Of a DNA stretch of 64,000 bases, positions 1 through 64,000 are shown in pieces. The notes under the pieces were generated by a model. That model saw only the letters and a program-made list of their open reading frames with translations. It ran no database searches and had not been told where the DNA came from. Numbering within the stretch: position 1 is the stretch's first letter; each line of letters starts with the position of its first letter. The stretch is from Prorocentrum cordatum (Eukaryota > Sar > Dinophyceae > Prorocentrales > Prorocentraceae), in contig CAUYUJ010017893.1 in NCBI GenBank assembly GCA_963575745.1, positions 412,946-476,945 of the forward strand, given 5' to 3'. Position numbers and translations under genes: made by a program.

Positions 1-125
1 CGTGTGCGTGTGCGTGTGCGTTGGTGTGTGTGTGCGTGTGTGTTGGTGCGTGTGCGTGTGCGTGTGCGTGTGCGTGTGCGTGTGCGTGTGTGTGTGTGTG
101 TGCGTGTGCGTGTGTGTGTGTGGGG
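1..125. repeat. TG/GTGCGT microsatellite
   Basis: Alternating GTGTGC and GTGTGT dinucleotide-type repeat running in from the window edge. It is stop-free in several frames and so produces spurious Val/Cys-rich open frames. Confidence 0.95.
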
Positions 126-344
126 TGGTTTCTCCTCCTGCGAGAGCCACGCGCCGATCGCCTCGATGCTCGCGGGTTCCAGCCCGACGGCCCGCGCCCG
201 CTCCACGACCGCGGCCCGTGCCAGGGCCACCCGGGCGCCGCCGGACATCTGCTGCAGCACGTCGCGGCACCACCGTTCGGGCCGCACGGAGCCGCGCTTC
301 GGGTGCGGCAGGTGGCAAAAATCGCACGCCTGGTTGTGCCTCGG

Positions 345-465
345 GGAGGGAAGGAGCGAGGGGGAGGGAGGAGGGAGGAGGAGGAGGAGGAGGAGGAGAA
401 GGAGGAGGAGGAGAAGGAGGAGAATCCCGAGGAGGAGGAGGATCTCGAGAAGGAGGAAGAGGTAC
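345..465. repeat. GGA-rich purine tract
   Basis: Imperfect (GGA)n / GAGG tract on the plus strand. The flanking 126-344 is GC-rich unique sequence in which I see no convincing gene. Confidence 0.9.
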
Positions 466-595
466 TCGGACAGAGATCAGACGTGGCATAGGCATGACCT
501 GTCGGAGCTCCGTGTGCGGATTACCTGAGACTGGCGCGGGGGGCTCCTCCCTGACGCGCGGGGCGCGCCGGGGGCGGTGCTGGAGGCGAGGCCGG

Positions 596-783
596 GTGGC
601 TTCTCAGACCAAAGGCATTTGGCGGGTCCCGCCGCATTCCGCGGAGCTTCCGCCGGCTTTAGCCCGCGGAGGCGGCCTCAATTTGCTTCCGCGGGCTTCC
701 GCCGCCCGTCCGCCGCCCTTCCGCAAAGAAAGAGGTGACAACTCGTTCGATCCTCGAAGGCGAGGCCCTTTCTGGAACGCCCC
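596..783 (+). mobile_element. Family F repeat, copy 1
   Basis: Dispersed ~190-bp module rich in CTTCCGCC/GGCGGA, with a tail containing TTCGATCCTCGAAGGCGAGG and GGAACGCCCC. Colinear copies lie at 11786, 20310 and 49418. This copy abuts a family E element directly. Confidence 0.7.
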
Positions 784-789
784 ATCCGT

Positions 790-945
790 CACAATGTGTT
801 CTGCTGCTCTTCCCTCGGTGTTCCCCCTGCTTGGGGCCTCCGGGGAGGCCCTCGTCGCCACGACCCGCTTCGCCCCGAACTGCTGGTCGGAACACTCTCC
901 CGAGGAGGTCCGGGGAGGAGCGGCATCGGCACTTTGATCACCGCA
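790..945 (-). mobile_element. Family E element, copy 4 (reverse orientation)
   Basis: Reverse-complement match to the 1557-1712 element: it shares GGCCTCC..GGAGGCCCTCGT and GAGGTCCGGGG, and ends in CGGCATCGGCACTTTGAT. The left terminal repeat is degenerate. Confidence 0.6.
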
Positions 946-956
946 GGGGTGGCCAA

Positions 957-1215
957 GGGGATAAAGGGTCACACTTGGAGGCCGAGGTGGGCTGTGTCTG
1001 GCCTACAGCCTAGCCTGTGAGTGGGTTGCAAGTGCCCTAAGTAGCTTGGGTGGGATGGCTGACTCTGCGAAGTGGGCGGAGCCCACGCAGCACGGATGTT
1101 ACTCCCCACGAAGCAACTTAGGGCACTCCTGACTCCCTGATGAGCCAGCCATAACCCAGATCAACATCCGCTCAGAAAAGCCCCATCCCCTCAGAAGCCA
1201 CCGTGCTAAGTCAAG
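957..1215 (+). mobile_element. Family O repeat, copy 1
   Basis: Contains the inverted pair GTGCCCTAAGT (about 1031) and ACTTAGGGCAC (about 1108), and the block GCTTGGGTGGGATGGCTGAC followed by GAAGTGGGCGGAGCCCAC. A related copy lies at 59835-60200. Confidence 0.5.
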
Positions 1216-1556
1216 TCGGGCGGGTGTTGCAAGAGGGCGACCTACAGAAAGGGTAGAAAGAAGGGGTCCTAAAGGGCTCCTGTAATTAACGCCGTTTTTC
1301 TTCACACCCTGTTTAGGTCATCTCCCCTGAAAACCCGCCCGATCAAGTATCTTTTTTATGAATAATGCATGTGCCTTAAATTCTTTGGGAGGGGACTTAC
1401 GGTAGGAGGGCCAAACCATTCGGGATACGGGGCCTTCCCTGCAGATGTACCAGACCAGGCCGCCCCATGTGTGACTTCGAATGCAAAGGAGGGGACCTAA
1501 CTGAGGCCTCGTCTTCATCGTGTCATTCGGAAACTTAAGGTTTCTTTTGTTCTGGG

Positions 1557-1712
1557 GAAACCAAAAGGTACCGATACCACTACCCCCCGGACCTCTCCCA
1601 GGGTGCGCTCTGGCCAGAATTTCGAGGCGAATCCAGCCGCGGCCACGAGGGCCTCCCAGGAGGCCCAACAAGGGGAAAACGAATGAAGGGCAGCGGTATC
1701 GGTACCTTTCCC
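1557..1712 (+). mobile_element. Family E TIR element, copy 1
   Basis: About 156 bp, bounded by AAAAGGTACCGATACC on the left and its inverted complement GGTATCGGTACCTTT on the right. The interior carries GGACCTCTCCCAGGGTGCG and GGCGAATCCAGC, shared with copies at 22002, 55906 and (reversed) 790. No coding capacity is visible, so it is a non-autonomous MITE-like element. Confidence 0.75.
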
Positions 1713-2149
1713 TCCCCTGATGTGTTCTCGATGACTTTCTGCTCCCCTCGGGCTCCGGCATCCACTGGCGGTCGGCCAGTACCAGCACGGCCGGTTGCAC
1801 AGCTCCGGGTGGCCGTAGCTCCCCGCGCTCGGCAGGCAGCCGGAGCGTCGGACCACGCCGCGGCGGGCGCCGAGGCCGGCGCGGGGGGACGCCGAGGCAA
1901 GACCAGCGGCAGCGGCGTGATGCCGGGGAGCAGTGGCGACTAGATCGCGACAGACCCACACCCGTGTAGGGGGGGGGTCGTTGGGAGGAGGACTGGCCAT
2001 GGGGATTGGGCGCGGGTTGTCGGACCCCGGAGGGCGCTCCCGTTCGAGCGGGGATCCCCATCCGACGACACGCGCCCATAGCCCCCGCCGCCCCCCCTAT
2101 GGGTATGGATGTGTGTTGTTCGTTCGTCCAGCAAAGAATAGCCTCAGCA

Positions 2150-2300
2150 TAAACTTCCGGAGCTGCGCGCGGATTGCTTGGATCTGCGCTGGGACAGCCC
2201 CCCCGTCCTTGGCGCGCGGAGCGGGCCAGGGGCGGCGCCAGCGGCGCCGCCAGGGGGCTCCAGCGCCGATTCGAGCACTCCGCGCGGAGCTAGAAATTTT
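2150..2300. mobile_element. Family B fold-back element, copy 1
   Basis: GC-rich fold-back. The left arm (GCGCGGATTGCTTGGATCTG) pairs imperfectly with a right arm around 2255-2298, and the centre contains GGCGGCGCC..GGCGCCGCC. It is the most diverged of four copies and directly abuts the family I element to its right. Confidence 0.65.
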
Positions 2301-2479
2301 CGGGTGTTGCTAGAATTCCCCCTGGCCCAAGGTGCCCCCAGCTTTTCGATCCATTTTGGAGCCCTGGGGCCCTCTGGGCCTCGTGAGGGCTGCTCTGGAA
2401 GCCGTTTCGTTTGGACTACCCCGAGAATCCTGGGGGGCACTTTGGCCCAGGGGCACTTCTATCCAGCAACGCCCGAAAA
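2297..2479. mobile_element. Family I TIR element, copy 1
   Basis: About 183 bp. The left end (TTTTCGGGTGTTGCTAGAA, then CCCCTGGCCCAAGGTGCCCC) is matched in inverted complement by the right end (GGGGGGCACTTTGGCCCAGG, then CAGCAACGCCCGAAAAG). The TIR is roughly 45 bp with mismatches. Related copies are at 11234 and 16605. Confidence 0.75.
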
Positions 2480-3109
2480 GTTTATGCCTGTGCCATCCGA
2501 TGCTCCCCGATGATTTCCGCCTGCCTGGACCTCGTCGTCGGGCGCCCCGGCGCCAGGGGCTCCTCCGAGCGGCCTCGGGGACTGCCGCGGCGAGCGTGGA
2601 GACGGCCGCGGCGGACGCGCTGCGGCGCCCCGCGCGCCGCCGGGGGGCGTAGGCACGCCGCCGCTGCTGCCGCGCTGCCGCCGGAGGCCGCTCCAGGCCA
2701 GCTGCTGCATCGGCGGCGGGGTCTCCGACGACGAGCCGTCGGCGGAAGACCTCTCCAGGGGCGTGGGCGGCACCGTGCGCGGTCTGCGCCGGGCAGGGGC
2801 GTGGACCTCGTGGACCAACGGCGTCAGCAGCTCCCGCAAGGAGCTGGCGCGGTCACTGCTGGGGCCCAGCTGCCAAGAGGCCACCCGCTGCTCCAGCACC
2901 CTGACGTACTCGTCCTGCCAGCCGCCCGCGCGGCGCCCCCGGACCGCGTTCTGCCGCGGCGCCGACTGCGGCCCAGGGTCGCTGGCAGCCCTCGCCTCTA
3001 ACTGATCCGCCCAAGAATCGCTCCCTGGATCTGAACAAACGTCGAGGAAAGTTCCGGTGCGCTGGAGTTTCCATTCCGTGTCCGAGCTGCCGGAGGCGGG
3101 CGCGGCCAT
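2459..3109 (-). CDS. hypothetical protein, possible single exon
   Basis: An open frame of about 216 codons from the methionine at 3109. The first ~110 residues look like genuine coding: mixed composition with Asp/Glu/Trp/Gln, for example SSDTEWKLQRTGTFLDVC, then WQDEYVRVLEQRVASWQ, which looks helical. The C-terminal ~60 residues become Arg/Pro/Gly rich and low complexity, and the last ~7 codons plus the stop lie inside the family I element. The native 3' end was therefore probably lost or lies across an intron. The frame extends upstream past 3109 without a stop, so an earlier start is possible. I recognise no domain. Confidence 0.45.
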   Translation of the reverse strand: MAAPASGSSDTEWKLQRTGTFLDVCSDPGSDSWADQLEARAASDPGPQSAPRQNAVRGRRAGGWQDEYVRVLEQRVASWQLGPSSDRASSLRELLTPLVHEVHAPARRRPRTVPPTPLERSSADGSSSETPPPMQQLAWSGLRRQRGSSGGVPTPPGGARGAAARPPRPSPRSPRQSPRPLGGAPGAGAPDDEVQAGGNHRGASDGTGINFSGVAG

Positions 3110-3219
3110 GCGCAGCCGCGCGCTGTGGCCAGCGCCTCCAGGTGGAACCATGCTCTCTACACATTCCGGGCCGTCTCTGTACATCATCCGTTGAACCGGC
3201 GATCCGAAAATTGCTGAAC

Positions 3220-3771
3220 TAAGGCACTTGGGACAAAACGGCTGCGGAGGCCTTCGTCACCATCATGGTGCTGACCGAACACCTCTGCGGCAGGGGTCTC
3301 AACCACGCAGGAAGTCCATGCCCACCCTCCCCATCTCGACTGCGAGAACCTCATACAGAGCTGTACGCAAGCCTGTCGGCCCGCTTACAAAAAAAACATG
3401 TGTGTTCCCCAACCGTGCTTTCACTGAAGGTGGTCGTCGCGAAGTCGAAAGAATTGGCGAACATGCTTTGCCAATTTCGCTCGGCGGCGGGGTTCCCAGT
3501 TTACGATTTCAGGCTCTGGCGGAAAAACTGTGCGCCGAATCCGGTGGGCGACCGAGTTCCTGAGCCAAGCTCCCCAATTCCAGGTCCCCAGCCGATTTCG
3601 GTGGGCGGCCAAGTTCCCTGGCTCCTCGCTCCAAATTTTTGGCTCCCAGCTCTGTACGGCTTCTGGGTCGGTTATATTCAGGTCTTGTTGCGCCAAGTGC
3701 GCATGTCATTGCGACAGCGAGAAAATGAGAAAGTCGAATTTAGAGAATACGAATTGCAGATGAGAGGTTAG
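3220..3771 (+). CDS. hypothetical coding segment
   Basis: An open plus-strand frame follows an acceptor-like CTAAG at about 3219. It contains TWDKTAAEAFVTIMVLTEHL and later TELYASLSARLQKKHVC. Composition looks protein-like in the first ~80 codons. Further on it passes a short near-duplicate (GGTGGGCGACCGAGTTCC / GGTGGGCGGCCAAGTTCC, ~3545 and ~3600) and may not be coding. No family recognised. It is divergent from the minus-strand frame ending upstream at 3109. Confidence 0.28.
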
Positions 3772-4070
3772 ATCGCAGAGTTAGGCACCGAGAACAAAGA
3801 GCAGAGCGGGTTGAGATGGTAAAGACATTAAACATATTGGTAATATTAATCCAATACGAACAGAAACATAATAATGAGAGAACGCGCAGAGAGAGAGAGA
3901 GAGAGAGAGACATAGACCGAGAGAGAGAGATAGAGAGAACGTGGGACCACTCTCAGACTAGCAAAAGATTCAGTAGGGTAGATTACAAATCAAAGAGCGT
4001 AGGCCAAAGTCAATTATATGATCTCCTCCAGTAAACCTTGACCTTGGGGGTTCTTACCTCCGGGCCCAAA
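3772..4070. repeat. AT-richer spacer with GA repeat
   Basis: Unusually A-rich for the window. It carries a (GA)n tract at about 3893-3945 with interruptions. No gene seen. Confidence 0.8.
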
Positions 4071-4084
4071 TTCTAGAGGCCTCC

Positions 4085-4215
4085 CACATGGGGTCCGCGC
4101 AGATGGGGTCGGAGGATCGCGCCGCATCGCAGATACATGGGCGATGCATCGCCGACACATCGGTGATGCACTGGCGATGCATCGTCGACGTCGGCGATGC
4201 ATCGGCGACGTGTGC
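4085..4215 (+). repeat. GATGCATCGGC-type repeat, copy 1
   Basis: TGGGGTCCG..AGATGGGGTCGGAGGATCG is followed by iterated GGCGATGCATCGSCGA-like words. The same leader and similar words recur at 31366-31520. Confidence 0.65.
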
Positions 4216-4304
4216 GTGAAGAAAATCGGACCAGTTGCCGCCGTCCGTCGCCGCGACTTCCACTCGTCCACTCGCATGGCATAGCAAGGCAGAAAGAGCA
4301 TCGT

Positions 4305-4550
4305 GAACTTGCTTTGCATTGCACTGCTCTGCATGGCTATCCATTGCTCTTCATTGCCTTGTATCGCTTTGCATTGCTTCGCATCGCATTGCATTGCTTT
4401 GCATCGCATTCCACTGCTCTGCACGGCGTTGCATCGCATCTGCATTGCTGCGCACTGCTTTGCATCGCATTAGACTGCATCCTTTTGCTTCATCTTGCAG
4501 TACACTGCCTTGCACTGCTTGGCATCGCATTGCACTGCTTGCCTGGAGGC
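4305..4550 (+). repeat. GCATTGCTTT-type decamer array
   Basis: Degenerate tandem array of GCATTGCTTT / GCATCGCATT / GCACTGCTCT pentamer pairs over about 245 bp. It makes all-frame open shadows. Confidence 0.9.
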
Positions 4551-4774
4551 CATGGTGGAAAACCAATTCGCTGGAGATTTGGGCTCCCCATGTGCGGACG
4601 CAGGGGTCCCGACCCCTGCCCTGGGGATGAGCACGACGACTTGTACTATCGCCGTGGGGGTGGTGTATCTCGCCGATTTGCATAGGCGTCGCAAAGGAAA
4701 ACGTTCGTGGTCTCCGTGCTATGTATGAGTTTACCAGTACACACTCTATTCCCTGGCTGCCGATGGTCCCATGC

Positions 4775-5072
4775 TGAAGACATGATGCAGGCACCACGCG
4801 CGCGTGCTATGACTGCTGCGCCTCCCAAGTGCAACGGCCGCGGCTCCTTTGCGAGGAGAGCAGACAGACCTGGCTCCATGCGCGGCCCTTGGTGCTCTGG
4901 CTTATGGCTTCCAATCGGTTGTACAAGCATACGAAGCTGCTCGAGACGACCCCTGCGCCTGCCGCCCAAACACATCGTGACATTATGCACGGCTTCGCCG
5001 CTGAGGTCTTTGCCAACATCGAACCCCTGCCTCTGACCCCGATGGAGGCCAAGCCTGGGCCACCCTGCTTTC
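4775..5072 (+). CDS. hypothetical coding segment
   Basis: Open frame after a TGA at about 4772, with protein-like composition: LLCEESRQTWLHARPL, then ASNRLYKHTKLLETTP and HGFAAEVFANIEPLPL. It has no clear start codon near its left end, so it may be an internal exon. A competing minus-strand frame exists. No family recognised. Confidence 0.27.
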
Positions 5073-5175
5073 CGACCTCCCCGGCAACGCGGAGGACGCC
5101 CGACTCATGGCTGATCGGGCTGGGGAAGCCTGCGGCAGAGCGTGGTCTGGGTGGCTCCAGGTTTCGCTTCCCAGG

Positions 5176-5250
5176 GTTAGGTCGGGCATGCCCCCCTACA
5201 GGCGGATTTTGGGCGAAAAATTAGAAATATTCAAAACATGCACCATCTAT
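5176..5250 (+). mobile_element. Family A TIR element, solo left end
   Basis: Begins GTTAGGTCGGGCATGCC and continues CTACAGGCGGATTTTGGGCG, the left terminus of the family A element. The right half is missing and the sequence runs into CTAT/CT repeats. Confidence 0.65.
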
Positions 5251-5272
5251 CTATCTATCTCTCTCTCTCTCC

Positions 5273-5305
<33 letters not shown>

Positions 5306-5306
5306 C
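5251..5306. repeat. CTAT, CT and TA microsatellites
   Basis: (CTAT)n, then (CT)n, then (TA)n, ending beside a perfect GC hairpin (CGCGCGCGCTTCGCGCGCGC at about 5313). Confidence 0.9.
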
Positions 5307-5336
5307 TAGAACCACGCGCGCGCTTCGCGCGCGCTT

Positions 5337-5575
5337 AGGTTCTCTTTTGGGGGCCTCTTTTGGGCCTCTTGGGGGCCTGTCGGGGGCCTCTTGGGGCGGA
5401 AAGCTCGACATGCCGGTTCGTATTTCCCCTCTTGGGTCACTCTTGGGGTCGTCCTGAAACCCTCTTGGGCCGTCTTGGGCCTCTCTCGGGCCGTTTGGGG
5501 GCTCTCTTGGGCCGGCTTGGGGGCCTCTTGGGGGCATCTTGGAGGCCTCTTGGGCCCTCTTGGGACGATGTTGGA
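5337..5575 (-). repeat. CCCAAGAGGCC array (minus orientation)
   Basis: Degenerate tandem array seen on the plus strand as CTCTTGGGGGCC / CTCTTGGGCCGT words at roughly 9-15 bp spacing, often 12. It is the same array type as at 8608, 26547, 40259, 42541 and 43965 and within the 1.3-kb repeats. The next 5576-5845 is AT-richer and shows no gene. Confidence 0.8.
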
Positions 5576-5845
5576 AGCTTTTTGCGTAGTCTTGGCGTGT
5601 CGGAAGCCCGAAAAGGCGAACAGCAAAAAAACTGCGAAAAACACAATTACGCTACCGAGGAACCCCACATACTTAATTTAAATACTATGTGCTTGCTTAA
5701 GTTTATCATATATGCGCAATTCTGCGTTCTCAACCCTCGTCGCGAATGTTACCCTCTGTGTCATCCAACGCCATATTGCTTGAACCTCCTCCCTCTTCCT
5801 AGCCTTCTATCCTCCATCGAAGACAGATTCGAGCCAGCCAGCGGC

Positions 5846-8290
5846 CGTGGTGAGGGACCACCCCCTGCGCACCCTCTATGGTGTCGAGAAAGTGCCACGC
5901 CTGCTATGCCCTGGACGACCGTCGTGCATGGCGGCCGCGGTGAGTGACCACCCCCTGCGCAGCCTTTACGGTGTCGAGAAAATGCCGCGCCTGCTATGCC
6001 CTGGACGACCGTCGTGCATAGCGGCCGCGGTGAGGGACCACCCCCTGCGCACCCCCTATGACGTCGAGAAAGTGCCACGCCTGCTATGCCATGGACGACC
6101 GTCGTGCATAGCGGCCGCGCTGAGGGACCACCCTCTGCGCACCCCTTGTGGTGTCGAGAAAGTGCCACTCCTGCCACGATCTGCGAGCGCGTCACGGATA
6201 AAGGCCGCGCTGAGGGACCACCCTCTGCGCACCCACAGTGGAGTCGAGAAAGTGGCATTGCTGCCACGAGCGTGTCACGGACAAAGGCCGCGCTGAGGGA
6301 CCACACTCTGCGCACCCCTTGTGGTGTCGAAAAAGTGCCACTCCTGCCACGATCTGCGAGCGTGTCACGGATAGAGGCCGCGCTGAGGGACCACCTTTTG
6401 CGCACCCTTTGTGGTGTCGAGAAAGTGCCATTCCTGCCACGATCTGCGAGCGTGTCACGGATAGAGGCCGCGCTGAGGGACCACCTTTTGCGCACCCCCT
6501 TGTGGTGTCGAAAAAGTGCCACTCCTGCCACGATCTGCGAGCGTGTCACGGATAGAGGCCGCGCTGAGGGACCACCCTCTGCGCACCCCCTTGTGGTGTC
6601 GAGAAAGTGCCACTCCTGCCACGATCTGCGAGCGTGTCACGGATAGAGGCCGCGCTGAGGGACCACCCTCTGCGCAGTGCCACCCTGATCTGGCGTGTCA
6701 CGGATAGAGGCCGCGCTGAGGGCACCCTCTGCGCACCCCCTGTGGTGTCGAGAAAGTGCCACTCCTGCCACGATCTGCGAGCGTGTCACGGATAAGGCCG
6801 CGCTGAGGGACCACCCCCTGCGCACCCCCTGCGTGTCGACGGATAGAGGCCGCGCTGAGGGACCACTCGTGCCACTCCTGCCACGATCTGCGAGCGTGTC
6901 ACGGATAGAGGCCGCGCTGAGGGACCACCCTCTGCGCACCCCCTGTGGCGTCGAGAAAGTGCCACTCCTGCCACGATCTGCGAGCGTGTCACGGATAGAG
7001 GCCGCGCTGAGGGACCACCCTCTGCGCACCCCCCTGTGGTTCGAGAACGTGCCACTCCTGCCACGATCTGCGAGCGTGTCACGGATAGAGGCCGCGCTGA
7101 GGGACCACCCTCTGCGCACCCCCTGTGGTGTCGAGAACGTGCCACTCCTGCCACGATCTGCGAGCGTGTCACGGATAGAGGCCGCGCTGAGGGACCACCC
7201 TCTGCGCACCCCCTGTGGTGTCGAGAAAATGCCACTCCTGCCACGATCTACGAGCGTGTCACGGGTAAAGGCCGCGCTGAGGGACCCTCTGCGCACCCCC
7301 GAGAAAGTGCACTCCTGCCACTCTGAGCGTCACCGCGCTGAGGGACCACCCTCTGCGCACCCCCTGTGGTGTCGAGAAAGTGCCACTCCTGCCACGATCT
7401 GCGAGCGTGTCACGGATAGAGGCCGCGCTGAGGGACCACCCTCTGCGCACCCCCTGTGGTGTCGAGAAAGTGCCACTCCTGCCACGATCTGCGAGCGTGT
7501 CACGGATAGAGGCCGCGCTGAGGGACCACCCTCTGCGCATCCCTGTGGTGTCGAGAAAGTGCCACTCCTGCCACGATCTGCGAGCTTCACGATATAGGCC
7601 GCGCTGAGGGACCACCCTCTGCGCAGTCCCCTCCAATCGTCAGAAAGTGCCACCCTGCCACGCTGCGAGCGTGTCACGATAGAGGCCGCGCTGAGGGACC
7701 ACCCTTGCGCACCCCTGTGGTGTCGAGAAAGTGCCACTCCTGCCACGATCTGCGAGCGTGTCACGGATGAGGCCGCGCTGAGGGACCACCCTCTGCGCAC
7801 CCCCTGTGGTGTCGAGAAAGTGCCACTCCTGCCACGATCTGCGAGCGTGTCACGGATAGAGGCCGCGCTGAGGGACCACCCTCTGCGCACCCCCTGTGGT
7901 GTCGAGAAAGTGCCACTCCTGCCACGATCTGCGAGCGTGTCACGGATAGAGGCCGCGCTGAGGGACCACCCTCTGCGCACCCCCTGTGGTGTCGAGAAAG
8001 TGCCACTCCTGCCACGATCTGCGAGCGTGTCACGGATAGAGGCCGCGCTGAGGGACCACCCTCTGCGCACCCCCTGTGGTGTCGAGAAAGTGCCACTCCT
8101 GCCACGATCTGCGAGCGTGTCACGGATAGAGGCCGCGCTGAGGGACCACCCTCTGCGCACCCCCTGTGGTGTCGAGAAAGTGCCACTCCTGCCACGATCT
8201 GCGAGCGTGTCACGGATAGAGGCCGCGCTGAGGGATCACCCTCTGCGCACCCCCTGTGGTGTCGAGAAAGTGCCACTCCTGCCACGCTCT
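5846..8290. repeat. 90-bp satellite array
   Basis: About 27 head-to-tail units of 90 bp, each starting GGCCGCGCTGAGGGACCACC and containing GTGTCGAGAAAGTGCCACTC and CGATCTGCGAGCGTGTCACG. Units at about 7770-8260 are almost identical. Those at 6650-7750 include shortened units, and those at the left edge (5846-6200) are clearly diverged. Because 90 is divisible by three, several frames stay open and translate as 30-residue repeats; I see no reason to call a protein. Confidence 0.95.
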
Positions 8291-8425
8291 CCGACCCGCT
8301 GTGCTGTGCTCTGCCGTGCTGTGCTGTGCTGTGCTGCGGTGAGCTGTGCTGTGCCGTGCTCAGCTGTGCTGTGCTGAGCTGAGCTGTGCTGAGCTGTGCG
8401 AGCTGTGCTGTGCTGTGTGTGTGTG
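8291..8425. repeat. GTGCT pentamer repeat
   Basis: Degenerate (GTGCT)n / (GAGCT)n array directly abutting the satellite. It is followed by two near-duplicate ~85-bp segments containing AGAAAACCAGAACCCCACGA (about 8425-8600). Confidence 0.85.
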
Positions 8426-8607
8426 TGGGGAGTGGAGGTTTGTGTGAGGAGACGCGGGTGCGACGCGGCAGAGAAGAAAACCAGAACCCCACGAAACATG
8501 TGGGGAACCAAAACCCCACGAAGTGAGGTGAGTGTCGCGGGTGCGGCGCGGCAGGGAAGAAAACCAGAACCCCACGAAGCATGTGGGGAATGAAAATCGA
8601 CAATGTT

Positions 8608-8795
8608 GGCCTCCTGGGGCCTTCTTGGAGGTTCTCTTGGAGCGCTCTTGGGGCCTCTTGGGGGCCTCTTGGGCCATCACGGGGCCATCTTCGGCGGCTT
8701 GGTGCGCTCTCGGGCTGTCTTGGCGGCCTCTGGGCGCCCTCTGCGGGCGCCCAGGGGGGCTTCCGAGGCGCAGGGAGCGCCCTGGAGCGTTCAAA
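8608..8795 (-). repeat. CCCAAGAGGCC array (minus orientation)
   Basis: Plus strand reads CTTGGGGCCTCTTGGGGGCC and similar; same motif family as 5337-5575. Confidence 0.75.
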
Positions 8796-8893
8796 TAGGC
8801 TCGCCGGCGCCGGGGACTAAAATCGGGTGCGGGGGGGGTGGGGGAGTTTTGGAAAAGTGGGCTGCCCCTGGGTCGGGGGACCTGGACGCCCGG

Positions 8894-8896
8894 TAT

Positions 8897-8932
<36 letters not shown>

Positions 8933-8990
8933 AGACTGCAGTGGCGCTTCGCGCCATGCACCTTGGTCCTCGAAGCTTGGTATGCAGGGC
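8894..8990 (-). mobile_element. TA run plus terminal fragment of family M
   Basis: (TA)n at 8895-8927 is followed by AAGACTGCAGTGGCGCTTCG, continuing GCGCCATGCACC. This is the inverted complement of the sequence ending family M copies at about 51500-51545 and 57895-57940. It includes the hairpin GGCGCTTCGCGCC. Confidence 0.6.
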
Positions 8991-9049
8991 CCCCACGGGC
9001 GTGGTGAACAATCCACCTTGCATCCCCCTCGCGGTGATCCAAGTGGGAC

Positions 9050-9130
9050 GACACTGATGTCGTGGCATGATCGGCTCAGGATGCGTTGCTGGAGCACCTG
9101 CGATTCTGGCGGCCCCCGTTTTCCGGGACC
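9050..9130 (+). repeat. Family L repeat, copy 1
   Basis: Shares GATCGGCTCAGGATGCGTT and GCGGCCCCCGTTT with 22935-23010. No function visible. Confidence 0.5.
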
Positions 9131-9780
9131 CGCGCGGAGCGAGAAGAAATCTTGGCACTCCAGGGAACCGAATGGTGTTACACCGTCCCCTGGTGCGTGG
9201 GTGGAAGGGAATTCCCCCCCTCCGGTTACAGATGTGTGTTGTGTCAATGGAAATGCCCCTCCCAGAGATCACGCCTCTTTTGCTACAAAGGAATAATGCG
9301 CCTCAGAGTGGGACCCCTGCTCCCCGAGCTACAACGACAGCGGCGCCCGCCTGATACTCCATCACAAGGAATTGACAAATCACACTCCTGAGCGAAACTT
9401 CCATACAATTGATCCAGGAATCGCGCTCAAGCCTAGGACTTCCTCACGACTTATTCATAAATCGCTTTCTCGGCGCTCTGAAATTGCGCTCTCGCTGCGG
9501 ATGTTCACACAATTTGTTCAGGAACCGCGCTTACGCCTGAGACTTCGTTGCCATCCCTTCTTGCTAAGCTCTCTTGCTAATCCCTCCTGTCCTTTATCTC
9601 TCCTTCCCTCTTGTATACGTTATTACTGTTTTAGGGGCTGCGCCAATTACACGTTGCTGGGAAGGAAGATATACCCCCCCGAAGCGGGCACGATCAAAGA
9701 CGAAGGAGGCGGGCATCGAAGGCTTGGGATACACAAGTTGACGGACACGCGAGCATGTGAGTGAACAGGCTCAAAATGCT
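9131..9780. other. unique-looking spacer with one internal duplication
   Basis: ACAATTGATCCAGGAATCGC and ACAATTTGTTCAGGAACCGC mark two diverged copies of a ~115-bp unit at about 9395 and 9510. No convincing gene on either strand. Confidence 0.6.
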
Positions 9781-10014
9781 TGGTACGCTTGTTGCGTCTC
9801 CCCCCCCCCCGCGCGATCCATCTCCCGAACCACCCCGCGACGCGCTCTGCAAGGTACCCTTAGGGAGCCCGCGTAGGACGTACGCGCCAAACAACGGACA
9901 TGAATACGCCCCCCAGTCCGCGAGACCAGCAGCGCGGTACGAGCCTTCGCGCATTGCGTACTTTCGAAACCACCGTGGACCCATGTACATGTAATTATGT
10001 TCTTCTTTCGCTCC

Positions 10015-10130
10015 TGAACCACGCGCCCCGCCCCGCGACCCACCCCTGCGACCCGCCCCCGAGACCCACCCCCGCGACGCACCCCGCGACCCGCCCCCCG
10101 CGAAGGCACCCGGCGACCCCCCGACCGCCC
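10015..10130. repeat. GCGACCCACCCC-type repeat
   Basis: C-rich degenerate tandem repeat built on CGACCC. Confidence 0.8.
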
Positions 10131-10136
10131 TGACGC

Positions 10137-10282
10137 CGTGATTGTTTCATGACGCGACCCCCAGAGGTCTGGGCCCACTCCCAGGGACTGGCTCCTCATC
10201 CTGAGCAGTTCCTTGACTGCCCCGAGGCTTGGCGTGAGGGCCCCCAGGAGGCCGAGGATCGCGAAAGACCTCGCGTCGTGAC
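10137..10282 (+). mobile_element. Family G repeat, copy 1
   Basis: Starts with TGATTGTTTCATGACGCGAC and contains CCCCAGAGGTCTGG. It ends near a CGCGTCGTGA motif, the inverted sense of its start, suggesting short terminal inverted repeats. Other copies: 12000, 13345 (reversed), 38796 and 49258 (reversed). Confidence 0.65.
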
Positions 10283-10308
10283 CTCGATCACGACGCGAAG
10301 GGGGCCTG

Positions 10309-10390
10309 GGGACCCGCCCCCCCGACCCGCCCCGCACCCCGCGGCGTGCTGCGCACCACCACCGCGCCGCCTCGCTGCGCTTGAGCAGGG
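10309..10390 (+). repeat. Repeat R, copy 1
   Basis: GACCCGCCCCGCACCC, then GTGCTGCGCACCACCACCGC. Duplicated at 10727-10790. Confidence 0.6.
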
Positions 10391-10426
10391 ACCGACCGCC
10401 CCGTCATTCCTATAGGCCGACCACGA

Positions 10427-10560
10427 CATTTTCTTGGAACCCCAACCTTTTTTTTTCCTGCGCCACGGCAATGCGCAGAAGAAATCAGAAAACGGTGCCG
10501 GCGCGCGCGCGCTCCCCCCACGTTTTCTTGGAACCCCAACATGTTCCAAGAACGAAAGCA
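10427..10560. repeat. TTTCTTGGAACCCCAAC duplication
   Basis: TTTCTTGGAACCCCAAC occurs at about 10429 and 10524, flanking a CGCGCG-rich segment; GTTCTAAGAAC-like palindromic words follow at 10615-10665. No gene seen. Confidence 0.5.
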
Positions 10561-10726
10561 CTGCTCTGAGAACATAAGCCCGAGGTGTGAAACCCAGACG
10601 GTCTCTACCAGGCACGTTCTAAGAACAACTACTGCAAACCACAAACCGTTCTTAGAACACTCTCTTTGGAGGGCCTACAGGCCAGGCAGGACGCTTCGCC
10701 ATTGCTCGAGCGACACGCCCTGGCGA

Positions 10727-10790
10727 CCCGCCCCGCACCCAGCGGGGTGCTGCGCACCACCACCGCGCCGCCTCGCTCCACGGCGGGCCC
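10727..10790 (+). repeat. Repeat R, copy 2
   Basis: Second copy of the block at 10309-10390. Confidence 0.6.
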
Positions 10791-11233
10791 CAATCAGAAG
10801 GATGCACGACAAGAATGCAAAGGGCCTCGGAATGCCACTTCGAGGCGTTTCGAGCGGGGCACGGCCAGCGAAGGTGGCCAAGGATGGGCCGAAGGGGCAA
10901 GGATGTAAGGGTGACCCTTGGGAAGGTTACCCATCTCATGCGGGTTGACTGCATCCCCCCTCCCTGAGCTGGCCCCCCCACCCCCGAACGTTGGCCCTGA
11001 CCTTTCGCTCCCTGGCCTTCAGGCCCCAACTCGGGCCTCCGGCGGCCGTTCGGGACGATTCTTGCACCCCCCGAAAGCGCTCGACGAGGCGCAGCTGATG
11101 GAAACCACCGCGGGGTTCGAGAACTGTTGCAGGGACACCGCCGACAGCTGTCGAACGCTCCCCCCCGGAGCCGAATCTCGGCGACACGTAAGAATGACCC
11201 TGGGCAAGAGTGACCCGAGCGGCCCCAGCTCGG

Positions 11234-11402
11234 GGTGTGCGAAAGGTGCCCCTGGCCAGAGGCCCCCCCCCCTCTCTCGTCGCTCCGTTTTGGAGCCCTG
11301 GGGGCTTCCTGGGCCTCGTGCGGGGTGCTCCGGAGGCCGTGAGGGCCCCTTTGGAAATCCTGGGGGCACCTCGGGCCAGGGGCACTTTTAGCGATACCGG
11401 GC
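11234..11402. mobile_element. Family I TIR element, copy 2
   Basis: Left end GGGGTGTGCGAAAGGTGCCC; right end GGGCCAGGGGCACTTTTAGC is its inverted complement with mismatches. Interior GTTTTGGAGCCCTGGGG is shared with copy 1. Confidence 0.7.
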
Positions 11403-11785
11403 CCGTGGATGAATCTGGGGTCTCAGAGCTGGTGGAAGACCACCTCAAGTCTGGCCATGGATATCACCGCCGCCCTCCTATAGAAGGGACTCCTCCGGGG
11501 TCTGAGGTCTCATGAACACAGTTCTCAACGAGCATCCCCCCGGTCAGAAACCGCTCCTGGCAGCCTCTCTTTATCACCTGAGTGGCCGCAGTGGCCTCTC
11601 CAATGGCCACCGTTGGACCCCCGTGGCCCCTCGCAAGCCTAGAGCGGCCACCAGTGTCTCCTCCAGTGGCACCCCCGCGGCCTCCAGTGGCATCCTGAGC
11701 CCCCCAGTGGCTCCCCCGTGGCGCGAGCAAACGACTGTGGACCACTGGAGGTGCAAGAAAACCAGGCCAAATGGGCGACTTCGGA

Positions 11786-11990
11786 AACCCTAAACCCAAA
11801 AACGTTTTCATCTCTTCGGGGCACATCTTGTCTTTCCGCTGTCTTCCGCCGAATCTCCGCCGGCTTCCACCGGCGGAGGCGGCCCCATTATACTTCCACC
11901 GACCCTCCGCCACCCTTCCGCCGAGGAAGAGATGATAATTCCTTCGACTCTACAAGACGAGGCCGTTTTTTGGAACGCCCCAACCAAAGA
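11786..11990 (+). mobile_element. Family F repeat, copy 2
   Basis: Starts ACCCTAAACCCAAAAACG. Contains CTTCCACCGGCGGAGGCGGC and GGAACGCCCC, and runs into family G copy 2. Confidence 0.65.
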
Positions 11991-11999
11991 CCCCCCGAC

Positions 12000-12145
12000 G
12001 TCACGATTGTTTTCATGACGCGACCCCCAGAGGTCCGGACCCATTCCCCGGGGCCGGTTTTTCATCTCGACTCGTTTTTTGACGGTCCCGAGGCCTCGTG
12101 TAAGGGCCTCAAAGGGCCGAAAACGGCGAACAACGTTGTGTCATG
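12000..12145 (+). mobile_element. Family G repeat, copy 2
   Basis: CACGATTGTTTTCATGACGC, then CCCCAGAGGTCCGG. Immediately follows a family F copy. Confidence 0.65.
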
Positions 12146-12214
12146 ATTGTTTCATGACTCGAGGGGCTCTGGGGGGGACGACTGCCAGACCTCCGTGTGC
12201 CCACTTTGGCCGCA

Positions 12215-12445
12215 AGAGGAGGAGGAGGAGGAGGAGGAGGAGGAGGAGGACAGAGTAGGAGGAGGAGGGGGAGGAGGAGGAAGGAAAGGGGGAGGAGGAT
12301 GAGGAGGAAGGAGGAGGAGTGGGAGAGAGAGAAAAAGGAGGAGGAGGAGGAGGAGGGGGGGAGGGGATGAGGAGGGGAGGAGGGGGGAGAGGAGGAGGAG
12401 GCAGGAGGAGATGAGGAGGAGAGGAAGGGGATGAGGAAGAGGCTC
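12215..12445. repeat. GGA block
   Basis: (GGA)n purine tract on the plus strand, about 230 bp. Confidence 0.95.
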
Positions 12446-12599
12446 CCGGATCGTCTTCTGAACCGCCGGTGATGGGCGAGGCGGGCCGCGGCCCCCCCCG
12501 TGGTCGTCGCGGGCCGCGCCCCGTGGACCGAGGAGGGCGGGCCCCGCCTCGCCTGGGGCCCATGAGCATGATCCGCCATGGCCCGATCCTCCCCCTGTG

Positions 12600-13165
12600 T
12601 CTCCTCCTCCTCCTCCTCCTCCTCCTCCTCCTCATCCTCCTCATCTCCTCCTCCTCCTCCTCCTCCTCCTACCTCCTCCTCCTCCTCCTGATCCTCCTCC
12701 CCTCCTCCTCCTCCTCCTCCTCCTCCTCCTCCTCCTCTCCTCCTCCTCCTCCTCCTCCTCTCCCCTCCTCCCCCTGTTCCTCCTCCCCCTCCCCCCCCTC
12801 CTCCTCCTCCTGTCCTCCTCTTCCTCCTCCTCCCCTCCTCCTCCTCCCTCCCTCTCCTCCTCCTCCTCCTCCTCCTCCTCCTCTCCTCCTCCTCCTCCTC
12901 TCTCCTCCTCCTCCTCCTCCTCCTCCTCCTCCTCCTCCCCCCTCCTCCTCCGCCCCCTCCTCCTCCTCCTCTCCTCCTCCTCCTCCTCCTCCTCCTCCTC
13001 CTCTCCTCCTCCTGCTCCCCCTCCCCCTCCCCCTCCCCCTCTCCCTTCCCCTCCTCCTCCTTCTCCTCCTCCTCCTCCTCCTCCTGCTCCTCCTCCTCCT
13101 CCTCCTCCTCCTCCTCCTCCTCTCCTCCTCCCCTCCTCCCTCCTCCTCCGCCTCCCCCTCCTATA
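12600..13165. repeat. CCT block
   Basis: (CCT)n pyrimidine tract of about 565 bp, in the opposite sense to the GGA block 160 bp upstream. Open frames over it are poly-Ser/Pro/Leu shadows. Confidence 0.95.
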
Positions 13166-13225
13166 GAGCTGCTTTGCTTGCAGCCGGCCGTCTCGCCTTA
13201 GGCGATTGTCGCCTCCCCCCCCCCC

Positions 13226-13298
13226 CGCGGGTCGGGTCCGCTTTCGTGAAGCTCTCGGCGAAGTAGATGCCCTTGCCGTAGAGGCTGCCTGGGTCTCC
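13226..13298 (-). pseudogene. PARP-like ADP-ribosyltransferase fragment
   Basis: About 24 minus-strand codons read GSLYGKGIYFAESFTKAD. This resembles the conserved G-x-G-I-Y-F-A-E-x-x-x-K-A-D block of PARP-family catalytic domains, which mono- or poly-ADP-ribosylate proteins. An AG acceptor-like site (GACCCAG) precedes it. Nothing else of the domain is visible nearby: downstream lies the CCT block and upstream a family G element. It is therefore either an isolated exon or a relic. Confidence 0.5.
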
Positions 13299-13344
13299 CC
13301 CCTTCCTCCCTCCTTCCCTCCTTGCAGACCCCCCCTCGAGGCAG

Positions 13345-13500
13345 GACAAAATCACGATGCGAGGTTTTTCGCTGTCTTCGGCCTCTCTGGGCCCTCACCG
13401 GGCCTCGGGACAATCAAAACACAACTCAGGGTGAGAAGCGGGTTCTGGGGAACGGGTCCGGAGCTCTGGGGGTCGCGTCATGAAAAAATCAGGACGTCGC
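13345..13500 (-). mobile_element. Family G repeat, copy 3 (reversed)
   Basis: Plus strand reads TTTTTCGCTGTCTTCGGCCT, continuing to GGGGGTCGCGTCATGAAAAA, the reverse sense of copies 1 and 2. Confidence 0.6.
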
Positions 13501-13728
13501 GGGTTCGGGCTGCAGGCAGCATGATGCGTCGCAGCACTCTCGGCACCTGGAGGGAGCACACGCGTTGCAGCAGGGGCCCTCCTGTGCGAGGCGTGATGGG
13601 CACTACGATGCGCAGAGAGCCGCGGTCCACTCCACCGCCACTCAGATGCCATGATGTGCTGGGGTAAGCTAGCAGTCACACCGCGTCAAATGTAACAGTG
13701 GCTTGCTGGTAACGGACTACTTAGTGCT

Positions 13729-14690
13729 ATGTTTGAGCTGTTTGGGGTCCACTTGGCTGTCATCATTTACTGCTGGATGGGGCATCTTATGCCAGCCAGT
13801 TGGAGGCTAGCAGCGGCCAGTTCCTTCCTGTGCGAACCATTTCGGGCAGTAGAAACATCACCTGCAGCGTCGGTGTCGGACTTTGACCAGTGCGAGCATG
13901 ATCAGCTTGCACGTGCGCCGGCACAGATACTACAGAAGCACTAGTTATGGGCACATTGCATGCAGGGTGCATTGAAAACCAGGACGTGGGAGGTGCTCAC
14001 ACAGTCGTGGTGCTCGTGAGGTGCTGATGGGGTTTGACCGTACACGGAATGAGTGGGATACTGCCAAGAAGCAGACTTACCCTCTGACCCTGTGCAGTGC
14101 ACTTGCAGACAATATCGTGGATGCCGTTTCTCATATGTCCACGTCTCGTGCGTGATCTGAGTTACCCTGGGACATGCATGAGAAGGAGGGCGAGCTCCGT
14201 CAATCTCTGGAAACATGTTGCAGAATGGGACCCATAAAGAGGCGTCACGGAAGATTGGGCATCAAGCTTTGCAAGGCAGTCAGACGGCCAGCGTAGGCAG
14301 AGAGCAGACCCTGAGAGCGAGCGTTTTGCACCACCAGCCACAGTCGAACCGCCTTCTCACAGCGTTGTGCCAGATCTGTCCGCTACTCCTCGGCCCAATG
14401 ACCCTCCTGAAGCGGACGAGGAGCAAGAGAACGTAGATGCATTTCGAATTCTTGGAACGGCCGCTGTCCCCCGTTCCGCTACTGCTCCCCTACTCTGTCC
14501 CTGTCCCTCTCGAAAATGAGCTTCGCACGCGCATTGAGCACAATCGTGCGGTAGCCCGTGCGCGTAGGCGCGAGAGGCTTGAGGCTGAGAAAGCACAGCG
14601 CACGCTCATCGTCGCGCCATGGACAGCAGACCCCTGCTGTGGAGTTGGCCTTTTTGACCGAGCGATGTAGGCCACACAAAACAAGATGGG
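13729..14690 (+). pseudogene. decayed coding region with several frame changes
   Basis: Protein-like segments follow one another on the plus strand in different frames: SVSDFDQCEHDQLARAPAQI (to 13944), GTLHAGCIENQDVGGAHTVV (~13950-14015), RNEWDTAKKQTYPLTLCSAL (to a TGA at ~14157), WDMHEKEGELRQSLETCC (~14165-14265), DPPEADEEQENVDAFRIL (~14390-14450) and ENELRTRIEHNRAVARARRR (~14510-14600). Each is composition-rich and helical in a way the alternative frames are not. I cannot assign a family. Multiple frameshifts suggest a dead gene or retroelement polyprotein, or uncorrected indels. It ends against a family B element. Confidence 0.42.
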
Positions 14691-14859
14691 GCGACGTGGC
14701 AATCGCTGGTACAGCAGGAGCCGTGACAAGTCTCAATCGAGCGCGAGATTTGGTGAGCCGTGAGCCTGTGCGATGGCGCAACAGGCCACGCGTGCACGCC
14801 CGCCATGGAGATGCCGCATTCGACCCAGGTGACCCCTGCAGAAGAAGAACAAAACACAT

Positions 14860-14981
14860 AAACATAAACTTTTGGCGCTCCGCGCGGATTTCTTGGATTC
14901 GCGCGCTGGAGGCGCCGCCGGCGGGGGGGCCCAGGCGCGGATCCAAGAAATCCACGAGGAGCGCCAAGAGTTTGTCTATGT
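14860..14981. mobile_element. Family B fold-back element, copy 2
   Basis: Left arm TTTTGGCGCTCCGCGCGGAT, then TTCTTGGATTCGCGC. Right arm GCGCGGATCCAAGAAATCC, then GAGCGCCAAGAG is its inverted complement. Loop of about 25 bp with GGCGCCGCC. Confidence 0.8.
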
Positions 14982-15061
14982 GGCTGTTTCTTCTTCAATC
15001 CTGGGCCGTCGCAGAGCACTGCGACTCACAATCGGGTGCGGGATGGGCAGTGGGAGTCGGT

Positions 15062-15221
15062 AGTGATGCGCCTGCTGTCCACCACCACCACTATGAGTTG
15101 GAGGGGGAGGGGGTCCTCCTCCTTCTCCTCTTCCTCCTCCTCGTCCTCCTCCTCCTCCTCGACCTCCACCCCCTTCCCCCCTCTCCAACTTCTGGTGGTG
15201 GTGGTGGAAACAGGCACATCA
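15062..15221. mobile_element. Family N TIR element enclosing a CCT tract, copy 1
   Basis: Left end TGATGCGCCTGCTGTCCACC, then ACCACCACTATGAGTTGGAG. Right end CTCCAACTTCTGGTGGTGGT, then GGAAACAGGCACATCA is its inverted complement. The interior is a (CCT)n tract, so a microsatellite sits inside a TIR element. Confidence 0.75.
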
Positions 15222-16125
15222 GGCAGGCTCGGGACGCTGCCCTCGTGCTGCCGCTCTCGGCCCGACCCGCTCGCCTGCCGCCCCGCTCACGCGCTCCGCC
15301 GGGCCGTGCCGCCGCTGGTCCTCCTCGGCGGCTGCCGGCCATAGAGGCTCGCCCGCCCCTTCTCGGCCTGGCTTCGGGCAGCGGCGTCGGGCAGGCCTCG
15401 GGGGCCCACGCGAGCCCAGCGGGGGTTCGTGGTGCACCCGGCGCGCAGCACCGGTGCGAGACCCCCTGGGGCACATGCCCGCTCCCGCCAGGCAGGTTCC
15501 CTCGAGCAGGGCGCTCGCCGTGACTCGGCCCGCGGGGTGTCAGTTGCACTGCCTCCTTTTTTGTCTGTCGTCGTGGCAGTGAGACATGGGCAGAGAGGCT
15601 GTCTAGTGCATCCCTCTCCGCGGCGTCTTCGTGTGAAGCTTGGGCTTGTTCCGCCGCCGTCTCGTCTGCGTGCTGCTTCGGGTGCCGAAGATAACTCTGC
15701 CCCCGTCATGGCCGTGCGTCTCACGAGCGTGGTACCCCCTTTTTGACTCGCACAAAGATGCCTCGCCATCGTCGCACCAGGACCGCCCTTGCTGCTGCCT
15801 TGCTGCCTTGCTGTGTACTTGTCGTTGGCCCCGTGCTTGTGTCCACTGTGTTTGCTTCCTTGGTGCCCGCGCAGAACTGTTTTGTGTTTCATTTTTTTTT
15901 TGTTTTTCGACCTCGGGGTGCGACGTGGAGGAATCGGAGTGACGTCCCGACACAGTTTAAAACTCAAATGCTTGCGGGCGAGCGCCCCTGACCCAAGCAA
16001 CTGAGCCACACGCAGTGCCAGTAAAAGTCGTGAGACAAGGCCGGCACGAGTTTCGCTTGCTTCAGCGTCGCAACTGGCTGACAGGCTACTGGCTTCACCA
16101 GCGTCGCAATCCAAACATCCTCCTT
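15222..16125. other. unassigned GC-rich region
   Basis: Several competing open frames exist on both strands (for example a minus frame ~15287-16114 and a plus frame to 15523) but none is clearly superior. No repeat family and no recognisable domain. Confidence 0.4.
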
Positions 16126-16127
16126 CC

Positions 16128-16440
16128 TACATCCTCCATCCTCCTCCTCCTCCCTCTGCTCCGCCCTGTCTTTCTTCCTGCCTATTCCGTCTTCCCCTGC
16201 TCATCCTGCTGCTGCGGCTGCTGCTGCTGTTCCTCCTCCTCCGCCTCCTCCTCCTTCCAATGATTCCTCCTGCTCGTTCGCCCGCGCGGAGACGCCACCG
16301 CCTCCTCCTCCTCCTCCTCCTGCTCTCCCCTCCCTCCTCTCCTCCTCCTCCTCCTCCTCCTCCTCCTCCTCCTCCTCCTCCTCCCCCTCCTCCTCCTCCT
16401 CCTCCTCCTCCTCCTCCTCCTCCTCCTCCTCCTCCTCTGG
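16128..16440. repeat. CCT block
   Basis: (CCT)n with a CTGCTG-rich stretch near 16208-16235. Confidence 0.95.
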
Positions 16441-16604
16441 TCCCGATGCACATCGCCCGTCTTTTCTGAGTGTGCATCGGACGATTTGGCCACTCTTGCA
16501 ATTCTCCAAGACCACCTCCGCTGGCGGACAGACAAACAACTGTTGGGCTGGAAGGACAGACAAGAGAGACAGACAAGAGAGAGGCTTGGGCTGGAAGGGG
16601 AATC

Positions 16605-16735
16605 TCGGGGGTTGTGGAACGTGCCTCTGGCCCAAGGTGCCCCCCAACTTTCCGCTCAACTGTGGAGCCCCACGGGGCCCTCTTGGCCTCGTGAGGGGTG
16701 CTCTGGAGGCAATGGGGACCTCCTCGGAGGCCTCG
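16605..16735 (+). mobile_element. Family I element, copy 3 (right end lost)
   Basis: TCGGGGGTTGTGGAACGTGC, then CTCTGGCCCAAGGTGCCCCC and GGCCTCGTGAGGGGTGCTC, colinear with 2306-2400. The right TIR is not found. Confidence 0.6.
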
Positions 16736-16794
16736 CGGTGGTTGCTGAGGCGATGGGGTGAGCGAGCGAGCGAGCGGCCTGACGTCTCCTCCTC

Positions 16795-17285
16795 TTTCTC
16801 CTCCTCCTCTTCGTAGTCTTAGTAATATTCGGACTACTCATATGTTTTATGATTCGTGTACTTATTATTACTCTTCTTATTCATACCCGACTTCTTAGAA
16901 GTGTTAATCGTAGTCGCATTCGTATGTTTATTACTCGCACTCATCTGCTCAGTATTAGTTATCCTTCATGCTCGTGCTGTTTGTTATTCGTATTCGTCGT
17001 CTTCGTTTTCAGTGTTGTCTGAATATTCGTCCTGGTATGACTATGCTTATTATGTTTATGATTGCTCTTCTTCTTAATACTATGATTAGTATTCCTCCTC
17101 CTCCTTCTTCGTTATCCTCCTTCTTCTTCTTATTCTTATTATTATTATTATTATTCTTAATATTATCCTTGTTATTATTATTCCTCCTCCTCCTCCGCCC
17201 TCCTTCTCCTCCTCCTCCTCCTCCTCTTCCTCCTCCTCCTCCTCCTCTTCCTCCTCCTCCTCCTCGTCCTCCTCCTCCTCCTCCC
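16795..17285. repeat. CCT / TTATTC low-complexity block
   Basis: CCT repeats flank an AT-richer TTATTATTC and TATTCG segment, then CCT again (17185-17285). No gene. Confidence 0.85.
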
Positions 17286-17588
17286 ATAGCAGGACCTGAG
17301 CACAGGATGCCAGGTCTGGCGCCGAGCGCACCCACCTCCTCGCCACCCTGTGCCTCCCTCCTGCGGCCGCTCCTTCCCCCCCTTGCCGCTCCTCCCCGCG
17401 AGGGGAGAACGGAAGGGGGGACTCTGGCTCTGGCTCCGAGGGGGGGGGAGGGGAGGAGGGGGGGGGGCACCCAGCGTGCCTCCCAGAGCCTATCCACCCT
17501 GGGGTTCCTGCTGACCTCGCCGTCCCTCCTCGGCCTCGGGGCCCAAACCGATGATTATTGTCACAGCTCGGTTCCGTGCAACTGGAGG

Positions 17589-17850
17589 TCATTTCATCGG
17601 GGAGACATGCAACTCGAGTTTGAGGCTCTCGAACTTGCCCGACAGGGCGTCAGAAGGTGAGACCCAGCCTGATATTTGGCGCGACTTCGTTTGCTGCAGT
17701 CATGTTTCGCTGCTTCTTGGCCCGATCCCACATCGAGCAGTCTTCGTAGGAGGAAGGCTTGCGCGCGACCAGCGTGCAAGCCTCACTTGCAGGGACGCGC
17801 GCCGGCTCCTCGGCGGCGGCTGCTTCGTCCCCTCGTCTGCTGCAGAAGTC
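17589..17850 (-). CDS. hypothetical terminal exon-like segment (one frame change)
   Basis: A minus-strand segment follows an acceptor-like GTTTCCTGCAG at about 17850. It reads SSYEDCSMWDRAKKQRNMTA then ANEVAPN. One base later, in another frame, it reads DALSGKFESLKLELHVSPMK before a TGA at 17589-17591. Both parts look coding, and the join at about 17675 is too tight for an intron, so a single-base indel is likely. Family H lies just upstream. No family recognised. Confidence 0.42.
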
Positions 17851-17877
17851 TGCAGGAAACGTTGGAGTCCCGAAACG

Positions 17878-18080
17878 GTGCGGTGACAGACCGTGCGGTG
17901 ACCTCCAAATCCCCCAAGATCTCACCGCACGGTCCGCCACCGCATGGTCTTGGGACCTCGGAGGCCCCAGTCGCCCGAGACGCCCTCGGAGAGCGACCCG
18001 AGTCCCAAAACCGTGCGGTGACCCCGAATCCCCACCGACTCACCACACGGTGTGGTCACCACCCCGTTTGGGGGCCCCCG
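17878..18080 (+). mobile_element. Family H repeat, copy 1
   Basis: Contains the inverted pair ACCGTGCGGTGACC and CACCGCACGGT, and ends with CACACGGTGTGGTCACCACC. Copies at 39715 and 52018. Confidence 0.65.
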
Positions 18081-18189
18081 AGAAGCCGGGGACCGTCACA
18101 GCCTCACACCGGGACCGTCCAGAGGCGGCAGCAGACCCGAGCCCCGGCGGCCTCGAGCCCCACTCCTCCCGCGGCGCTGGGGCGGCCAG

Positions 18190-18390
18190 CAAGGTATAGC
18201 AGGGGCACGGCCACAAGGAACCTTCCACAAGAAGCCCAACCCCTGAGACCCCAGGACGTGCACTGCCGGTTCGGTGTGGGAACGGCGCACCCTCCACAGC
18301 AAAGCCGTCGAAACCCAAGAAACCCAGGGCACCCTGGAGGCAAGCAGGGAGTCTCTTGGCATGGGCCTCCACTGTGCAGCTCGGGAGGGG
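18190..18390 (+). mobile_element. Family J repeat, copy 1
   Basis: CACAAGGAACCTTCCACAAG, then CCAACCCCTGAGACCCCAGG and CCACAGCAAAGCCGTCGAAA. Colinear with 29806 and 55755; the later half also matches 33660-33800. Confidence 0.65.
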
Positions 18391-18960
18391 CCGGTGCCTG
18401 TCTGTGTCCCGGCGTACTTCTGCTTGAAGTCCACCTCGCAGATCCCCCGGGCGCCTTCGATGGTTGTGCCGTGCCTGCCAGCCCCATCTCTCGGGAAAGG
18501 GGGAGGGAGAGAAGCGAAAATCGATGAGGAGGGAGGAAGTAGGATGAGGATCCAGGTTCTTGGAGGTGTCTGACATCATCTATATCTTCGTACATTTATA
18601 CCGATCCATATGAACATACACACATATCTAGTGTAAATCTATGTATATATATATATATATGTACATATATGCACGCCTGTAAACATGTTGGGCCTTCGAA
18701 TGCCTTCGGGGGCCTCCAGAGACCTCCAAGACCTCGGAAATCTCGTGAGATATGCGGAAACCTCCAAAGCCTTTGGGGACTTCTGTAGGTGGGTCTTGCA
18801 GGAGCAACCGTAACCAATGAGATAAAGTCCCAGCATAAGGCTGGGCGACAACTAAGCTGCATGCGTGCGAACTGGAACGGAGTAAGGAGAACCCCTATCA
18901 AACGCTCGGAGGGGAAGTGACCCCAGTCAGGCTGTGGCGGGTGGGTGAGATCGGGGCTTA
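18391..18960. other. spacer with TA run
   Basis: Holds a (TA)n run at 18645-18662 and AGACCTCC/GGAAACCTCC words. No gene seen. Confidence 0.5.
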
Positions 18961-18965
18961 TCCCC

Positions 18966-19328
18966 TCACGCTGCCTTAGCCCTCGCGGATCGGGCGGCCT
19001 GTCTCAATGAGGCCACGGGCGAAGGAAGCAGAAGATAGCGGGCCGAGGATCCAGGTGGTGTGACGTTGTGAAACCTTTCAGGTTTCATGGGCCGAGCCGA
19101 GCACCGGGCCGACAAACCGAAGCAGGCCGACCCCAAAGTCCACGGGACGCACGAGGACACACTAGTACTATGAATCTTTTTCGGAGGCGTGCGCCCGACC
19201 AGATCAGATATAGCACGGGCATCTTGCAGTGTATCGTTCTCCGAGCAGTGTGGCCAGGAAGCGCCCGCCGCGGAGCGCTCAGACGCGCGCGACGCCTCGG
19301 GGGGGGGGGGGGGCGATGCAGCCATCAT
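18966..19328 (-). CDS. hypothetical protein
   Basis: About 120 codons from tandem methionines at 19328/19325 to a stop at 18966. After a poly-Pro start it reads SWPHCSENDTLQDARAISDL and RTPPKKIHSTSVSSC, then MKPERFHNV. Composition is plausible but there is no recognised domain, and the open frame extends further upstream without a stop. Confidence 0.25.
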   Translation of the reverse strand: MMAASPPPPPEASRASERSAAGASWPHCSENDTLQDARAISDLVGRTPPKKIHSTSVSSCVPWTLGSACFGLSARCSARPMKPERFHNVTPPGSSARYLLLPSPVASLRQAARSARAKAA

Positions 19329-19439
19329 AGTCGCATGTCTGTGTGACGCCGAGCCCAGCCGGCCAGGTGACTGTCTGGGAACCCTCGGCGAGGAAGGACT
19401 CCGCTGGCGCCCGCGCTGCCGAGCGGGCCACGGCGAGCG

Positions 19440-19640
19440 CGAGTTGCAGCCGTCCACGACGGCAACAAAACCGAAGACCGGCGGATCCGACGGCGGAACC
19501 GCAACCGGAACCGAAACCGAGGGGCCGCGGGCAGCCCAGAAGGGCGCAGCGGCGCGGCAGCGGCACGGCAACCGACCGAACCGAAGCGACTGAACGCAGC
19601 CGACTGCGGAACAGCCGAACCTGCCGATCCGCGGACACAG
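19440..19640. repeat. CCGAAC/CCGGAAC degenerate repeat
   Basis: Iterated GGAACCGAAACCG / CGACCGAACCGAAG words. No gene inferred. Confidence 0.5.
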
Positions 19641-19860
19641 CACGGCGAAAAAATCGTCGACCGAGAGCAACCGTCAGCAGCGCGCACCGACGCACGAAGC
19701 ATATGCAGTCCGCCCTGCTGACGCCATACGGTGAGGGCATTGCATAAGAAACCCTCGGACAAGGAACCCAGGGCCTGAAGCCTGCAGGTTCCAGAGGAGG
19801 CTTGGCCATGGATATCACCGCCGCCCTCGTCAGGCAAGGAACCCTCCAGGGTCAGCAGCC

Positions 19861-19925
19861 TCGGGCGTGCGTGCGTGCGTGCGGGCGGGCGTGCGTGCGT
19901 GCGTGCGGGCGGGCGGGCCCTCGTC
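19861..19925. repeat. GCGT / GCGG microsatellite
   Basis: (GTGC)n interspersed with (GCGG)n. Confidence 0.9.
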
Positions 19926-20189
19926 CGGTAACAAGCGCCCCCACCGTAGAGAACGGGATAGCGGACGGACCTCGGCCTTCCGCGGAGGTGCACCCGGGGG
20001 GGGGGCGGTGCGCCTCGACGGCGCCCACCAGGTGGAAAGGCGCTCGGGGCGAGCGCGGTGCGAGAAAGAGCATCCCGCCGTGAGCGGCCCCAGAGAAGGC
20101 GACAAGAGTAGATATCAAGATCCAGGCCAGCAGTGCGAGCCCTTTATGCCAATTCTTGGCGCATGTTCTTGATGTGTACGTGTCTATCT

Positions 20190-20312
20190 CAAATGAATGA
20201 ATATATATATATATATACACATATATATATATATATGTGTACATATGTGTAATCTGTATACACACACACATATATATATACATATACATATATATATACA
20301 CACTCACAAACT
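20190..20312. repeat. TA / CA microsatellite
   Basis: (TA)n and (CACATA)n tract. Confidence 0.9.
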
Positions 20313-20505
20313 CCAGAAACCTTGATCAAACGAACATTGACATCTCTTTGGGGGGGCATCTCTTGCTTCCGCCGCCTTCCACCTTCCGCCGAGCCTCCGT
20401 CAGCTTCCGCTGGCGGAGCGGCCCTCCTTTTGCTTCCGCCAGCTTCTGCTGGCCGTCCGCCAGGGAAGAGACGTCAACCTCTCGATGCCTCGCAGGCCAG
20501 GTTGG
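20313..20505 (+). mobile_element. Family F repeat, copy 3
   Basis: GGGGGGGCATCTCTTGCTTC, then CAGCTTCCGCTGGCGGAGCG and a GGAAGAGACGTCAACC tail. Confidence 0.65.
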
Positions 20506-20768
20506 AGGCCACTGGGGGTCCGAACTGCATGGGCCCCGACCAAATCAGTCAAGCAGGTGGGGTGAAGGCAAATCCGCTCAACATCGGTACCCGGACCCCT
20601 CCCAGGGCCCTTCCCCCCAGATTCTGTTTTTGGCGGCCCTGGGGTCAGACCTGGCAGAGTTACCCAATACTTCGATGCCACTTCGGGCCTTTGTAACCCA
20701 CTTGGTAACTAGGGTAAGCCACATATATACCACCCTGGCATGCACCCAGAGCTCCCTTACAGCGTCAT

Positions 20769-20936
20769 GTCGGGCATGTCCCCTTACTTACAGGCGGGTT
20801 TTGGACGAAAAGTCAAAAGTACGCAAAACAAATGCAAGAAATACAACACATACTCAAAAGATCGTCCCCAGACTATGCTTTGACTATTTTTGAACACTCC
20901 TTCTATATAGAGGGAGGGACAGGCCCGACGTAAGCT
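20769..20936. mobile_element. Family A TIR element, copy 2
   Basis: Left GTCGGGCATGTCCCCTTACT; right AGAGGGAGGGACAGGCCCGA. The ends are inverted complements. The interior has the AAAAGTCAAAAGTA / GATCGTCCCCAGACTA signature. Confidence 0.75.
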
Positions 20937-21003
20937 TAGCAGCGCCAGCGGTGATCCGAACAGAGGAGGCTGCCCGCCGGCCGGCCCGAGTGGTGCGCTT
21001 GCT

Positions 21004-21174
21004 TCGGCGGCGAGCGAGGGGGGGAAGTGAGGAGGAGAAGGCCCTCGCAGAAGGCCAGCGGGGCTTCACAGAAGCCCTCGCGCCTTCTGATACGTTTCTT
21101 TTTTGTTCGATGGCCTTCGGGCTCCTGAGAAGGCCTTCGCCTTCTCGCTTGCCCCCCCCCCGCTCGCCGCCGAA
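21004..21174. mobile_element. Family C TIR element, copy 1
   Basis: CGGCGGCGAGCGAGGGGGGG, then GAGGAGAAGGCC at the left; AAGGCCTTCGCCTTCTCGC, then CCCGCTCGCCGCCG at the right. TIRs of about 45 bp enclose AGAAGG words. Confidence 0.8.
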
Positions 21175-22001
21175 AATTGTGCCGTCGGAGATCCGTGCCT
21201 GCGCCAAAACGCGGACGGACGGGCGGCCCCCTGGCCAACCCGCAGGATCGCAGACATCTCACGGCGAGCCCCCGGCTGCCGCTCCTCCTGGAGTTCGATG
21301 CCAGGGCCGGACCTGAAGGCTGCTTTCTCGTTTTGTTGTTCGTTTTGCTCTACCTGTTTTCATGTACCCTCCCTGCCAGAGCGAACAAGAGAACACAGCC
21401 GAAGTCCAGCAACACAGCGTTTGGGTCCAGCCCTGCTTGACGCCCTTGCGTCTGTGCATCCCGTCGTCTGCGGGGTTGGTCTTTGCGGAGCTCAGCGCCC
21501 TGGCGCGGACGGGCCAACGACCCCTCTCACAGGACACTCTGCTGACGGGGTCTGAAGGGGCCCAGGGACACACAAATACATACACACACATCCCAGGACC
21601 CTCCATATGTTTTCATATGGTTTAGATTTTCGTCTTCCCCCCACCACTTCCCAGATTTGCGCATTGGGAATCGACGATTAATTGTGTCTGTGTGTTGTTT
21701 TCCCTCCTGAGGGTCAGCGGACTTGAAAATGAGCGCCTTCCCTCGGGCGCACGCCAACGTGGATTACTGGACGCGTGGATCTGGCGAAGGGGGGCGCCAT
21801 ATCCATGGATCGGGGCGAAACATGAAGCCAATGCCGCCTCATTTGGTGACTTCAGGGGCCCAGGGACACAGATAAATAGACACAACTCCCAGGATACCCC
21901 ATATTTCCCCATCTTTTCTGGGTTTTCGACTTCCCCCCCGCTTTCCATATTTCCTTGTTTTTTCCCCTCGTGAGCGACGCAGCGCGCCGATTCCGTGATT
22001 T

Positions 22002-22141
22002 GGGGAAACGGTACCGATCCTGCTATTCCCCGGACCTCTCCCGGGGTGCGTTCTGACTAGGACTTCGAGGCGAGTCCAGCGGTGGCGACGAGGGCCTCCC
22101 AGAGGGAACGCGAGGCAAGGGTAGCGCTACGGGTACCTTTT
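22002..22141 (+). mobile_element. Family E TIR element, copy 2
   Basis: Left AAACGGTACCGATCC; right GGTAGCGCTACGGGTACCTT; interior GGACCTCTCCCGGGGTGCGT. Confidence 0.7.
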
Positions 22142-22654
22142 GCTCCTCTGAATGTTTACTCGGGCCGGGCGAAAGGAGGGGACAGCAAAGGGGGGGGTTG
22201 AGAATCAACTCACGTAGCTACTTTTCCCGGCGCCTCCCGGCGCCGGGAGGCGCCCATGTATCGAGGACTGGGCCCACCAGCGGGGCCGAAACCTGCTGCA
22301 TGCAGCAGACAGATTTCGTACCCCCCCCTTTCCCAGCCCCCCCCTCTCGCCCGGCCCGATGTACGCTCCCTCGACTCGCGCAGGCTGCTCTGACGGCACC
22401 CGTGCGAAGCCCCCCTTAAGCCCCGCCGCAGGCTCCCATGGAGCCCGTCTGGCATCGGCGCCGGGGCCCCCGAGCCGACGAGACATCGGGCTCGAGGGAG
22501 CGGGCGAGGGGGCCTCGAGGACCCGGCAGGGCTGGGGGGAGCTGTCGCGGACGTCCGAGGATCCAGATCGATCAAGAATCGAGAGGAGGGCTCGAACATG
22601 CCAGGAAGGCTCACGGGTCAACGAGGGGGCGGAATGGGGCTTCTCGACGACTGG

Positions 22655-22928
22655 CGACGCCGCCCCCACCTGCCCGCCAGATCCACCACTCGGTGACCCG
22701 CTCTCTCCTCGACGACCCGCGAATGCGCAGACTTCGTGGGCCTCCCGGCCGCCGCCCCAACCTGCCCGCCAGAACCACCACTCGTCGACCGACGCGCTTC
22801 TTGACGGCCAGCGAGTGCGCAGATGACCTCGTGAGCCCCCCGACTGCGGCCGCAACCTGCCTGCTAGAGCCACCACTCGTCGAGCGACGCGCTTCTTGAC
22901 GGCCGGCGAGTGCGCAGACGACCTCGTG
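22655..22928 (+). repeat. three ~95-bp tandem units
   Basis: Each unit carries CCTGCCCGCCAG, CCACCACTCG, GACGCGCTTCTTGACGGCC (or variant) and GAGTGCGCAGA. A related fragment occurs at 23520-23580. Direct repeats, not inverted. Confidence 0.75.
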
Positions 22929-22934
22929 TTGGAC

Positions 22935-23010
22935 GGGAATGACGTCATGGTAGGATCGGCTCAGGATGCGTTCCAGGATTTCCAAGGTATCTAGCGGCCC
23001 CCGTTTCTGC
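22935..23010 (+). repeat. Family L repeat, copy 2
   Basis: GATCGGCTCAGGATGCGTT and GCGGCCCCCGTTT, shared with 9050-9130. Confidence 0.5.
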
Positions 23011-23290
23011 ATCCCGTGTGGAGCATCAGGGCATGTGGAAAATCCTGGGAATCTTCGAAACCCTGGAACGCATCATTATCTGACTATCAAACTATGACAC
23101 TACCCCAGCCTAACCCAAAGGCCAAAATTTCGGGTTTGGGGGGGGGGGGGCGGGCCTCATGTGTGCTCTGTCGATGTCCCCCGCCCCCCCCCCCGCCTGG
23201 GAGTGGAAGGCAGATTGGGGCCCTCGCGTTGGGTTGGGGTGGTCTGGTGGGCGGTGACTCTCAGGACCTCTCGCTCTCAGAAGAAGAGAA

Positions 23291-23466
23291 AACGCCACAA
23301 ACATGACCCTTTGGCGCTCCGCGCGGATTCCTTGGATCTGCACTGCACCCCCCTCCCTGGCGCGCGGAGCGCGCCAGGGGCGGCGCCTCCGAGGCGCCGC
23401 CGAGGGGCGCCCAGCGCGGATCCGAGAAACCCGCGCGGCGCGCCAAAAGTTTACGTTCACGTTGGT
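23291..23466. mobile_element. Family B fold-back element, copy 3
   Basis: Left arm CTTTGGCGCTCCGCGCGGAT, then TCCTTGGATCTGC; right arm GCGCGGATCCGAGAAACCC, then GCGGCGCGCCAAAAG. The loop holds GGCGCCTCCGAGGCGCC, itself a palindrome. Confidence 0.8.
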
Positions 23467-23607
23467 TCTTCTTCTCCGATGATCGCGCGCGCCCCCCGGG
23501 CGCCTGCTCCCGCCCCCCCCCCCCCGCCCGCCAGAGCATCCACTCGTTGACCGACTCGTCGAGCGGCTCGGGCCTCGGCCGCGGGCGTGTCCCCCTGAGC
23601 CCGCCCC

Positions 23608-24400
23608 ACTCCCGCCTCCTCCTCCTCCTCCTCCTCCTCCTCCTCCTCCTCCTCCTCCCTCCCTCCCTCCCTCCCTCCCTCCCTCCCTCCCTCCCTCCCT
23701 CCCTCCCTCCCTCCCTCTCCTCCTCCTCTTCCTTCCTCTTCCTCTGCCTCCTCCTCCTCCTCACCTCCTCCTAACTCCTCCCCCTCCTCCTCCTCCTCCT
23801 CCCTCTTTCTCCTCCTCCTCCTCCTCCTCCTCCTCCTCCTCCTCCTCCTCCTCTCCCTCCTCCTCCTCCTCCCCTCCTCCTCCTCCTCCCCCCTCCCTCC
23901 TCCCTCCCTCCCTCCCTCCCTCCCTCCCTCCCTCCCCTCCCTCCCTCCCTCCCTCCCTCCTCCCTCCCTCCTCCTCCTCCTCTTCCTCTTCCTCTTCCTC
24001 TTCCTCCTCCTCCTCCTCATCCTCCTCCTGACTCCTCCCCCTCCTCCTCCTCCTCCTCCTCTCGTCTTCCTTCCTCCTCCTCCTCCTCCTCCTCCTCCGC
24101 CTCCTCCTCCGAATCCTCCTCCTCCTCCTCCTCCTCTCCTCCTGACCCTCCTCCTCCTCCTCCTCCTGTCCTTCCTTCCTTCCTTCCTCCCCTCCTTCCC
24201 TTCCTTCCCTCCCGCTGCCGCTCCTGCTCCTTCTCCTGCTCCTCCTCCTTCCTCCTCCCTCCTCCCTTCTCCCTCCTCCTTCTCCTCCTCCATCCTCCTC
24301 CCTCCATCTCCTCCGCCCTCCTCCTCCCTCCTCCTCCCTCCTCCTCCTCCCTCTGCTCCCTCCTCCTCCCTCCCTCCTCCTCCGCCACGGCGCGCGAGGC
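23608..24400. repeat. CCT / CCCT block
   Basis: About 790 bp of (CCT)n with embedded (CCCT)n runs at 23655-23715 and 23890-23965. This is the longest homopyrimidine-type block in the window. Confidence 0.95.
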
Positions 24401-24562
24401 GCGGAGGCCAGGATGCGCCTCTGCAGGCCGCGCCCGCGCGCCGCCGGGGAGCCCCGCCTCCGGGCACGGAGCGGGCGCCGCCGGGGAGGCCCGAAGCTGC
24501 AGCTGCTCGGGGGCGCGTGGCTCGGATGCCGCGACAGTGCGATGATCTCGAGCGCCTATAGG

Positions 24563-24676
24563 AAGAGATCGCGACAGTGCCGAGCGACTATCGCCTCCCG
24601 GGGCCCCGACACGTGAGACCCTCCAAGTCCGATTTCGGTGCTTACCTGGTGCTCGAACCTCTCTCTGGCAGTCAGG
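24563..24676 (+). mobile_element. Family K element, partial copy 3
   Basis: GCCTCCCGGGGCCCCGACAC, then GTGAGACCCTC and GGTGCTCGAAC; matches the right portion of 54726-54893. Confidence 0.5.
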
Positions 24677-24687
24677 GCCAAAAATCG

Positions 24688-24874
24688 GGAGCGCGCAGAC
24701 ATGGATTAGCGATCCATGGAGTTGGGGCGCGGTCGGCAAATCCATGGATCGGGGGAGGTGCCCTCCCCCAAACGCGGCCGGTGCCGCCTCGCTCGGCGGC
24801 GGAAATCCGAGACTTCCCATGGAAGCGGGACCCGTAGCTAATCCACGCCCCCTTGATCCATGTTTGCGATCGCC
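24688..24874. mobile_element. Family D TIR element, copy 1
   Basis: Left GCGCGCAGACATGGAT; right ATCCATGTTTGCGATCGC. The interior is colinear with 34305-34485 (AATCCATGGATCGGGGGAGG, GGTGCCGCCTCGCTC, CCCATGGAA). Confidence 0.75.
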
Positions 24875-24904
24875 TGAGCTGTGGGGATTCCACCAGCTCT
24901 TTTC

Positions 24905-25107
24905 GGTTCGGCGAGCGAGGGGGGGAAGGTGAGAAGGAGAAGGCCTCCTCAGAAGGCTCGGACGTCCCCCGGCCGTCTGCGAAGTCTTCGGAGCCCCTTC
25001 CTCGAAGACAGGAGGAGCTTCTGAGAAGGCGCGAGGGCTTCTGAGAAGGCCCGCCGACTCTCGAGAAGGCCTTCTCTTTCTCACTGCCCCCCTCGCTCGC
25101 CGCCGAT
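24905..25107. mobile_element. Family C TIR element, copy 2
   Basis: Left TTCGGCGAGCGAGGGGGGGA, then GAGAAGGAGAAGGCC; right AAGGCCTTCTCTTTCTCACT, then CCTCGCTCGCCGCCGA. Confidence 0.8.
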
Positions 25108-25915
25108 CTTTCCTCAACAGGGGGTACAGTCGGGGCGTTGATCTAATGAAGCCTAAATAGGGAACGAGGTCCCTTGTCCCATGAGTTAAACTTGGATTTC
25201 CCATCGAAGACCTAAAGAACACCTGAGGCAAACTGTGAACAAACTAAGGAACACTGAGCCCCTCCAAAACGAAAAAGGGTTCCTTCTTCAGCGCCCTGAC
25301 TGTGCAGCTTAGGGGATCCCGCCAGCCCTTTCCTGACAGGAGATATGTCGACCCCTATCCCAGACTTTGAGGGCTTTTCGAGTGGGCCCCAAAAAGTTGG
25401 GGCCGACCCTGGGATCTACGAGGGGGGGGCGTCCATCCTCGACAGAGGCGCGTCGTCCGAGTAGCCCATTTGGGGTGTGTCTCAGGGTTCCCCCTCTTCT
25501 GAGCGGCTTCATTTCCAGTCGAGAAGGGGCTGGGGGGGGGGGACAACATCGCCAGCGATGTACGGCGCAGGTGGTTCAGCGAGCGCGCTGTTCCAGCCCC
25601 CTCCTTTTCCCCTGGGGAAGCTGGAGGCCTGGAAGAAAGGGGCACCAACACCAGCACAGGGGGTCGCCTCCACAGGGGGAAGAGGATCCCAGACTGTGGT
25701 GCTGGTGCTGACACTTCGGCCACCTCGGGAGTCAGAGGACCACCACCGTCGTTGCGATCGGAGCAGTCTTCCCTCGAGGGAGGCACGCCGCCGATCTTGG
25801 TGCTGGTGCCAACCTCCAGGCCTGCGAGGCAGGGCCTGCGCCTCCGCCTGCGCCCTCCCCGTGGTCTGGATGGGGCGGGGGGGGGGGAGAAACCGTCGCT
25901 GGCGATGTGCGGCGC
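25108..25915. other. unassigned region
   Basis: Two near-duplicate stretches bear ACATCGCCAGCGATGTACGG (about 25546) and CCGTCGCTGGCGATGTGCGG (about 25892), with GCGCAGGTGG after each. No domain recognised. Confidence 0.4.
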
Positions 25916-25919
25916 AGGT

Positions 25920-26335
25920 GGCTCCCTCCTCGTCCTCCTCCTCCTCCTCCTCCTCCTCCCCTCCTCCTCCTTTCTCCTCCTCTCCTCCTCCTCCTCCTCC
26001 TCCTCGTCCTCCTCCTCCTCGTCCTCCCACCCTCCACCCTCCTCCTCCTCCCTCCTCCTCCTCCTCCTCCTCCTCCTCCTCCTCCTCCTCCTCCTCTTCT
26101 TTCTCTCTTCTCCTCCTCCTCCCTCCTCCTCCTCCTCCTCCTCCTCCTCCTCCTCCTCCTCCTCCTCATCCCACCCCTCCACCTCCTCCTCCTCCTCCTC
26201 CTCCTCCTCCTCCTCCTCCTCCTCCTCCTCATCCTCATCCCACCCTCCACCTCCTCCTCCGCCTCCTCCTCCTCCTCCTCCTCCTCCTCCTCCTCCTCCT
26301 CCTCCTCCTCTTCCTCGTCCTCCTCAGCGAGTGCG
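25920..26335. repeat. CCT block
   Basis: (CCT)n with scattered CAT and CGT. Confidence 0.95.
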
Positions 26336-26546
26336 CTGCTCAGGCCCCCTCCTCTTCCCCTGGGGACGGGTCTGCGCCCGCCCCCCCTGCGGCCCTCCCC
26401 TGGGCCTGGGCGGGGGGGGGGGAGACCACGGGCCGTGAGAGCGCCGGAGGGGACCCCCAGAGGGCCCCAGACAGCCGAAGCTCCCAGGAGGACCCCCAGA
26501 GGGCCCCAGACGGCCGAAGCTGTCCTCTCCACGATGGCAGAAGAGG

Positions 26547-26960
26547 ATGGCCCGGCGTGGTCCCTGCAAGACTCCCCAATACCGCCCGAACACTGCTCCA
26601 AGTGGCCGCGGGGCCTCCCGAGGGTGCCCCCGAGAGGCCCCGAAACCGTCCCAAACTTATGAGGAATCAGTGTCTGTCTTGCCTTCTCGCCTTTTCGCTT
26701 CCACTGGCCTTCTGAGGCCGCAAGACGGCTCCAAGATGGCCCGAGAGAGCCCCAGGATGGACCCACGAGGGCTCCAAAACGGCTCCAACAACGCCCAAGA
26801 GCTCCCGAAGAGGGCCCCAAAGGGTGATTTTGAGGCCTCCGACGGGGGGACGCTACCAAATAACTTGTTTGGGGATCGATGGCCTCCAACTGACCCCAAA
26901 AGGAGAGCCCCAAGAGGACCCAAGCGAGCCACAAAGGCTTCCCCCAAGTAAGCTGTCAAA
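26547..26960 (+). repeat. CCCAAGAGGCC array
   Basis: Loose array of CCAAGATGGCCC / CCCCAAGAGGACCC words. The preceding 26430-26525 has two copies of GACCCCCAGAGGGCCCCAGA. Confidence 0.7.
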
Positions 26961-27670
26961 CGACCCCAATGGTTCCAAAATGACCCCAAGTAAGCTGTCA
27001 AACGGCTCCCTGATCGAAAGATCCGCGAACGCACCCATGGTTGACTCCCGGGTCTGCTCAGGCTGATCCCGAGCTTCGGTTTGACGGCTTGCCCTCATAT
27101 TTGCTCCACCGTTTACTCCTGCGCTTCCTTAATGAAGGAAACTCGTCTGGGTATCGTTTCTGGACTCGCTGTTCGTGCTCTCCTGACGTGCGCGGCGTGC
27201 GCGCGAGCTCCCCAAGGTCGCTAGGGTGGTCGGCTTGACAACGGTGCTGATGCTGCTGCGGAGGGAGGCGGACGTCTGGTGTCGTGAGAGGTGTCGTGGT
27301 GCCGTCTTGCCTCTGATGTAACTCCCACACAAATCCCAATAATCCTCATATTAGTATTTTTTGTCGGGACGTTCGTCTTCCCCCCACTTCCCATATCTTC
27401 CCATCTTCTCCTGGGCATCGACGCTCATTTGTGCCTGCGTGTTTTCTCCCATCCTGAGTGGTGGGATGCCTGACCGATGGGCCAATGCAAACCATGCCGC
27501 GCAACTACAGACAGTCCACACATGCCATTGGCACTGCGCCGGAGGACCTGCGGAGCGGATGCGCTCCGCCCTCCCTCAATCCCCGGCCTCCCGATCGGCC
27601 ACACTGGCCGGTCGACAAAAAAAGGCGTGCCATTTCGTCTGCGCGCCGTGTCTGCCCCCGCCTGCGAAAC
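26961..27670. other. unassigned region
   Basis: Short direct repeats of CCCCAAGTAAGCTGTCAAAC at about 26943 and 26985; otherwise no repeat family and no convincing gene. Confidence 0.4.
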
Positions 27671-27674
27671 AGCG

Positions 27675-27730
27675 CACATCCTCCTCCTCCTCCTCCTCCT
27701 CCTCCTCCTCCTCCTCCTCCTCCTCCTGGC
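27675..27730. repeat. CCT tract
   Basis: (CCT)n, about 18 units. Confidence 0.95.
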
Positions 27731-27931
27731 CCCCAGAGCCACCCAGAGCCACACACCGCCCACATCTAGAGAGAATGACGGTCCCGAAGCTTTGAACCTC
27801 GATCGCCGACGGCGGAGAACGCCGCATCGCCCCCTCATATCCCGCTGCACAGGAGCCGTGCCCCTCGACCAGACCTTCTCCTGGCTTGGAGGCGGCCAGG
27901 GGGTCTGAGCTGGGCAGCTCAGACAGAATGT

Positions 27932-28115
27932 TTCAAGAAGGCTCGAACAGGGAATCGACTACAGTATTGATTGACACCCTAATTGATTCTCTCGTCAAGT
28001 CTACGAGTGGAATGGTCGACGGGCATTCTACGTTGTAGTCGCACACTCGACAAGACAATTCATTCTGGGGTAAGTCAATATTGTAGTCGATCCCATGCTC
28101 GAATGGGGGGATGAA
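27932..28115. mobile_element. Family P fold-back element
   Basis: AT-richer than its surroundings. Left arm GGGAATCGACTACAGTATTG and right arm CAATATTGTAGTCGATCCC are inverted complements, extended outward by TTCAAGAAGGCTCGAAC / GCTCGAATGGGGGGATGAA. The inner part pairs again (TTGATTCTCTCGTCAAGT / CTCGACAAGACAATTCATT). The whole 184 bp could form one hairpin. Confidence 0.75.
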
Positions 28116-28164
28116 GGAAAATCCGCTCACTACATCGGTTCCCAGACCCCTCGTGAGGTCGGAC

Positions 28165-28575
28165 AGCTCACGGAGGAAAGGGAGGAGGAGGAGGAGGAGG
28201 AGGCGAAGGAGGAGGAGGAGGAGGAGGAGAGGAGGAAGCGGAAAACGGAGGTGGAGCGAGGAGAAGGAGGAGAGGAGAAGGAGGAGAGGAGAGGAGGAGG
28301 AGACGAGGATAAGGATGAGGATGAGGATGAGGAGGAGGAGGAGGAGGAGGAGGAGGAGGAGGAGGAGGAGGAGAGGAGGAGGAGGAGATGGAGGCGGAGG
28401 AGGAGGAGGAGGAGGAGGAGGAGAGGAGGAAGGAGGAGGAGAGGAGGAGGAGAGGAGGAGGAGGGAGGAGAGGAGGGGGAGAAGCGAGGAGGAGCGAGGA
28501 GCAGAGAAGAGGAGGAGGAGGAGGAGGAGAGGGAGGAGGAGGAGGAGGAGAGGTGTGACGAGAGGAGGAGAAGCC
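28165..28575. repeat. GGA block
   Basis: (GGA)n of about 410 bp, opposite in sense to the preceding CCT blocks. Confidence 0.95.
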
Positions 28576-29420
28576 GCGCCCTGCCGTGGCGACGCAGTGA
28601 GCCCTCCCTCCCCTGCTGGTCCAGCACGGGGTGGTGGGCCACCTTCGGCCCCCCGGCCAGCTCCAACCCCGCCGCACCCGCGGACAGGGAGCGAGGGAGG
28701 CAGAGCGTCGAGGGAGGAGAGAGGAGCGAGGAGAGAGAGCGAGCAGAGAGGAGCGAGGAGCGAGGAGGAGGTGGGTGGAGGAGGAGGAGGAGAGGAGGAG
28801 CCACCCCTCAGGAGCAGATCTCATCCTGGCCCCCAGACGCCCGAGGTCGGCGCTTCATGAACTCGCTGGAGTTCAGCTGCGACGTCGCCACCTTGTAGGC
28901 CTCCGCCCGGCGCCGCGGCCACTCCGGGGGGGGGGGGGGCGTCGCCACTTCCTCCAGGAATTGCCGCCTCCTCGAGGGAGCGGGCTCCCCAGGAGCACTC
29001 CAGAGTCCAGAGCCTTCCAAAACGACCCCAGACGTCCAAACACCTGCTCGAGCTTCGATCCTGTGACCTCGACTGCCAGGAGCAGCGGGTGCCCCCCCCC
29101 TGATGGCGACCCCCTCGGCCCCTCGGCACTGCCCGAGGGCGAGACCGCCCGTCCAGCGCGGCCAGGGCCGGTCTCCCGATCGGCCGGGGGCGCGTTCGGG
29201 ACACGCAGAAGGCAGAAGCCAGGGATGTATCCATGATCACCGCCTGAAGATCGAGTCTCGGGGGCCCAGTTGTCGGTGGATGTGTAAATTCCCCCCCCCC
29301 GCCCAGGCCCGACTATATACCCATCGCCCGCCAGGATCCCCGGAGACCGACTCCCCAAGACAGATCGGCGACAGGACTCCGATAGCGAAACCGCGCGCTC
29401 CAGGAGGTGGGCTATCGGGC
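28576..29420. other. unassigned region with weak coding signal
   Basis: A minus-strand stretch near 28840-28925 reads RRRAEAYKVATSQLNSSEF and may be a small exon, but its limits are unclear. No other gene seen. Confidence 0.25.
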
Positions 29421-29426
29421 CCCTGA

Positions 29427-29495
<69 letters not shown>

Positions 29496-29497
29496 CG

Positions 29498-29583
<86 letters not shown>
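29427..29583. repeat. GTC and GCC triplet runs
   Basis: (GTC)n, then (GCC)n, then a long uninterrupted (GTC)n, about 157 bp in all. It is stop-free on both strands and gives poly-Val/Ser/Arg/Asp shadows. Confidence 0.95.
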
Positions 29584-29805
29584 CCCCCCACTTTTGGGGG
29601 GGGGCTGGACCCTGGGATCCATCCCACCTGAGAAGGGGGGGGTCTGTGAACCGTTGACCTGGGATCATGCATGGCTGCTGCCCTGTGACAGAGACTTGGT
29701 GAGGCCTCCAGTCCCGAACAGACAGCCCCCCCCAGGCAAGCTCGGCTGGCCTCCGAGGGCCCCCCGACCAGTCCTGGCTGACATCAGCAGGCCCCCCGAG
29801 TACAG

Positions 29806-29925
29806 TGGAGGCCAGTACACAAGAAACCGTCCACAAGCAACCCAACCCTGAGACCCCAGGACGTCCATTGGTTCTTGGTAAGGGAACGTCGCCCCTTCCA
29901 CAGCAAAACCATCGAAGCCCAATAG
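29806..29925 (+). mobile_element. Family J repeat, copy 2
   Basis: CACAAGAAACCGTCCACAAG, CCAACCCTGAGACCCCAGGA and CCACAGCAAAACCATCGAAG. Confidence 0.65.
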
Positions 29926-30002
29926 GGGAACGAAGAATGACATAAGCATAACTACCCCAGTGCGACCCTACATAGAAGTTGGAGCCCCTAGGAAAGCAGC
30001 AT

Positions 30003-30425
30003 TGGTTGCTATGCTATGCTATGATATGCTATGCCATGCCATGCTATGCTGCGCTATACTATGCTATGCTATGCTATGATATGCTATGTTATGCTGCGCT
30101 ATGCTATGCTGTGCTATGACATGATGTGCTATGCTATGCTATGCTGCGATGTGCTATGCTGTGCTGTGCTGTGCTGCGCTATGCTATGCTATGGTATGCT
30201 ATGCTATGCTGCGCTATGCTATGCTATGCTGGGCTATGCTATGATATGTTGTGCTGCGCTATGCTATGCTACGCAATGCTATGATATGCTGTGCTCTGCT
30301 ATGCTAAAGCTCAGCGAAGCTAAGATGAAGGTAAGCTAAGCTAAGATAAACCTGAGCTAAGATGAAGCTAAGCTAAGCTAAGATGACATAAGCTAAGCTG
30401 AGATAAGCAACGCTAAGCTAAAGGG
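30003..30425. repeat. ATGCT and AAGCT pentamer arrays
   Basis: (GCTAT)n for about 300 bp, switching near 30310 to (AAGCT)n/(GATAA) words. Pentamer periodicity throughout. Confidence 0.9.
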
Positions 30426-30535
30426 ACGTAACTGGGGGACCCGAGGGGCGGATACTGGGGGAACCGCCCGGGGCGATTTCCACTGCCCGGCCCCTTTAAG
30501 AAAGAGAGTAAGAACCCTCTAGGCAGAGCCTAGGT

Positions 30536-30670
30536 AGGGAAAAACTCGGAGGTCCGCGCGGATTTCTGGGATCCGAGCTGGACCCCCCTCACTGGCGCGG
30601 CGCCGGAGGCGCCGCCAAGGGGGTCCCAGCGCGGATCCGAGAAATCCGCGCGGACCTCCGTGTTTTTAGT
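30536..30670. mobile_element. Family B fold-back element, copy 4
   Basis: Best-preserved copy: left arm CGGAGGTCCGCGCGGATTTC and right arm GAAATCCGCGCGGACCTCCG are perfect inverted complements. Pairing continues inward (GGGATCCGAGCTGG.CCCCC / GGGGGTCCCAGCGCGGATC) and outward (AAAAAC / GTTTTT). Arms of about 45 bp, loop of about 30 bp. Confidence 0.85.
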
Positions 30671-31138
30671 TTGTGCCATGTTTCGATCCCCTGCCCAAGA
30701 AACCAAGCAGGGTACTCCTTGGCATGGATCTCCCCTGCAGCCCCGGGCCAGGCCCCACACCTCCACCCCGGGGGCGCGCCCGGCGCCTCCAGAGCGCCGC
30801 CGCAGGCGGCGCGCAAGGGTCGGGGATGGACAGACCTCCCTTTAGTAAAACGTGGTTTAGTGAAAACGACCTGAGGCCCAAACCTGGCGGGCGCAAGCCT
30901 GGAAAATCACAGCCACGGCGCCCTCTCGAGAACCGAAAACGGACAATTCACTAATCGACGTGTCACTGTTGGGGGTTCTGTCCACCCCCGAAAGGGTGCC
31001 GAGGCCGCCGCGGGACTGCTCGGGAGGCCTGCCGAGACCGGCTGGGCCCACTCGGGGGCCCGTGGAGGCCAGCTGGGATCACCCGGAGGGGCCGTTGGTT
31101 TTTTTTTTTTTGGGGGGGGGGGCACACGATGATCCTAC

Positions 31139-31364
31139 AGGGAGTGTAGACAGACCTCAGGCAGGACAATGAAACCTCGCAGGCCTGACTGGGTGTACCA
31201 GCCTATCCGCGACACCACGCACGGAATGCGGACTTCAATAGTCCAATGAGAATTCGACCTATGCACGATCAGCGGTATGGACATCCCCATGTGGCCTAAT
31301 CCAACCAAAGCCTCACTAGAGGGACTCAAGGAGCAGGAGGCGGCGGCTGATAGAGACTTCCTAG
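31139..31364 (+). pseudogene. coding-like segment with in-frame TGA
   Basis: One frame reads MKPRRPDWVYQPIRDTTHGM, then RTSIVQ, a TGA at 31247-31249, then EFDLCTISGMDIPMWPNPTK and LEGLKEQEAAADRDFL. It ends at a donor-like CTAG/GTGGGG. Both halves look like coding in the same frame, so a nonsense mutation is the simplest reading. No family recognised. Confidence 0.35.
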
Positions 31365-31365
31365 G

Positions 31366-31520
31366 TGGGGTCCGAGTAGATGGGGTCGGAGGATCGCGCG
31401 GCATCGCTGATACGTCGGCGAAGCATCGGCGATGCACCGGCGAAGTCGGCATGGAGCAAACCGGGCTCCACATCGAGGTGCCGCGCCGATGCCTCGGCGA
31501 TGCGGCGCGCTGCTCCGACC
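31366..31520 (+). repeat. GATGCATCGGC-type repeat, copy 2
   Basis: GGGGTCCGAGTAGATGGGGT, then CGGAGGATCGCGC and iterated GGCGATGC words, as at 4085-4215. Confidence 0.65.
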
Positions 31521-31604
31521 CCACCTGCTCCAGCCCCACCTGGCAGGCCCAGCTGGAACTGCCTGGGGCGGCGGCCTGCGCGCAGCCCGAAGCCCTGCCA
31601 CCAG

Positions 31605-31720
31605 GTCGGGCATGTCCTCCTACAGGCGGCTTTCGAAGGGAACACCAAAACATAGTCAACAAGCACTCCAAAATAAGCCCAAGAAGAGCACGAACAAAAA
31701 GCCGTCCCCAGGGATGATAG
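31605..31720 (+). mobile_element. Family A element, left half
   Basis: GTCGGGCATGTCCTCCTACA, then GGCGGC, with internal GCCGTCCCCAGGGATGATAG. No right terminus. Confidence 0.6.
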
Positions 31721-31789
31721 TGCTGCGCTGGGCGCCCCGCGCGGTTCTGCATCCAGGCAGACGGAAGGTCTGGAGCTGGCCCCTCCCTC

Positions 31790-32012
31790 CAACCCTCCCC
31801 CTCTCCTCCTCCGCCGCCTCCTCGTCCACCGGGCCCGTGCACGAAGCTTCTGGTCGCCCAACTGGGCGGAGGGGCGGGGAGGAAGGAGGTCGGGGCCGCT
31901 GCGGGGGAGGCTGGGCCTTGAAATCCAGCTGGTCGCTGTCTGGGTCGTCGTCGGCGCCGCGCTTGAGCAGTGACGCCTTCCCTCGCCCGCTCCGATCGCT
32001 GCTTCGAATCAC
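31790..32012 (-). CDS. hypothetical coding segment
   Basis: Minus-strand frame reading KASLLKRGADDDPDSDQLDF, then KAQPPPQRPRPPSS and GPVDEEAAEEERGRV: acidic, Pro-rich and plausibly coding. No clear start or domain. Confidence 0.3.
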
Positions 32013-32132
32013 GGCACCGATCGCGCGCGCTCGTCCTCCTCTTCCTCCTCCTCCTCCTCCTCCTCCTCCTCCTCCTCCTCTTGCCTGCCGTCGTTCTTGC
32101 GCCTGGACGCATCATCAAGAACGACCTAATGC

Positions 32133-32350
32133 CGTGGCAGCACTGCGAGGCTCCACCGTGCTCGTCCCTTCCCAATCATGTACTTCTGCGACACCGAGTG
32201 AGGGTACTACTCACAGTCCACCATGGGACACGAACGGGATTGGCGAAATGAGATGCTTGAGTTAGAGTGGCGGATCATGAAAGAAATCGCTCCCACCTCA
32301 CATCAAGCGCGCGATCGCAAGCGCAGTACGTTAGGAACATGGACAGGCGA
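32133..32350 (+). pseudogene. coding-like segment with in-frame TGA
   Basis: Frame reads RARPFPIMYFCDTE, a TGA at 32199-32201, then GYYSQSTMGHERDWRNEMLE and LEWRIMKEIAPTSHQA. It then appears to change frame (AQYVRNMDRRHQGEEMRKAR, about 32320-32385). Composition supports decayed coding. No family recognised. Confidence 0.33.
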
Positions 32351-32761
32351 CACCAGGGCGAGGAGATGCGAAAGGCAAGGGGGGTCTCCCTGGTGGGGTG
32401 GCCACCCCTCTCGCTCGAGACATCCCCAGCCTCCAGCTCGGGGAGGCATCGTGGACCTCCTCGCCAGTGGTGCTGATGTCGCTTCTCCTCCCTCCGACAC
32501 GTGCCGGCAAACAAAAACGCCATGCGCTTCCGCAGAGAATAACCGCTACGCCTTCGCCGACCCCGCTCCGGAAGCCTACACCCCAACCACGGCAGCCACT
32601 TCCCACACTCCTCGGCGGGGACAGCTGCTAACTGACCTCAGAGGGTCTTGAAAAAACGCCAAGGTTGGCAACATCACATATTCTGCGCGGGCTTATTGAC
32701 GGATTAGATGTCCCAACTATACTTGGAAAACAATGTTTCCTCCGCGGCGGCTACCGCTGAT

Positions 32762-32907
32762 GATGGGGTTGGATGGGGATCCCTGGTGTTGATGTTGATG
32801 TTGGTGTTGATGATGGTGATGGTGATGGTGATGGTGATGGTGATGGTGGTGGTGAGGATGGTGATGATGCTGCTGATGATGATGGTTGCGGTGATGATGA
32901 TGCTGCT

Positions 32908-32938
<31 letters not shown>

Positions 32939-32952
32939 ATGATGCTGAGGAA

Positions 32953-33014
<62 letters not shown>

Positions 33015-33190
33015 CGATGACGATGACGATGACACTGATGGTGACGATGATGAAGCTGATGATGATGATGCTGATGACAATGATGATGCTGATGGTGATG
33101 ATGAGGATGCTGATGATGTTGATGCTGATGTTGTTGTTGATGATGATGTTGATGATGATGATGAGGAGGAGGAGGAGGAGAAGAACAATG
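32762..33190. repeat. GAT block running into GGA
   Basis: (GAT)n/(GGT) trinucleotide array ending in (GGA)n. Its reversed counterpart (CCT then CAT) is at 37950-38485. Confidence 0.95.
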
Positions 33191-33299
33191 AGGGGAAGGA
33201 CGAGGAGGGGAAGGACGAGTGTGGTTGCCGGCCCAAAACTTCGGGGGAAAGGAGCCCTGGTAGCATTCCAGACCCTTCCGGGTTACGTCCGACGGCAGA

Positions 33300-33518
33300 G
33301 CCGTTGGGCGTCAATTGCGTAATGGGTGGAGATCGCCGGGGGGGGAAGAAAGGTGCACTTTTCGGGCACTCGAGGCCCCCTGTAGGGCCCCTGTTCTGCA
33401 GCCGCTTTCTTTGCCCCATGCTTTTTACCGTTCCCAACGCCATGTGTGCCCGGTTGACTTCCGGCGCCATTTTTGCGACAAGCTTCCTTTCCCCTGGTGG
33501 GGGCCTGGTCCAAACCAC
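33300..33518 (-). CDS. hypothetical coding segment
   Basis: Minus-strand frame reading GERKLVAKMAPEVNRAHMAL, then GTVKSMGQRKRLQNRGPTGG. Downstream it runs into the GAT/GGA block, so the 3' end is not defined. Competing plus-strand frames exist. Confidence 0.28.
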
Positions 33519-33659
33519 ATGTTTTCACTGGTCCGTGGCCGTCTTTGAACCCGTTCCGAACGTCTTCGGATCCCCAGCCTGCCCAGGCCATTTCGGTGAA
33601 CAAATTATTGTACCGTTGCGGTGAAACAGTTTTGGGAGTTCTTCCAGGTCAAGCAATTG

Positions 33660-33800
33660 TTGGACAAGGGCACGGTGGAGGCCAGTGCATTTGGTGTGGG
33701 AGCGTCACGCCTTCCGCAGCAAAACCATCGAGGCCACGAAGCCCAGGGCACCCTGGAGGCCAGCAGGGTGCTTCTTGGCATGGGCCTCCACTGCAAAAAA
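33660..33800 (+). mobile_element. Family J repeat, copy 3 (right part)
   Basis: TTTGGTGTGGGAGCGTCACG, then CAGCAAAACCATCGA and CCCAGGGCACCCTGGAGGC. Confidence 0.6.
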
Positions 33801-33856
33801 CAGTCCACGCCGTGTCCAGAGGCCGACGAACTGCCTCCCTTGGCACGCCAGGGCGG

Positions 33857-34012
33857 CGCGCCTGTCCCCCTACAGGGGGCTTTTTTGGGCGAAAAATGAA
33901 AAAATGCGAACAAAATATTCCCCGAAGGCTCAAACAGAGTCAAAAACACAGTCCCCCGACTATTCTTCGACTAGTTTTGAGCGTCCCTCCTGTAGAGGGA
34001 CAGGCCCGACTT
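33857..34012. mobile_element. Family A TIR element, copy 3
   Basis: Left GCCTGTCCCCCTACAGGGGG; right CTCCTGTAGAGGGACAGGCC, then CGAC. Interior GGGCGAAAAATGAAAAAATG and GACTATTCTTCGACTAG. Confidence 0.8.
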
Positions 34013-34304
34013 CAGCCTACGCCTCGGCGGCGCGCGCAGGGGGGAAGGCCGAGGGGGCGGGCCTCTCCGGAATGCTCAGACGGCCTCTAGCCGCCTGCAA
34101 AGACCCGGAAAAGCCTCTTCTGCGGGCGCCCGGGGGGGCGGCCTCGGAGGGTCGGAGCAGCGAGCAGGCGACCCGCTCCCAACACTTTGCACCCCGGCGA
34201 GCGACGCCCCGTTCGGCACACGGCACCCGGGGAAGGAACCGAACAGGGACAGGGCTGCTCGGTAAACGCCCAAGGCCGTCTAAAGCAACGCCCAGTATTC
34301 GGGG

Positions 34305-34485
34305 GCGCGCAAACATGGATCAGCGATCCATGGATTTGGCGCGCGGTCGCCTAATCCATGGATCGGGGGAGGTGCCCTCCCCGAAATGCGGCCGGTGCCG
34401 CCTCGCTCAGCGGCGGCAATCCGCGATTCCCCATGGAAACAGGACCCGTCGCTTATCCACGCCACCTGAATCCATGTTTGATCGG
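34305..34485. mobile_element. Family D TIR element, copy 2
   Basis: Left GCGCGCAAACATGGAT; right AATCCATGTTTGATCGG. Colinear with copy 1. Confidence 0.75.
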
Positions 34486-35129
34486 GGTCGGGGTGGCTCC
34501 TTCCCCCTTGGCAGCAAGGCTTCCGACACGCCCCACCGCCTTCCGAGAAGGCCCGCCGCACCCACCCATCCCACACGCACTTCTCCCCGCGGCGCGCCGC
34601 CGAACCGAATGCATGCCAAGCCCGGGCCCCGGGAGGGGCCTGGCCGGGGGCAGCGGACGAGAGGACGGCCCAGGCCCGGGACGGAGCAGCACCCTCTGAG
34701 AGTCTTAGCTGCCCCGATACGCAGCACACAACACGTAGCGTATTGATGCGGAGCTCAACACGTAGACTGAACCCGTACGTTTTGAACACGGGCGTTTTGA
34801 ACACGGCACGTGTTGCGTCTCAAAACGTGCGCATCAGAGCAGCATCCTCTGAGCATATGACCCCCCCCCGACGGCCAAACTGAAGAGCACACTCGAGGAG
34901 GATGCCCTCCCCCAGGAACACACAGGAACATCCGACCAGCACGTAGGGCACACTACAGGGCACCCTCCCCGAAGCGACCTCGATCTTATACTTCGATCCG
35001 GAAGCGCCGACGTCGCTGCCGCGGCCTCCCCTGCCCCCCCGCGCATGGGGGGGGCGGACGGCGAGAGAGCAGGAGCAGCCTTCGTCATCGCTCTCCTCAG
35101 CGAGTCCGCGCACCGCGCTGTGCGGCGCC

Positions 35130-35201
35130 CAGCGGGGGTGCGTGCGTGCGTGCATGCGTGTATGCGTGTGCATGTTTGTGTGCTTGTGTGTGTGTGTGTG
35201 T

Positions 35202-35277
<76 letters not shown>

Positions 35278-35371
35278 GTGCGTGTGCGTGTGCGTGTGCG
35301 TGTGCGTGTGCGTGTGCGTGGGCGGGCGGGCGGGCGGGCGGGCGAGCGAGCGAGCGTGCGTGCGTGCGTAC

Positions 35372-35412
<41 letters not shown>

Positions 35413-35435
35413 TGTGCTCGTGTGTGTATGTGTGT

Positions 35436-35480
<45 letters not shown>

Positions 35481-35515
35481 CGTGTGTGTGTGTGTGTTCG
35501 TGTGTGTGTGTTGTG
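35130..35515. repeat. TG, TTCGTG and GCGG microsatellites
   Basis: (GTGC)n, (TTCGTG)n at 35208-35275, (GTGTGC)n, (GGGC)n and long (TG)n. Confidence 0.95.
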
Positions 35516-35684
35516 TGGATGCCACCTCGCTGCCACCCACGCCTGGATGTGCTGTAGGACGGCAGGTGCTGCGGAATCCAAAACGGTTATGGAGGTCCCG
35601 GCCGCGACCCCGCGGGTTAGTACATCTGCTTATGCCACATCCCCGCTGCGCGCGAGGCCACCTCCGCCAAAGGTGGTTGTGTGT

Positions 35685-35863
35685 GTGTGTGTCAGTCAGT
35701 CAGTCAATCGGTCGGTCGGTCGGTCGGTCAGTCAGTCAGTCAGTCAGTCAGTCTGTGTGGTTGTGTGTCTGTCTACCTGTCTGTCTGTCTGTCTGTCTCT
35801 GTCTGTCTGTCTGTCTGTCTCTGTCTGTCTGTCTGTCTGCCTGTCTCTGTCTGTCTGTCTGTC

Positions 35864-35896
<33 letters not shown>

Positions 35897-35940
35897 GTCT
35901 GTCTCTGTCTGTCTCTGTCTGTCTCTGTCTGTCTGTGTGG
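35685..35940. repeat. GTCA/GTCG then CTGT tetranucleotide array
   Basis: (GTCA)n and (GTCG)n to about 35750, then (CTGT)n with regular CTCTGT interruptions. Confidence 0.95.
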
Positions 35941-36057
35941 CTGCCGTTGCCGCGCCCCTCTTCGCTTCACTTGTTGGTTGTCACCGCCGCAGTGTTTCGT
36001 CTCTCCCTTCCTCCCCTTCTTCACCATTCCCCCTGTTCCTGGCCTGTCCCCTCACGG

Positions 36058-36222
36058 CGGGAGGAGGAGGAGGAGGAGGAGGAGGAGGAGGAGGAGGAGG
36101 AGGAGAAGGGAAGAGGGGGGGAGGAGGCGGAGGGGGAGGGGGAGGAGGAGGATGATGTGGAAGAGGAGGAGGAGGAGGAGGAGGAGGAGGAGGAGGAGGA
36201 GGAGGAGGAGGAGGAGGAGGAC
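36058..36222. repeat. GGA block
   Basis: (GGA)n. Confidence 0.95.
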
Positions 36223-36984
36223 CACTTTCCGCGCCGCGGCGCTGCGCGCGTGGCCGCGACGCCAAAAAACATCGGCCAGGAGGCCACTGCCGGGAGGCCT
36301 CCCGAGAACCGGTGGTCCGGCCCCCCCCCCCTCCGGGCGGCGTGGCCGGGGCCCCACGGGCCGATGCACCCCCCCCGGGATGGGGATGCAGGCCGTTCCC
36401 TTCGGGCCTCGAGGGGTGCATCCCCACCTGGGGCAGTGATTCTGCGGGGGTCTCGGCAGGGGATGGGGACGGGGACGGGGACGGGTATCGGAGAAACGAC
36501 GTAATGATCTTCGTCGGAAGGACTGGGGAGGATTGAGCCCCATTGGGGGACTGCTGCGCCAACTTGGGCCGCGGCTTCAAACAGGACTTCGCCAGACTCC
36601 ACGAGATCAGGCCGGATTAAGCCGGATGAAGCCGGATTTCGGACCAGGGCAGAATCAGAATTTGACCGCCCAGCACTTGCATCCGAGCATCTGTGCGCGC
36701 GCGTGTGAGCGCGCGTCGTCCACCAGCGGAGCTCGGCCAACATGTGTGTTGCAGCTTCGGGGGACCTTGTCTGTCCCCTCTCCGCCCAATCCGCGTCGAA
36801 TCGGTGCCGAATGCATGTCGGACTCGTCGGAACCGCGTCGAACCCGCGTCGAGTCCGCGTCGACTCCCCGCCAAATCTGGGTCGAAACCGTATCGGGCCG
36901 GTGTCAGGCATAAGAGAAGACACCGATTTGGGGGACAGGCGAGGTCACCCGAAGATGCAGCGTAAATTTGTGTTGCTCCCATCG
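36223..36984. other. unassigned region with GCGTCGA words
   Basis: Iterated CGCGTCGAAC / CGCGTCGAGTC words at 36790-36880. GTCGTCCACCAGCGGAGCTC is echoed at 37207 as GTCGTCCACCGGCGGTGCTC. No gene seen. Confidence 0.5.
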
Positions 36985-37170
36985 TGACTAAGGACAGCAT
37001 CCCAGAACAAATCTCGAGCACCCGGAAAAGTGTCGAAAACATGTCGACAGAATGTCGAGACAGTGTCGGGCGAATGTCTCCGAGGGCCCAGCACGTGAAA
37101 ACCCTCGGGATGTCCGGTGTTTTTCCGGTGCTCGAAATTATTTCTGGTGGTCAAGGCTAAAGTAGGTTGG
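36985..37170. mobile_element. Family K TIR-like element, copy 1
   Basis: Left CTAAGGACAGCATCCCAGAA and TCTCGAGCACCCGG; right CCGGTGCTCGAAATTATTTC, then TGGTGGTCAAGGCTAAAG, an imperfect inverted complement. The interior holds ATGTCGACAGAATGTCGAGA words. Confidence 0.65.
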
Positions 37171-37272
37171 AAATCACAAACGTAAGTGTGTGTGTGTGTG
37201 TGTGTGTCGTCCACCGGCGGTGCTCGGCCAGCACCTCTGCATCTGCACGGCAGGTTCGCGCGCATTCTAGCG

Positions 37273-37596
37273 TCATCCCGCATGCGGCTGCCACCACCCA
37301 GTCCACACAGCTGCTACGCCAGGTGTAAAACCGCCTAAGCGTGACTCGGCTTCGCGCTTCGCGACGGTGCCGTCATCTCGCCACTGGAAGATAAGGAAAC
37401 GAGTCGGGCCCCCAGGGTCATTCGCCGTTCTCGCTTCACTCGGGCACGACAGCGATCCCCAGGGTCCGAATGGGCAGCAATGGCGCACATCACCATGTCT
37501 TGGTGTCTCGGCGATGTCCAGAGTCCAGAGGTCGGCCCCACGCCCCACCACCATCAGCGGGATGGCGTGCATTCTTCTGTCGCTGCTGCAGGTCAC
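37273..37596 (-). CDS. hypothetical protein, exon-like, intact frame
   Basis: About 107 codons, uninterrupted, following an acceptor-like GACCTGCAG at about 37590. It reads MHAIPLMVVGRGADLWTLDI, then AETPRHGDVRHCC, TRFLIFQWRDDGTVAKREAE and AAVWTGWWQPHAG before the stop. Mixed hydrophobic and charged composition makes this one of the better coding candidates. I recognise no family. It lies downstream, on the same strand, of a PARP-like fragment, but a shared gene is only a guess. Confidence 0.42.
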   Translation of the reverse strand: MTCSSDRRMHAIPLMVVGRGADLWTLDIAETPRHGDVRHCCPFGPWGSLSCPSEARTANDPGGPTRFLIFQWRDDGTVAKREAESRLGGFTPGVAAVWTGWWQPHAG

Positions 37597-37834
37597 ACCG
37601 CGTTAGGTGCTACCCTGACCTCCCAGGATGGTTAACCACTACAACGTGTTTCAAACACAAAACGCACCAACACCTTTGGGCTCAGACAGACGTGGAGGTT
37701 GTAAGCAGTCCTGACAGGTCTGTAGGTCTGGAGGGCTATGCTTTTGGCGATCTGAGAGGCCAGGGTCGAGCGGGCCGAGGACCAGCAGATTCTGCACCTG
37801 TGCGAAGGGCGGGCAATCGCGACAGCGTAACTGG

Positions 37835-37927
37835 CTACTTCTTCCAGATCGCCAGGTTCTCGTTCCGCTTGACCTTGACGACGTCGAAGCCATCGGGCAC
37901 CTTCGCCTTTCCCCTGGCGCAAGCGTC
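37835..37927 (-). pseudogene. PARP-like N-terminal catalytic fragment ending in TAG
   Basis: About 30 codons read AKVPDGFDVVKVKRNENLAI, then WKK and a TAG (37835-37837). The pattern V-x-x-V-x-R-x-x-N-x-x-L-W-x-x-Y is typical of the start of PARP-family catalytic domains. Here the expected Tyr position is a stop (TAG where TAC/TAT is expected). Upstream on the same strand lies a poly-Glu run from the CCT block. Probably a relic or mis-spliced exon edge. Confidence 0.4.
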
Positions 37928-37949
37928 GACCCGCGCTCTCGCGCAGAGC

Positions 37950-38348
37950 CGCGCCGCCTCCTCCTCCTCCTCCTCCTCCTTTTCCTCCTTTTCCTCCTCC
38001 TCCTCCGTCTTCTCCTCCTCCTCCTCCTCCTCCTCGTCCTCCCTCTCGTCCTCCTCCTCCCCCTCCTCCTCCTCCTCCTCCTCCTCCTCCTCCTCTCCTC
38101 CTCCTCCCTCCTCCTCCTCCTCTCCTCCTCCCCCTCCCCCTCCTCCTCGCCCCCTCCTCCTCCCCATCAATATCATCATCAACATCACCATCACCACCAT
38201 CACCATCACAATCATCATCACCACCATCATCAGCAGCATCATCATTCACACCATCATCCATATCACCATATCACCATCACCACCATCACACCATCACCAT
38301 CAACATCATCAACATCACCAACACCAACACCAACATCAACATGTACAG

Positions 38349-38408
<60 letters not shown>

Positions 38409-38422
38409 TCCCATCGTCGTCG

Positions 38423-38476
<54 letters not shown>

Positions 38477-38485
38477 GCATCGCGT
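37950..38485. repeat. CCT block running into CAT block
   Basis: (CCT)n to 38165, then (CAT)n/(CAC) to 38485. Reverse-sense counterpart of 32762-33190. Confidence 0.95.
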
Positions 38486-38795
38486 CATACTCTCCGACGC
38501 CTCCTCCCCACCTCATTCCTCCTCTCTCCCTTCTCTGTCCGTGGCACATGGGGGCTCGAACCATATTGGCTCGACCGCCAGGTCGAGCCAGCTCCCTCCG
38601 CGTCAGAGCGGCCCCCGCGCCGCCCAGGCAGGGAGCCCGCACGTCTATGCAATAAAGTACGCGGGCCTTCGAAACAATCGAATCACATGTATACACCACA
38701 TAGACCGCCCTTCGGGCGACAAGAGAATCGGTGGGATGGGGATAACCGTTGATCCGAATTGCATGCGTCATTCACCTCTCCCAGACCCCCGACGT

Positions 38796-38910
38796 CATGA
38801 TTCATTCATGACGAGACCCGCAGAAGTCTGGACCCATTCCCCAAGACGGGCCACCAGAAGCCAAAAATAGCGAAACACCTCCCGTCGTGCTTTTCTTCGC
38901 GGCTCGAGAG
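38796..38910 (+). mobile_element. Family G repeat, copy 4
   Basis: GTCATGATTCATTCATGACG, then AGACCCGCAGAAGTCTGGAC. Confidence 0.6.
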
Positions 38911-39043
38911 GGTCTGGGCTCGGGGCATCGAAACCGATCGATCTAAACACCTGGTCTTCACATTCCCGAAACGGCGCTTGCACTTAAATCTGCTTACGTA
39001 GAAAGGCCTGGGCGGGATGTTGCGTTTTTCTTGTTACGTTACG

Positions 39044-39197
39044 GTTAGGTCGGGCGCGTCCCCCTACAGGCGGATTTTTTAGGAAAATCAATAATCAAAA
39101 CGTACTCACAAATAGCCTGAAAATGGTCAAAAAACATTCCCCAGAGGATTTTGTATTTTTGAATACTCCTCCGGGGGAGGGACAGGCCCGACTTAAC
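39044..39197. mobile_element. Family A TIR element, copy 4 (type copy)
   Basis: 154 bp. Left end GTTAGGTCGGGCGCGTCCCC; right end GAGGGACAGGCCCGACTTAA, then C, its inverted complement with few mismatches. It is flanked on both sides by GTTACG (39038-39043 and 39198-39203), a perfect 6-bp direct duplication of the kind left by DNA transposition. No coding capacity. Confidence 0.85.
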
Positions 39198-39714
39198 GTT
39201 ACGGGCCCCTGCCGCCTCGTGGGCGCTCCACGCCTGGGGAGGCTCCCAGGCTCCCGCCACGCTGCGGGCCCGTGCCGCCCGGGGGGCGCCTCGTGGGCGC
39301 CCCGCGCTGAGAGGGTACGGTGGAATCCGCTGCACGCTTCGCCACAAGGCCAACCCAAGACAGCAACGGTGCCCCCTAAATTAGATGTTCTTGTTCACGC
39401 GCGGTGTGCTTCGCCATGGCCCTCCCGGTTGGCCTGGTACCCTCGTGGCCCCTTCCCCTCTCTGCCCGCTGCCTTCCTGGCCCCCGAACTTGCGGTTTGC
39501 AAAATGCCCGCGCAGCCCCTCTGACGGCCCCTTTGGGCCTCACCTTTGCGACGCGAAGCCGCTACGACACGGCGCCACCACGACACTCCACAGCGCTGCA
39601 CCGACACGGGACCCTGGCAACCCACCCTTCGGATGCCTGGAAACATGCCCAGAAGGGACCCCCTGCGCGCCCAAATTGGTATTCGCCGAACGTGGTGGTG
39701 ACAACACCGGAAAG

Positions 39715-39905
39715 TGAGTGTCGGGTGATTTGGTGTCACCACCCGGTTTGGGGACTCGCGTGCTTTCTCGAGGATGTTCACGATGGTGGGTCCAGGAGTC
39801 ACAAAGCCTAGCGGTGACCCTGTGTCCCAAAACCCGGCGGTGACTTTTGGGGATTCCAGGTCAACACCTGGTATCTCACCACCTGGTTTGGGGTCTCCAA
39901 ACCGA
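39715..39905. mobile_element. Family H repeat, copy 3
   Basis: GGTGTCACCACCCGGTTTGG, then GGCGGTGACTTTTGGGGATT and TCACCACCTGGTTTGGGG. Diverged relative to 17878 and 52018. Confidence 0.5.
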
Positions 39906-40258
39906 CCAAAACGGAGCCCGCACGGTGCCCGGAATGGATGCCTGAATTGGCCGGCCGCGTGCCCAAACATGCGCCCCGAGAGAAACCGAGCTGTGCCCAA
40001 GAAGAATAGCTCGGTGCCCAGAAATGTGCCCCACGGCGCGGAACATCTTCGCATCCGTACCATTCTTGGGCACAGCGCAACTTCAAAAGCATTTTTGGGT
40101 ACAACTTTGGGCGCCACTTTGGGCACGGCGCACAATCTTTTGGCCACCGAGGAACCCGCGTCATTGGGCACAGGACCTCCTGAGATGGACCGACGGTGGC
40201 CGCGTCGGGAAGCTGTGGCCCATGCTGGCTGAAACTTCCGCCTCGCGGAAGTCTGGTG

Positions 40259-40415
40259 CTCTGGTGGCACTCTTGGGGCCTCCCTGGCCACCTTGGGATG
40301 TATTGGAGGATTCTTGGACCGTCCTTCAGGCATCTTGAAGCTATCTTGGACCGTCTGGCCACCCTCTTGGAGCCCTTTTCGAGCCGTCCTGGACGCCCTC
40401 CGGCCCCCCCCCAAA
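40259..40415 (-). repeat. CCCAAGAGGCC array (minus orientation)
   Basis: Plus strand CTCTTGGGGCCTCC / ACCTTGGGATG / CTCTTGGAGCCC words. Confidence 0.65.
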
Positions 40416-40456
40416 GTCATTCGAAGGGGTCATAACTACTGTTCCAGAAATCCTTT

Positions 40457-40672
40457 TTGCCGCTCGGTCTGTCTTTCGTGGTTCTGTCGCCGCTTGGGAC
40501 AATATTGGATGTGCTTTCGTCCTGGCTCGAGGATCTACTGACCCGGGTCAACGCAGACCACCTGGGACAGCCAGGCCTTGCAGGATCCTGCACCCAAGCC
40601 CGGGTCAGTGCACCCCTGGCCCTGCAGGATCCTGCAAGATCCGGTGCTCTGGCAGACGCCCGTCTGCATTGA
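40457..40672 (+). CDS. hypothetical short coding segment
   Basis: 71 codons including LDVLSSWLEDLLTRVNADHL, a plausible amphipathic helix. The distal part contains direct repeats (GCAGGATCCTGCA at about 40578 and 40626) and may be non-coding. Confidence 0.2.
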   Translation: MPLGLSFVVLSPLGTILDVLSSWLEDLLTRVNADHLGQPGLAGSCTQARVSAPLALQDPARSGALADARLH

Positions 40673-41137
40673 TCCCCGTCTCAAGGCTCCCGACTGGCCG
40701 GTTTTGTAAATTCTCCGGCCCTACCGGGCCGTATTGGATACCTCTTTACGTGGCCCATCTGTGCTCCCACCATGCCTCCCGAAGTCTGTCCACGGTCATC
40801 CCACCTGGGAACGTTCGGGAAAAATGGGCCGCTCGTGTGTCCATTTACGGGCGTTCGACCCGTCATCGCGAATGTCGTCGAAATTTTCGTCGTCGTCGTC
40901 GCCGTCATCGTCCATGTCTTCGCGGTCGCTCGCCGTCACATCACCCTCCACGCACCTCATTTGCAGTCCTCCCCAGCCGCTTCCGGCCGCTGCACATCCT
41001 CCTGCCACTCCTCCTCCTCGACCAACCCCCTCCTCCAGATGTTCCTGCACCTCCTCGTTCTCCTCCTCCGCCTCGTCCTCCCCTCCTCCTCCTCCTCCTC
41101 CTCCGGATCTTGCCCCTTCCACTCCTGCGTCCTCAAG

Positions 41138-41411
41138 TCAATTCCAGGCCTGTTTTCCACCACCACCACCATAAGTTGGAGGGAGCAAGGAGGTGGAGGC
41201 GGAGGAGGAGGAGGAGAAGGAGGAGGAGGAGGAGGACCGAGAGGAGGAGGAGGAGGAAGAGAAGGAGGAGGAGGAGGAGGAGGAGGAGGAGGAGGAGGAG
41301 GAGGACCGAGAGGAGGAGGAGGAGGAGGAGGAGGAGGAGGAGGAGGAAGACCCCTCCCCCTCTAACTTATGGTGCTTGTGATGTAAAACACGCACACCGG
41401 CCCAATTCTGG
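41138..41411. mobile_element. Family N TIR element enclosing a GGA tract, copy 2
   Basis: Left CCACCACCACCATAAGTTGG; right CTCTAACTTATGGTGCTTGT, inverted complement with mismatches. The interior is (GGA)n for about 160 bp, in the opposite sense to the CCT interior of copy 1. Confidence 0.7.
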
Positions 41412-41517
41412 GCCTCCCCCGTCCTCCCAGCACTTCGTCCACCTCGGCCAACGCCGCCTCTCCACTTTGGGCTCTCCTCCGTGCCCTCCCCGGCTCCCCG
41501 GCAGAATCGACAAGGCC

Positions 41518-41890
41518 CAAAACGAGTGGGGCGGCGGTGCCTACAACCCCGGGCGCGCTCAATCCTGTAATGATGTTGTTTTCTCTCTCTCTCTCTCTCT
41601 CTACCTCTTTTTTGTGTTATCTGTCTTTATTTATTTCTCTCATTTTTTTTGTTTTTTTTTTTTTCTCTCTCTCTCTCTCTCTCTCTTGGACACCTCTTTC
41701 CGTTGCCCTCTTCTCCTCCTACCATGCCTCCCAATGTCTGCTCGCGGTCATCACACCTTGCCAATTCTGCATCAACTCGGCCACATTCGATAAAAAGTGG
41801 GGCGGCGGTGCCTACTCCCGTGGTGGCATTGACATAAATACTGTGCTTTATGATTTATTTGTTTTGTTTGTTCTCTCTCTCTCTCTCTTC
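41518..41890 (+). repeat. two ~270-bp diverged direct repeats with CT tracts
   Basis: AGTGGGGCGGCGGTGCCTAC at about 41525 and 41795 starts each copy; each continues to a (CT)n tract. CTACCATGCCTCCCAATGTC at 41718 resembles 40767-40785. Confidence 0.6.
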
Positions 41891-41892
41891 CT

Positions 41893-42468
41893 CTCTCGTT
41901 GCTGTTTGTGACAGTCACACTCCTGGATTAACAACAGCACATCAACGTCGGCGGCTGCGACAAACACCCGGGGGGCGACCTGGCAGAGACCAGGCAGCAG
42001 CGGCCCTGCTTCTGGCAAGACCCACTCACCACGCAGCAGATGCTGAGGCTTGGTCAGAAGACGCAGCAGCGGCCACAGAAGGTGGCGAAGTTAGGCGGAT
42101 GCCGAGTCCAATCCCCGCTTCCCCAACAGCGGGGATGAGAGGCTAAACGTCTTCCTCATCGCGCAAGGAGTCCGACACCCTCCTGAACAGTCGGGCTGGC
42201 TCATCCCCCTCTGCGTTGAGAGGGCCAGGAACCATGCTATGAAATCCCCATCCCAAAAGAGACGATCGTCAAGGTCGTCCAAAGAGAGGGGAGGCACATC
42301 GACCCCGTCGTCGTCGCGCCTGGGATATACCTGTATTTCACTCTATGCGTGGATAAATCATTAATTATCTGGAGAGAAGATGCATCATCCGCCACCGTGC
42401 CTTCACCACGTAGTGGAGTGCACCAAGGCTCATGCAGCCCTGAGAAATGTAGACATGCAAGGTGTTAA
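41893..42468 (+). pseudogene. hypothetical protein gene broken by two frame changes
   Basis: Three consecutive coding-like segments: frame 1 (to about 42085) with LLLARPTHHAADAEAWSEDA, then ATEGGEV; frame 2 (42095-42235) with GDERLNVFLIAQGVRHPPEQ, then SGWLIPLCVERARNHA; frame 3 (42241-42468) with EIPIPKETIVKVVQREGRHI, then DPVVVAPGIYLYFTLCVDKS and LIIWRED. Frames 2 and 3 look strongly protein-like and meet within a few bases near 42236, leaving no room for an intron. The 1/2 junction has an acceptor-like GAAGTTAG. No family recognised. Either a recent pseudogene or an indel-affected real gene. Confidence 0.5.
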
Positions 42469-42540
42469 AGGGGCCCGGGCCACCAATTCCACAGTGATTC
42501 CCGGGGATTCCCCGGGGTACGTCGCGTGCGTCGCAGGGTA

Positions 42541-43135
42541 GCGCAGCAGGCCCAAGAGGGCCACAAGACGGTCCAAGAGGACCCCGAATCGCCGCACGAT
42601 CGATCCAAGACGCCCAAGATGGTCTCCAATCGGCAGAACAAAAAACCACAGAAAACGTCACCCAAAGGACTCCGAGAGCCGTCCCAAGAGAGCCCCGCCA
42701 GGCCCAAATCATTGTTTCCCTTCGGTGTTTCAATGTTTTGGGGGCCCTCGACTTTTCGAGCTTCCAACGCTCCATGACGGCCCAAGAAGCACCCAGGACC
42801 GCCTCAAGACGGCCCAGGGGCCCCACAAGAGGGCCCCTAGACGGCGCAAGAGGACTCAACGACGGCCCCAGAGGCGCTCAGGACGTCCCAAGAGGGCCCA
42901 CAGACAACACGAAGGAGGGCCCAAGAGAGGGAGCACGAACGGAAAATCCGAGCCTTCCGCCCCAGGAGGCCCCCTGATGGCCCCAAGGAGGCGCCCAGAG
43001 GCCCTCAGGAGGCCCCAGGAGACCCCAAAGAGGCCATCAGGACGTCCCGCGTGGCCATACAGCGGTTCCCAAGAGGCCTCCGCGCGGTCCCCAAGAGGCC
43101 CCCGAGAGGCCCCCCGCGACATCCGAACGAACATC
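42541..43135 (+). repeat. CCCAAGAGGCC array
   Basis: About 600 bp of CCCAAGAGGGCC / CAAGACGGCCC / CCCCAAGAGGCC words with frequent 12-bp spacing. Confidence 0.85.
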
Positions 43136-43140
43136 CTGGA

Positions 43141-43235
43141 GTTAGGTCGGGTAGGTCCCTCTACAGGCGGATTTTGGACGAACGATTTCAAAATACTCAG
43201 TGCTCCAATGATACAAGAGAAAACCCCAATCAGGG
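43141..43235 (+). mobile_element. Family A element, left half
   Basis: GTTAGGTCGGGTAGGTCCCT, then CTACAGGCGGATTTTGGACG; no right terminus before the next repeat. Confidence 0.65.
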
Positions 43236-43239
43236 CTAT

Positions 43240-43455
43240 CGGGCTAGGGAACTATAGGGCTATAGGGCTATGGGGCTATTGAGCTATAGGGCTATAGAGT
43301 TGTAGGGCTATAGGGCTATAGGGCTATTGGGCTATAGGGCTATAAGGCTGTAGGGCTTAGGGCTATAAGGCACGCCCCGGCACCCGGGCACCCGGGCACC
43401 CCCAGGCACCCCCCGGGCACCCCAGCCCCGGGCACCCCCGCCGGGCACCCGGGCG
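43240..43455. repeat. GGGCTATA and GGGCACCC arrays
   Basis: (GGGCTATA)n with variants to about 43370, then (CCCGGGCA)n. Confidence 0.9.
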
Positions 43456-43499
43456 TGCAGCGAAAATCGGCGGCAAAACCTAACCATATGAATCCGCTA

Positions 43500-43626
43500 G
43501 GACCCCTACAGGGGCAAGCTCTCATTGGGGAAAAATGCCAACGAAAAAAATCAAAACATCGTCCCCAGACTAGTTCTTAACTTATTTTTGAAAATTCCCC
43601 CCTGTAGAGGGACACGCCCGACTTAA
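43500..43626. mobile_element. Family A TIR element, copy 5
   Basis: Left GACCCCTACAGGGGC (degenerate start); right CCTGTAGAGGGACACGCCCG, then ACTTAA; interior CATCGTCCCCAGACTAGTTC. Confidence 0.7.
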
Positions 43627-43638
43627 TCCTAGAGGACC

Positions 43639-43900
43639 ATGACCCACAACCCAGACACGAATGCGGGATGGGCCGAAAGCGACGAGGTCCGCCGCCCCCT
43701 GTGGTCTTGCCACAGGGGTGCCTGGCGTGCTAGATCCTACTGGTTTGGTTCTTGATTTCTGTTCAAAAGAACGCCCCCTTAGGGCTCTGGCCCAGCGCGC
43801 CGGCCAACCGGAATGGCCCGCCCGCTGCGCCACTAACGTCTCCAAAAACTGCCGTCTCGCTGGGGACATCCTAAACAAATCGCGATGTTGGGGATACTAG
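43639..43900 (+). pseudogene. hypothetical coding region with one frame change
   Basis: Frame 1 reads MTHNPDTNAGWAESDEVRRP, then LWSCHRGAWRARSYWFGS and a TGA. Overlapping it in another frame is FCSKERPLRALAQRAGQPEW, then PARCATNVSKNCRLAGDILN and a stop at 43900. Both look coding and join at about 43755. A family A element ends 13 bp upstream and a CCCAAGA array follows. No family recognised. Confidence 0.4.
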
Positions 43901-43964
43901 CCCAAGACGCCTTATGATAAGAATGAGCGTTTCGCACGAGACATCCTCGAACGTGCGCAAAAAC

Positions 43965-44600
43965 ATCTCCAAGACTGCTCAAAATGGCCGCCAAAAATGG
44001 TCCACGATGGCCTCCAAGAAGGCCCGAGAGGGCCCAAGATGCCTTCAAGTCTGCCCAAGAAGCCTTCCAGACGGCCCAAGACGGCCAAGAAGTCCCCCAA
44101 AGGCCTCCAAGACTGCCTAAGAGGTCTCCAAGAAGTCCTCCCGGAGGCTCCGACGATGCCGAAGGTATTGATTGTCCAAAAGGTTTTGGAAGGATGTTGG
44201 CATCTGCTTCTTTTCGGCCTTCCGACGGCCCAAGACGGCCCACGCCCAAAGATCGTCCCCGGGGCGCCCATGAGGCCCCTAAGATGGCCCCAGGACGGCC
44301 CAAGGAGCCTCCAAGACGGCCCAGAGGGGGGCCCAAGGGGCCCCAAGAGGCCTCCATGACGGCCAAGATGGCCGCCAAGACGGCCTGAAGCACCTCAAGA
44401 GGGCCCCAAGACGGTCCAGAGCCCCAAGACGGCTCCCGACGGCGTCAGACAGCCCAGGAACGCCCTAAGACGGCCAAAGAGGCCCCGAAAAAGCCCCCAA
44501 AGGCCGCCAGAAGGCCGAAGGAGACTCCTAAGAGGCCTCCAAGAGGCTCCCAGGAAGCTCCCAGGAGACCCACAGAGCGCCCCAAAAAGCTTCCAAGAGG
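43965..44600 (+). repeat. CCCAAGAGGCC array
   Basis: About 640 bp of CCAAGACGGCC / CCTCCAAGAGGCC words, ending in a CCT tract (44603-44695). Confidence 0.85.
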
Positions 44601-44869
44601 TTTACTCCTCCTCCTCCTCGATCCTCCTCCTCCTCCTCCTCCTCCTCCTCCTACTCCTCCTCCTCTTCCGCCTCCTCCTCCTCCTCCTCCTTGTTCCTTC
44701 TTCTCCTCATTCACCTCTTCCCCACGTGTTCCCCGAAGGGTTTCAACGACGGCCGGGGAACACATGGTCTGATAACTTGGCCAAGCCCTAGCCCAACTGT
44801 CGGCCACACAGGCGCTTCCAACAATCCAGGGAGCGGCGCTGATTCGCCGTAGGCGCCTTCGATATATGT

Positions 44870-44955
44870 TTGCATTATGTGTGTATGTATGTGTGTAGTT
44901 AGGTATATATGTATGCATGTCTCTATGTATGTATGTATGTATGTATGTATGTATG

Positions 44956-44989
<34 letters not shown>

Positions 44990-45700
44990 TGTATGTATGT
45001 ATGAATGCGTGCATGCACGTATGCATGCATGTATGTATGCATACATGCATGCATGTATGTATGTATGTAGGTAGGTAGGTAGATAGGTAGGTATGATTGT
45101 ATGTGTGTATATATGTATGTGTATGTATGTATGTCTGTCTGTCTGCATGTGTGTGCATACATGTGTGTATGTATGTACGTATGTATGTATGTGTGTATTG
45201 TGTATGTGTGTATGTATGTACGTGTGTATGTGTGTATGTGTGTATGTATGTATGTATGTATGTATGTATGTATGCATGTATGTATGTATGTATGTATGTA
45301 TGTATGTGTGTGTGTATGTATGTATGTATATGTGCGTATGTATGTATATGCATATGGTATCTATGCATATGCATGCATGTAAAGACGTATGTATGTGTAT
45401 GTGTATGTACGTGTGTGAAGGTGTGAACGTGTGTATGTTTGTGTGCATGCATGCATGCATGCATGTCTACATACGCGTCTGAGTGTGTGTGTGTGGCAGT
45501 GTGTGTATACATGTGTGTGCACGCGTTTGAGTGTATGTGTGTGAGTATGAATGTACGTATGCAAATATGTATGCATGTATGTGGTTGCGCATGCATGTGT
45601 GTATGCGTGTATGCATGTATACACGCATGCATGTATGCATGTATGTATGCATGCATGTATGTATGTATGTGAACATGTATGTGTATATGTAAACACTTAG
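44870..45700. repeat. TATG tetranucleotide block
   Basis: About 830 bp of (TATG)n with TGCA and TGTG variants; includes a (GTAG)n patch at 45068-45090. The His/Thr/Tyr/Cys open frames are shadows. Confidence 0.95.
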
Positions 45701-45756
45701 GCATGTTGTATATATCAGTGATATATATATAGCACGGATGCAATATATCAATATAT

Positions 45757-46160
45757 ACTAGGCCGCAGCACGCGTTGGCCGCATCACCGCTCTTACAATC
45801 CTCATAGGGACTACGGCAACCTCTTCGTGAACAACTCCAGAAACGGACACGTGTATATACAGTGGATGTGACTAGACAACACTTCAGTCAAGCCATGTAC
45901 TGACCTGACTGCTCGACCGCTAATGTTCAAACACCATTGTCCTGCTACGAAGCCACACGGTGTATCCGCTTTCATTTGCACGCGCTGGTGCTGCCATGGC
46001 ACTAGCGCAAGAAGATGCGGCGGACGCTCGGGGCCGCGATGGGCGATGACAACGACGGCCACTCCGCTACATCTCCTGCCGACTGTGCTCCAAATCCCTT
46101 ACGGATCGTCCCCCAGGTCTGTTTTTTTCAGGCGCCTTTTTTGTAACTGGTGGGGTCCGT
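45757..46160 (+). other. weak coding-like patchwork
   Basis: Plus-strand fragments in different frames (NPHRDYGNLFVNNSRNGHVY, then IQWM stop; later FARAGAAMALAQEDAADARG) compete with a minus frame 45811-46062. No model can be defended. Confidence 0.2.
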
Positions 46161-46300
46161 TTTATTAGGGCGCTGTCTTTGAATCGGAGCTGAAGGGGTC
46201 GTGTTTATTAAGGCGCCCCGTCGAAGAGGGGGTCCAGAATATTAGGTCGCATTTGGAGGGGGGTCCAGTTTTTTTAGTGGGGGGTCGATTAATAAAGGAT
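46141..46300 (+). repeat. five degenerate GGGGTC..TTATTA..GCGC units
   Basis: GGGGTCCGTTTTATTAGGGC, GGGGTCGTGTTTATTAAGGC, GGGGTCCAGAATATTAGGTC, GGGGTCCAGTTTTTTTAGTG and GGGGTCGATTAATAAAGG are spaced about 25-50 bp apart. Confidence 0.65.
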
Positions 46301-46462
46301 TCGTGATACTATATGATCAAATTCCGTCCTGTCGCGCGTCCATACCCGCTTCTTGCTCATGTCGACGGCCTGCTGCACGGCGCAGACTACCTCGGCGGGG
46401 GTAAGAGCGCTGCTTCCAGGGGCGCACCGGAGCAGGCCGCGTGGCAGCGTAAAGAGCACCAG
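46289..46462 (-). CDS. hypothetical exon
   Basis: Just after a strong acceptor-like tract (TTTTTTTCTCC...CTGCCAG, minus strand, ending at 46463) a frame reads LVLFTLPRGLLRCAPGSSAL, then TPAEVVCAVQQAVDMSKKRV and WTRDR. The stop at 46289-46291 is probably beyond the real exon end. No family recognised. Confidence 0.35.
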   Translation of the reverse strand: MVLFTLPRGLLRCAPGSSALTPAEVVCAVQQAVDMSKKRVWTRDRTEFDHIVSRILY

Positions 46463-46719
46463 CTGGCAGCCCCAGGAGAAAAAAACTTAGCGACGAGCGA
46501 TTGGCTAAAGTCCTCGAATTCTGAGTATGGGGCCTCCTTTAGGCAAACATTCGTCCCAGAGTGTGGCAACATTCAAACATCAGATCCCCCAACAAAAAGT
46601 CACCCGAAGCGCACACAGACGTGAGGAAACCGAGCAATGTCGCAGTTGAGTCGAAGGGAAGCCCTCTCCCTTTGATCCCTTCCCCGCCGCGGAAGGAGGG
46701 GAGGTGTAGTGCGTGTCTG

Positions 46720-47115
<396 letters not shown>

Positions 47116-47499
47116 TGCTTTGGTGCATCGGCAGCCTGGGGCGTCCACACCTCGCCAGGCCCGTGCGCTGGGCCCTCGAGCGACCATCGTCGCCTGCCGA
47201 GCCTCCGAGGGAACCGAGCCGCGGGCAGCGCTCCCGCCGACTCCTCAGGGTGCAGAGCGCGCTGGCCCCCTCGCGGCCGCGCCCCACCCTAGGCCCCTCA
47301 GCCTGGAGCCAAGGAGGGCTGAAAAGCGAGAACACGCGCCGCGCCCAGGCCCCGCCAACGGCGAATGCGGGCCCAGGCACCCCAAGGGACGGACCGCCCC
47401 TCAGGCCCCTCAGCCACGGCGGACACCGCGCCAAGGGGGGCAGCATCTCTACCGCTGGGGCCCCTCAGAGGCGGAACCCGCTCCCCGCGCGAGGCAAAG
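47116..47499. other. GC-rich region 3' of the retrogene
   Basis: No recognisable gene or repeat family. Possible 3' UTR of the minus-strand retrogene. Confidence 0.4.
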
Positions 47500-48653
47500 G
47501 CGCAACGGCCATCCCAGCTCGGTGAGGCCATCCAAGCAGCTGGCACTCCCGCTGCCACGATCATGAGGCCATCCACGCAGCTGGCACTCTTGCTGCACGA
47601 TCCTTAACCCCTCCTTCGGGGCTTCCACGTCCAGGCCCATCATGGTGGCGTGCTCGGGCCTGGAGCTGCTCATGTCCTGCGCCTGCAGCGCCACGACGTT
47701 CTTCTGCGCCTGGCACTCCGCCACGGCGTCGTGCAGCTGCTCCCTGAGCCTGTCGCACTGGCTCTTCACCGACTCCAGCTCGTCCAGCTGCACCGCCAGC
47801 TGGTGAAGATAGCCGTCCTCAGTCCGCGCGAGCGCGCTGAGGTAGTCCGCCTGGTCCGCCTCCAGCTGCTTCTCGAGCTCGTGCCGCGCGTCGGTGAGGC
47901 GCCGCACCTCGTGCACCATCTGCTCGACGAAGGTGGCCTGAGCTTCCGAGCCCGCCGCGGCGCCCCGCCTCTGCAGGGAGACGCGGACTTGCATCCCCTC
48001 GCGGTCCGCCAAAGCCATGCGCACCTGCTCGATGAGCGTGTCGCGCTGGGCCGTCAGCTGCTGCACCTGGCCGTCGTCGTCGACGTCGCCCCCAGGAGCG
48101 CCGTAGACCCGCTCGAGCCATGCCTGGCGGACCTGGCTGTTGGGTGCGTCCCGCAAGGCCGCCCGCACGGCACGGGGCAGCAAACCCACGTCCTCCTGAG
48201 GCGGGTCGGGTCGTCCGCCAGCATCGCTCCGCCATCGCCCTGGCTGGCGCCGCACGGGCCGCCAAAGGGGCCCGCGCCGAGCCGAGGGCCGCTCGCCGCC
48301 GCCGAGATGGCGGCGTCGCAGGCCTGCGCGAAGCCAGCCCTGGGCGCCACCGCAGCATGCCAGGCCGCATTCCTGCGACGCCTGGCGCTGCCTGGCGCCC
48401 GCGCGCCTGCCGATGCGAGCCGCAAGGCAGGACGGGCAGCACGCTCGCGGTCCTGCCAGGACCCCGGCACGCCGGCCTCGGCGATCCAGCGCCGCAGCCC
48501 GGCCTCGCAGGCCAGCTGGCGCCGTCGCCTCGCGGCCCTCCGCGCCGCCGACGGGCCCATGGTCTGGTTTTCCAGAGCCCTCCTGCTGCTGGGCCACCCC
48601 TGGGCGGGCGGCCCCCCGAGCCTCGCCTTGCCGTTGTCGCACGTCGCCGCCAT
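47500..48653 (-). CDS. coiled-coil protein, retroposed gene copy with one frameshift
   Basis: Starts at ATG 48653-48651 (MAATCDNGKARLGG). The first frame runs about 149 codons (QTMGPSAARRAARRRRQLAC, then LRRWIAEAGVPGSWQDRERA, a basic Ala/Arg helix-rich region) to GGAMLADDP near 48206. Coding then continues one base out of frame: PPQEDVGLLPRAVRAALRDA, SQVRQAWLERVYGAPGG, QLTAQRDTLIEQVRMALADR, VEQMVHEVRRLTDARHELEK, LDELESVKSQCDRLREQLHD. That is a long heptad-type coiled coil. The 3' end near 47560 falls in a ~40-bp tandem duplication, so the stop is uncertain. There are no introns over ~1.1 kb, and a spliced-leader relict sits about 100 bp upstream: the signature of an mRNA-derived copy. Function unknown; probably a structural or cytoskeletal-type coiled coil. 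Confidence 0.7.
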
Positions 48654-48750
48654 CGCAGGGGCCGCGACACAGGGAGCAGGACAGAGCCGCTCTCTCCTAC
48701 GAGGAGGAGAGGCACGGCGCGCGCCTGCCCACCCTGGCACCAGGGCTGGC

Positions 48751-48771
48751 ATGAGCCAAAATGGCTACGGG
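48751..48771 (-). other. dinoflagellate spliced-leader (DinoSL) relict
   Basis: The minus strand reads CCGTAGCCATTTTGGCTCA, identical over 19 nt to the conserved part of the dinoflagellate spliced leader, followed by TG where the leader has AG. The leader is added only to mRNA by trans-splicing, so a genomic copy immediately 5' of a gene in sense orientation implies reverse transcription and reintegration. About 97 nt of 5' UTR separates it from the ATG. Upstream is a GTGC/TG microsatellite, with no sign of a leader RNA gene. Confidence 0.88.
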
Positions 48772-48819
<48 letters not shown>

Positions 48820-48883
48820 TGTGTGTGTGTGTGTGTTGCCCGTGTGTGTGTGTGTGTTGCCCGTGTGTGTGTGTGTGTGTTGC

Positions 48884-48974
<91 letters not shown>

Positions 48975-49042
48975 GCCCGTGTGTGTGTGTGTGTGTGTGA
49001 CTGTGTGTGTGGCGCGTGTGTGACTGTGTGTGTGAGTGTGTG
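48772..49042. repeat. GTGC and TG microsatellites with TTGCCC interruptions
   Basis: (GTGC)n, then (TG)n broken four times by TTGCCCG. Confidence 0.95.
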
Positions 49043-49257
49043 CACCCCGCCATCGCCGAGTAAGCTTGAATGTCGTGGGCCCCCTCCTCCCTCCCGGGTG
49101 GCCTCTTCAAGGGTCCGCGGAGAGCCAGCCGCAGGGCCCCTCGCGAGGCAGAAATATTTTGGCCAGCGTGGACCCCCCGATCAGCAAGATGCTGCCCCGC
49201 GGCTGTGCAGGCTAGATGTGGCGGGTTCAGGAGACCCAGACGCCCTCGGGTCATGAG

Positions 49258-49412
49258 CAAATCACGACGGGAGGCTTTTCGCTATGTTCGGCCTCGGGGG
49301 GCCCGCACTGGGCCTAGGGGCCGTCAAAAAACAGCTCGGGATGAAAAGCCGGTCGTGGGGGATGGGTCGAGACCTCGTGGGGTCGCGCCATGGAAAAATC
49401 ATGACGTCGGGG
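49258..49412 (-). mobile_element. Family G repeat, copy 5 (reversed)
   Basis: CACGACGGGAGGCTTTTCGC to GGGGTCGCGCCATGGAAAAA. Followed at once by family F copy 4. Confidence 0.65.
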
Positions 49413-49417
49413 GTTCG

Positions 49418-49606
49418 GAGACCCTGAACCCAAAAATATAGTCGTCTCTTGGGGGCGCATCTTTTACTTTCGCGGGCTTCCGCCAAGCTCCCGCCAACTT
49501 CCGCCGGCGGAACCGCCCTCGTATCACTTCCGCCAGCCTCCGCCGCGGAGGAGGTGGCAGCCCCTTCGACCCTCACAGACGAAGCCCCTTCGGGAACGCT
49601 CCATGC
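49418..49606 (+). mobile_element. Family F repeat, copy 4
   Basis: GAGACCCTGAACCCAAAAAT, then CAACTTCCGCCGGCGGAACC. Confidence 0.65.
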
Positions 49607-50048
49607 GGTGCCCGCTGGGTGGTGCACCTTCTGTTAACCAGCCTCGAACTTATCCCTGTCCCTGAGATGGGCAATCTTAGGATGTGGCCTCAGATAATTA
49701 CTGAGGGCAATCTCAGGGATGTGGCCTCAGAAACTGAGGGAACCCTTCAGATCGGCATCGGGGTGAGGTGATGCCACACACGGGGATAGGGATATGTTTC
49801 AAACTGGTACTCTGTGGGCGCCGCAGCCCGGGTGCACGCACGAGGTGCCTGCGAGGCGGCAGCGTGGCGAAGTCCGGGCAGACCCACCCAGCGCGCGAGG
49901 CGACAACGGGGCGGCAGTGAGAGGCGGCCACGGGCGGCGACACCGCACCGGGGTCACCAGGCCCGCCCCGATCCTCGGAGGGAAGAGCCCGCACGTGACC
50001 CCCCCGGCATGGCTTTGGCGGAAAAGTCGGCGCCTGTGGCTGGCCCGT
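49607..50048. other. unassigned spacer
   Basis: Contains a ~45-bp direct duplication with GGGCAATCTTAGGATGTGGC and GGGCAATCTCAGGGATGTGG (about 49668 and 49707). No gene seen. Confidence 0.5.
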
Positions 50049-50052
50049 GGTG

Positions 50053-50085
<33 letters not shown>

Positions 50086-50086
50086 C

Positions 50087-50135
<49 letters not shown>

Positions 50136-50212
50136 CTATGTATACACAATATATATATATATATATATATTATTTATATTTATATATATATATATATATA
50201 TGTTGATATGTG
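50049..50212. repeat. TA-rich microsatellite
   Basis: (TA)n with TATACATA variants, abutting the left end of family M copy 1. Confidence 0.95.
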
Positions 50213-50221
50213 TATATCTAT

Positions 50222-51545
50222 ACCGATTCTCATATTTGTATTACCCGGAACCTCCGCCCCCCCCCCCCCCTAAACCAGACCACCACCCCCAGGACACCCC
50301 AGACGCCCCTGCCCTCCACCCAACGAACGCCCTGGACGCCCTTTCGGAGTCCCGGCGGCCTTCCGGGCAGTTGGACGCCCCTGCCGATCGGAGCCCACGG
50401 GCCCAAAACGGGCCCCAAGATGGCCCATCAGCGCTCAAAGAGGACCCAATATGGTTTCAAGACAACCCACGAGGCCCCCAAGACGGTCCAAGAGGCCCCA
50501 AAAGGGACCCCCAAGAGCCAAACATCGTCTCATTCCCTGAGGGAACGTACGTTTTTCAAGATATTAGCTTTTTCCGCATTCGCAGCGTCCACGGCACCCA
50601 GAGACTCTCAAGATCGCCCCAGGACGGCCTCCGAGGCCTCTATGAGCGGCCCAAGGCGGCACGAAAGAGCTCCAAGACGGATCAAGAGAAGCCCGAGGCA
50701 GCCCAAGAGGGGCCCCAGAGGGCCCCGAGAACTCCCAAGAGAGCCCCAAGAGAGCCACAGGAGGCCCCCAAGAGTGTCCCAAGAGGGCCCCCGAAAAGCC
50801 CCTGGCCGGCCCGGCCTCCCAAAACGGCCACCAGAGGATTCCGGGACGGCCCAAGAGGGCTCCAAGACGGCCCAAAACAGCCCCAAAAGGAGTCCTCTGG
50901 TCCGGAGAGTCACCAGGAGCTCAAACGCGAGCCCACACCGTTCCAATGTAGTTTCCAGCAGTTCTCTTACACTCCACGATGCCGTAGTTCGCAGGACGGT
51001 GGTTCGGAAGGACCTCAGAAGCCCCACAAGCGTCCAGGACCCCTCCAGGCATTCAGGAAGCGACCAATCGTCGTCGCCGCCGTCGTCGTCTCTCTCTCTC
51101 TCTCTCTCTCGCCCGTCCCCCTTTTCTGCCTTCTTTGTCGACCTCCACGTCCTTGGCATCGGATGGCCATCCTCTTTCGCCCGCTCCTTCCTCTGGACCT
51201 TCTCCCCGTTTCTCCCCCCTCTTCCCCCCGTCCGCCCCTTGAGCCCCCCCTCCCCGTGCTCCCTTCCCGTTCCCCGTTCGTAGGCAGGTGCCATCGCAAC
51301 CGTTTGATGCTCCGTCGTGTGCCAGCACATTCGCGCGTGAAAAAATCACCCTTCCCTCCCCACTTCTGCGCACAGGCATGCAAGCCCATCGGGCGAACGC
51401 ACTATTAGCAAGGTCCAGGGATAACCGAAAAATGAGCCAGCCGCCCGTCCAGACCTCGACGCCCCCTCAGCTGAAACATGCGATGATTTATTGCTTTCCC
51501 GAGAAGAGTCCAGAACAAGGCGCATGGCGCGAAGCGCCAATGCAT
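50222..51545 (+). mobile_element. Family M ~1.3-kb repeat, copy 1
   Basis: Starts TTACCCGGAACC, then AACCAGACCACCACCCCCAG. Continues through a CCCAAGA-type array (50400-50890), GGTCCGGAGAGTCACCAGGA, a CT-rich section and CCGTTTGATGCTCCGTCGTG, and ends GGCGCGAAGCGCCAATGCAT. TA-rich microsatellites lie on both sides. The long plus-strand open frame is due to stop-poor repeat content; frame is not preserved in copy 3. Confidence 0.85.
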
Positions 51546-51668
51546 TCTTGCATACACATACATAAATATATGTATATGTGTATATATATATACATACACA
51601 ATCACATATGTATATATATGAATATACCATGCATAAAAAAATATACACATATATATATATACACATAT
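51546..51668. repeat. TATACA microsatellite
   Basis: (ATATAC)n-type tract at the right end of family M copy 1. Confidence 0.95.
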
Positions 51669-51671
51669 GTA

Positions 51672-51947
51672 TAAACGATGCCCGCGGCGGGCTTCTCAAG
51701 AGCCTCGCGGACAGCCGACGACCCCGCCGCGCCTCACTCTTATCCGCAGCTGCGGAGGCGATGGTACCAAAGCGAGCACCCCCACCCCAACCCGACCAGG
51801 GCGCAACCTGCGTCGCGACAGCGGGCACCAGATGGCGCGGCCTGTGAGGCGCCACCTCGGCGTCCGCCTCCCCCAATTGAGGCCGACCTTGGCTCCATAG
51901 GAAAACTGAACGACGCAAATGAATGGGTCTTACGCGAGAACACGTAG
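51672..51947 (+). CDS. hypothetical coding region (probable frame change)
   Basis: One frame reads NDARGGLLKSLADSRRPRRA, then SLLSAAAEAMVPKRAPPPQP to a stop at 51847. A second frame, open over the whole stretch from an ATG at 51678, ends PPPPIEADLGSIGKLNDANE, then WVLRENT and a stop at 51947. The best model uses the first for the left half and the second for the right. No family recognised. Confidence 0.38.
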
Positions 51948-52017
51948 CAACCTTACGCGGCGGCTTACGCGGGCCGCCAGCGCGAATGTCCTCTGTCGAT
52001 CTTTTTGGGTCGCAAAA

Positions 52018-52235
52018 CTGTGTGGTGACAGACCGTGCGGTTACCTCGAAGCCCCGCAGGACCTCACCGCACGGTCCGTCACCGCACGTTTTGGAAACTC
52101 TGGAGGCCCCAGACGCCATTGACGTCCTCGGAGAACAACCCAAGTCTAAGCACTGTGCTTCGACCCCGCACCCCTCTGACTCACCAGACGGTGTGGTCAC
52201 CACACTGTTTGGGGACCCCCTGGGAGAAAGGAGGG
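52018..52235 (+). mobile_element. Family H repeat, copy 2
   Basis: GTGACAGACCGTGCGGTTAC, then CTCACCGCACGGTCCG and GACGGTGTGGTCACCAC. Confidence 0.65.
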
Positions 52236-52404
52236 GACAGCTTCGGTGGCCGGAGCTGTCCACGCCCAACATCTCTCGGGGGAAGCGGGTGGAAGCATGA
52301 AGCCTGAAGGCGCTGCCAAGAGATTGGGTCTCCGCCCGCCCCACTGAGAATGAAGGAACATGTGAAATCATAGGTCTCCCAAGATAGGAAGGCACCTCAC
52401 CTAA

Positions 52405-52500
52405 GGAGGAGGAGGAGGAGGATGAAGAGGAGGAGGAGGAGGAGGAGGAGGAGGAGGAGCAGGAGGAGGAGGAGGAGGAGGAGGAGGGGGGGAGGAGAGG
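52405..52500. repeat. GGA tract
   Basis: (GGA)n. Confidence 0.95.
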
Positions 52501-52929
52501 ACGAGCACTGCTTGCGCCTGCCAGGGGGGATGGTGAGGGGCAGGGGGGTGATGGGACGGCCACCACCCGCGCCCCCGCGGTCCGCCCTAGCTCGCCACCC
52601 CCACCATCCCCAGGCGAAGGTGGCGCTCCCGAACGCCAGATGGCGAAGCGAGGGCAATCCGACCAGCCCACCACGACAACGAGCACAAGGCCTCGGGTTC
52701 GCCCCCACAGAGCGCACTGTGACCCCTAGCCATAGCGGGACGAGGTGGGACCGCCGCGACTCCCACTTGAAGTCGGTGCATAGAGGCCATGAGTGCGACC
52801 AACAACCACAACGACCCACGCCACACGCCCACCACTACCCACAACGACCCACCGCACCACCAGCACGCCATCTACCAGCAGCACCGAAGGCAAGGCCTCA
52901 GCAGCCAGCTGGGCGCTTGCGCTCGTATG

Positions 52930-53360
52930 TGGAGGAGGTCGCAGAAGCACGTCGCGAAGGCCGACTGCTACACGGAGCTCTTCGCGCTGGGCCAGATGGT
53001 GCACACCGAGGAGGCCGACTGCGACGCGGAGCTCCTCGCGCTGGGCCAGAGGGAGCACATTGCGGAGGCCGACGGCATCGCGGAGCTCCTCGCGCTGGGG
53101 GCCAGATGGCGGAGGCCGACGGCATCGCGGAGCTCCTCGCGCTGGGGGCCAGATGGTGGAGGCCGACGGCATCGCGGAGCTCCTCGCGCTGGGCCAGCTG
53201 GCGGACAGCTGGGAGGCCAGGCGCGGCTGCCCCCGCAGGCCTGCGGCGACGCAGAGCTCCTGGCGCTGGACCAGCAGGTGCACAGCGGCGGACGCACGCG
53301 CGACGCGGAGCACCTCGCGCTGGGCCAGAGGGAGCGCATCGCGGAGGCCAGGCGCGGGCG
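52930..53360 (+). repeat. coding-like tandem repeat, ~45-60 bp units
   Basis: Seven or so units built on GCGGAGCTCCTCGCGCTGGG. In one plus frame they read EADCDAELLALGQREHIA and EADGIAELLALG, but the frame is lost after two or three units. The minus strand gives an equally open AQREELRVAVGL-type frame. Flanking frames are open from 52520 to 53565. Whether it is expressed is unclear. Confidence 0.55.
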
Positions 53361-53689
53361 GGGTCGCCGCCTTCGACGCGGCCTGAGGGCCCCGCCGTCC
53401 CCGACTCGGCGGACGAGCTCAGCTAGGCCCCACCGAGGCGGGTGGGCCCTCGCCGAGCCGAAGGCCAGGGCCCCGCGGGCCCTCGGTCCCTCGGGCCCTT
53501 CGCCGACCGGTGTTGGGCCCAACGGGCCCGTCTTCTTTTTCGCTTTCCCTTTCCTCCTGGCCTAGCACATTCCAGGACAATGAAACGGGCCTTCCTCACC
53601 CCCCCTCTGTCGGCGGCCAACGGCCGCCGCGCTGCGCTTCAGGGCAGTGACCCTTATGGCGCGTCAAATAGCGGGAAAATAGCGGGGGG

Positions 53690-53756
53690 AGGAGGAGGAG
53701 GAGGAGGAGGAGGAGGAGGAGGAGGAGGAGGAGGAGGAGGAGGAGGAGGAGCAGAC
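53690..53756. repeat. GGA tract
   Basis: (GGA)n, nearly perfect. Confidence 0.95.
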
Positions 53757-53957
53757 TGGAACCTGGGAGGCCAGAAGCAGTCTTTCAACGAGCGGTGGGC
53801 CTCTGCGCACGATGTCCCCGCTCCCCTGGGCTGGGTCTCGCAGGAGCCTCGCCGAGATATATAGCGAAGGAGGGACGCCCGCGCCATTTGGGCATCTGCT
53901 GGATGTCAAATGCCCTCTGCCCACGGAATCGCCCAAACAAAGTTGGGCCGAGGCCCG

Positions 53958-54066
53958 TTGACTCCCCCTCCCTCCCTCCCTCCCTTCCCCTCTCCCTTCC
54001 CTCGGCCCCCCTCCCTCCCTCCCTCCCTCCCTCCCTCCCTCCCTCTCTCCCCCCTCTCCCCCCCTC
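53958..54066. repeat. CCCT tract
   Basis: (CCCT)n with C-rich interruptions. From 54067 to 54560 I see only GAACCG/GGATCGG-rich sequence and no convincing gene. Confidence 0.9.
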
Positions 54067-54561
54067 GCGCCGCCAGCCGCAACTGCGGGAGCTCTTTTCT
54101 CTGGTCCTCGCCCCCTCTGGAGGGGCCCATCGCATCGGCAACATTCCGAAAAGGGGCGTCGGAGCCGAGGGGCCTTCCGAGTGGGATCGGGAGTACAGCT
54201 CCCCCCTTTGTGGCTCTTCTGCCTTCCCCCACACCCTTCCAAGAAGAACCAACACCGAATCACAAAACAAGATCGGATCGGAACATGCGTCGAGTTGGGC
54301 TGCGTCGGCACAGCACCGGAATCGAAGCGGATCGGCTGCGCCAGGATGCGACACAGCGCCGCGAAACAGCGCCAAGATTCGGATGGGAACCGCACCGAGA
54401 CTTCTCTCGGGCACTGGAACGGGACCAGGGCCGTGCTGGCCAGAAACGGCGACGTGCTGGGCCGATCGGATCGAAGCGGACCCTGGTCTCGGCTGTCGGG
54501 TCGTACCTCGGATCTCCAGCGGCCGTTCGGGAGGATCTGGGCACCCCTGGAACTCACCGAG

Positions 54562-54700
54562 CGCGTTCCTCTACTCGCAAAGTGCCCACTCGCAAACGTC
54601 CGAAAACAAACGCATCGTTGCATCGATGTAACGTATCGCAAACCCCCTATGGCGGATCCAGGCCATTTGCGAGCAGTTACTTTGCGAGTCGTGGAACGCG
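54562..54700. mobile_element. Family Q fold-back element
   Basis: 139 bp. Left CGCGTTCCTCTACTCGCAAA, then GTGCCCACTCGCAAACG; right CATTTGCGAGCAGTTACTTT, then GCGAGTCGTGGAACGCG. Inverted complements of about 38 bp. Single copy in this window. Confidence 0.78.
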
Positions 54701-54725
54701 ATTGTCTAGGATCATGTCGCGCCCA

Positions 54726-54893
54726 TCGTACCTAAGGACAACATCCCAGGAATCATTTCGAGCACCCGGAACAGTGTCGACAGAGTGTCGAAACATTGCC
54801 TCCCGGGGCCCGACACGTGAGAACCCTCGAGTTTCGGCACTGTTCTTCTCGTGCTCGAGACTGTTCCTGGTGACCCAGGCTAAAGTAAGGCTG
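54726..54893. mobile_element. Family K TIR-like element, copy 2
   Basis: Left CATTTCGAGCACCCGGAACA, then GTGTCGACA; right CTCGTGCTCGAGACTGTTCC, then TGGTGACCCAGGCTAAAGT. Confidence 0.65.
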
Positions 54894-55104
54894 GAACGTC
54901 ATACATCTGGGCACGCTCTCGGTGCGGCGCAGCTGCCCGAAGGCACGCCTTTTCCCGTCGCAGCACGGCAGGGGGCAGCCTGCACGGGCGCTCGCAGCAG
55001 TCGGGGGCGCACGGCGATCCAGCCGTCCAGAGGCGCGAGGGGGGGGTGCAGGACGGCTGGGCGAGCCGCGGCGGGAACGGCGAGGGGGGAGGGCACTCAC
55101 GAGT

Positions 55105-55316
55105 GCTAGCTCGGGCGTGTCCCCCTACAGGGGGATTTTTGGCGGGAAATGAAACAATACCCCCCAAGATGTTCCCGAGTGCTCAATCACAGACACAGAC
55201 ACAGACACAGACACAGACACACACACTCACACAAAAGAAAAAAAACGTCCCCTGACGATACGATTGTCTGATCATGTTTGAATGTTCCTACTGTAGAGGG
55301 ACAAGCCCGACTTAAC
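55105..55316. mobile_element. Family A TIR element, copy 6
   Basis: Left GCTAGCTCGGGCGTGTCCCC, then CTACAGGGGGATTTTTGGCG; right CTGTAGAGGGACAAGCCCGA, then CTTAAC. Enlarged by an internal (ACAGAC)n microsatellite (55190-55225). Confidence 0.8.
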
Positions 55317-55754
55317 ACAGGTGAGAGACTTCCACGGCGAGCGCGGCGGTGCGGCCAGCCCGGGCTGCGGTGCCAGAGGGCGATGGGCGCAGGACTGCAG
55401 CACGGCCACGTGGGGCTTCAGCCAGGGCGGTGGGCACGCTCTCAGCCAGGGCTGCAGGCGCCGAGGGCGCGGGGAGCAGGGTGCAGGCAGTCCTCGTGTC
55501 GGCGCCTTGGCTGCAGCCTTCGTGGCACCAGTGCTGTCTTCTCGCCACCACTGGGGCGAGAGCGCGATGCCGCCGCGACACCCCCAGATCGAGCCTTGTA
55601 CGACGCGCAAGCTGCGCACTGCACGCGCATCTGGAGCGGCGAAGGCCCGCCGGAGACGAGGGTGAGGGGCACTCGCGTCACGACGGGTCTTGCGAAGGGG
55701 ATCGGGCGTGTAGAAGTGAATGCCGAGGTGGGTCAGACCTGGCCAAAACCAGCT

Positions 55755-55905
55755 TACAGTAGGAGCTCGACCACAAGAAACCTTCCACACGAAACCCAAC
55801 CCTGAGAACCCAGGGCGTCGCTTGACTTTTGGTGTGGGGGCGTCACGCTCGCCACAACAAAACCATCGAAACCCAAAAGCACACTGTGCCCTGGTGGCAA
55901 CCATG
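55755..55905 (+). mobile_element. Family J repeat, copy 4
   Basis: CACAAGAAACCTTCCACACG, then CCAACCCTGAGAACCCAGGG and CAACAAAACCATCGAAACCC. Runs straight into a family E element. Confidence 0.65.
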
Positions 55906-56063
55906 GGGAAACCAAAAAAGTACCCATACCGGTTCTCCGCGGACCTCTCCCGGGGTGCGTTCTGACAGGGAGTCCGAGGCGAATCCGGCGGTGGCGACAA
56001 AGGCCTACCATAAGGCCCCCCAAAAGGGGGAAACGGGGAAAAGCAGAGCTATGGGTGCCCTTC
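55906..56063 (+). mobile_element. Family E TIR element, copy 3
   Basis: Left AAAAAAGTACCCATACC; right GAGCTATGGGTGCCCTT; interior GGACCTCTCCCGGGGTGCGT. Confidence 0.7.
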
Positions 56064-56164
56064 ACACCTCTGAAGCCAGGGTGTCTCTTGGTGGGTACCA
56101 ATTCCTCCTCTAAAGCCAGGGTGTCTCTCGGCATGGGCTTTCACTGTAGAAGTGGGTGGCAGGT

Positions 56165-56272
56165 GCCCCGGGTGGCTCCAGGAGGGCGGAGAGGAGGAGG
56201 AAGAGGAGGAGGAGGAGGAGGAGGAGGAGGAGGAGGAGGAGCAGGAGGCGGAGGAGGAGGAGGAGGAGGCAG
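56165..56272. repeat. GGA tract
   Basis: (GGA)n. Confidence 0.9.
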
Positions 56273-56560
56273 GGACCTGGGCCCAAAGCGGGCTGCGCAC
56301 ACATCGTGCGGAGTCCTCTGACCCTGCTCGACCGCCCAGGGGTTCCGTGCAGCCCGCGCACATATGAGGTTCGGCAATCTTGATTGGCGAGCGAGGGGGG
56401 GGGAGGAGGAAGGAAAAGGCGTTCTCAGCGTTGCGAAACGATGCGAAGGCAAAACGAGGAAGAATGATAAACAAAACGAAGACGAACAACAGCGTTTAGG
56501 TTCAGCCCTGATGGGCGAGGACCTCCCACGAGCTGCGGGACTGGCCGGGCGCGTGGTGGA

Positions 56561-57945
56561 CTATGTATTCCTATTCTTATAGTTGTATCACCCGGACCCC
56601 CCCCCTAAACCTGACCAACACCCCTGCAGGACACCCCAGACGCCCCTGCCCTCCACCCAACGAGTGCCCTGGACGCCCTTTCGGAGTCCCGGCGGCCTTC
56701 CGGGCAATTGGACGCCCCTGCCGATCGGAGCCCACGGGCCCAAAACGGGCCCCAAGTCGGCCCATCAGCGCTCACAGAGGACCCACTATGGTTTCAAGAC
56801 GGCCCACGAGGCCCCCAGGACGGTCCAAGAGACCCCAAAAGGGACCCCCAAGAGCCAAACACCGTCTCATTCCCTGAAGAAACGTACGCTTTTGAAGATA
56901 TTAGCTTTTTCCGCTTTCACAGCGTCCACGGCATCCCCAGAGACTCTCAAGATCGCCCCAGGACGGCATCCGAGGCCTCTATGAGCGGCTCAAGGCGGCC
57001 CTAAAGAGCTCCAAGATGGATCAAGAGAAGCCCAAGGCGGCCCAAGAGGGGCCCCAGAGGGCCCCGAGAACTCCCAAGAGAGCCCCAGGAGAGCCACAGG
57101 AGGCCCCCAAGAGTGTCCCAAGAGGGGCCCCGAAAAGCCCCTGGCCGGCCCAGCCTCCTAAACCGGCCAAAAGAAAGTTCCGGGACGGCCCAGGAAAGCT
57201 CCAAGACGGCCCAAAACAGCCCCAAAAGGAGTCCTCTGGTCCGGAGAGCCACCAAGAGCTCAAACGCGAGCCCACACCGTTCCAGTGTAGTTTCCAGCAG
57301 TTCTCTTACACTCTACGATGCCGTAGTTCGCAGGACGGTGGTTCGAAAGGACTTCAGAAGCCCCACAGGCGTCCAGGACCCCTCCAGGGTGCGCTCGTTG
57401 CGCTCCCGCAAGCCCGCCTATCCTTCCCGTACCACCATTGCCCTTGGCATCTTTCTCACTCTGACTGTGCCCTTCTCGTCTCTCTCACTCTCTCCCGTCC
57501 CCCTTTTTTCTGCCTTCTCTGTCGACCTCCACGTCCTTGGCATCGGATGGCCATCCTCATTCGCCTGTTCCTTCCTCTGGAACTTCTCCCCGTTGTTCCC
57601 CCCTTTTCCCCCCTTCCGCCCCTTAAGCCCCCCCTCCCCGTGCTCCCTTCCCGTTCCCCGTCCGTAGACAGGTGCCATCGCAACCGTTTGATGCTTCGTC
57701 GTGTGCCAGCACATTCGCGCGTGAAAAAATCACCCTTCCCTCCCCACTTCTGCGCACAGGCATGCAAGCCCATCGGGCGAATGCACTGTTAGCAAGGTCC
57801 AGGGATAACAGAAAGATGAGCCAGTCGCCCGTCCAGACCTCGACGCCCCCTCTGCTGAAACGCGCGATGACTTATTGTTTTGTTGTCCGAGAAGCGTCCA
57901 GAACAAGGCGCGTGGCGCGAAGCTCCAATGCAGTCTTGTATATAC
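56561..57945 (+). mobile_element. Family M ~1.3-kb repeat, copy 2
   Basis: Colinear with copy 1 for nearly its full length (CCCTCCACCCAACGAGTGCC, CCAAACACCGTCTCATTCCC, CCGTTTGATGCTTCGTCGTG), ending GCGTGGCGCGAAGCTCCAAT beside a short TATACA tract. Confidence 0.85.
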
Positions 57946-57974
57946 AGATATATACGACTGCATAAGCGCTTCGC

Positions 57975-58100
57975 GCCATGAATGCGACCACGATCGCGAG
58001 GACCACCGCCACCACCAGCACCACCACCACCACAACCACCACCACGACGACGACGCCGACGACGCCGACGACAACGACGACGACGACGACGATGGGGCTC
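57975..58100. repeat. CCA/CGA triplet runs
   Basis: (CCA)n, then (CGA)n. Further (CCT)n at 58195-58240 and (CGA)n at 58337-58385, all between the inverted family M copies. Confidence 0.9.
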
Positions 58101-58340
58101 CCGTCTGAACTGCAGATGGGGCGCTCGTCTCTCGAGGGCCTGTGGAAGCTCCCGATGGGACCAGAAGCGTTCAGAAACTTGGCCCTTGCTCGTCGTCGTC
58201 CTCCTCCTCCTCCTCCTCCTCCTCCTCCTCCTCCTGCCCCTCCTCTTGGGCAGGCCGCGGGAGCGAGCGCTCAGGGCGTCAGTGAGCGGGCTACGCAATA
58301 ATGAGGCGGCAGCCGGCTGAGACCTCCTGCTCCTCCGTAG

Positions 58341-58372
<32 letters not shown>

Positions 58373-58385
58373 CGTCGACGACGAT

Positions 58386-59216
58386 TAGGCGCTTCCTGAA
58401 TGCCTGGAGGGGTCCTGGACGCTCGTGGGGCTGCTGAGGTCCTTTCGAACCACCGTCCTGCGAACTACGGCATCGTGGAATGTTAGAGAACTGCTGGAAG
58501 CTATATTGGAACGGGGTGGGCTCGCGTTTGAAATCCTGGTGACTTTCCGGACCGGAGGACTCCTTTGGGGGCTGTTTCGGGCCGTCTTGGAGCTTTCCTG
58601 GGCCGTCCCGGAACTTTCTTTTGGCCGGTTTAGGAGGCCGGGCCAGCCAGGGGCTTTTCGGAGGCCCTCTTGGGACACTCTTGGGGGCCTCCTGTGGCTC
58701 TCTTGGGGCTCTCTTGGGAGTTCTCGGGGCCCTCTGGGGCCCCTCTTGGGCCGCCTTGGGCTTCTCTTGATCTGTCTTGGAGCTCTTTTGGATCGCCTAG
58801 GATGCCGTGGACGCTGTGAAAGCGGAAAATGCTATAGCTTTTTCCGTGAAAAGCTGCGAAAGCTGTGAAAGTGGAAAAATATATTATAATATCTTGAAAA
58901 GCGTACGTTCTTCAGGGAATGGGACGATGCTTGGCTCTTGGGGTCCCCTTTGGGGCCTCTTGGACCGTCTTGGGGGCCTCGTGGGCCGTCTTGAAACCAT
59001 AGTGGGTCCTCTTTGAGCGCTGATGGGCCGTCTTGGGGCCCGTTTTGGGCCCGTGGGCTCCGATCGGCAGGGGCGTCCAACTGCCCGGAAGGCCGCCGGG
59101 ACTCCGAAAGGGCGTCCAGGGCGTTCGTTGGGTGGAGGGCAGGGGCGTCTGGGGTGTCCTGGGGGTGGTGGTCCAGTTTAGGGGGGGTGGGGGGGGGTCC
59201 GGGTAATAAGAATATA
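58386..59216 (-). mobile_element. Family M repeat, copy 3 (inverted, truncated)
   Basis: Reverse complement of the left ~0.83 kb of copies 1 and 2. Its inner end (TTCCTGAATGCCTGGAGGGG) matches copy 1 (CCTCCAGGCATTCAGGAAGC), whereas copy 2 reads CCTCCAGGGTGCGCTCG there. A (TA)n run follows at 59235-59275. Confidence 0.85.
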
Positions 59217-59237
59217 AGAAGGAATATCTACACACAC

Positions 59238-59276
<39 letters not shown>

Positions 59277-59278
<2 letters not shown>

Positions 59279-59475
59279 GCGGCGCGCGGGGGGGGAGTGA
59301 GAAGGAGAAGGCCATCTCTCAGAAGGCGGCGGGACTTCTCAGAAGCCCTCGCGCCGTCTGAGAAGTGTTCTGCGTCTTCGGGGAAGGCTTAGAACACTTC
59401 TCAGAAGGCCCGGGGACGTCCGAGCCTTCTGAGAAGGCCTTCTCCCTCTCACTTCCCCCCTTTGCTCGCCGCCGG
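59277..59475. mobile_element. Family C TIR element, copy 3
   Basis: Left CGGCGGCGCGCGGGGGGGGA, then GAGAAGGAGAAGGCC; right AAGGCCTTCTCCCTCTCACT, then TTTGCTCGCCGCCG. Confidence 0.8.
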
Positions 59476-59510
59476 AATAGATCCACCACTGATTGTGTGA
59501 AACGGCGCCC

Positions 59511-59741
59511 ATGCGCATGCACCGCACCATGTCTGGATTCCCCTCAGGCCCTGCTCCAACGCATATGGTCAAATTTCTCGGCTCCGAGAGCCAAAGTTCC
59601 TCGGCTGCGAGGTCGAGGATCGACGAAACTTCGGGAGACGCCAACACGGTGCGGTGCACACAAATCGTTCGACCACCTGAGCATCCACTCTCGGAGGAAG
59701 GCGAAATGAGACAACGACACGCCAAAAAAGCGTTCCCCTGA
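59511..59741 (+). CDS. hypothetical protein
   Basis: 76 codons from an ATG at 59511 to a stop at 59741: MSGFPSGPAPTHMVKFLGSE, then SRIDETSGDANTVRCTQIVR and PPEHPLSEEGEMRQRHAKKA. Balanced composition. A minus frame is also open here but is less convincing. No family recognised. Confidence 0.35.
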   Translation: MRMHRTMSGFPSGPAPTHMVKFLGSESQSSSAARSRIDETSGDANTVRCTQIVRPPEHPLSEEGEMRQRHAKKAFP

Positions 59742-59834
59742 CCAGCCGTGGCGACGAGCGGGCCCCCCGACGGGCCGACGACCGTTGTCCGATCTGGCCC
59801 TCTTCTGACCTTCGTACTTGGATCACCGCGGTGG

Positions 59835-60180
59835 TTGTTAAGTGGATAGGGGGCTATAAGTTGATACCAGGGTGGGTTATGCCAGGCAGAACCTAGGTTA
59901 TAGAGTAGGTTGAACATGCCATAAGTGGCTTGGGTGGATTCGCTAACTCCGCTAAGTGGGCGGAACCCACTTGGCCCCCGATCCTTACCCCACTTTTTTT
60001 CGAAAGATGCAATGGAAGCGGACCACACGACGGAGCTTCCAACTATCACAGCATGCCGAACGATAGGTACACAAGCTACACATGTGGGGGCAAACATGCA
60101 GATCTTCACCCCACCTACAAGCTAGGTTAGGCCGGACGTCCCCCCCTCAACATCCACTCAGAACCCCCTTTCATTCACTT
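59835..60180 (+). mobile_element. Family O repeat, copy 2
   Basis: AAGTGGCTTGGGTGGATTCG, then AAGTGGGCGGAACCCACTT and CAACATCCACTCAGAA, as at 957-1215. Confidence 0.5.
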
Positions 60181-60199
60181 AGCAACCACTAGGGTGAGC

Positions 60200-60385
60200 C
60201 ACGCTCAGTGCACCTGCTGAGCGCGCACAGGGGGTACACGCTAAGCGCGCACCGCAGGGGGCACACGCTAAGGGTGGAAGGGGGCACACTTAGCGTGTAT
60301 ACCTTTGGCGTCCCTTCATCCAGGTCAGAGCACGCTGAAAAGCCGTACACGCTAAGCGTGACACAGCCTAACGTGTACTTCAATA
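60200..60385. repeat. ACACGCTAAGCGTG words in both orientations
   Basis: TACACGCTAAGCGCG, CACACGCTAAGGG, CACACTTAGCGTGTATACC, TACACGCTAAGCGTGACA and TAACGTGTAC cluster within 190 bp. Several are near-palindromes. Confidence 0.6.
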
Positions 60386-60474
60386 TTTTGGAAGCGAACG
60401 CTCTTATGCGTCACATCCTGACCTTAACCCCTCAGCAAGCCCCGCCGTGATCGGAGAGCGTCGGTGTCCGTCTC

Positions 60475-60620
60475 ATGGAAGCCCACGTGGCCCCCAGCGC
60501 TGTCCGATGTGGGCCCGACTTCGACCAAACGCGGAACACACCTGGGACCGCATCTGCACCAGATCCGCCCCCTTTCACCATGCGAGACGAGAAGAACGAG
60601 GAGGGGCGAGGAGGAACAGG
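60475..60620 (+). CDS. hypothetical coding segment
   Basis: MEAHVAPSAVRCGPDFDQTR, then NTPGTASAPDPPPFTMRDEK, running into a GGA tract. Protein-like until the tract; 3' end undefined. Confidence 0.27.
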
Positions 60621-60726
60621 AGGGGGCCAGAGGAGGAGGAGGAGGAGAAGAAGGAGGAGGAGGAGGCGGAGCTGGAGGAGGAGGAGGAGGAGGAGGAGGG
60701 AGAAGGAAGAGGAGGAGGAGGAGTGA
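60610..60726. repeat. GGA tract
   Basis: (GGA)n. Confidence 0.9.
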
Positions 60727-60910
60727 ATGAATGAAAGACGACTCTGGGCCCGCATCTCCCCCTGTCCCTGCTATGCCGAGGCGGACTGAACAGCGTGCGG
60801 CAAGCTCGCATATGTAAAGCGTGTAAAACTCGTAGGTATTCAAGTGAAACACACAGGCGTGTAATATGTATGAGAGTGCACCCGTCGGACGACTAAAAAA
60901 GTCACGAGGT

Positions 60911-61231
60911 TCAGAAGGGGCCCAGCGGGCCCCGACGGGCCTGTAGGCTGGGCCCCAGGGTCACGCGCACCGACGCGTAAGGCACGAACAGACCCCAGGG
61001 AGCAAGGACAGCAAGGGCGTCAGCCATATTCGCAACGAGTATGGGCCAACAGGGGGGGCGGACCTCGCGGTAGCGTGAAACTGGTGAGAGGCAACTGCGA
61101 TCCGTCATCAGGGGATCACATCACGCGGTCGCCGTCCGATACGTAGCGCAGCGTCATGGGGAGGAGGCCGAAATTGAAGATGAGCCAGCCCCACGCTGCG
61201 GATATGAAACGAGATGCTCACGATGGCATTC
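60911..61231 (-). other. coding-like region downstream of the retroelement ORF
   Basis: Immediately after the ORF1-like stop (which overlaps a donor-like ATAGCAG/GTGAGA) the minus strand reads ENAIVSISFHIRSVG, then in another frame GWLIFNFGLLPMTLRYVSDG, and later VANMADALAVLAPWGLFVPY. It may be downstream exons or decayed continuation of the element. Confidence 0.3.
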
Positions 61232-62056
61232 TCACCTGCTATATTTTGCGTCTACCGCGTTCTGCAGTATCTCCTCCATTGCGCCTGGTGGCGCCGCGCC
61301 CAGAGCCCTGCGCCCGCCGATCTCCTCTAGTGCCTTCTGCAACAGGCCGCGGACCATCAAGGGCGAAGGCAGCGACTGCTCGTCTGATTCGGGCGGTGCG
61401 CTCGGCTGCGAGACGTCCCTCATCATCAGGTGGAGCTTCCTCTTGTTCTGATCGTAGCACTTCGTGACCCGAAACAGGCGCACCATGTCGTGCAGGTCGT
61501 GAGGCTGCAGCTCGCACCACACTCTGCCGTGCCAATCTTTGAGCATCGCGTGAGTCCTCTGCCCCAGCGCGAGCCCACGCTCGAGCAACTTGGTCACGAA
61601 CCCATTGAAGATATGTAGGTGAGGAGGACCGAGCTGGTGGCCTTTGCCTCGGGCTCGGACTTCGTGTGAATACGTCGCCCCTGCCTCCTGTGCGGCCTCG
61701 ATCTCTGGTAGGTCGGCGGTCAGGAACTACGTGTCCACTCCCGCTGCCCATAGCTCGCGCACCATCTGGGTCGTCATGAGCGTCTGCTTCACCAGCACGT
61801 TGATGAAGTTGGCCTGCTTCTGAGTGAAGCCCATGTCCTTGATCTGCCCGAGGTGCCGATTGCGCTGCTGCTTGCTGTTGGGCCCGTTGGCCGCGGCCGC
61901 GTCGGAGGCGGAGCCTGGGTTGGGGTTGGAGCTCTTGCCGCCCTTGTCCTTCTGTGGAGGGCCGCCCTTGGCCTCGGCCTGCACGGGGGCGCCCTCTGCC
62001 TCTGCGGCGCCAGGCGGCCGCTTCTCCAGCATCCACTTGGGCTTGGGGTTCGCCAT
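61232..62056 (-). pseudogene. retroelement-associated second ORF, interrupted by one in-frame TAG
   Basis: Starts at ATG 62056 (MANPKPKWMLEKRPPG). A Gln/Ala/Pro-rich linker is followed by IKDMGFTQKQANFINVLVKQ and MVRELWAAGVDT, then TAG at 61727-61729. The same frame continues in clearly coding sequence: FLTADLPEIEAAQEAGATYS, HLHIFNGFVTKLLERGLALG, DWHGRVWCELQPHDLHDMVR, LFRVTKCYDQNKRKLHLMMR, ending NAVDAKYSR. Total about 274 codons. It overlaps the end of the RT frame one base out of phase, with no spacer. I infer an accessory (ORF1-like) protein of a dinoflagellate LINE, but the family assignment is from context and general resemblance only. Confidence 0.6.
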
Positions 62057-62069
62057 CGCCAGCCCGTCG

Positions 62070-64000
62070 CCCAGGTAAGAAAGGCAGGTGCCGCTCGCAA
62101 ATGTGATCCTGGAGCTGGGCCAAATCGAAATTCGAAGACGTGGCGCACACTGGGCAGACCAGCCTGGGGACGACCGCGGGACGCAGTGCATGCGCGCTGT
62201 GAATATCACAAACTCCCCGACAAAAGGCCCGACAGAGATGAGCTTTCGCGGTCTTCTGGAAAGCAAAGGAAGTACGACACGCTGGACACTGGTTCGTGAC
62301 GACACATCTGGCATAGTAGGAGAAGTTGCCATGAGAGCCGCCCTGGGTGTGGGTCTGGTGCGCGACGAGAGCAGCATGGGTGAAGAAGCGGGCGCCACAA
62401 ACGTCTCCATCTTCTGTGGTGCATCTGCAAACGTGCACGCAGCCAGAGGGGCCCAAGAAGTCCTCAATCCCATCCTGTGAAGCGGAGAGGCAGGGTCCGA
62501 AGTCGATAGTGTCCAGCTCAGTCTTACCGCTCTGCCAGATCTTGCGCAAAGCAGAAACATCAGCCGCCAGAAACTGATGTGATATGTAGTCGTCATGGAA
62601 GAGCGCATGGATGTCCTCGCCCCAGACGGAGCGCCAGTCTTCATAATCAGTTAGAAGCTCGAGCCTGTAAGCGTCAGTCACGAAACGAACGGCGAACGGG
62701 TTGGCGTGAACGGTGAGGCGGCCCTCGGACAAGGTGGGGGCATTCTCGAAGCCGAGGCGACCGAAGAGGAGGCCGATGACCTGGGAATGTTCTTCGGGCC
62801 ACTTAACCATGGCCTGGTACCATCGAAGTCTCTGTATCAACAGCTCGACCCCCGACGGGGCAATATTCATCCACTTCCAGACGTCCCAAGAGTCCTTAAC
62901 AATGGGATGGTCGCCAGATCGGTCACACAAAGCCCCCGCGGCAATGCATCGGATTTTGCCCAAGAGCGCGATGTCCAACTGGGCCTCTTGAGAGCTCGTG
63001 AGGAGATACGGTGTAAGTCCAGACAGTAGCGCACCTTGCACCGCGGATGTGAATACAAGCCTCTTCACCTTAAACGGGGCCCCCGAGGTCCACAAATACT
63101 TGAAAGACATCCACCCCCTGTTGGCCGCTACTTTACTCAGTGCAAGCTGATGAGAGAAAGCGCCAGAGGGCAAAAACTGCGGTCCCAAGTACCTGGTGTG
63201 CGGGGCCACGCGGGCCCCCCCGACCTCCGCCGCATAAAACAGGCGAGTGGCCTTGTAGCCGCAAAGGCGGGGGGCCAAAACTTGTTTCGACGTGTTTTGC
63301 TTGTATCCGTACGCAGCCAGGGCATTGCCGAGCTTAGTCTGGGCGTCGCGCGCTGTGGCGACGGCCCCGGAAAGTGCCCCCTCCTGGAGTAGCAAAAAAT
63401 ATGCCAGGTCGTCCACGTATTTGAAGAGGCCCGCATAGACCTCGCGCCCGAAAACGGGGCACGACGCGCACAGAGCTGGGTCCTGAAACTGGGCGAGCCA
63501 CTCCTGGAGGGGGCGGGCAAAATCAACTCGAAATTCGTCGGGCGCACTGGGATCCCCCATCAAGGCCCCGCTTTGGAGGTGGAGGGTGGTGGGTCGATCT
63601 ACGCCCTCGAGGTGAAGAAGGTGCGTGGTGCGCCTGTCGCTGAGCAGGTCAACATCCCCTGCTGGCAAATACTCTAAAAGTCCTTGATTCATGCGCTTGT
63701 GCTCGCAACAACCGAAAGCGTTCTTCATGTCATCGAAAACAGCAATGTGCCACACGCGTGCGCTACGCAAGCGATCCGCCAGGATGTGCGTGCCCAAGAT
63801 TGCATTCTCTCGCCTGCGCCGAGGGATGCATCCATGATCGTACTCGGCAGGCGCAGCGTGTGGGACCGCCCGATAGATGCCCCTGGCGATCGCTCTAAAG
63901 AAGGGGCAGAGGCCGTGCAGAAATCGGGTGCCGCCGTCAGGTTTGGGAGTCTGCCATCCGAGAGAAAACCCCGCACACGTAGGAAACCTCCCCACCGCCC
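62070..64000 (-). CDS. LINE-type reverse transcriptase, C-terminal part (5' end beyond window)
   Basis: Enters the window at its 3' border and stays open for over 640 coding-like codons. Counting from codon 63995: KPDGGTRFLHGLCPF at 18-32 (RT fingers); VFDDMKNAF at 86-94 (motif A, catalytic Asp); SGALMGDPSAPDEF at 142-155 (motif B); KYVDDLAYFLLL from 191 (motif C, the YxDD catalytic pair). Past residue ~500 there are three Cys/His clusters: CRCTTEDGDVCGARFF then ALVAHQTH; CPACRTSFAFQKTAKAHLC; and CPVCATSSNFDLAQLQDHIC then ERH. This order (RT, thumb, terminal zinc fingers) fits non-LTR retrotransposon ORF2. After HLPFLPG (~62070) the frame is out of phase with the next ORF; the remaining open frame to 61239 is a shadow. 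Endonuclease not visible. Confidence 0.85.

Follow-up and report, generated by a model that had tools for sequence, protein, structure and literature searches.

The window, a stretch of 64,000 nt from the genome of Prorocentrum cordatum, carried on its minus strand a unit headed by a spliced-leader relict, followed by a 5' UTR, a broken ORF and a conserved 3' region, with compound microsatellites on both sides (Table 1). The earlier note on this DNA had ended the locus at 47500 and placed the search for a target-site duplication at 47450-47560. In fact the unit continued to 47111, with its terminal sequence immediately ahead of (GCAC)n(CA)n, and since (GCAC)n/(AC)n repeats flank an element of this extent, both 47500 and the suggested duplication site are internal to it.

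Table 1. Features of the spliced-leader-headed unit and its flanks (positions in the window)
Feature	Position	Strand	Remarks
Whole unit (probable retroposon copy), 1,660 nt	47111..48770	-	
5' flanking compound microsatellite	48771..49042	.	On the element strand (CA)n then (GCAC)n, abutting the leader; from sequence and TRF row
Spliced-leader relict CCGTAGCCATTTTGGCTCATG	48750..48770	-	TG in place of final AG; first variable base absent
5' leader (UTR)	48654..48749	-	Common to subfamilies with other ORFs; identity to L026 and L036
Broken ORF	48054..48653	-	ATG at 48653; 199 codons to the stop, against 448 aa in the intact relative
163-nt segment	48074..48236	-	Four relatives have 32 nt at the same place
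Point of missing sequence, 428 nt of relatives' coding sequence	47625..47626	-	
Conserved 3' region (UTR), ending GCACCAAAGCACCAAA	47111..47596	-	Identity to L036 and L026; common 3' end
3' flanking microsatellite	46848..47110	.	On the element strand (GCAC)n then (CA)n

An exact 19-nt match to the dinoflagellate spliced leader (CCGTAGCCATTTTGGCTCA) was confirmed on the minus strand at 48752-48770, in sense orientation and exactly at the 5' edge of the copied unit. Against the 21-nt leader there was one mismatch over 48750-48770, and 100 shuffled versions of the window gave no match. The family ORF has its ATG 98 nt downstream, in agreement with the distance of about 97 nt given before. The relict had been described as altered at its AG end only; the change to TG was found, but the variable first base was missing as well. 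The base ahead of CCGTAG was C. Across the genome (4,128,499,153 bases, 4.1 Gb, in 21,875 contigs) the exact 19-mer occurred 15,435 times (7,804 + 7,631), with 0 for the reversed-pattern control. The leader match in the window is real, but such matches are common in this genome.

A second, degenerate leader-like sequence (TCCGCAGCCGTTTTGTCCCAAG, 18/22 matching) was observed in the window at 3227-3248 (minus), 39 nt ahead of the ORF 2459-3187, and it is possibly an older relict. In addition, a long RT-like ORF with YVDD in its sequence was present at 61239-63995 (minus), a LINE RT in the window having been suggested as a plausible source of the machinery. It had no Pfam match at E 0.01 and none to the 20 long leader loci described below, so it was rejected as a shown source of the element.

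No parental intron structure was seen in the window copy, consistent with the intronless gene first described. The single one-base frame change reported near 48206 was replaced by two larger differences, which set the window copy apart from its four close relatives: 163 nt took the place of 32 nt, and 428 nt were absent at 47625/47626. The 163-nt segment matched only its own place (L009) in a BLAST search against loci collected from the genome and the rest of the window. The intact relative C16255 carries the 428-nt stretch as open coding sequence, and none of its three equivalent placements started with GT (0/3) or ended with AG (0/3). Thus a spliced intron was ruled out, and the gap is a coding deletion. 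With these two changes and the stop at codon 199, the window copy is broken and decayed.

A repeated family with common ends

A DNA search with 47130-48749 gave 51 matches, representing at least 40 places with the window's own included; the number is a lower bound since only 40 of 312 candidates were scored in the family search. Four relatives (C16255, C19924, C17999 and C13618) matched the window copy over nearly the whole unit with 94-97% identity. The ORF was intact in one of these five close copies, C16255 (448 aa), and was stopped at codon 302 in C13618, 232 in C19924, 234 in C17999 and 199 in the window. Among the 40 places, scored out of 312 candidates, no parental gene with introns was recognised. 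Unit length varied from 1,625 to 2,050 nt across the family. Two family ORFs (L010 and L026) gave no match in a Pfam search, and the endonuclease and reverse transcriptase coding of an autonomous LINE was not found in the family units.

Other types of members, the L023 type (358-359 aa) and the L036 type (447-481 aa), shared both ends with the window unit, with 71-93% identity in the 5' leader (UTR) and about 87-91% in the 3' UTR, while their ORFs differed. The window copy was 93% identical to L026 over positions 1-133 and 90% over the last 445 nt; for L036 the values were 71% over positions 1-146 and 87.5% over the last 486 nt. Beyond the shared ends, the only matches (E up to 1e-3) were short 3'-region repeats, 23-32 nt long. 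The proteins of L010 and L026 could be aligned over 44 residues (39%, E = 0.004), and those of L010 and L036 over 41 residues (E = 0.007), which would make them weakly related at best. L026 and L036 had about 230 residues in common (65%) and were divergent after that. L020 (C1474) had the 3' region common to the family and no relation to the other proteins compared, its 5' part being masked. In an ordinary gene family the coding sequence would be better conserved than the UTRs; the opposite pattern here fits, and may reflect, constraint or exchange at the ends needed for copying.

The 358-359-aa frame was kept in 10 of the 11 L023-type copies tested (L023, L025, L026, L029, L030, L031, L034, L035, L100 and L106), with frame-shifted L033 as the sole exception. 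Eight of this type (28 pairs) gave dS of 0.004-0.025, which indicates recent spread, and dN/dS of 0.00-0.82; all seven L036-type copies tested were open, with dN/dS of 0.27-2.19 in 21 pairs, and as the numbers are small no selection is claimed for either type.

Insertion sites and RNA signatures

Both ends could be read in 29 of the 40 places. The 11 left out were L020, L024, L027, L101, L107, C19278 and C15321 (leader not found in the sequence covered, or masked), L028 (3' end unrecognised), L037 (5' end outside the sequence covered), C19924 (3' end masked) and C16520 (flanks equal to those of C19455). In all 29 the leader was preceded, on its own strand, by an AC-type repeat, always in one orientation. 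To measure a duplication, the final bases of the 5' flank, with or without its very last base, were compared with the first bases of the 3' flank, and the longest match was scored. By script 13 copies were informative, from which the window copy (value 44, pure (GCAC)n) was removed as uninformative, leaving 12.

The duplication was exactly 16 nt in seven of these 12 (L023, L030, L034, L038, L100, L104 and L105), and those of L030 (ACACTTGGCACTGCGT) and L105 (ACACACACACACGGGA) included non-repeat bases. As a control, flanks from different copies among the 13 were paired, 5' with 3'; the 156 mismatched pairs gave a maximum of 13. The other five were without a clean 16: C13618 gave 14, L106 gave 7, and L032, C10141 and L031 gave 0, where C10141 had one mismatch in 16 and L031 possessed the 16-mer but with four extra bases ahead of the leader (read by eye). 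In the remaining 16 copies at least one flank was regular. Some of these, with one regular and one irregular flank, fell short at 4 (L033), 0 (L035), 5 (L108), 5 (C6250), 15 (C19455) and 14 (C17733), and the value of C6250 is not explained by repeat slippage. The family shows a target-site duplication of characteristic length, and together with AC-repeat insertion and common ends this fits target-primed reverse transcription of the LINE type.

The family 3' end was CCAAA(A) followed by C or G, which agrees with the mini-polyA motif of dinoflagellate polyadenylation sites (3-5 A, often with G or C next) as given in the available part of PMC2488372. Two copies were 5'-truncated: directly behind the AC-type repeat, L027 set in only at position 538 of the L026 unit and L101 only at 207 of the C16255 unit. 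A common 3' end across the family with some 5'-truncated copies is what LINE-type retroposons display, L101 having another 3' UTR. L028, L032 and L035 were full-length with altered leaders, and the 5' end of L024 was masked. L101 and L106 carried a different 3' UTR sequence, yet the identical terminal CACCAAAA stood ahead of the AC repeat.

C13618 had the full leader followed by CCATTTTGGCTCATG; this fusion of a complete leader with a shortened TG-leader is the product expected when a TG-type relict is trans-spliced again at CCGTAG. In L100 the leader was joined to GAGAGAGCGG, with the acceptor 53 nt further in. The RNA origin that had been proposed for the locus is thus supported by the leader at the exact 5' boundary, the common 3' end, the target-site duplications of the relatives, the re-trans-spliced C13618 and the truncated L027 and L101.

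The TG-ended leader was common to the window copy, C16255, C19924 and C17999, the last of which carried it twice in a local tandem duplication. The flanks of these copies beyond the repeats gave no BLAST match to one another, so the TG predates the insertion in the window. The idea of one gene copied once and fairly recently was therefore not sustained: the family is multi-copy, the nearest scored relatives are 94-97% identical, and the TG leader was inherited. If trans-splicing occurred afresh at each site, a new AG leader would be expected, and a single TG leader at unrelated sites needs an extra step. Direct repeats of 13 nt occurred twice in the double leader of C13618; losing one of these units in reverse transcription would yield the exact TG form.

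In another repeat family, L061 and L075 likewise had TG-ended leaders at two different sites. A leader followed by at least one truncated leader relict was observed in L042, L048, L053, L055, L062 and L087; as L048 and L053 are LINE-like, LINE-like elements too gather leaders over rounds.

Leader loci elsewhere in the genome

A wider sample consisted of the first 60 of 100 listed leader places (L039-L098), which is the start of the contig list and not random. A microsatellite (period up to 6, self-match of at least 0.70 over the 40 nt ahead of the first leader base) was directly upstream of 42 of the 60. The corresponding figure for control positions, taken within the 20 long loci at a distance of 300 nt or more, was 139 of 5,658 (Fisher p ~4e-51, indicative only, as control positions overlap and loci share families). 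In the 64-kb window, rich in such repeats, 10.8% of 40-mers passed the threshold. On the leader strand the repeat was CCT in 26 loci and AGG in 10 (two-sided binomial p 0.011), and the other six were AT (2), AGGATG, ATC, ACACAT and ACACAG. Among the 18 below the threshold, L041, L074 and L089 passed a looser longer-repeat test; L051 lay between copies of a 20-nt tandem repeat.

Twenty loci (about 5 kb each) were read over 3.5 kb past the leader and compared with endonuclease/RT-region query stretches, two of which, from L039 and L053, had been recognised by eye. Fourteen of them (L039, L041, L043, L044, L045, L048, L049, L050, L052, L053, L054, L056, L057 and L058) matched the endonuclease/RT-region stretch of another locus (E up to 1e-4) and are called LINE-like here; such a match was absent in L040, L042, L046, L047, L051 and L055. 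In a Pfam search with 18 leader-locus ORFs (L042 and L047 left out), Exo_endo_phos was found in six and RVT_1 in one. Both domains occurred together in L043 only, an APE-type LINE with a 1,869-codon open frame. The other Exo_endo_phos matches were in L048, L049, L050, L052 and L054, those of L049 and L054 being under the Pfam cut-off, and 12 of the 18 ORFs had no Pfam match to the endonuclease.

Four LINE-like loci were read to their ends: L043, L056 and L048 were flanked by CCT repeats and L050 by AT, on the same strand at both sides. L048 had an exact 16-nt duplication (CTCCTCCTCTCCTCCT), L043 and L056 had regular flanks, and L050 had no match of at least 14/16. The 16-nt length in both the AC-targeted family and CCT-targeted L048, a single LINE-like case, suggests related enzymes. 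In L046 the candidate 16-mer recurred in a second downstream repeat. A short leader-headed unit with a 367-codon open frame was also observed in (ACACAG)n (L133, C26:179300-181000), with a second leader locus following it.

L047 was a 652-nt unit outside a microsatellite; its tail was A-rich and its duplication matched at 14 of 16 positions. Its ORF, starting MAPMMKSTVMTKSALTAALAEACEV as read from the DNA, presumably resembles a dinoflagellate histone-like protein, and it is plausible that L047 is a true host retrogene.

Origin of the copies and relation to known systems

The best explanation, which we consider very probable, is that 47111-48770 (minus) represents a non-autonomous retroposon copy, headed by the spliced leader and now decayed. 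In its cycle a family copy would be transcribed, and the RNA would gain the leader by trans-splicing and be polyadenylated at the mini-A site. A LINE-type machinery would then nick an AC-type microsatellite and prime reverse transcription there, and the insertion would leave a 16-nt target duplication. For the family, the following are established: its many copies and common ends, its insertion in one orientation at AC-type targets, a 16-nt duplication in most of the informative copies, and repeated gain of the leader. The enzyme would be supplied by an APE-type LINE acting in trans, and the same route probably made the window copy, whose pure (GCAC)n flanks hide the length of its own duplication. 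HAL1-like elements are short, LINE-dependent and non-autonomous, with an ORF of their own. The family units are likewise short with their own ORF, no RT was found in them and they were presumably mobilised in trans, but they differ in having no identified parent LINE.

A one-off reverse transcription of a single host mRNA, with insertion at this place, is improbable. The sense leader ahead of an ORF and the lack of introns would agree with it, L047 in the same genome looks like such a case, and leader-tagged retrogenes are established in dinoflagellates, as the available part of PMC6050394 indicates. Against it stand the at least 40 related places, the AC-type repeat at 29/29 copies read at both ends, the different ORFs with common UTRs and the inherited TG leader. 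A spliced-leader RNA gene or a chance match deserves hardly any credence. The leader is near-complete, but it was followed by CATGCCAG (CATGCC...), where the family body stood instead of the GT donor expected of such a gene, which was rejected on this ground; for a chance match, the 0 in 100 shuffles and the 0 for the reversed pattern speak against it.

Spread at the DNA level has somewhat more in its favour but is still unlikely. In this case one retroposition would have been followed by copying of (AC)n-bounded units to other (AC)n tracts through recombination or gene conversion, which may explain the TG subfamily only. The TG leader is shared by the window copy, C16255, C19924 and C17999 though re-trans-splicing should add a new one, their flanks beyond the repeats are unlike, the tracts are long, and the exact 16-nt duplication was measured in none of the TG-type copies. 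However, 16-nt duplications with non-repeat bases (L105, L030) are not expected from repeat recombination, and a double leader collapsing between its two CCATTTTGGCTCA units in reverse transcription would produce the single TG form with no need for copying at the DNA level, the double form being kept in C13618. The retroposon cycle remains our preferred reading of the family.

As far as the available parts of the published reports go, dinoflagellate recycled cDNAs gain leaders repeatedly and carry relicts truncated at the CCGTAG acceptor (PMC3229502, PMC12014239). The present copies resemble these leader-tagged retrogenes in the 5' leader, the RNA origin and the repeated leader gain with CCGTAG-truncated relicts; those described in these parts are host genes, whereas here the family is repetitive and modular, and the wider leader loci differ in being LINE-like in 14/20, in tandem repeats and with 16-nt duplications. 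In Amphidinium carterae, the part of PMC2488372 at hand describes a leader-like genomic sequence ahead of a start codon and, where polyadenylation takes place, a genomic run of 3-5 A with G or C next to it, taken as suggestive of an RNA intermediate. Both resemble the ends of our family, though that part gives no insertion site, duplication or mobile family. Togen, specific to (TG)n, and some HERO families are microsatellite-specific non-LTR retrotransposons (PMC4640811, in part). They are alike in microsatellite insertion, and the repeat type of Togen is the same (TG/AC), but they are placed with or near lineages with a restriction-like endonuclease (NeSL, HERO), while the LINE-like loci here are of the APE type (Exo_endo_phos) and start with the leader.

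In the literature searched, no report was found of leader-headed LINEs or of microsatellite-borne leader retrocopies, which is no claim that none exists in print. Neither appeared in the available parts of PMC10666404, PMC11453091, PMC12014239, PMC7245778, PMC4640811, PMC10235124, PMC3229502, PMC8045281, PMC5890265, PMC2488372 and PMC6050394. The kind of event, leader-marked mRNA recycling, is already known. No precedent was found in the literature searched for the modular family, for the repeat targeting or for the 16-nt duplication.

A wider proposal, advanced tentatively and with rather less than even confidence, is that most genomic leaders here mark a retroelement ecology and not host retrogenes. 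It would consist of APE-type LINEs and non-autonomous riders, the trans-spliced leader first, each aimed at one tandem repeat and leaving 16-nt duplications. CCGTAG after pyrimidine-rich (CCT)n would rebuild a trans-splice acceptor, so copies could be re-capped with a fresh leader in a self-renewing cycle that also carries host mRNAs. Since 14/20 long leader loci look LINE-like, leader relicts alone may overcount host retrogenes. Recycling of mRNA into dinoflagellate genomes has been ascribed to retrotransposons with the machinery unnamed, in the part of PMC12014239 available, and the 16-nt duplication, the tandem-repeat target and the leader-headed LINE-like elements offer concrete, checkable signatures of that recycling machinery.
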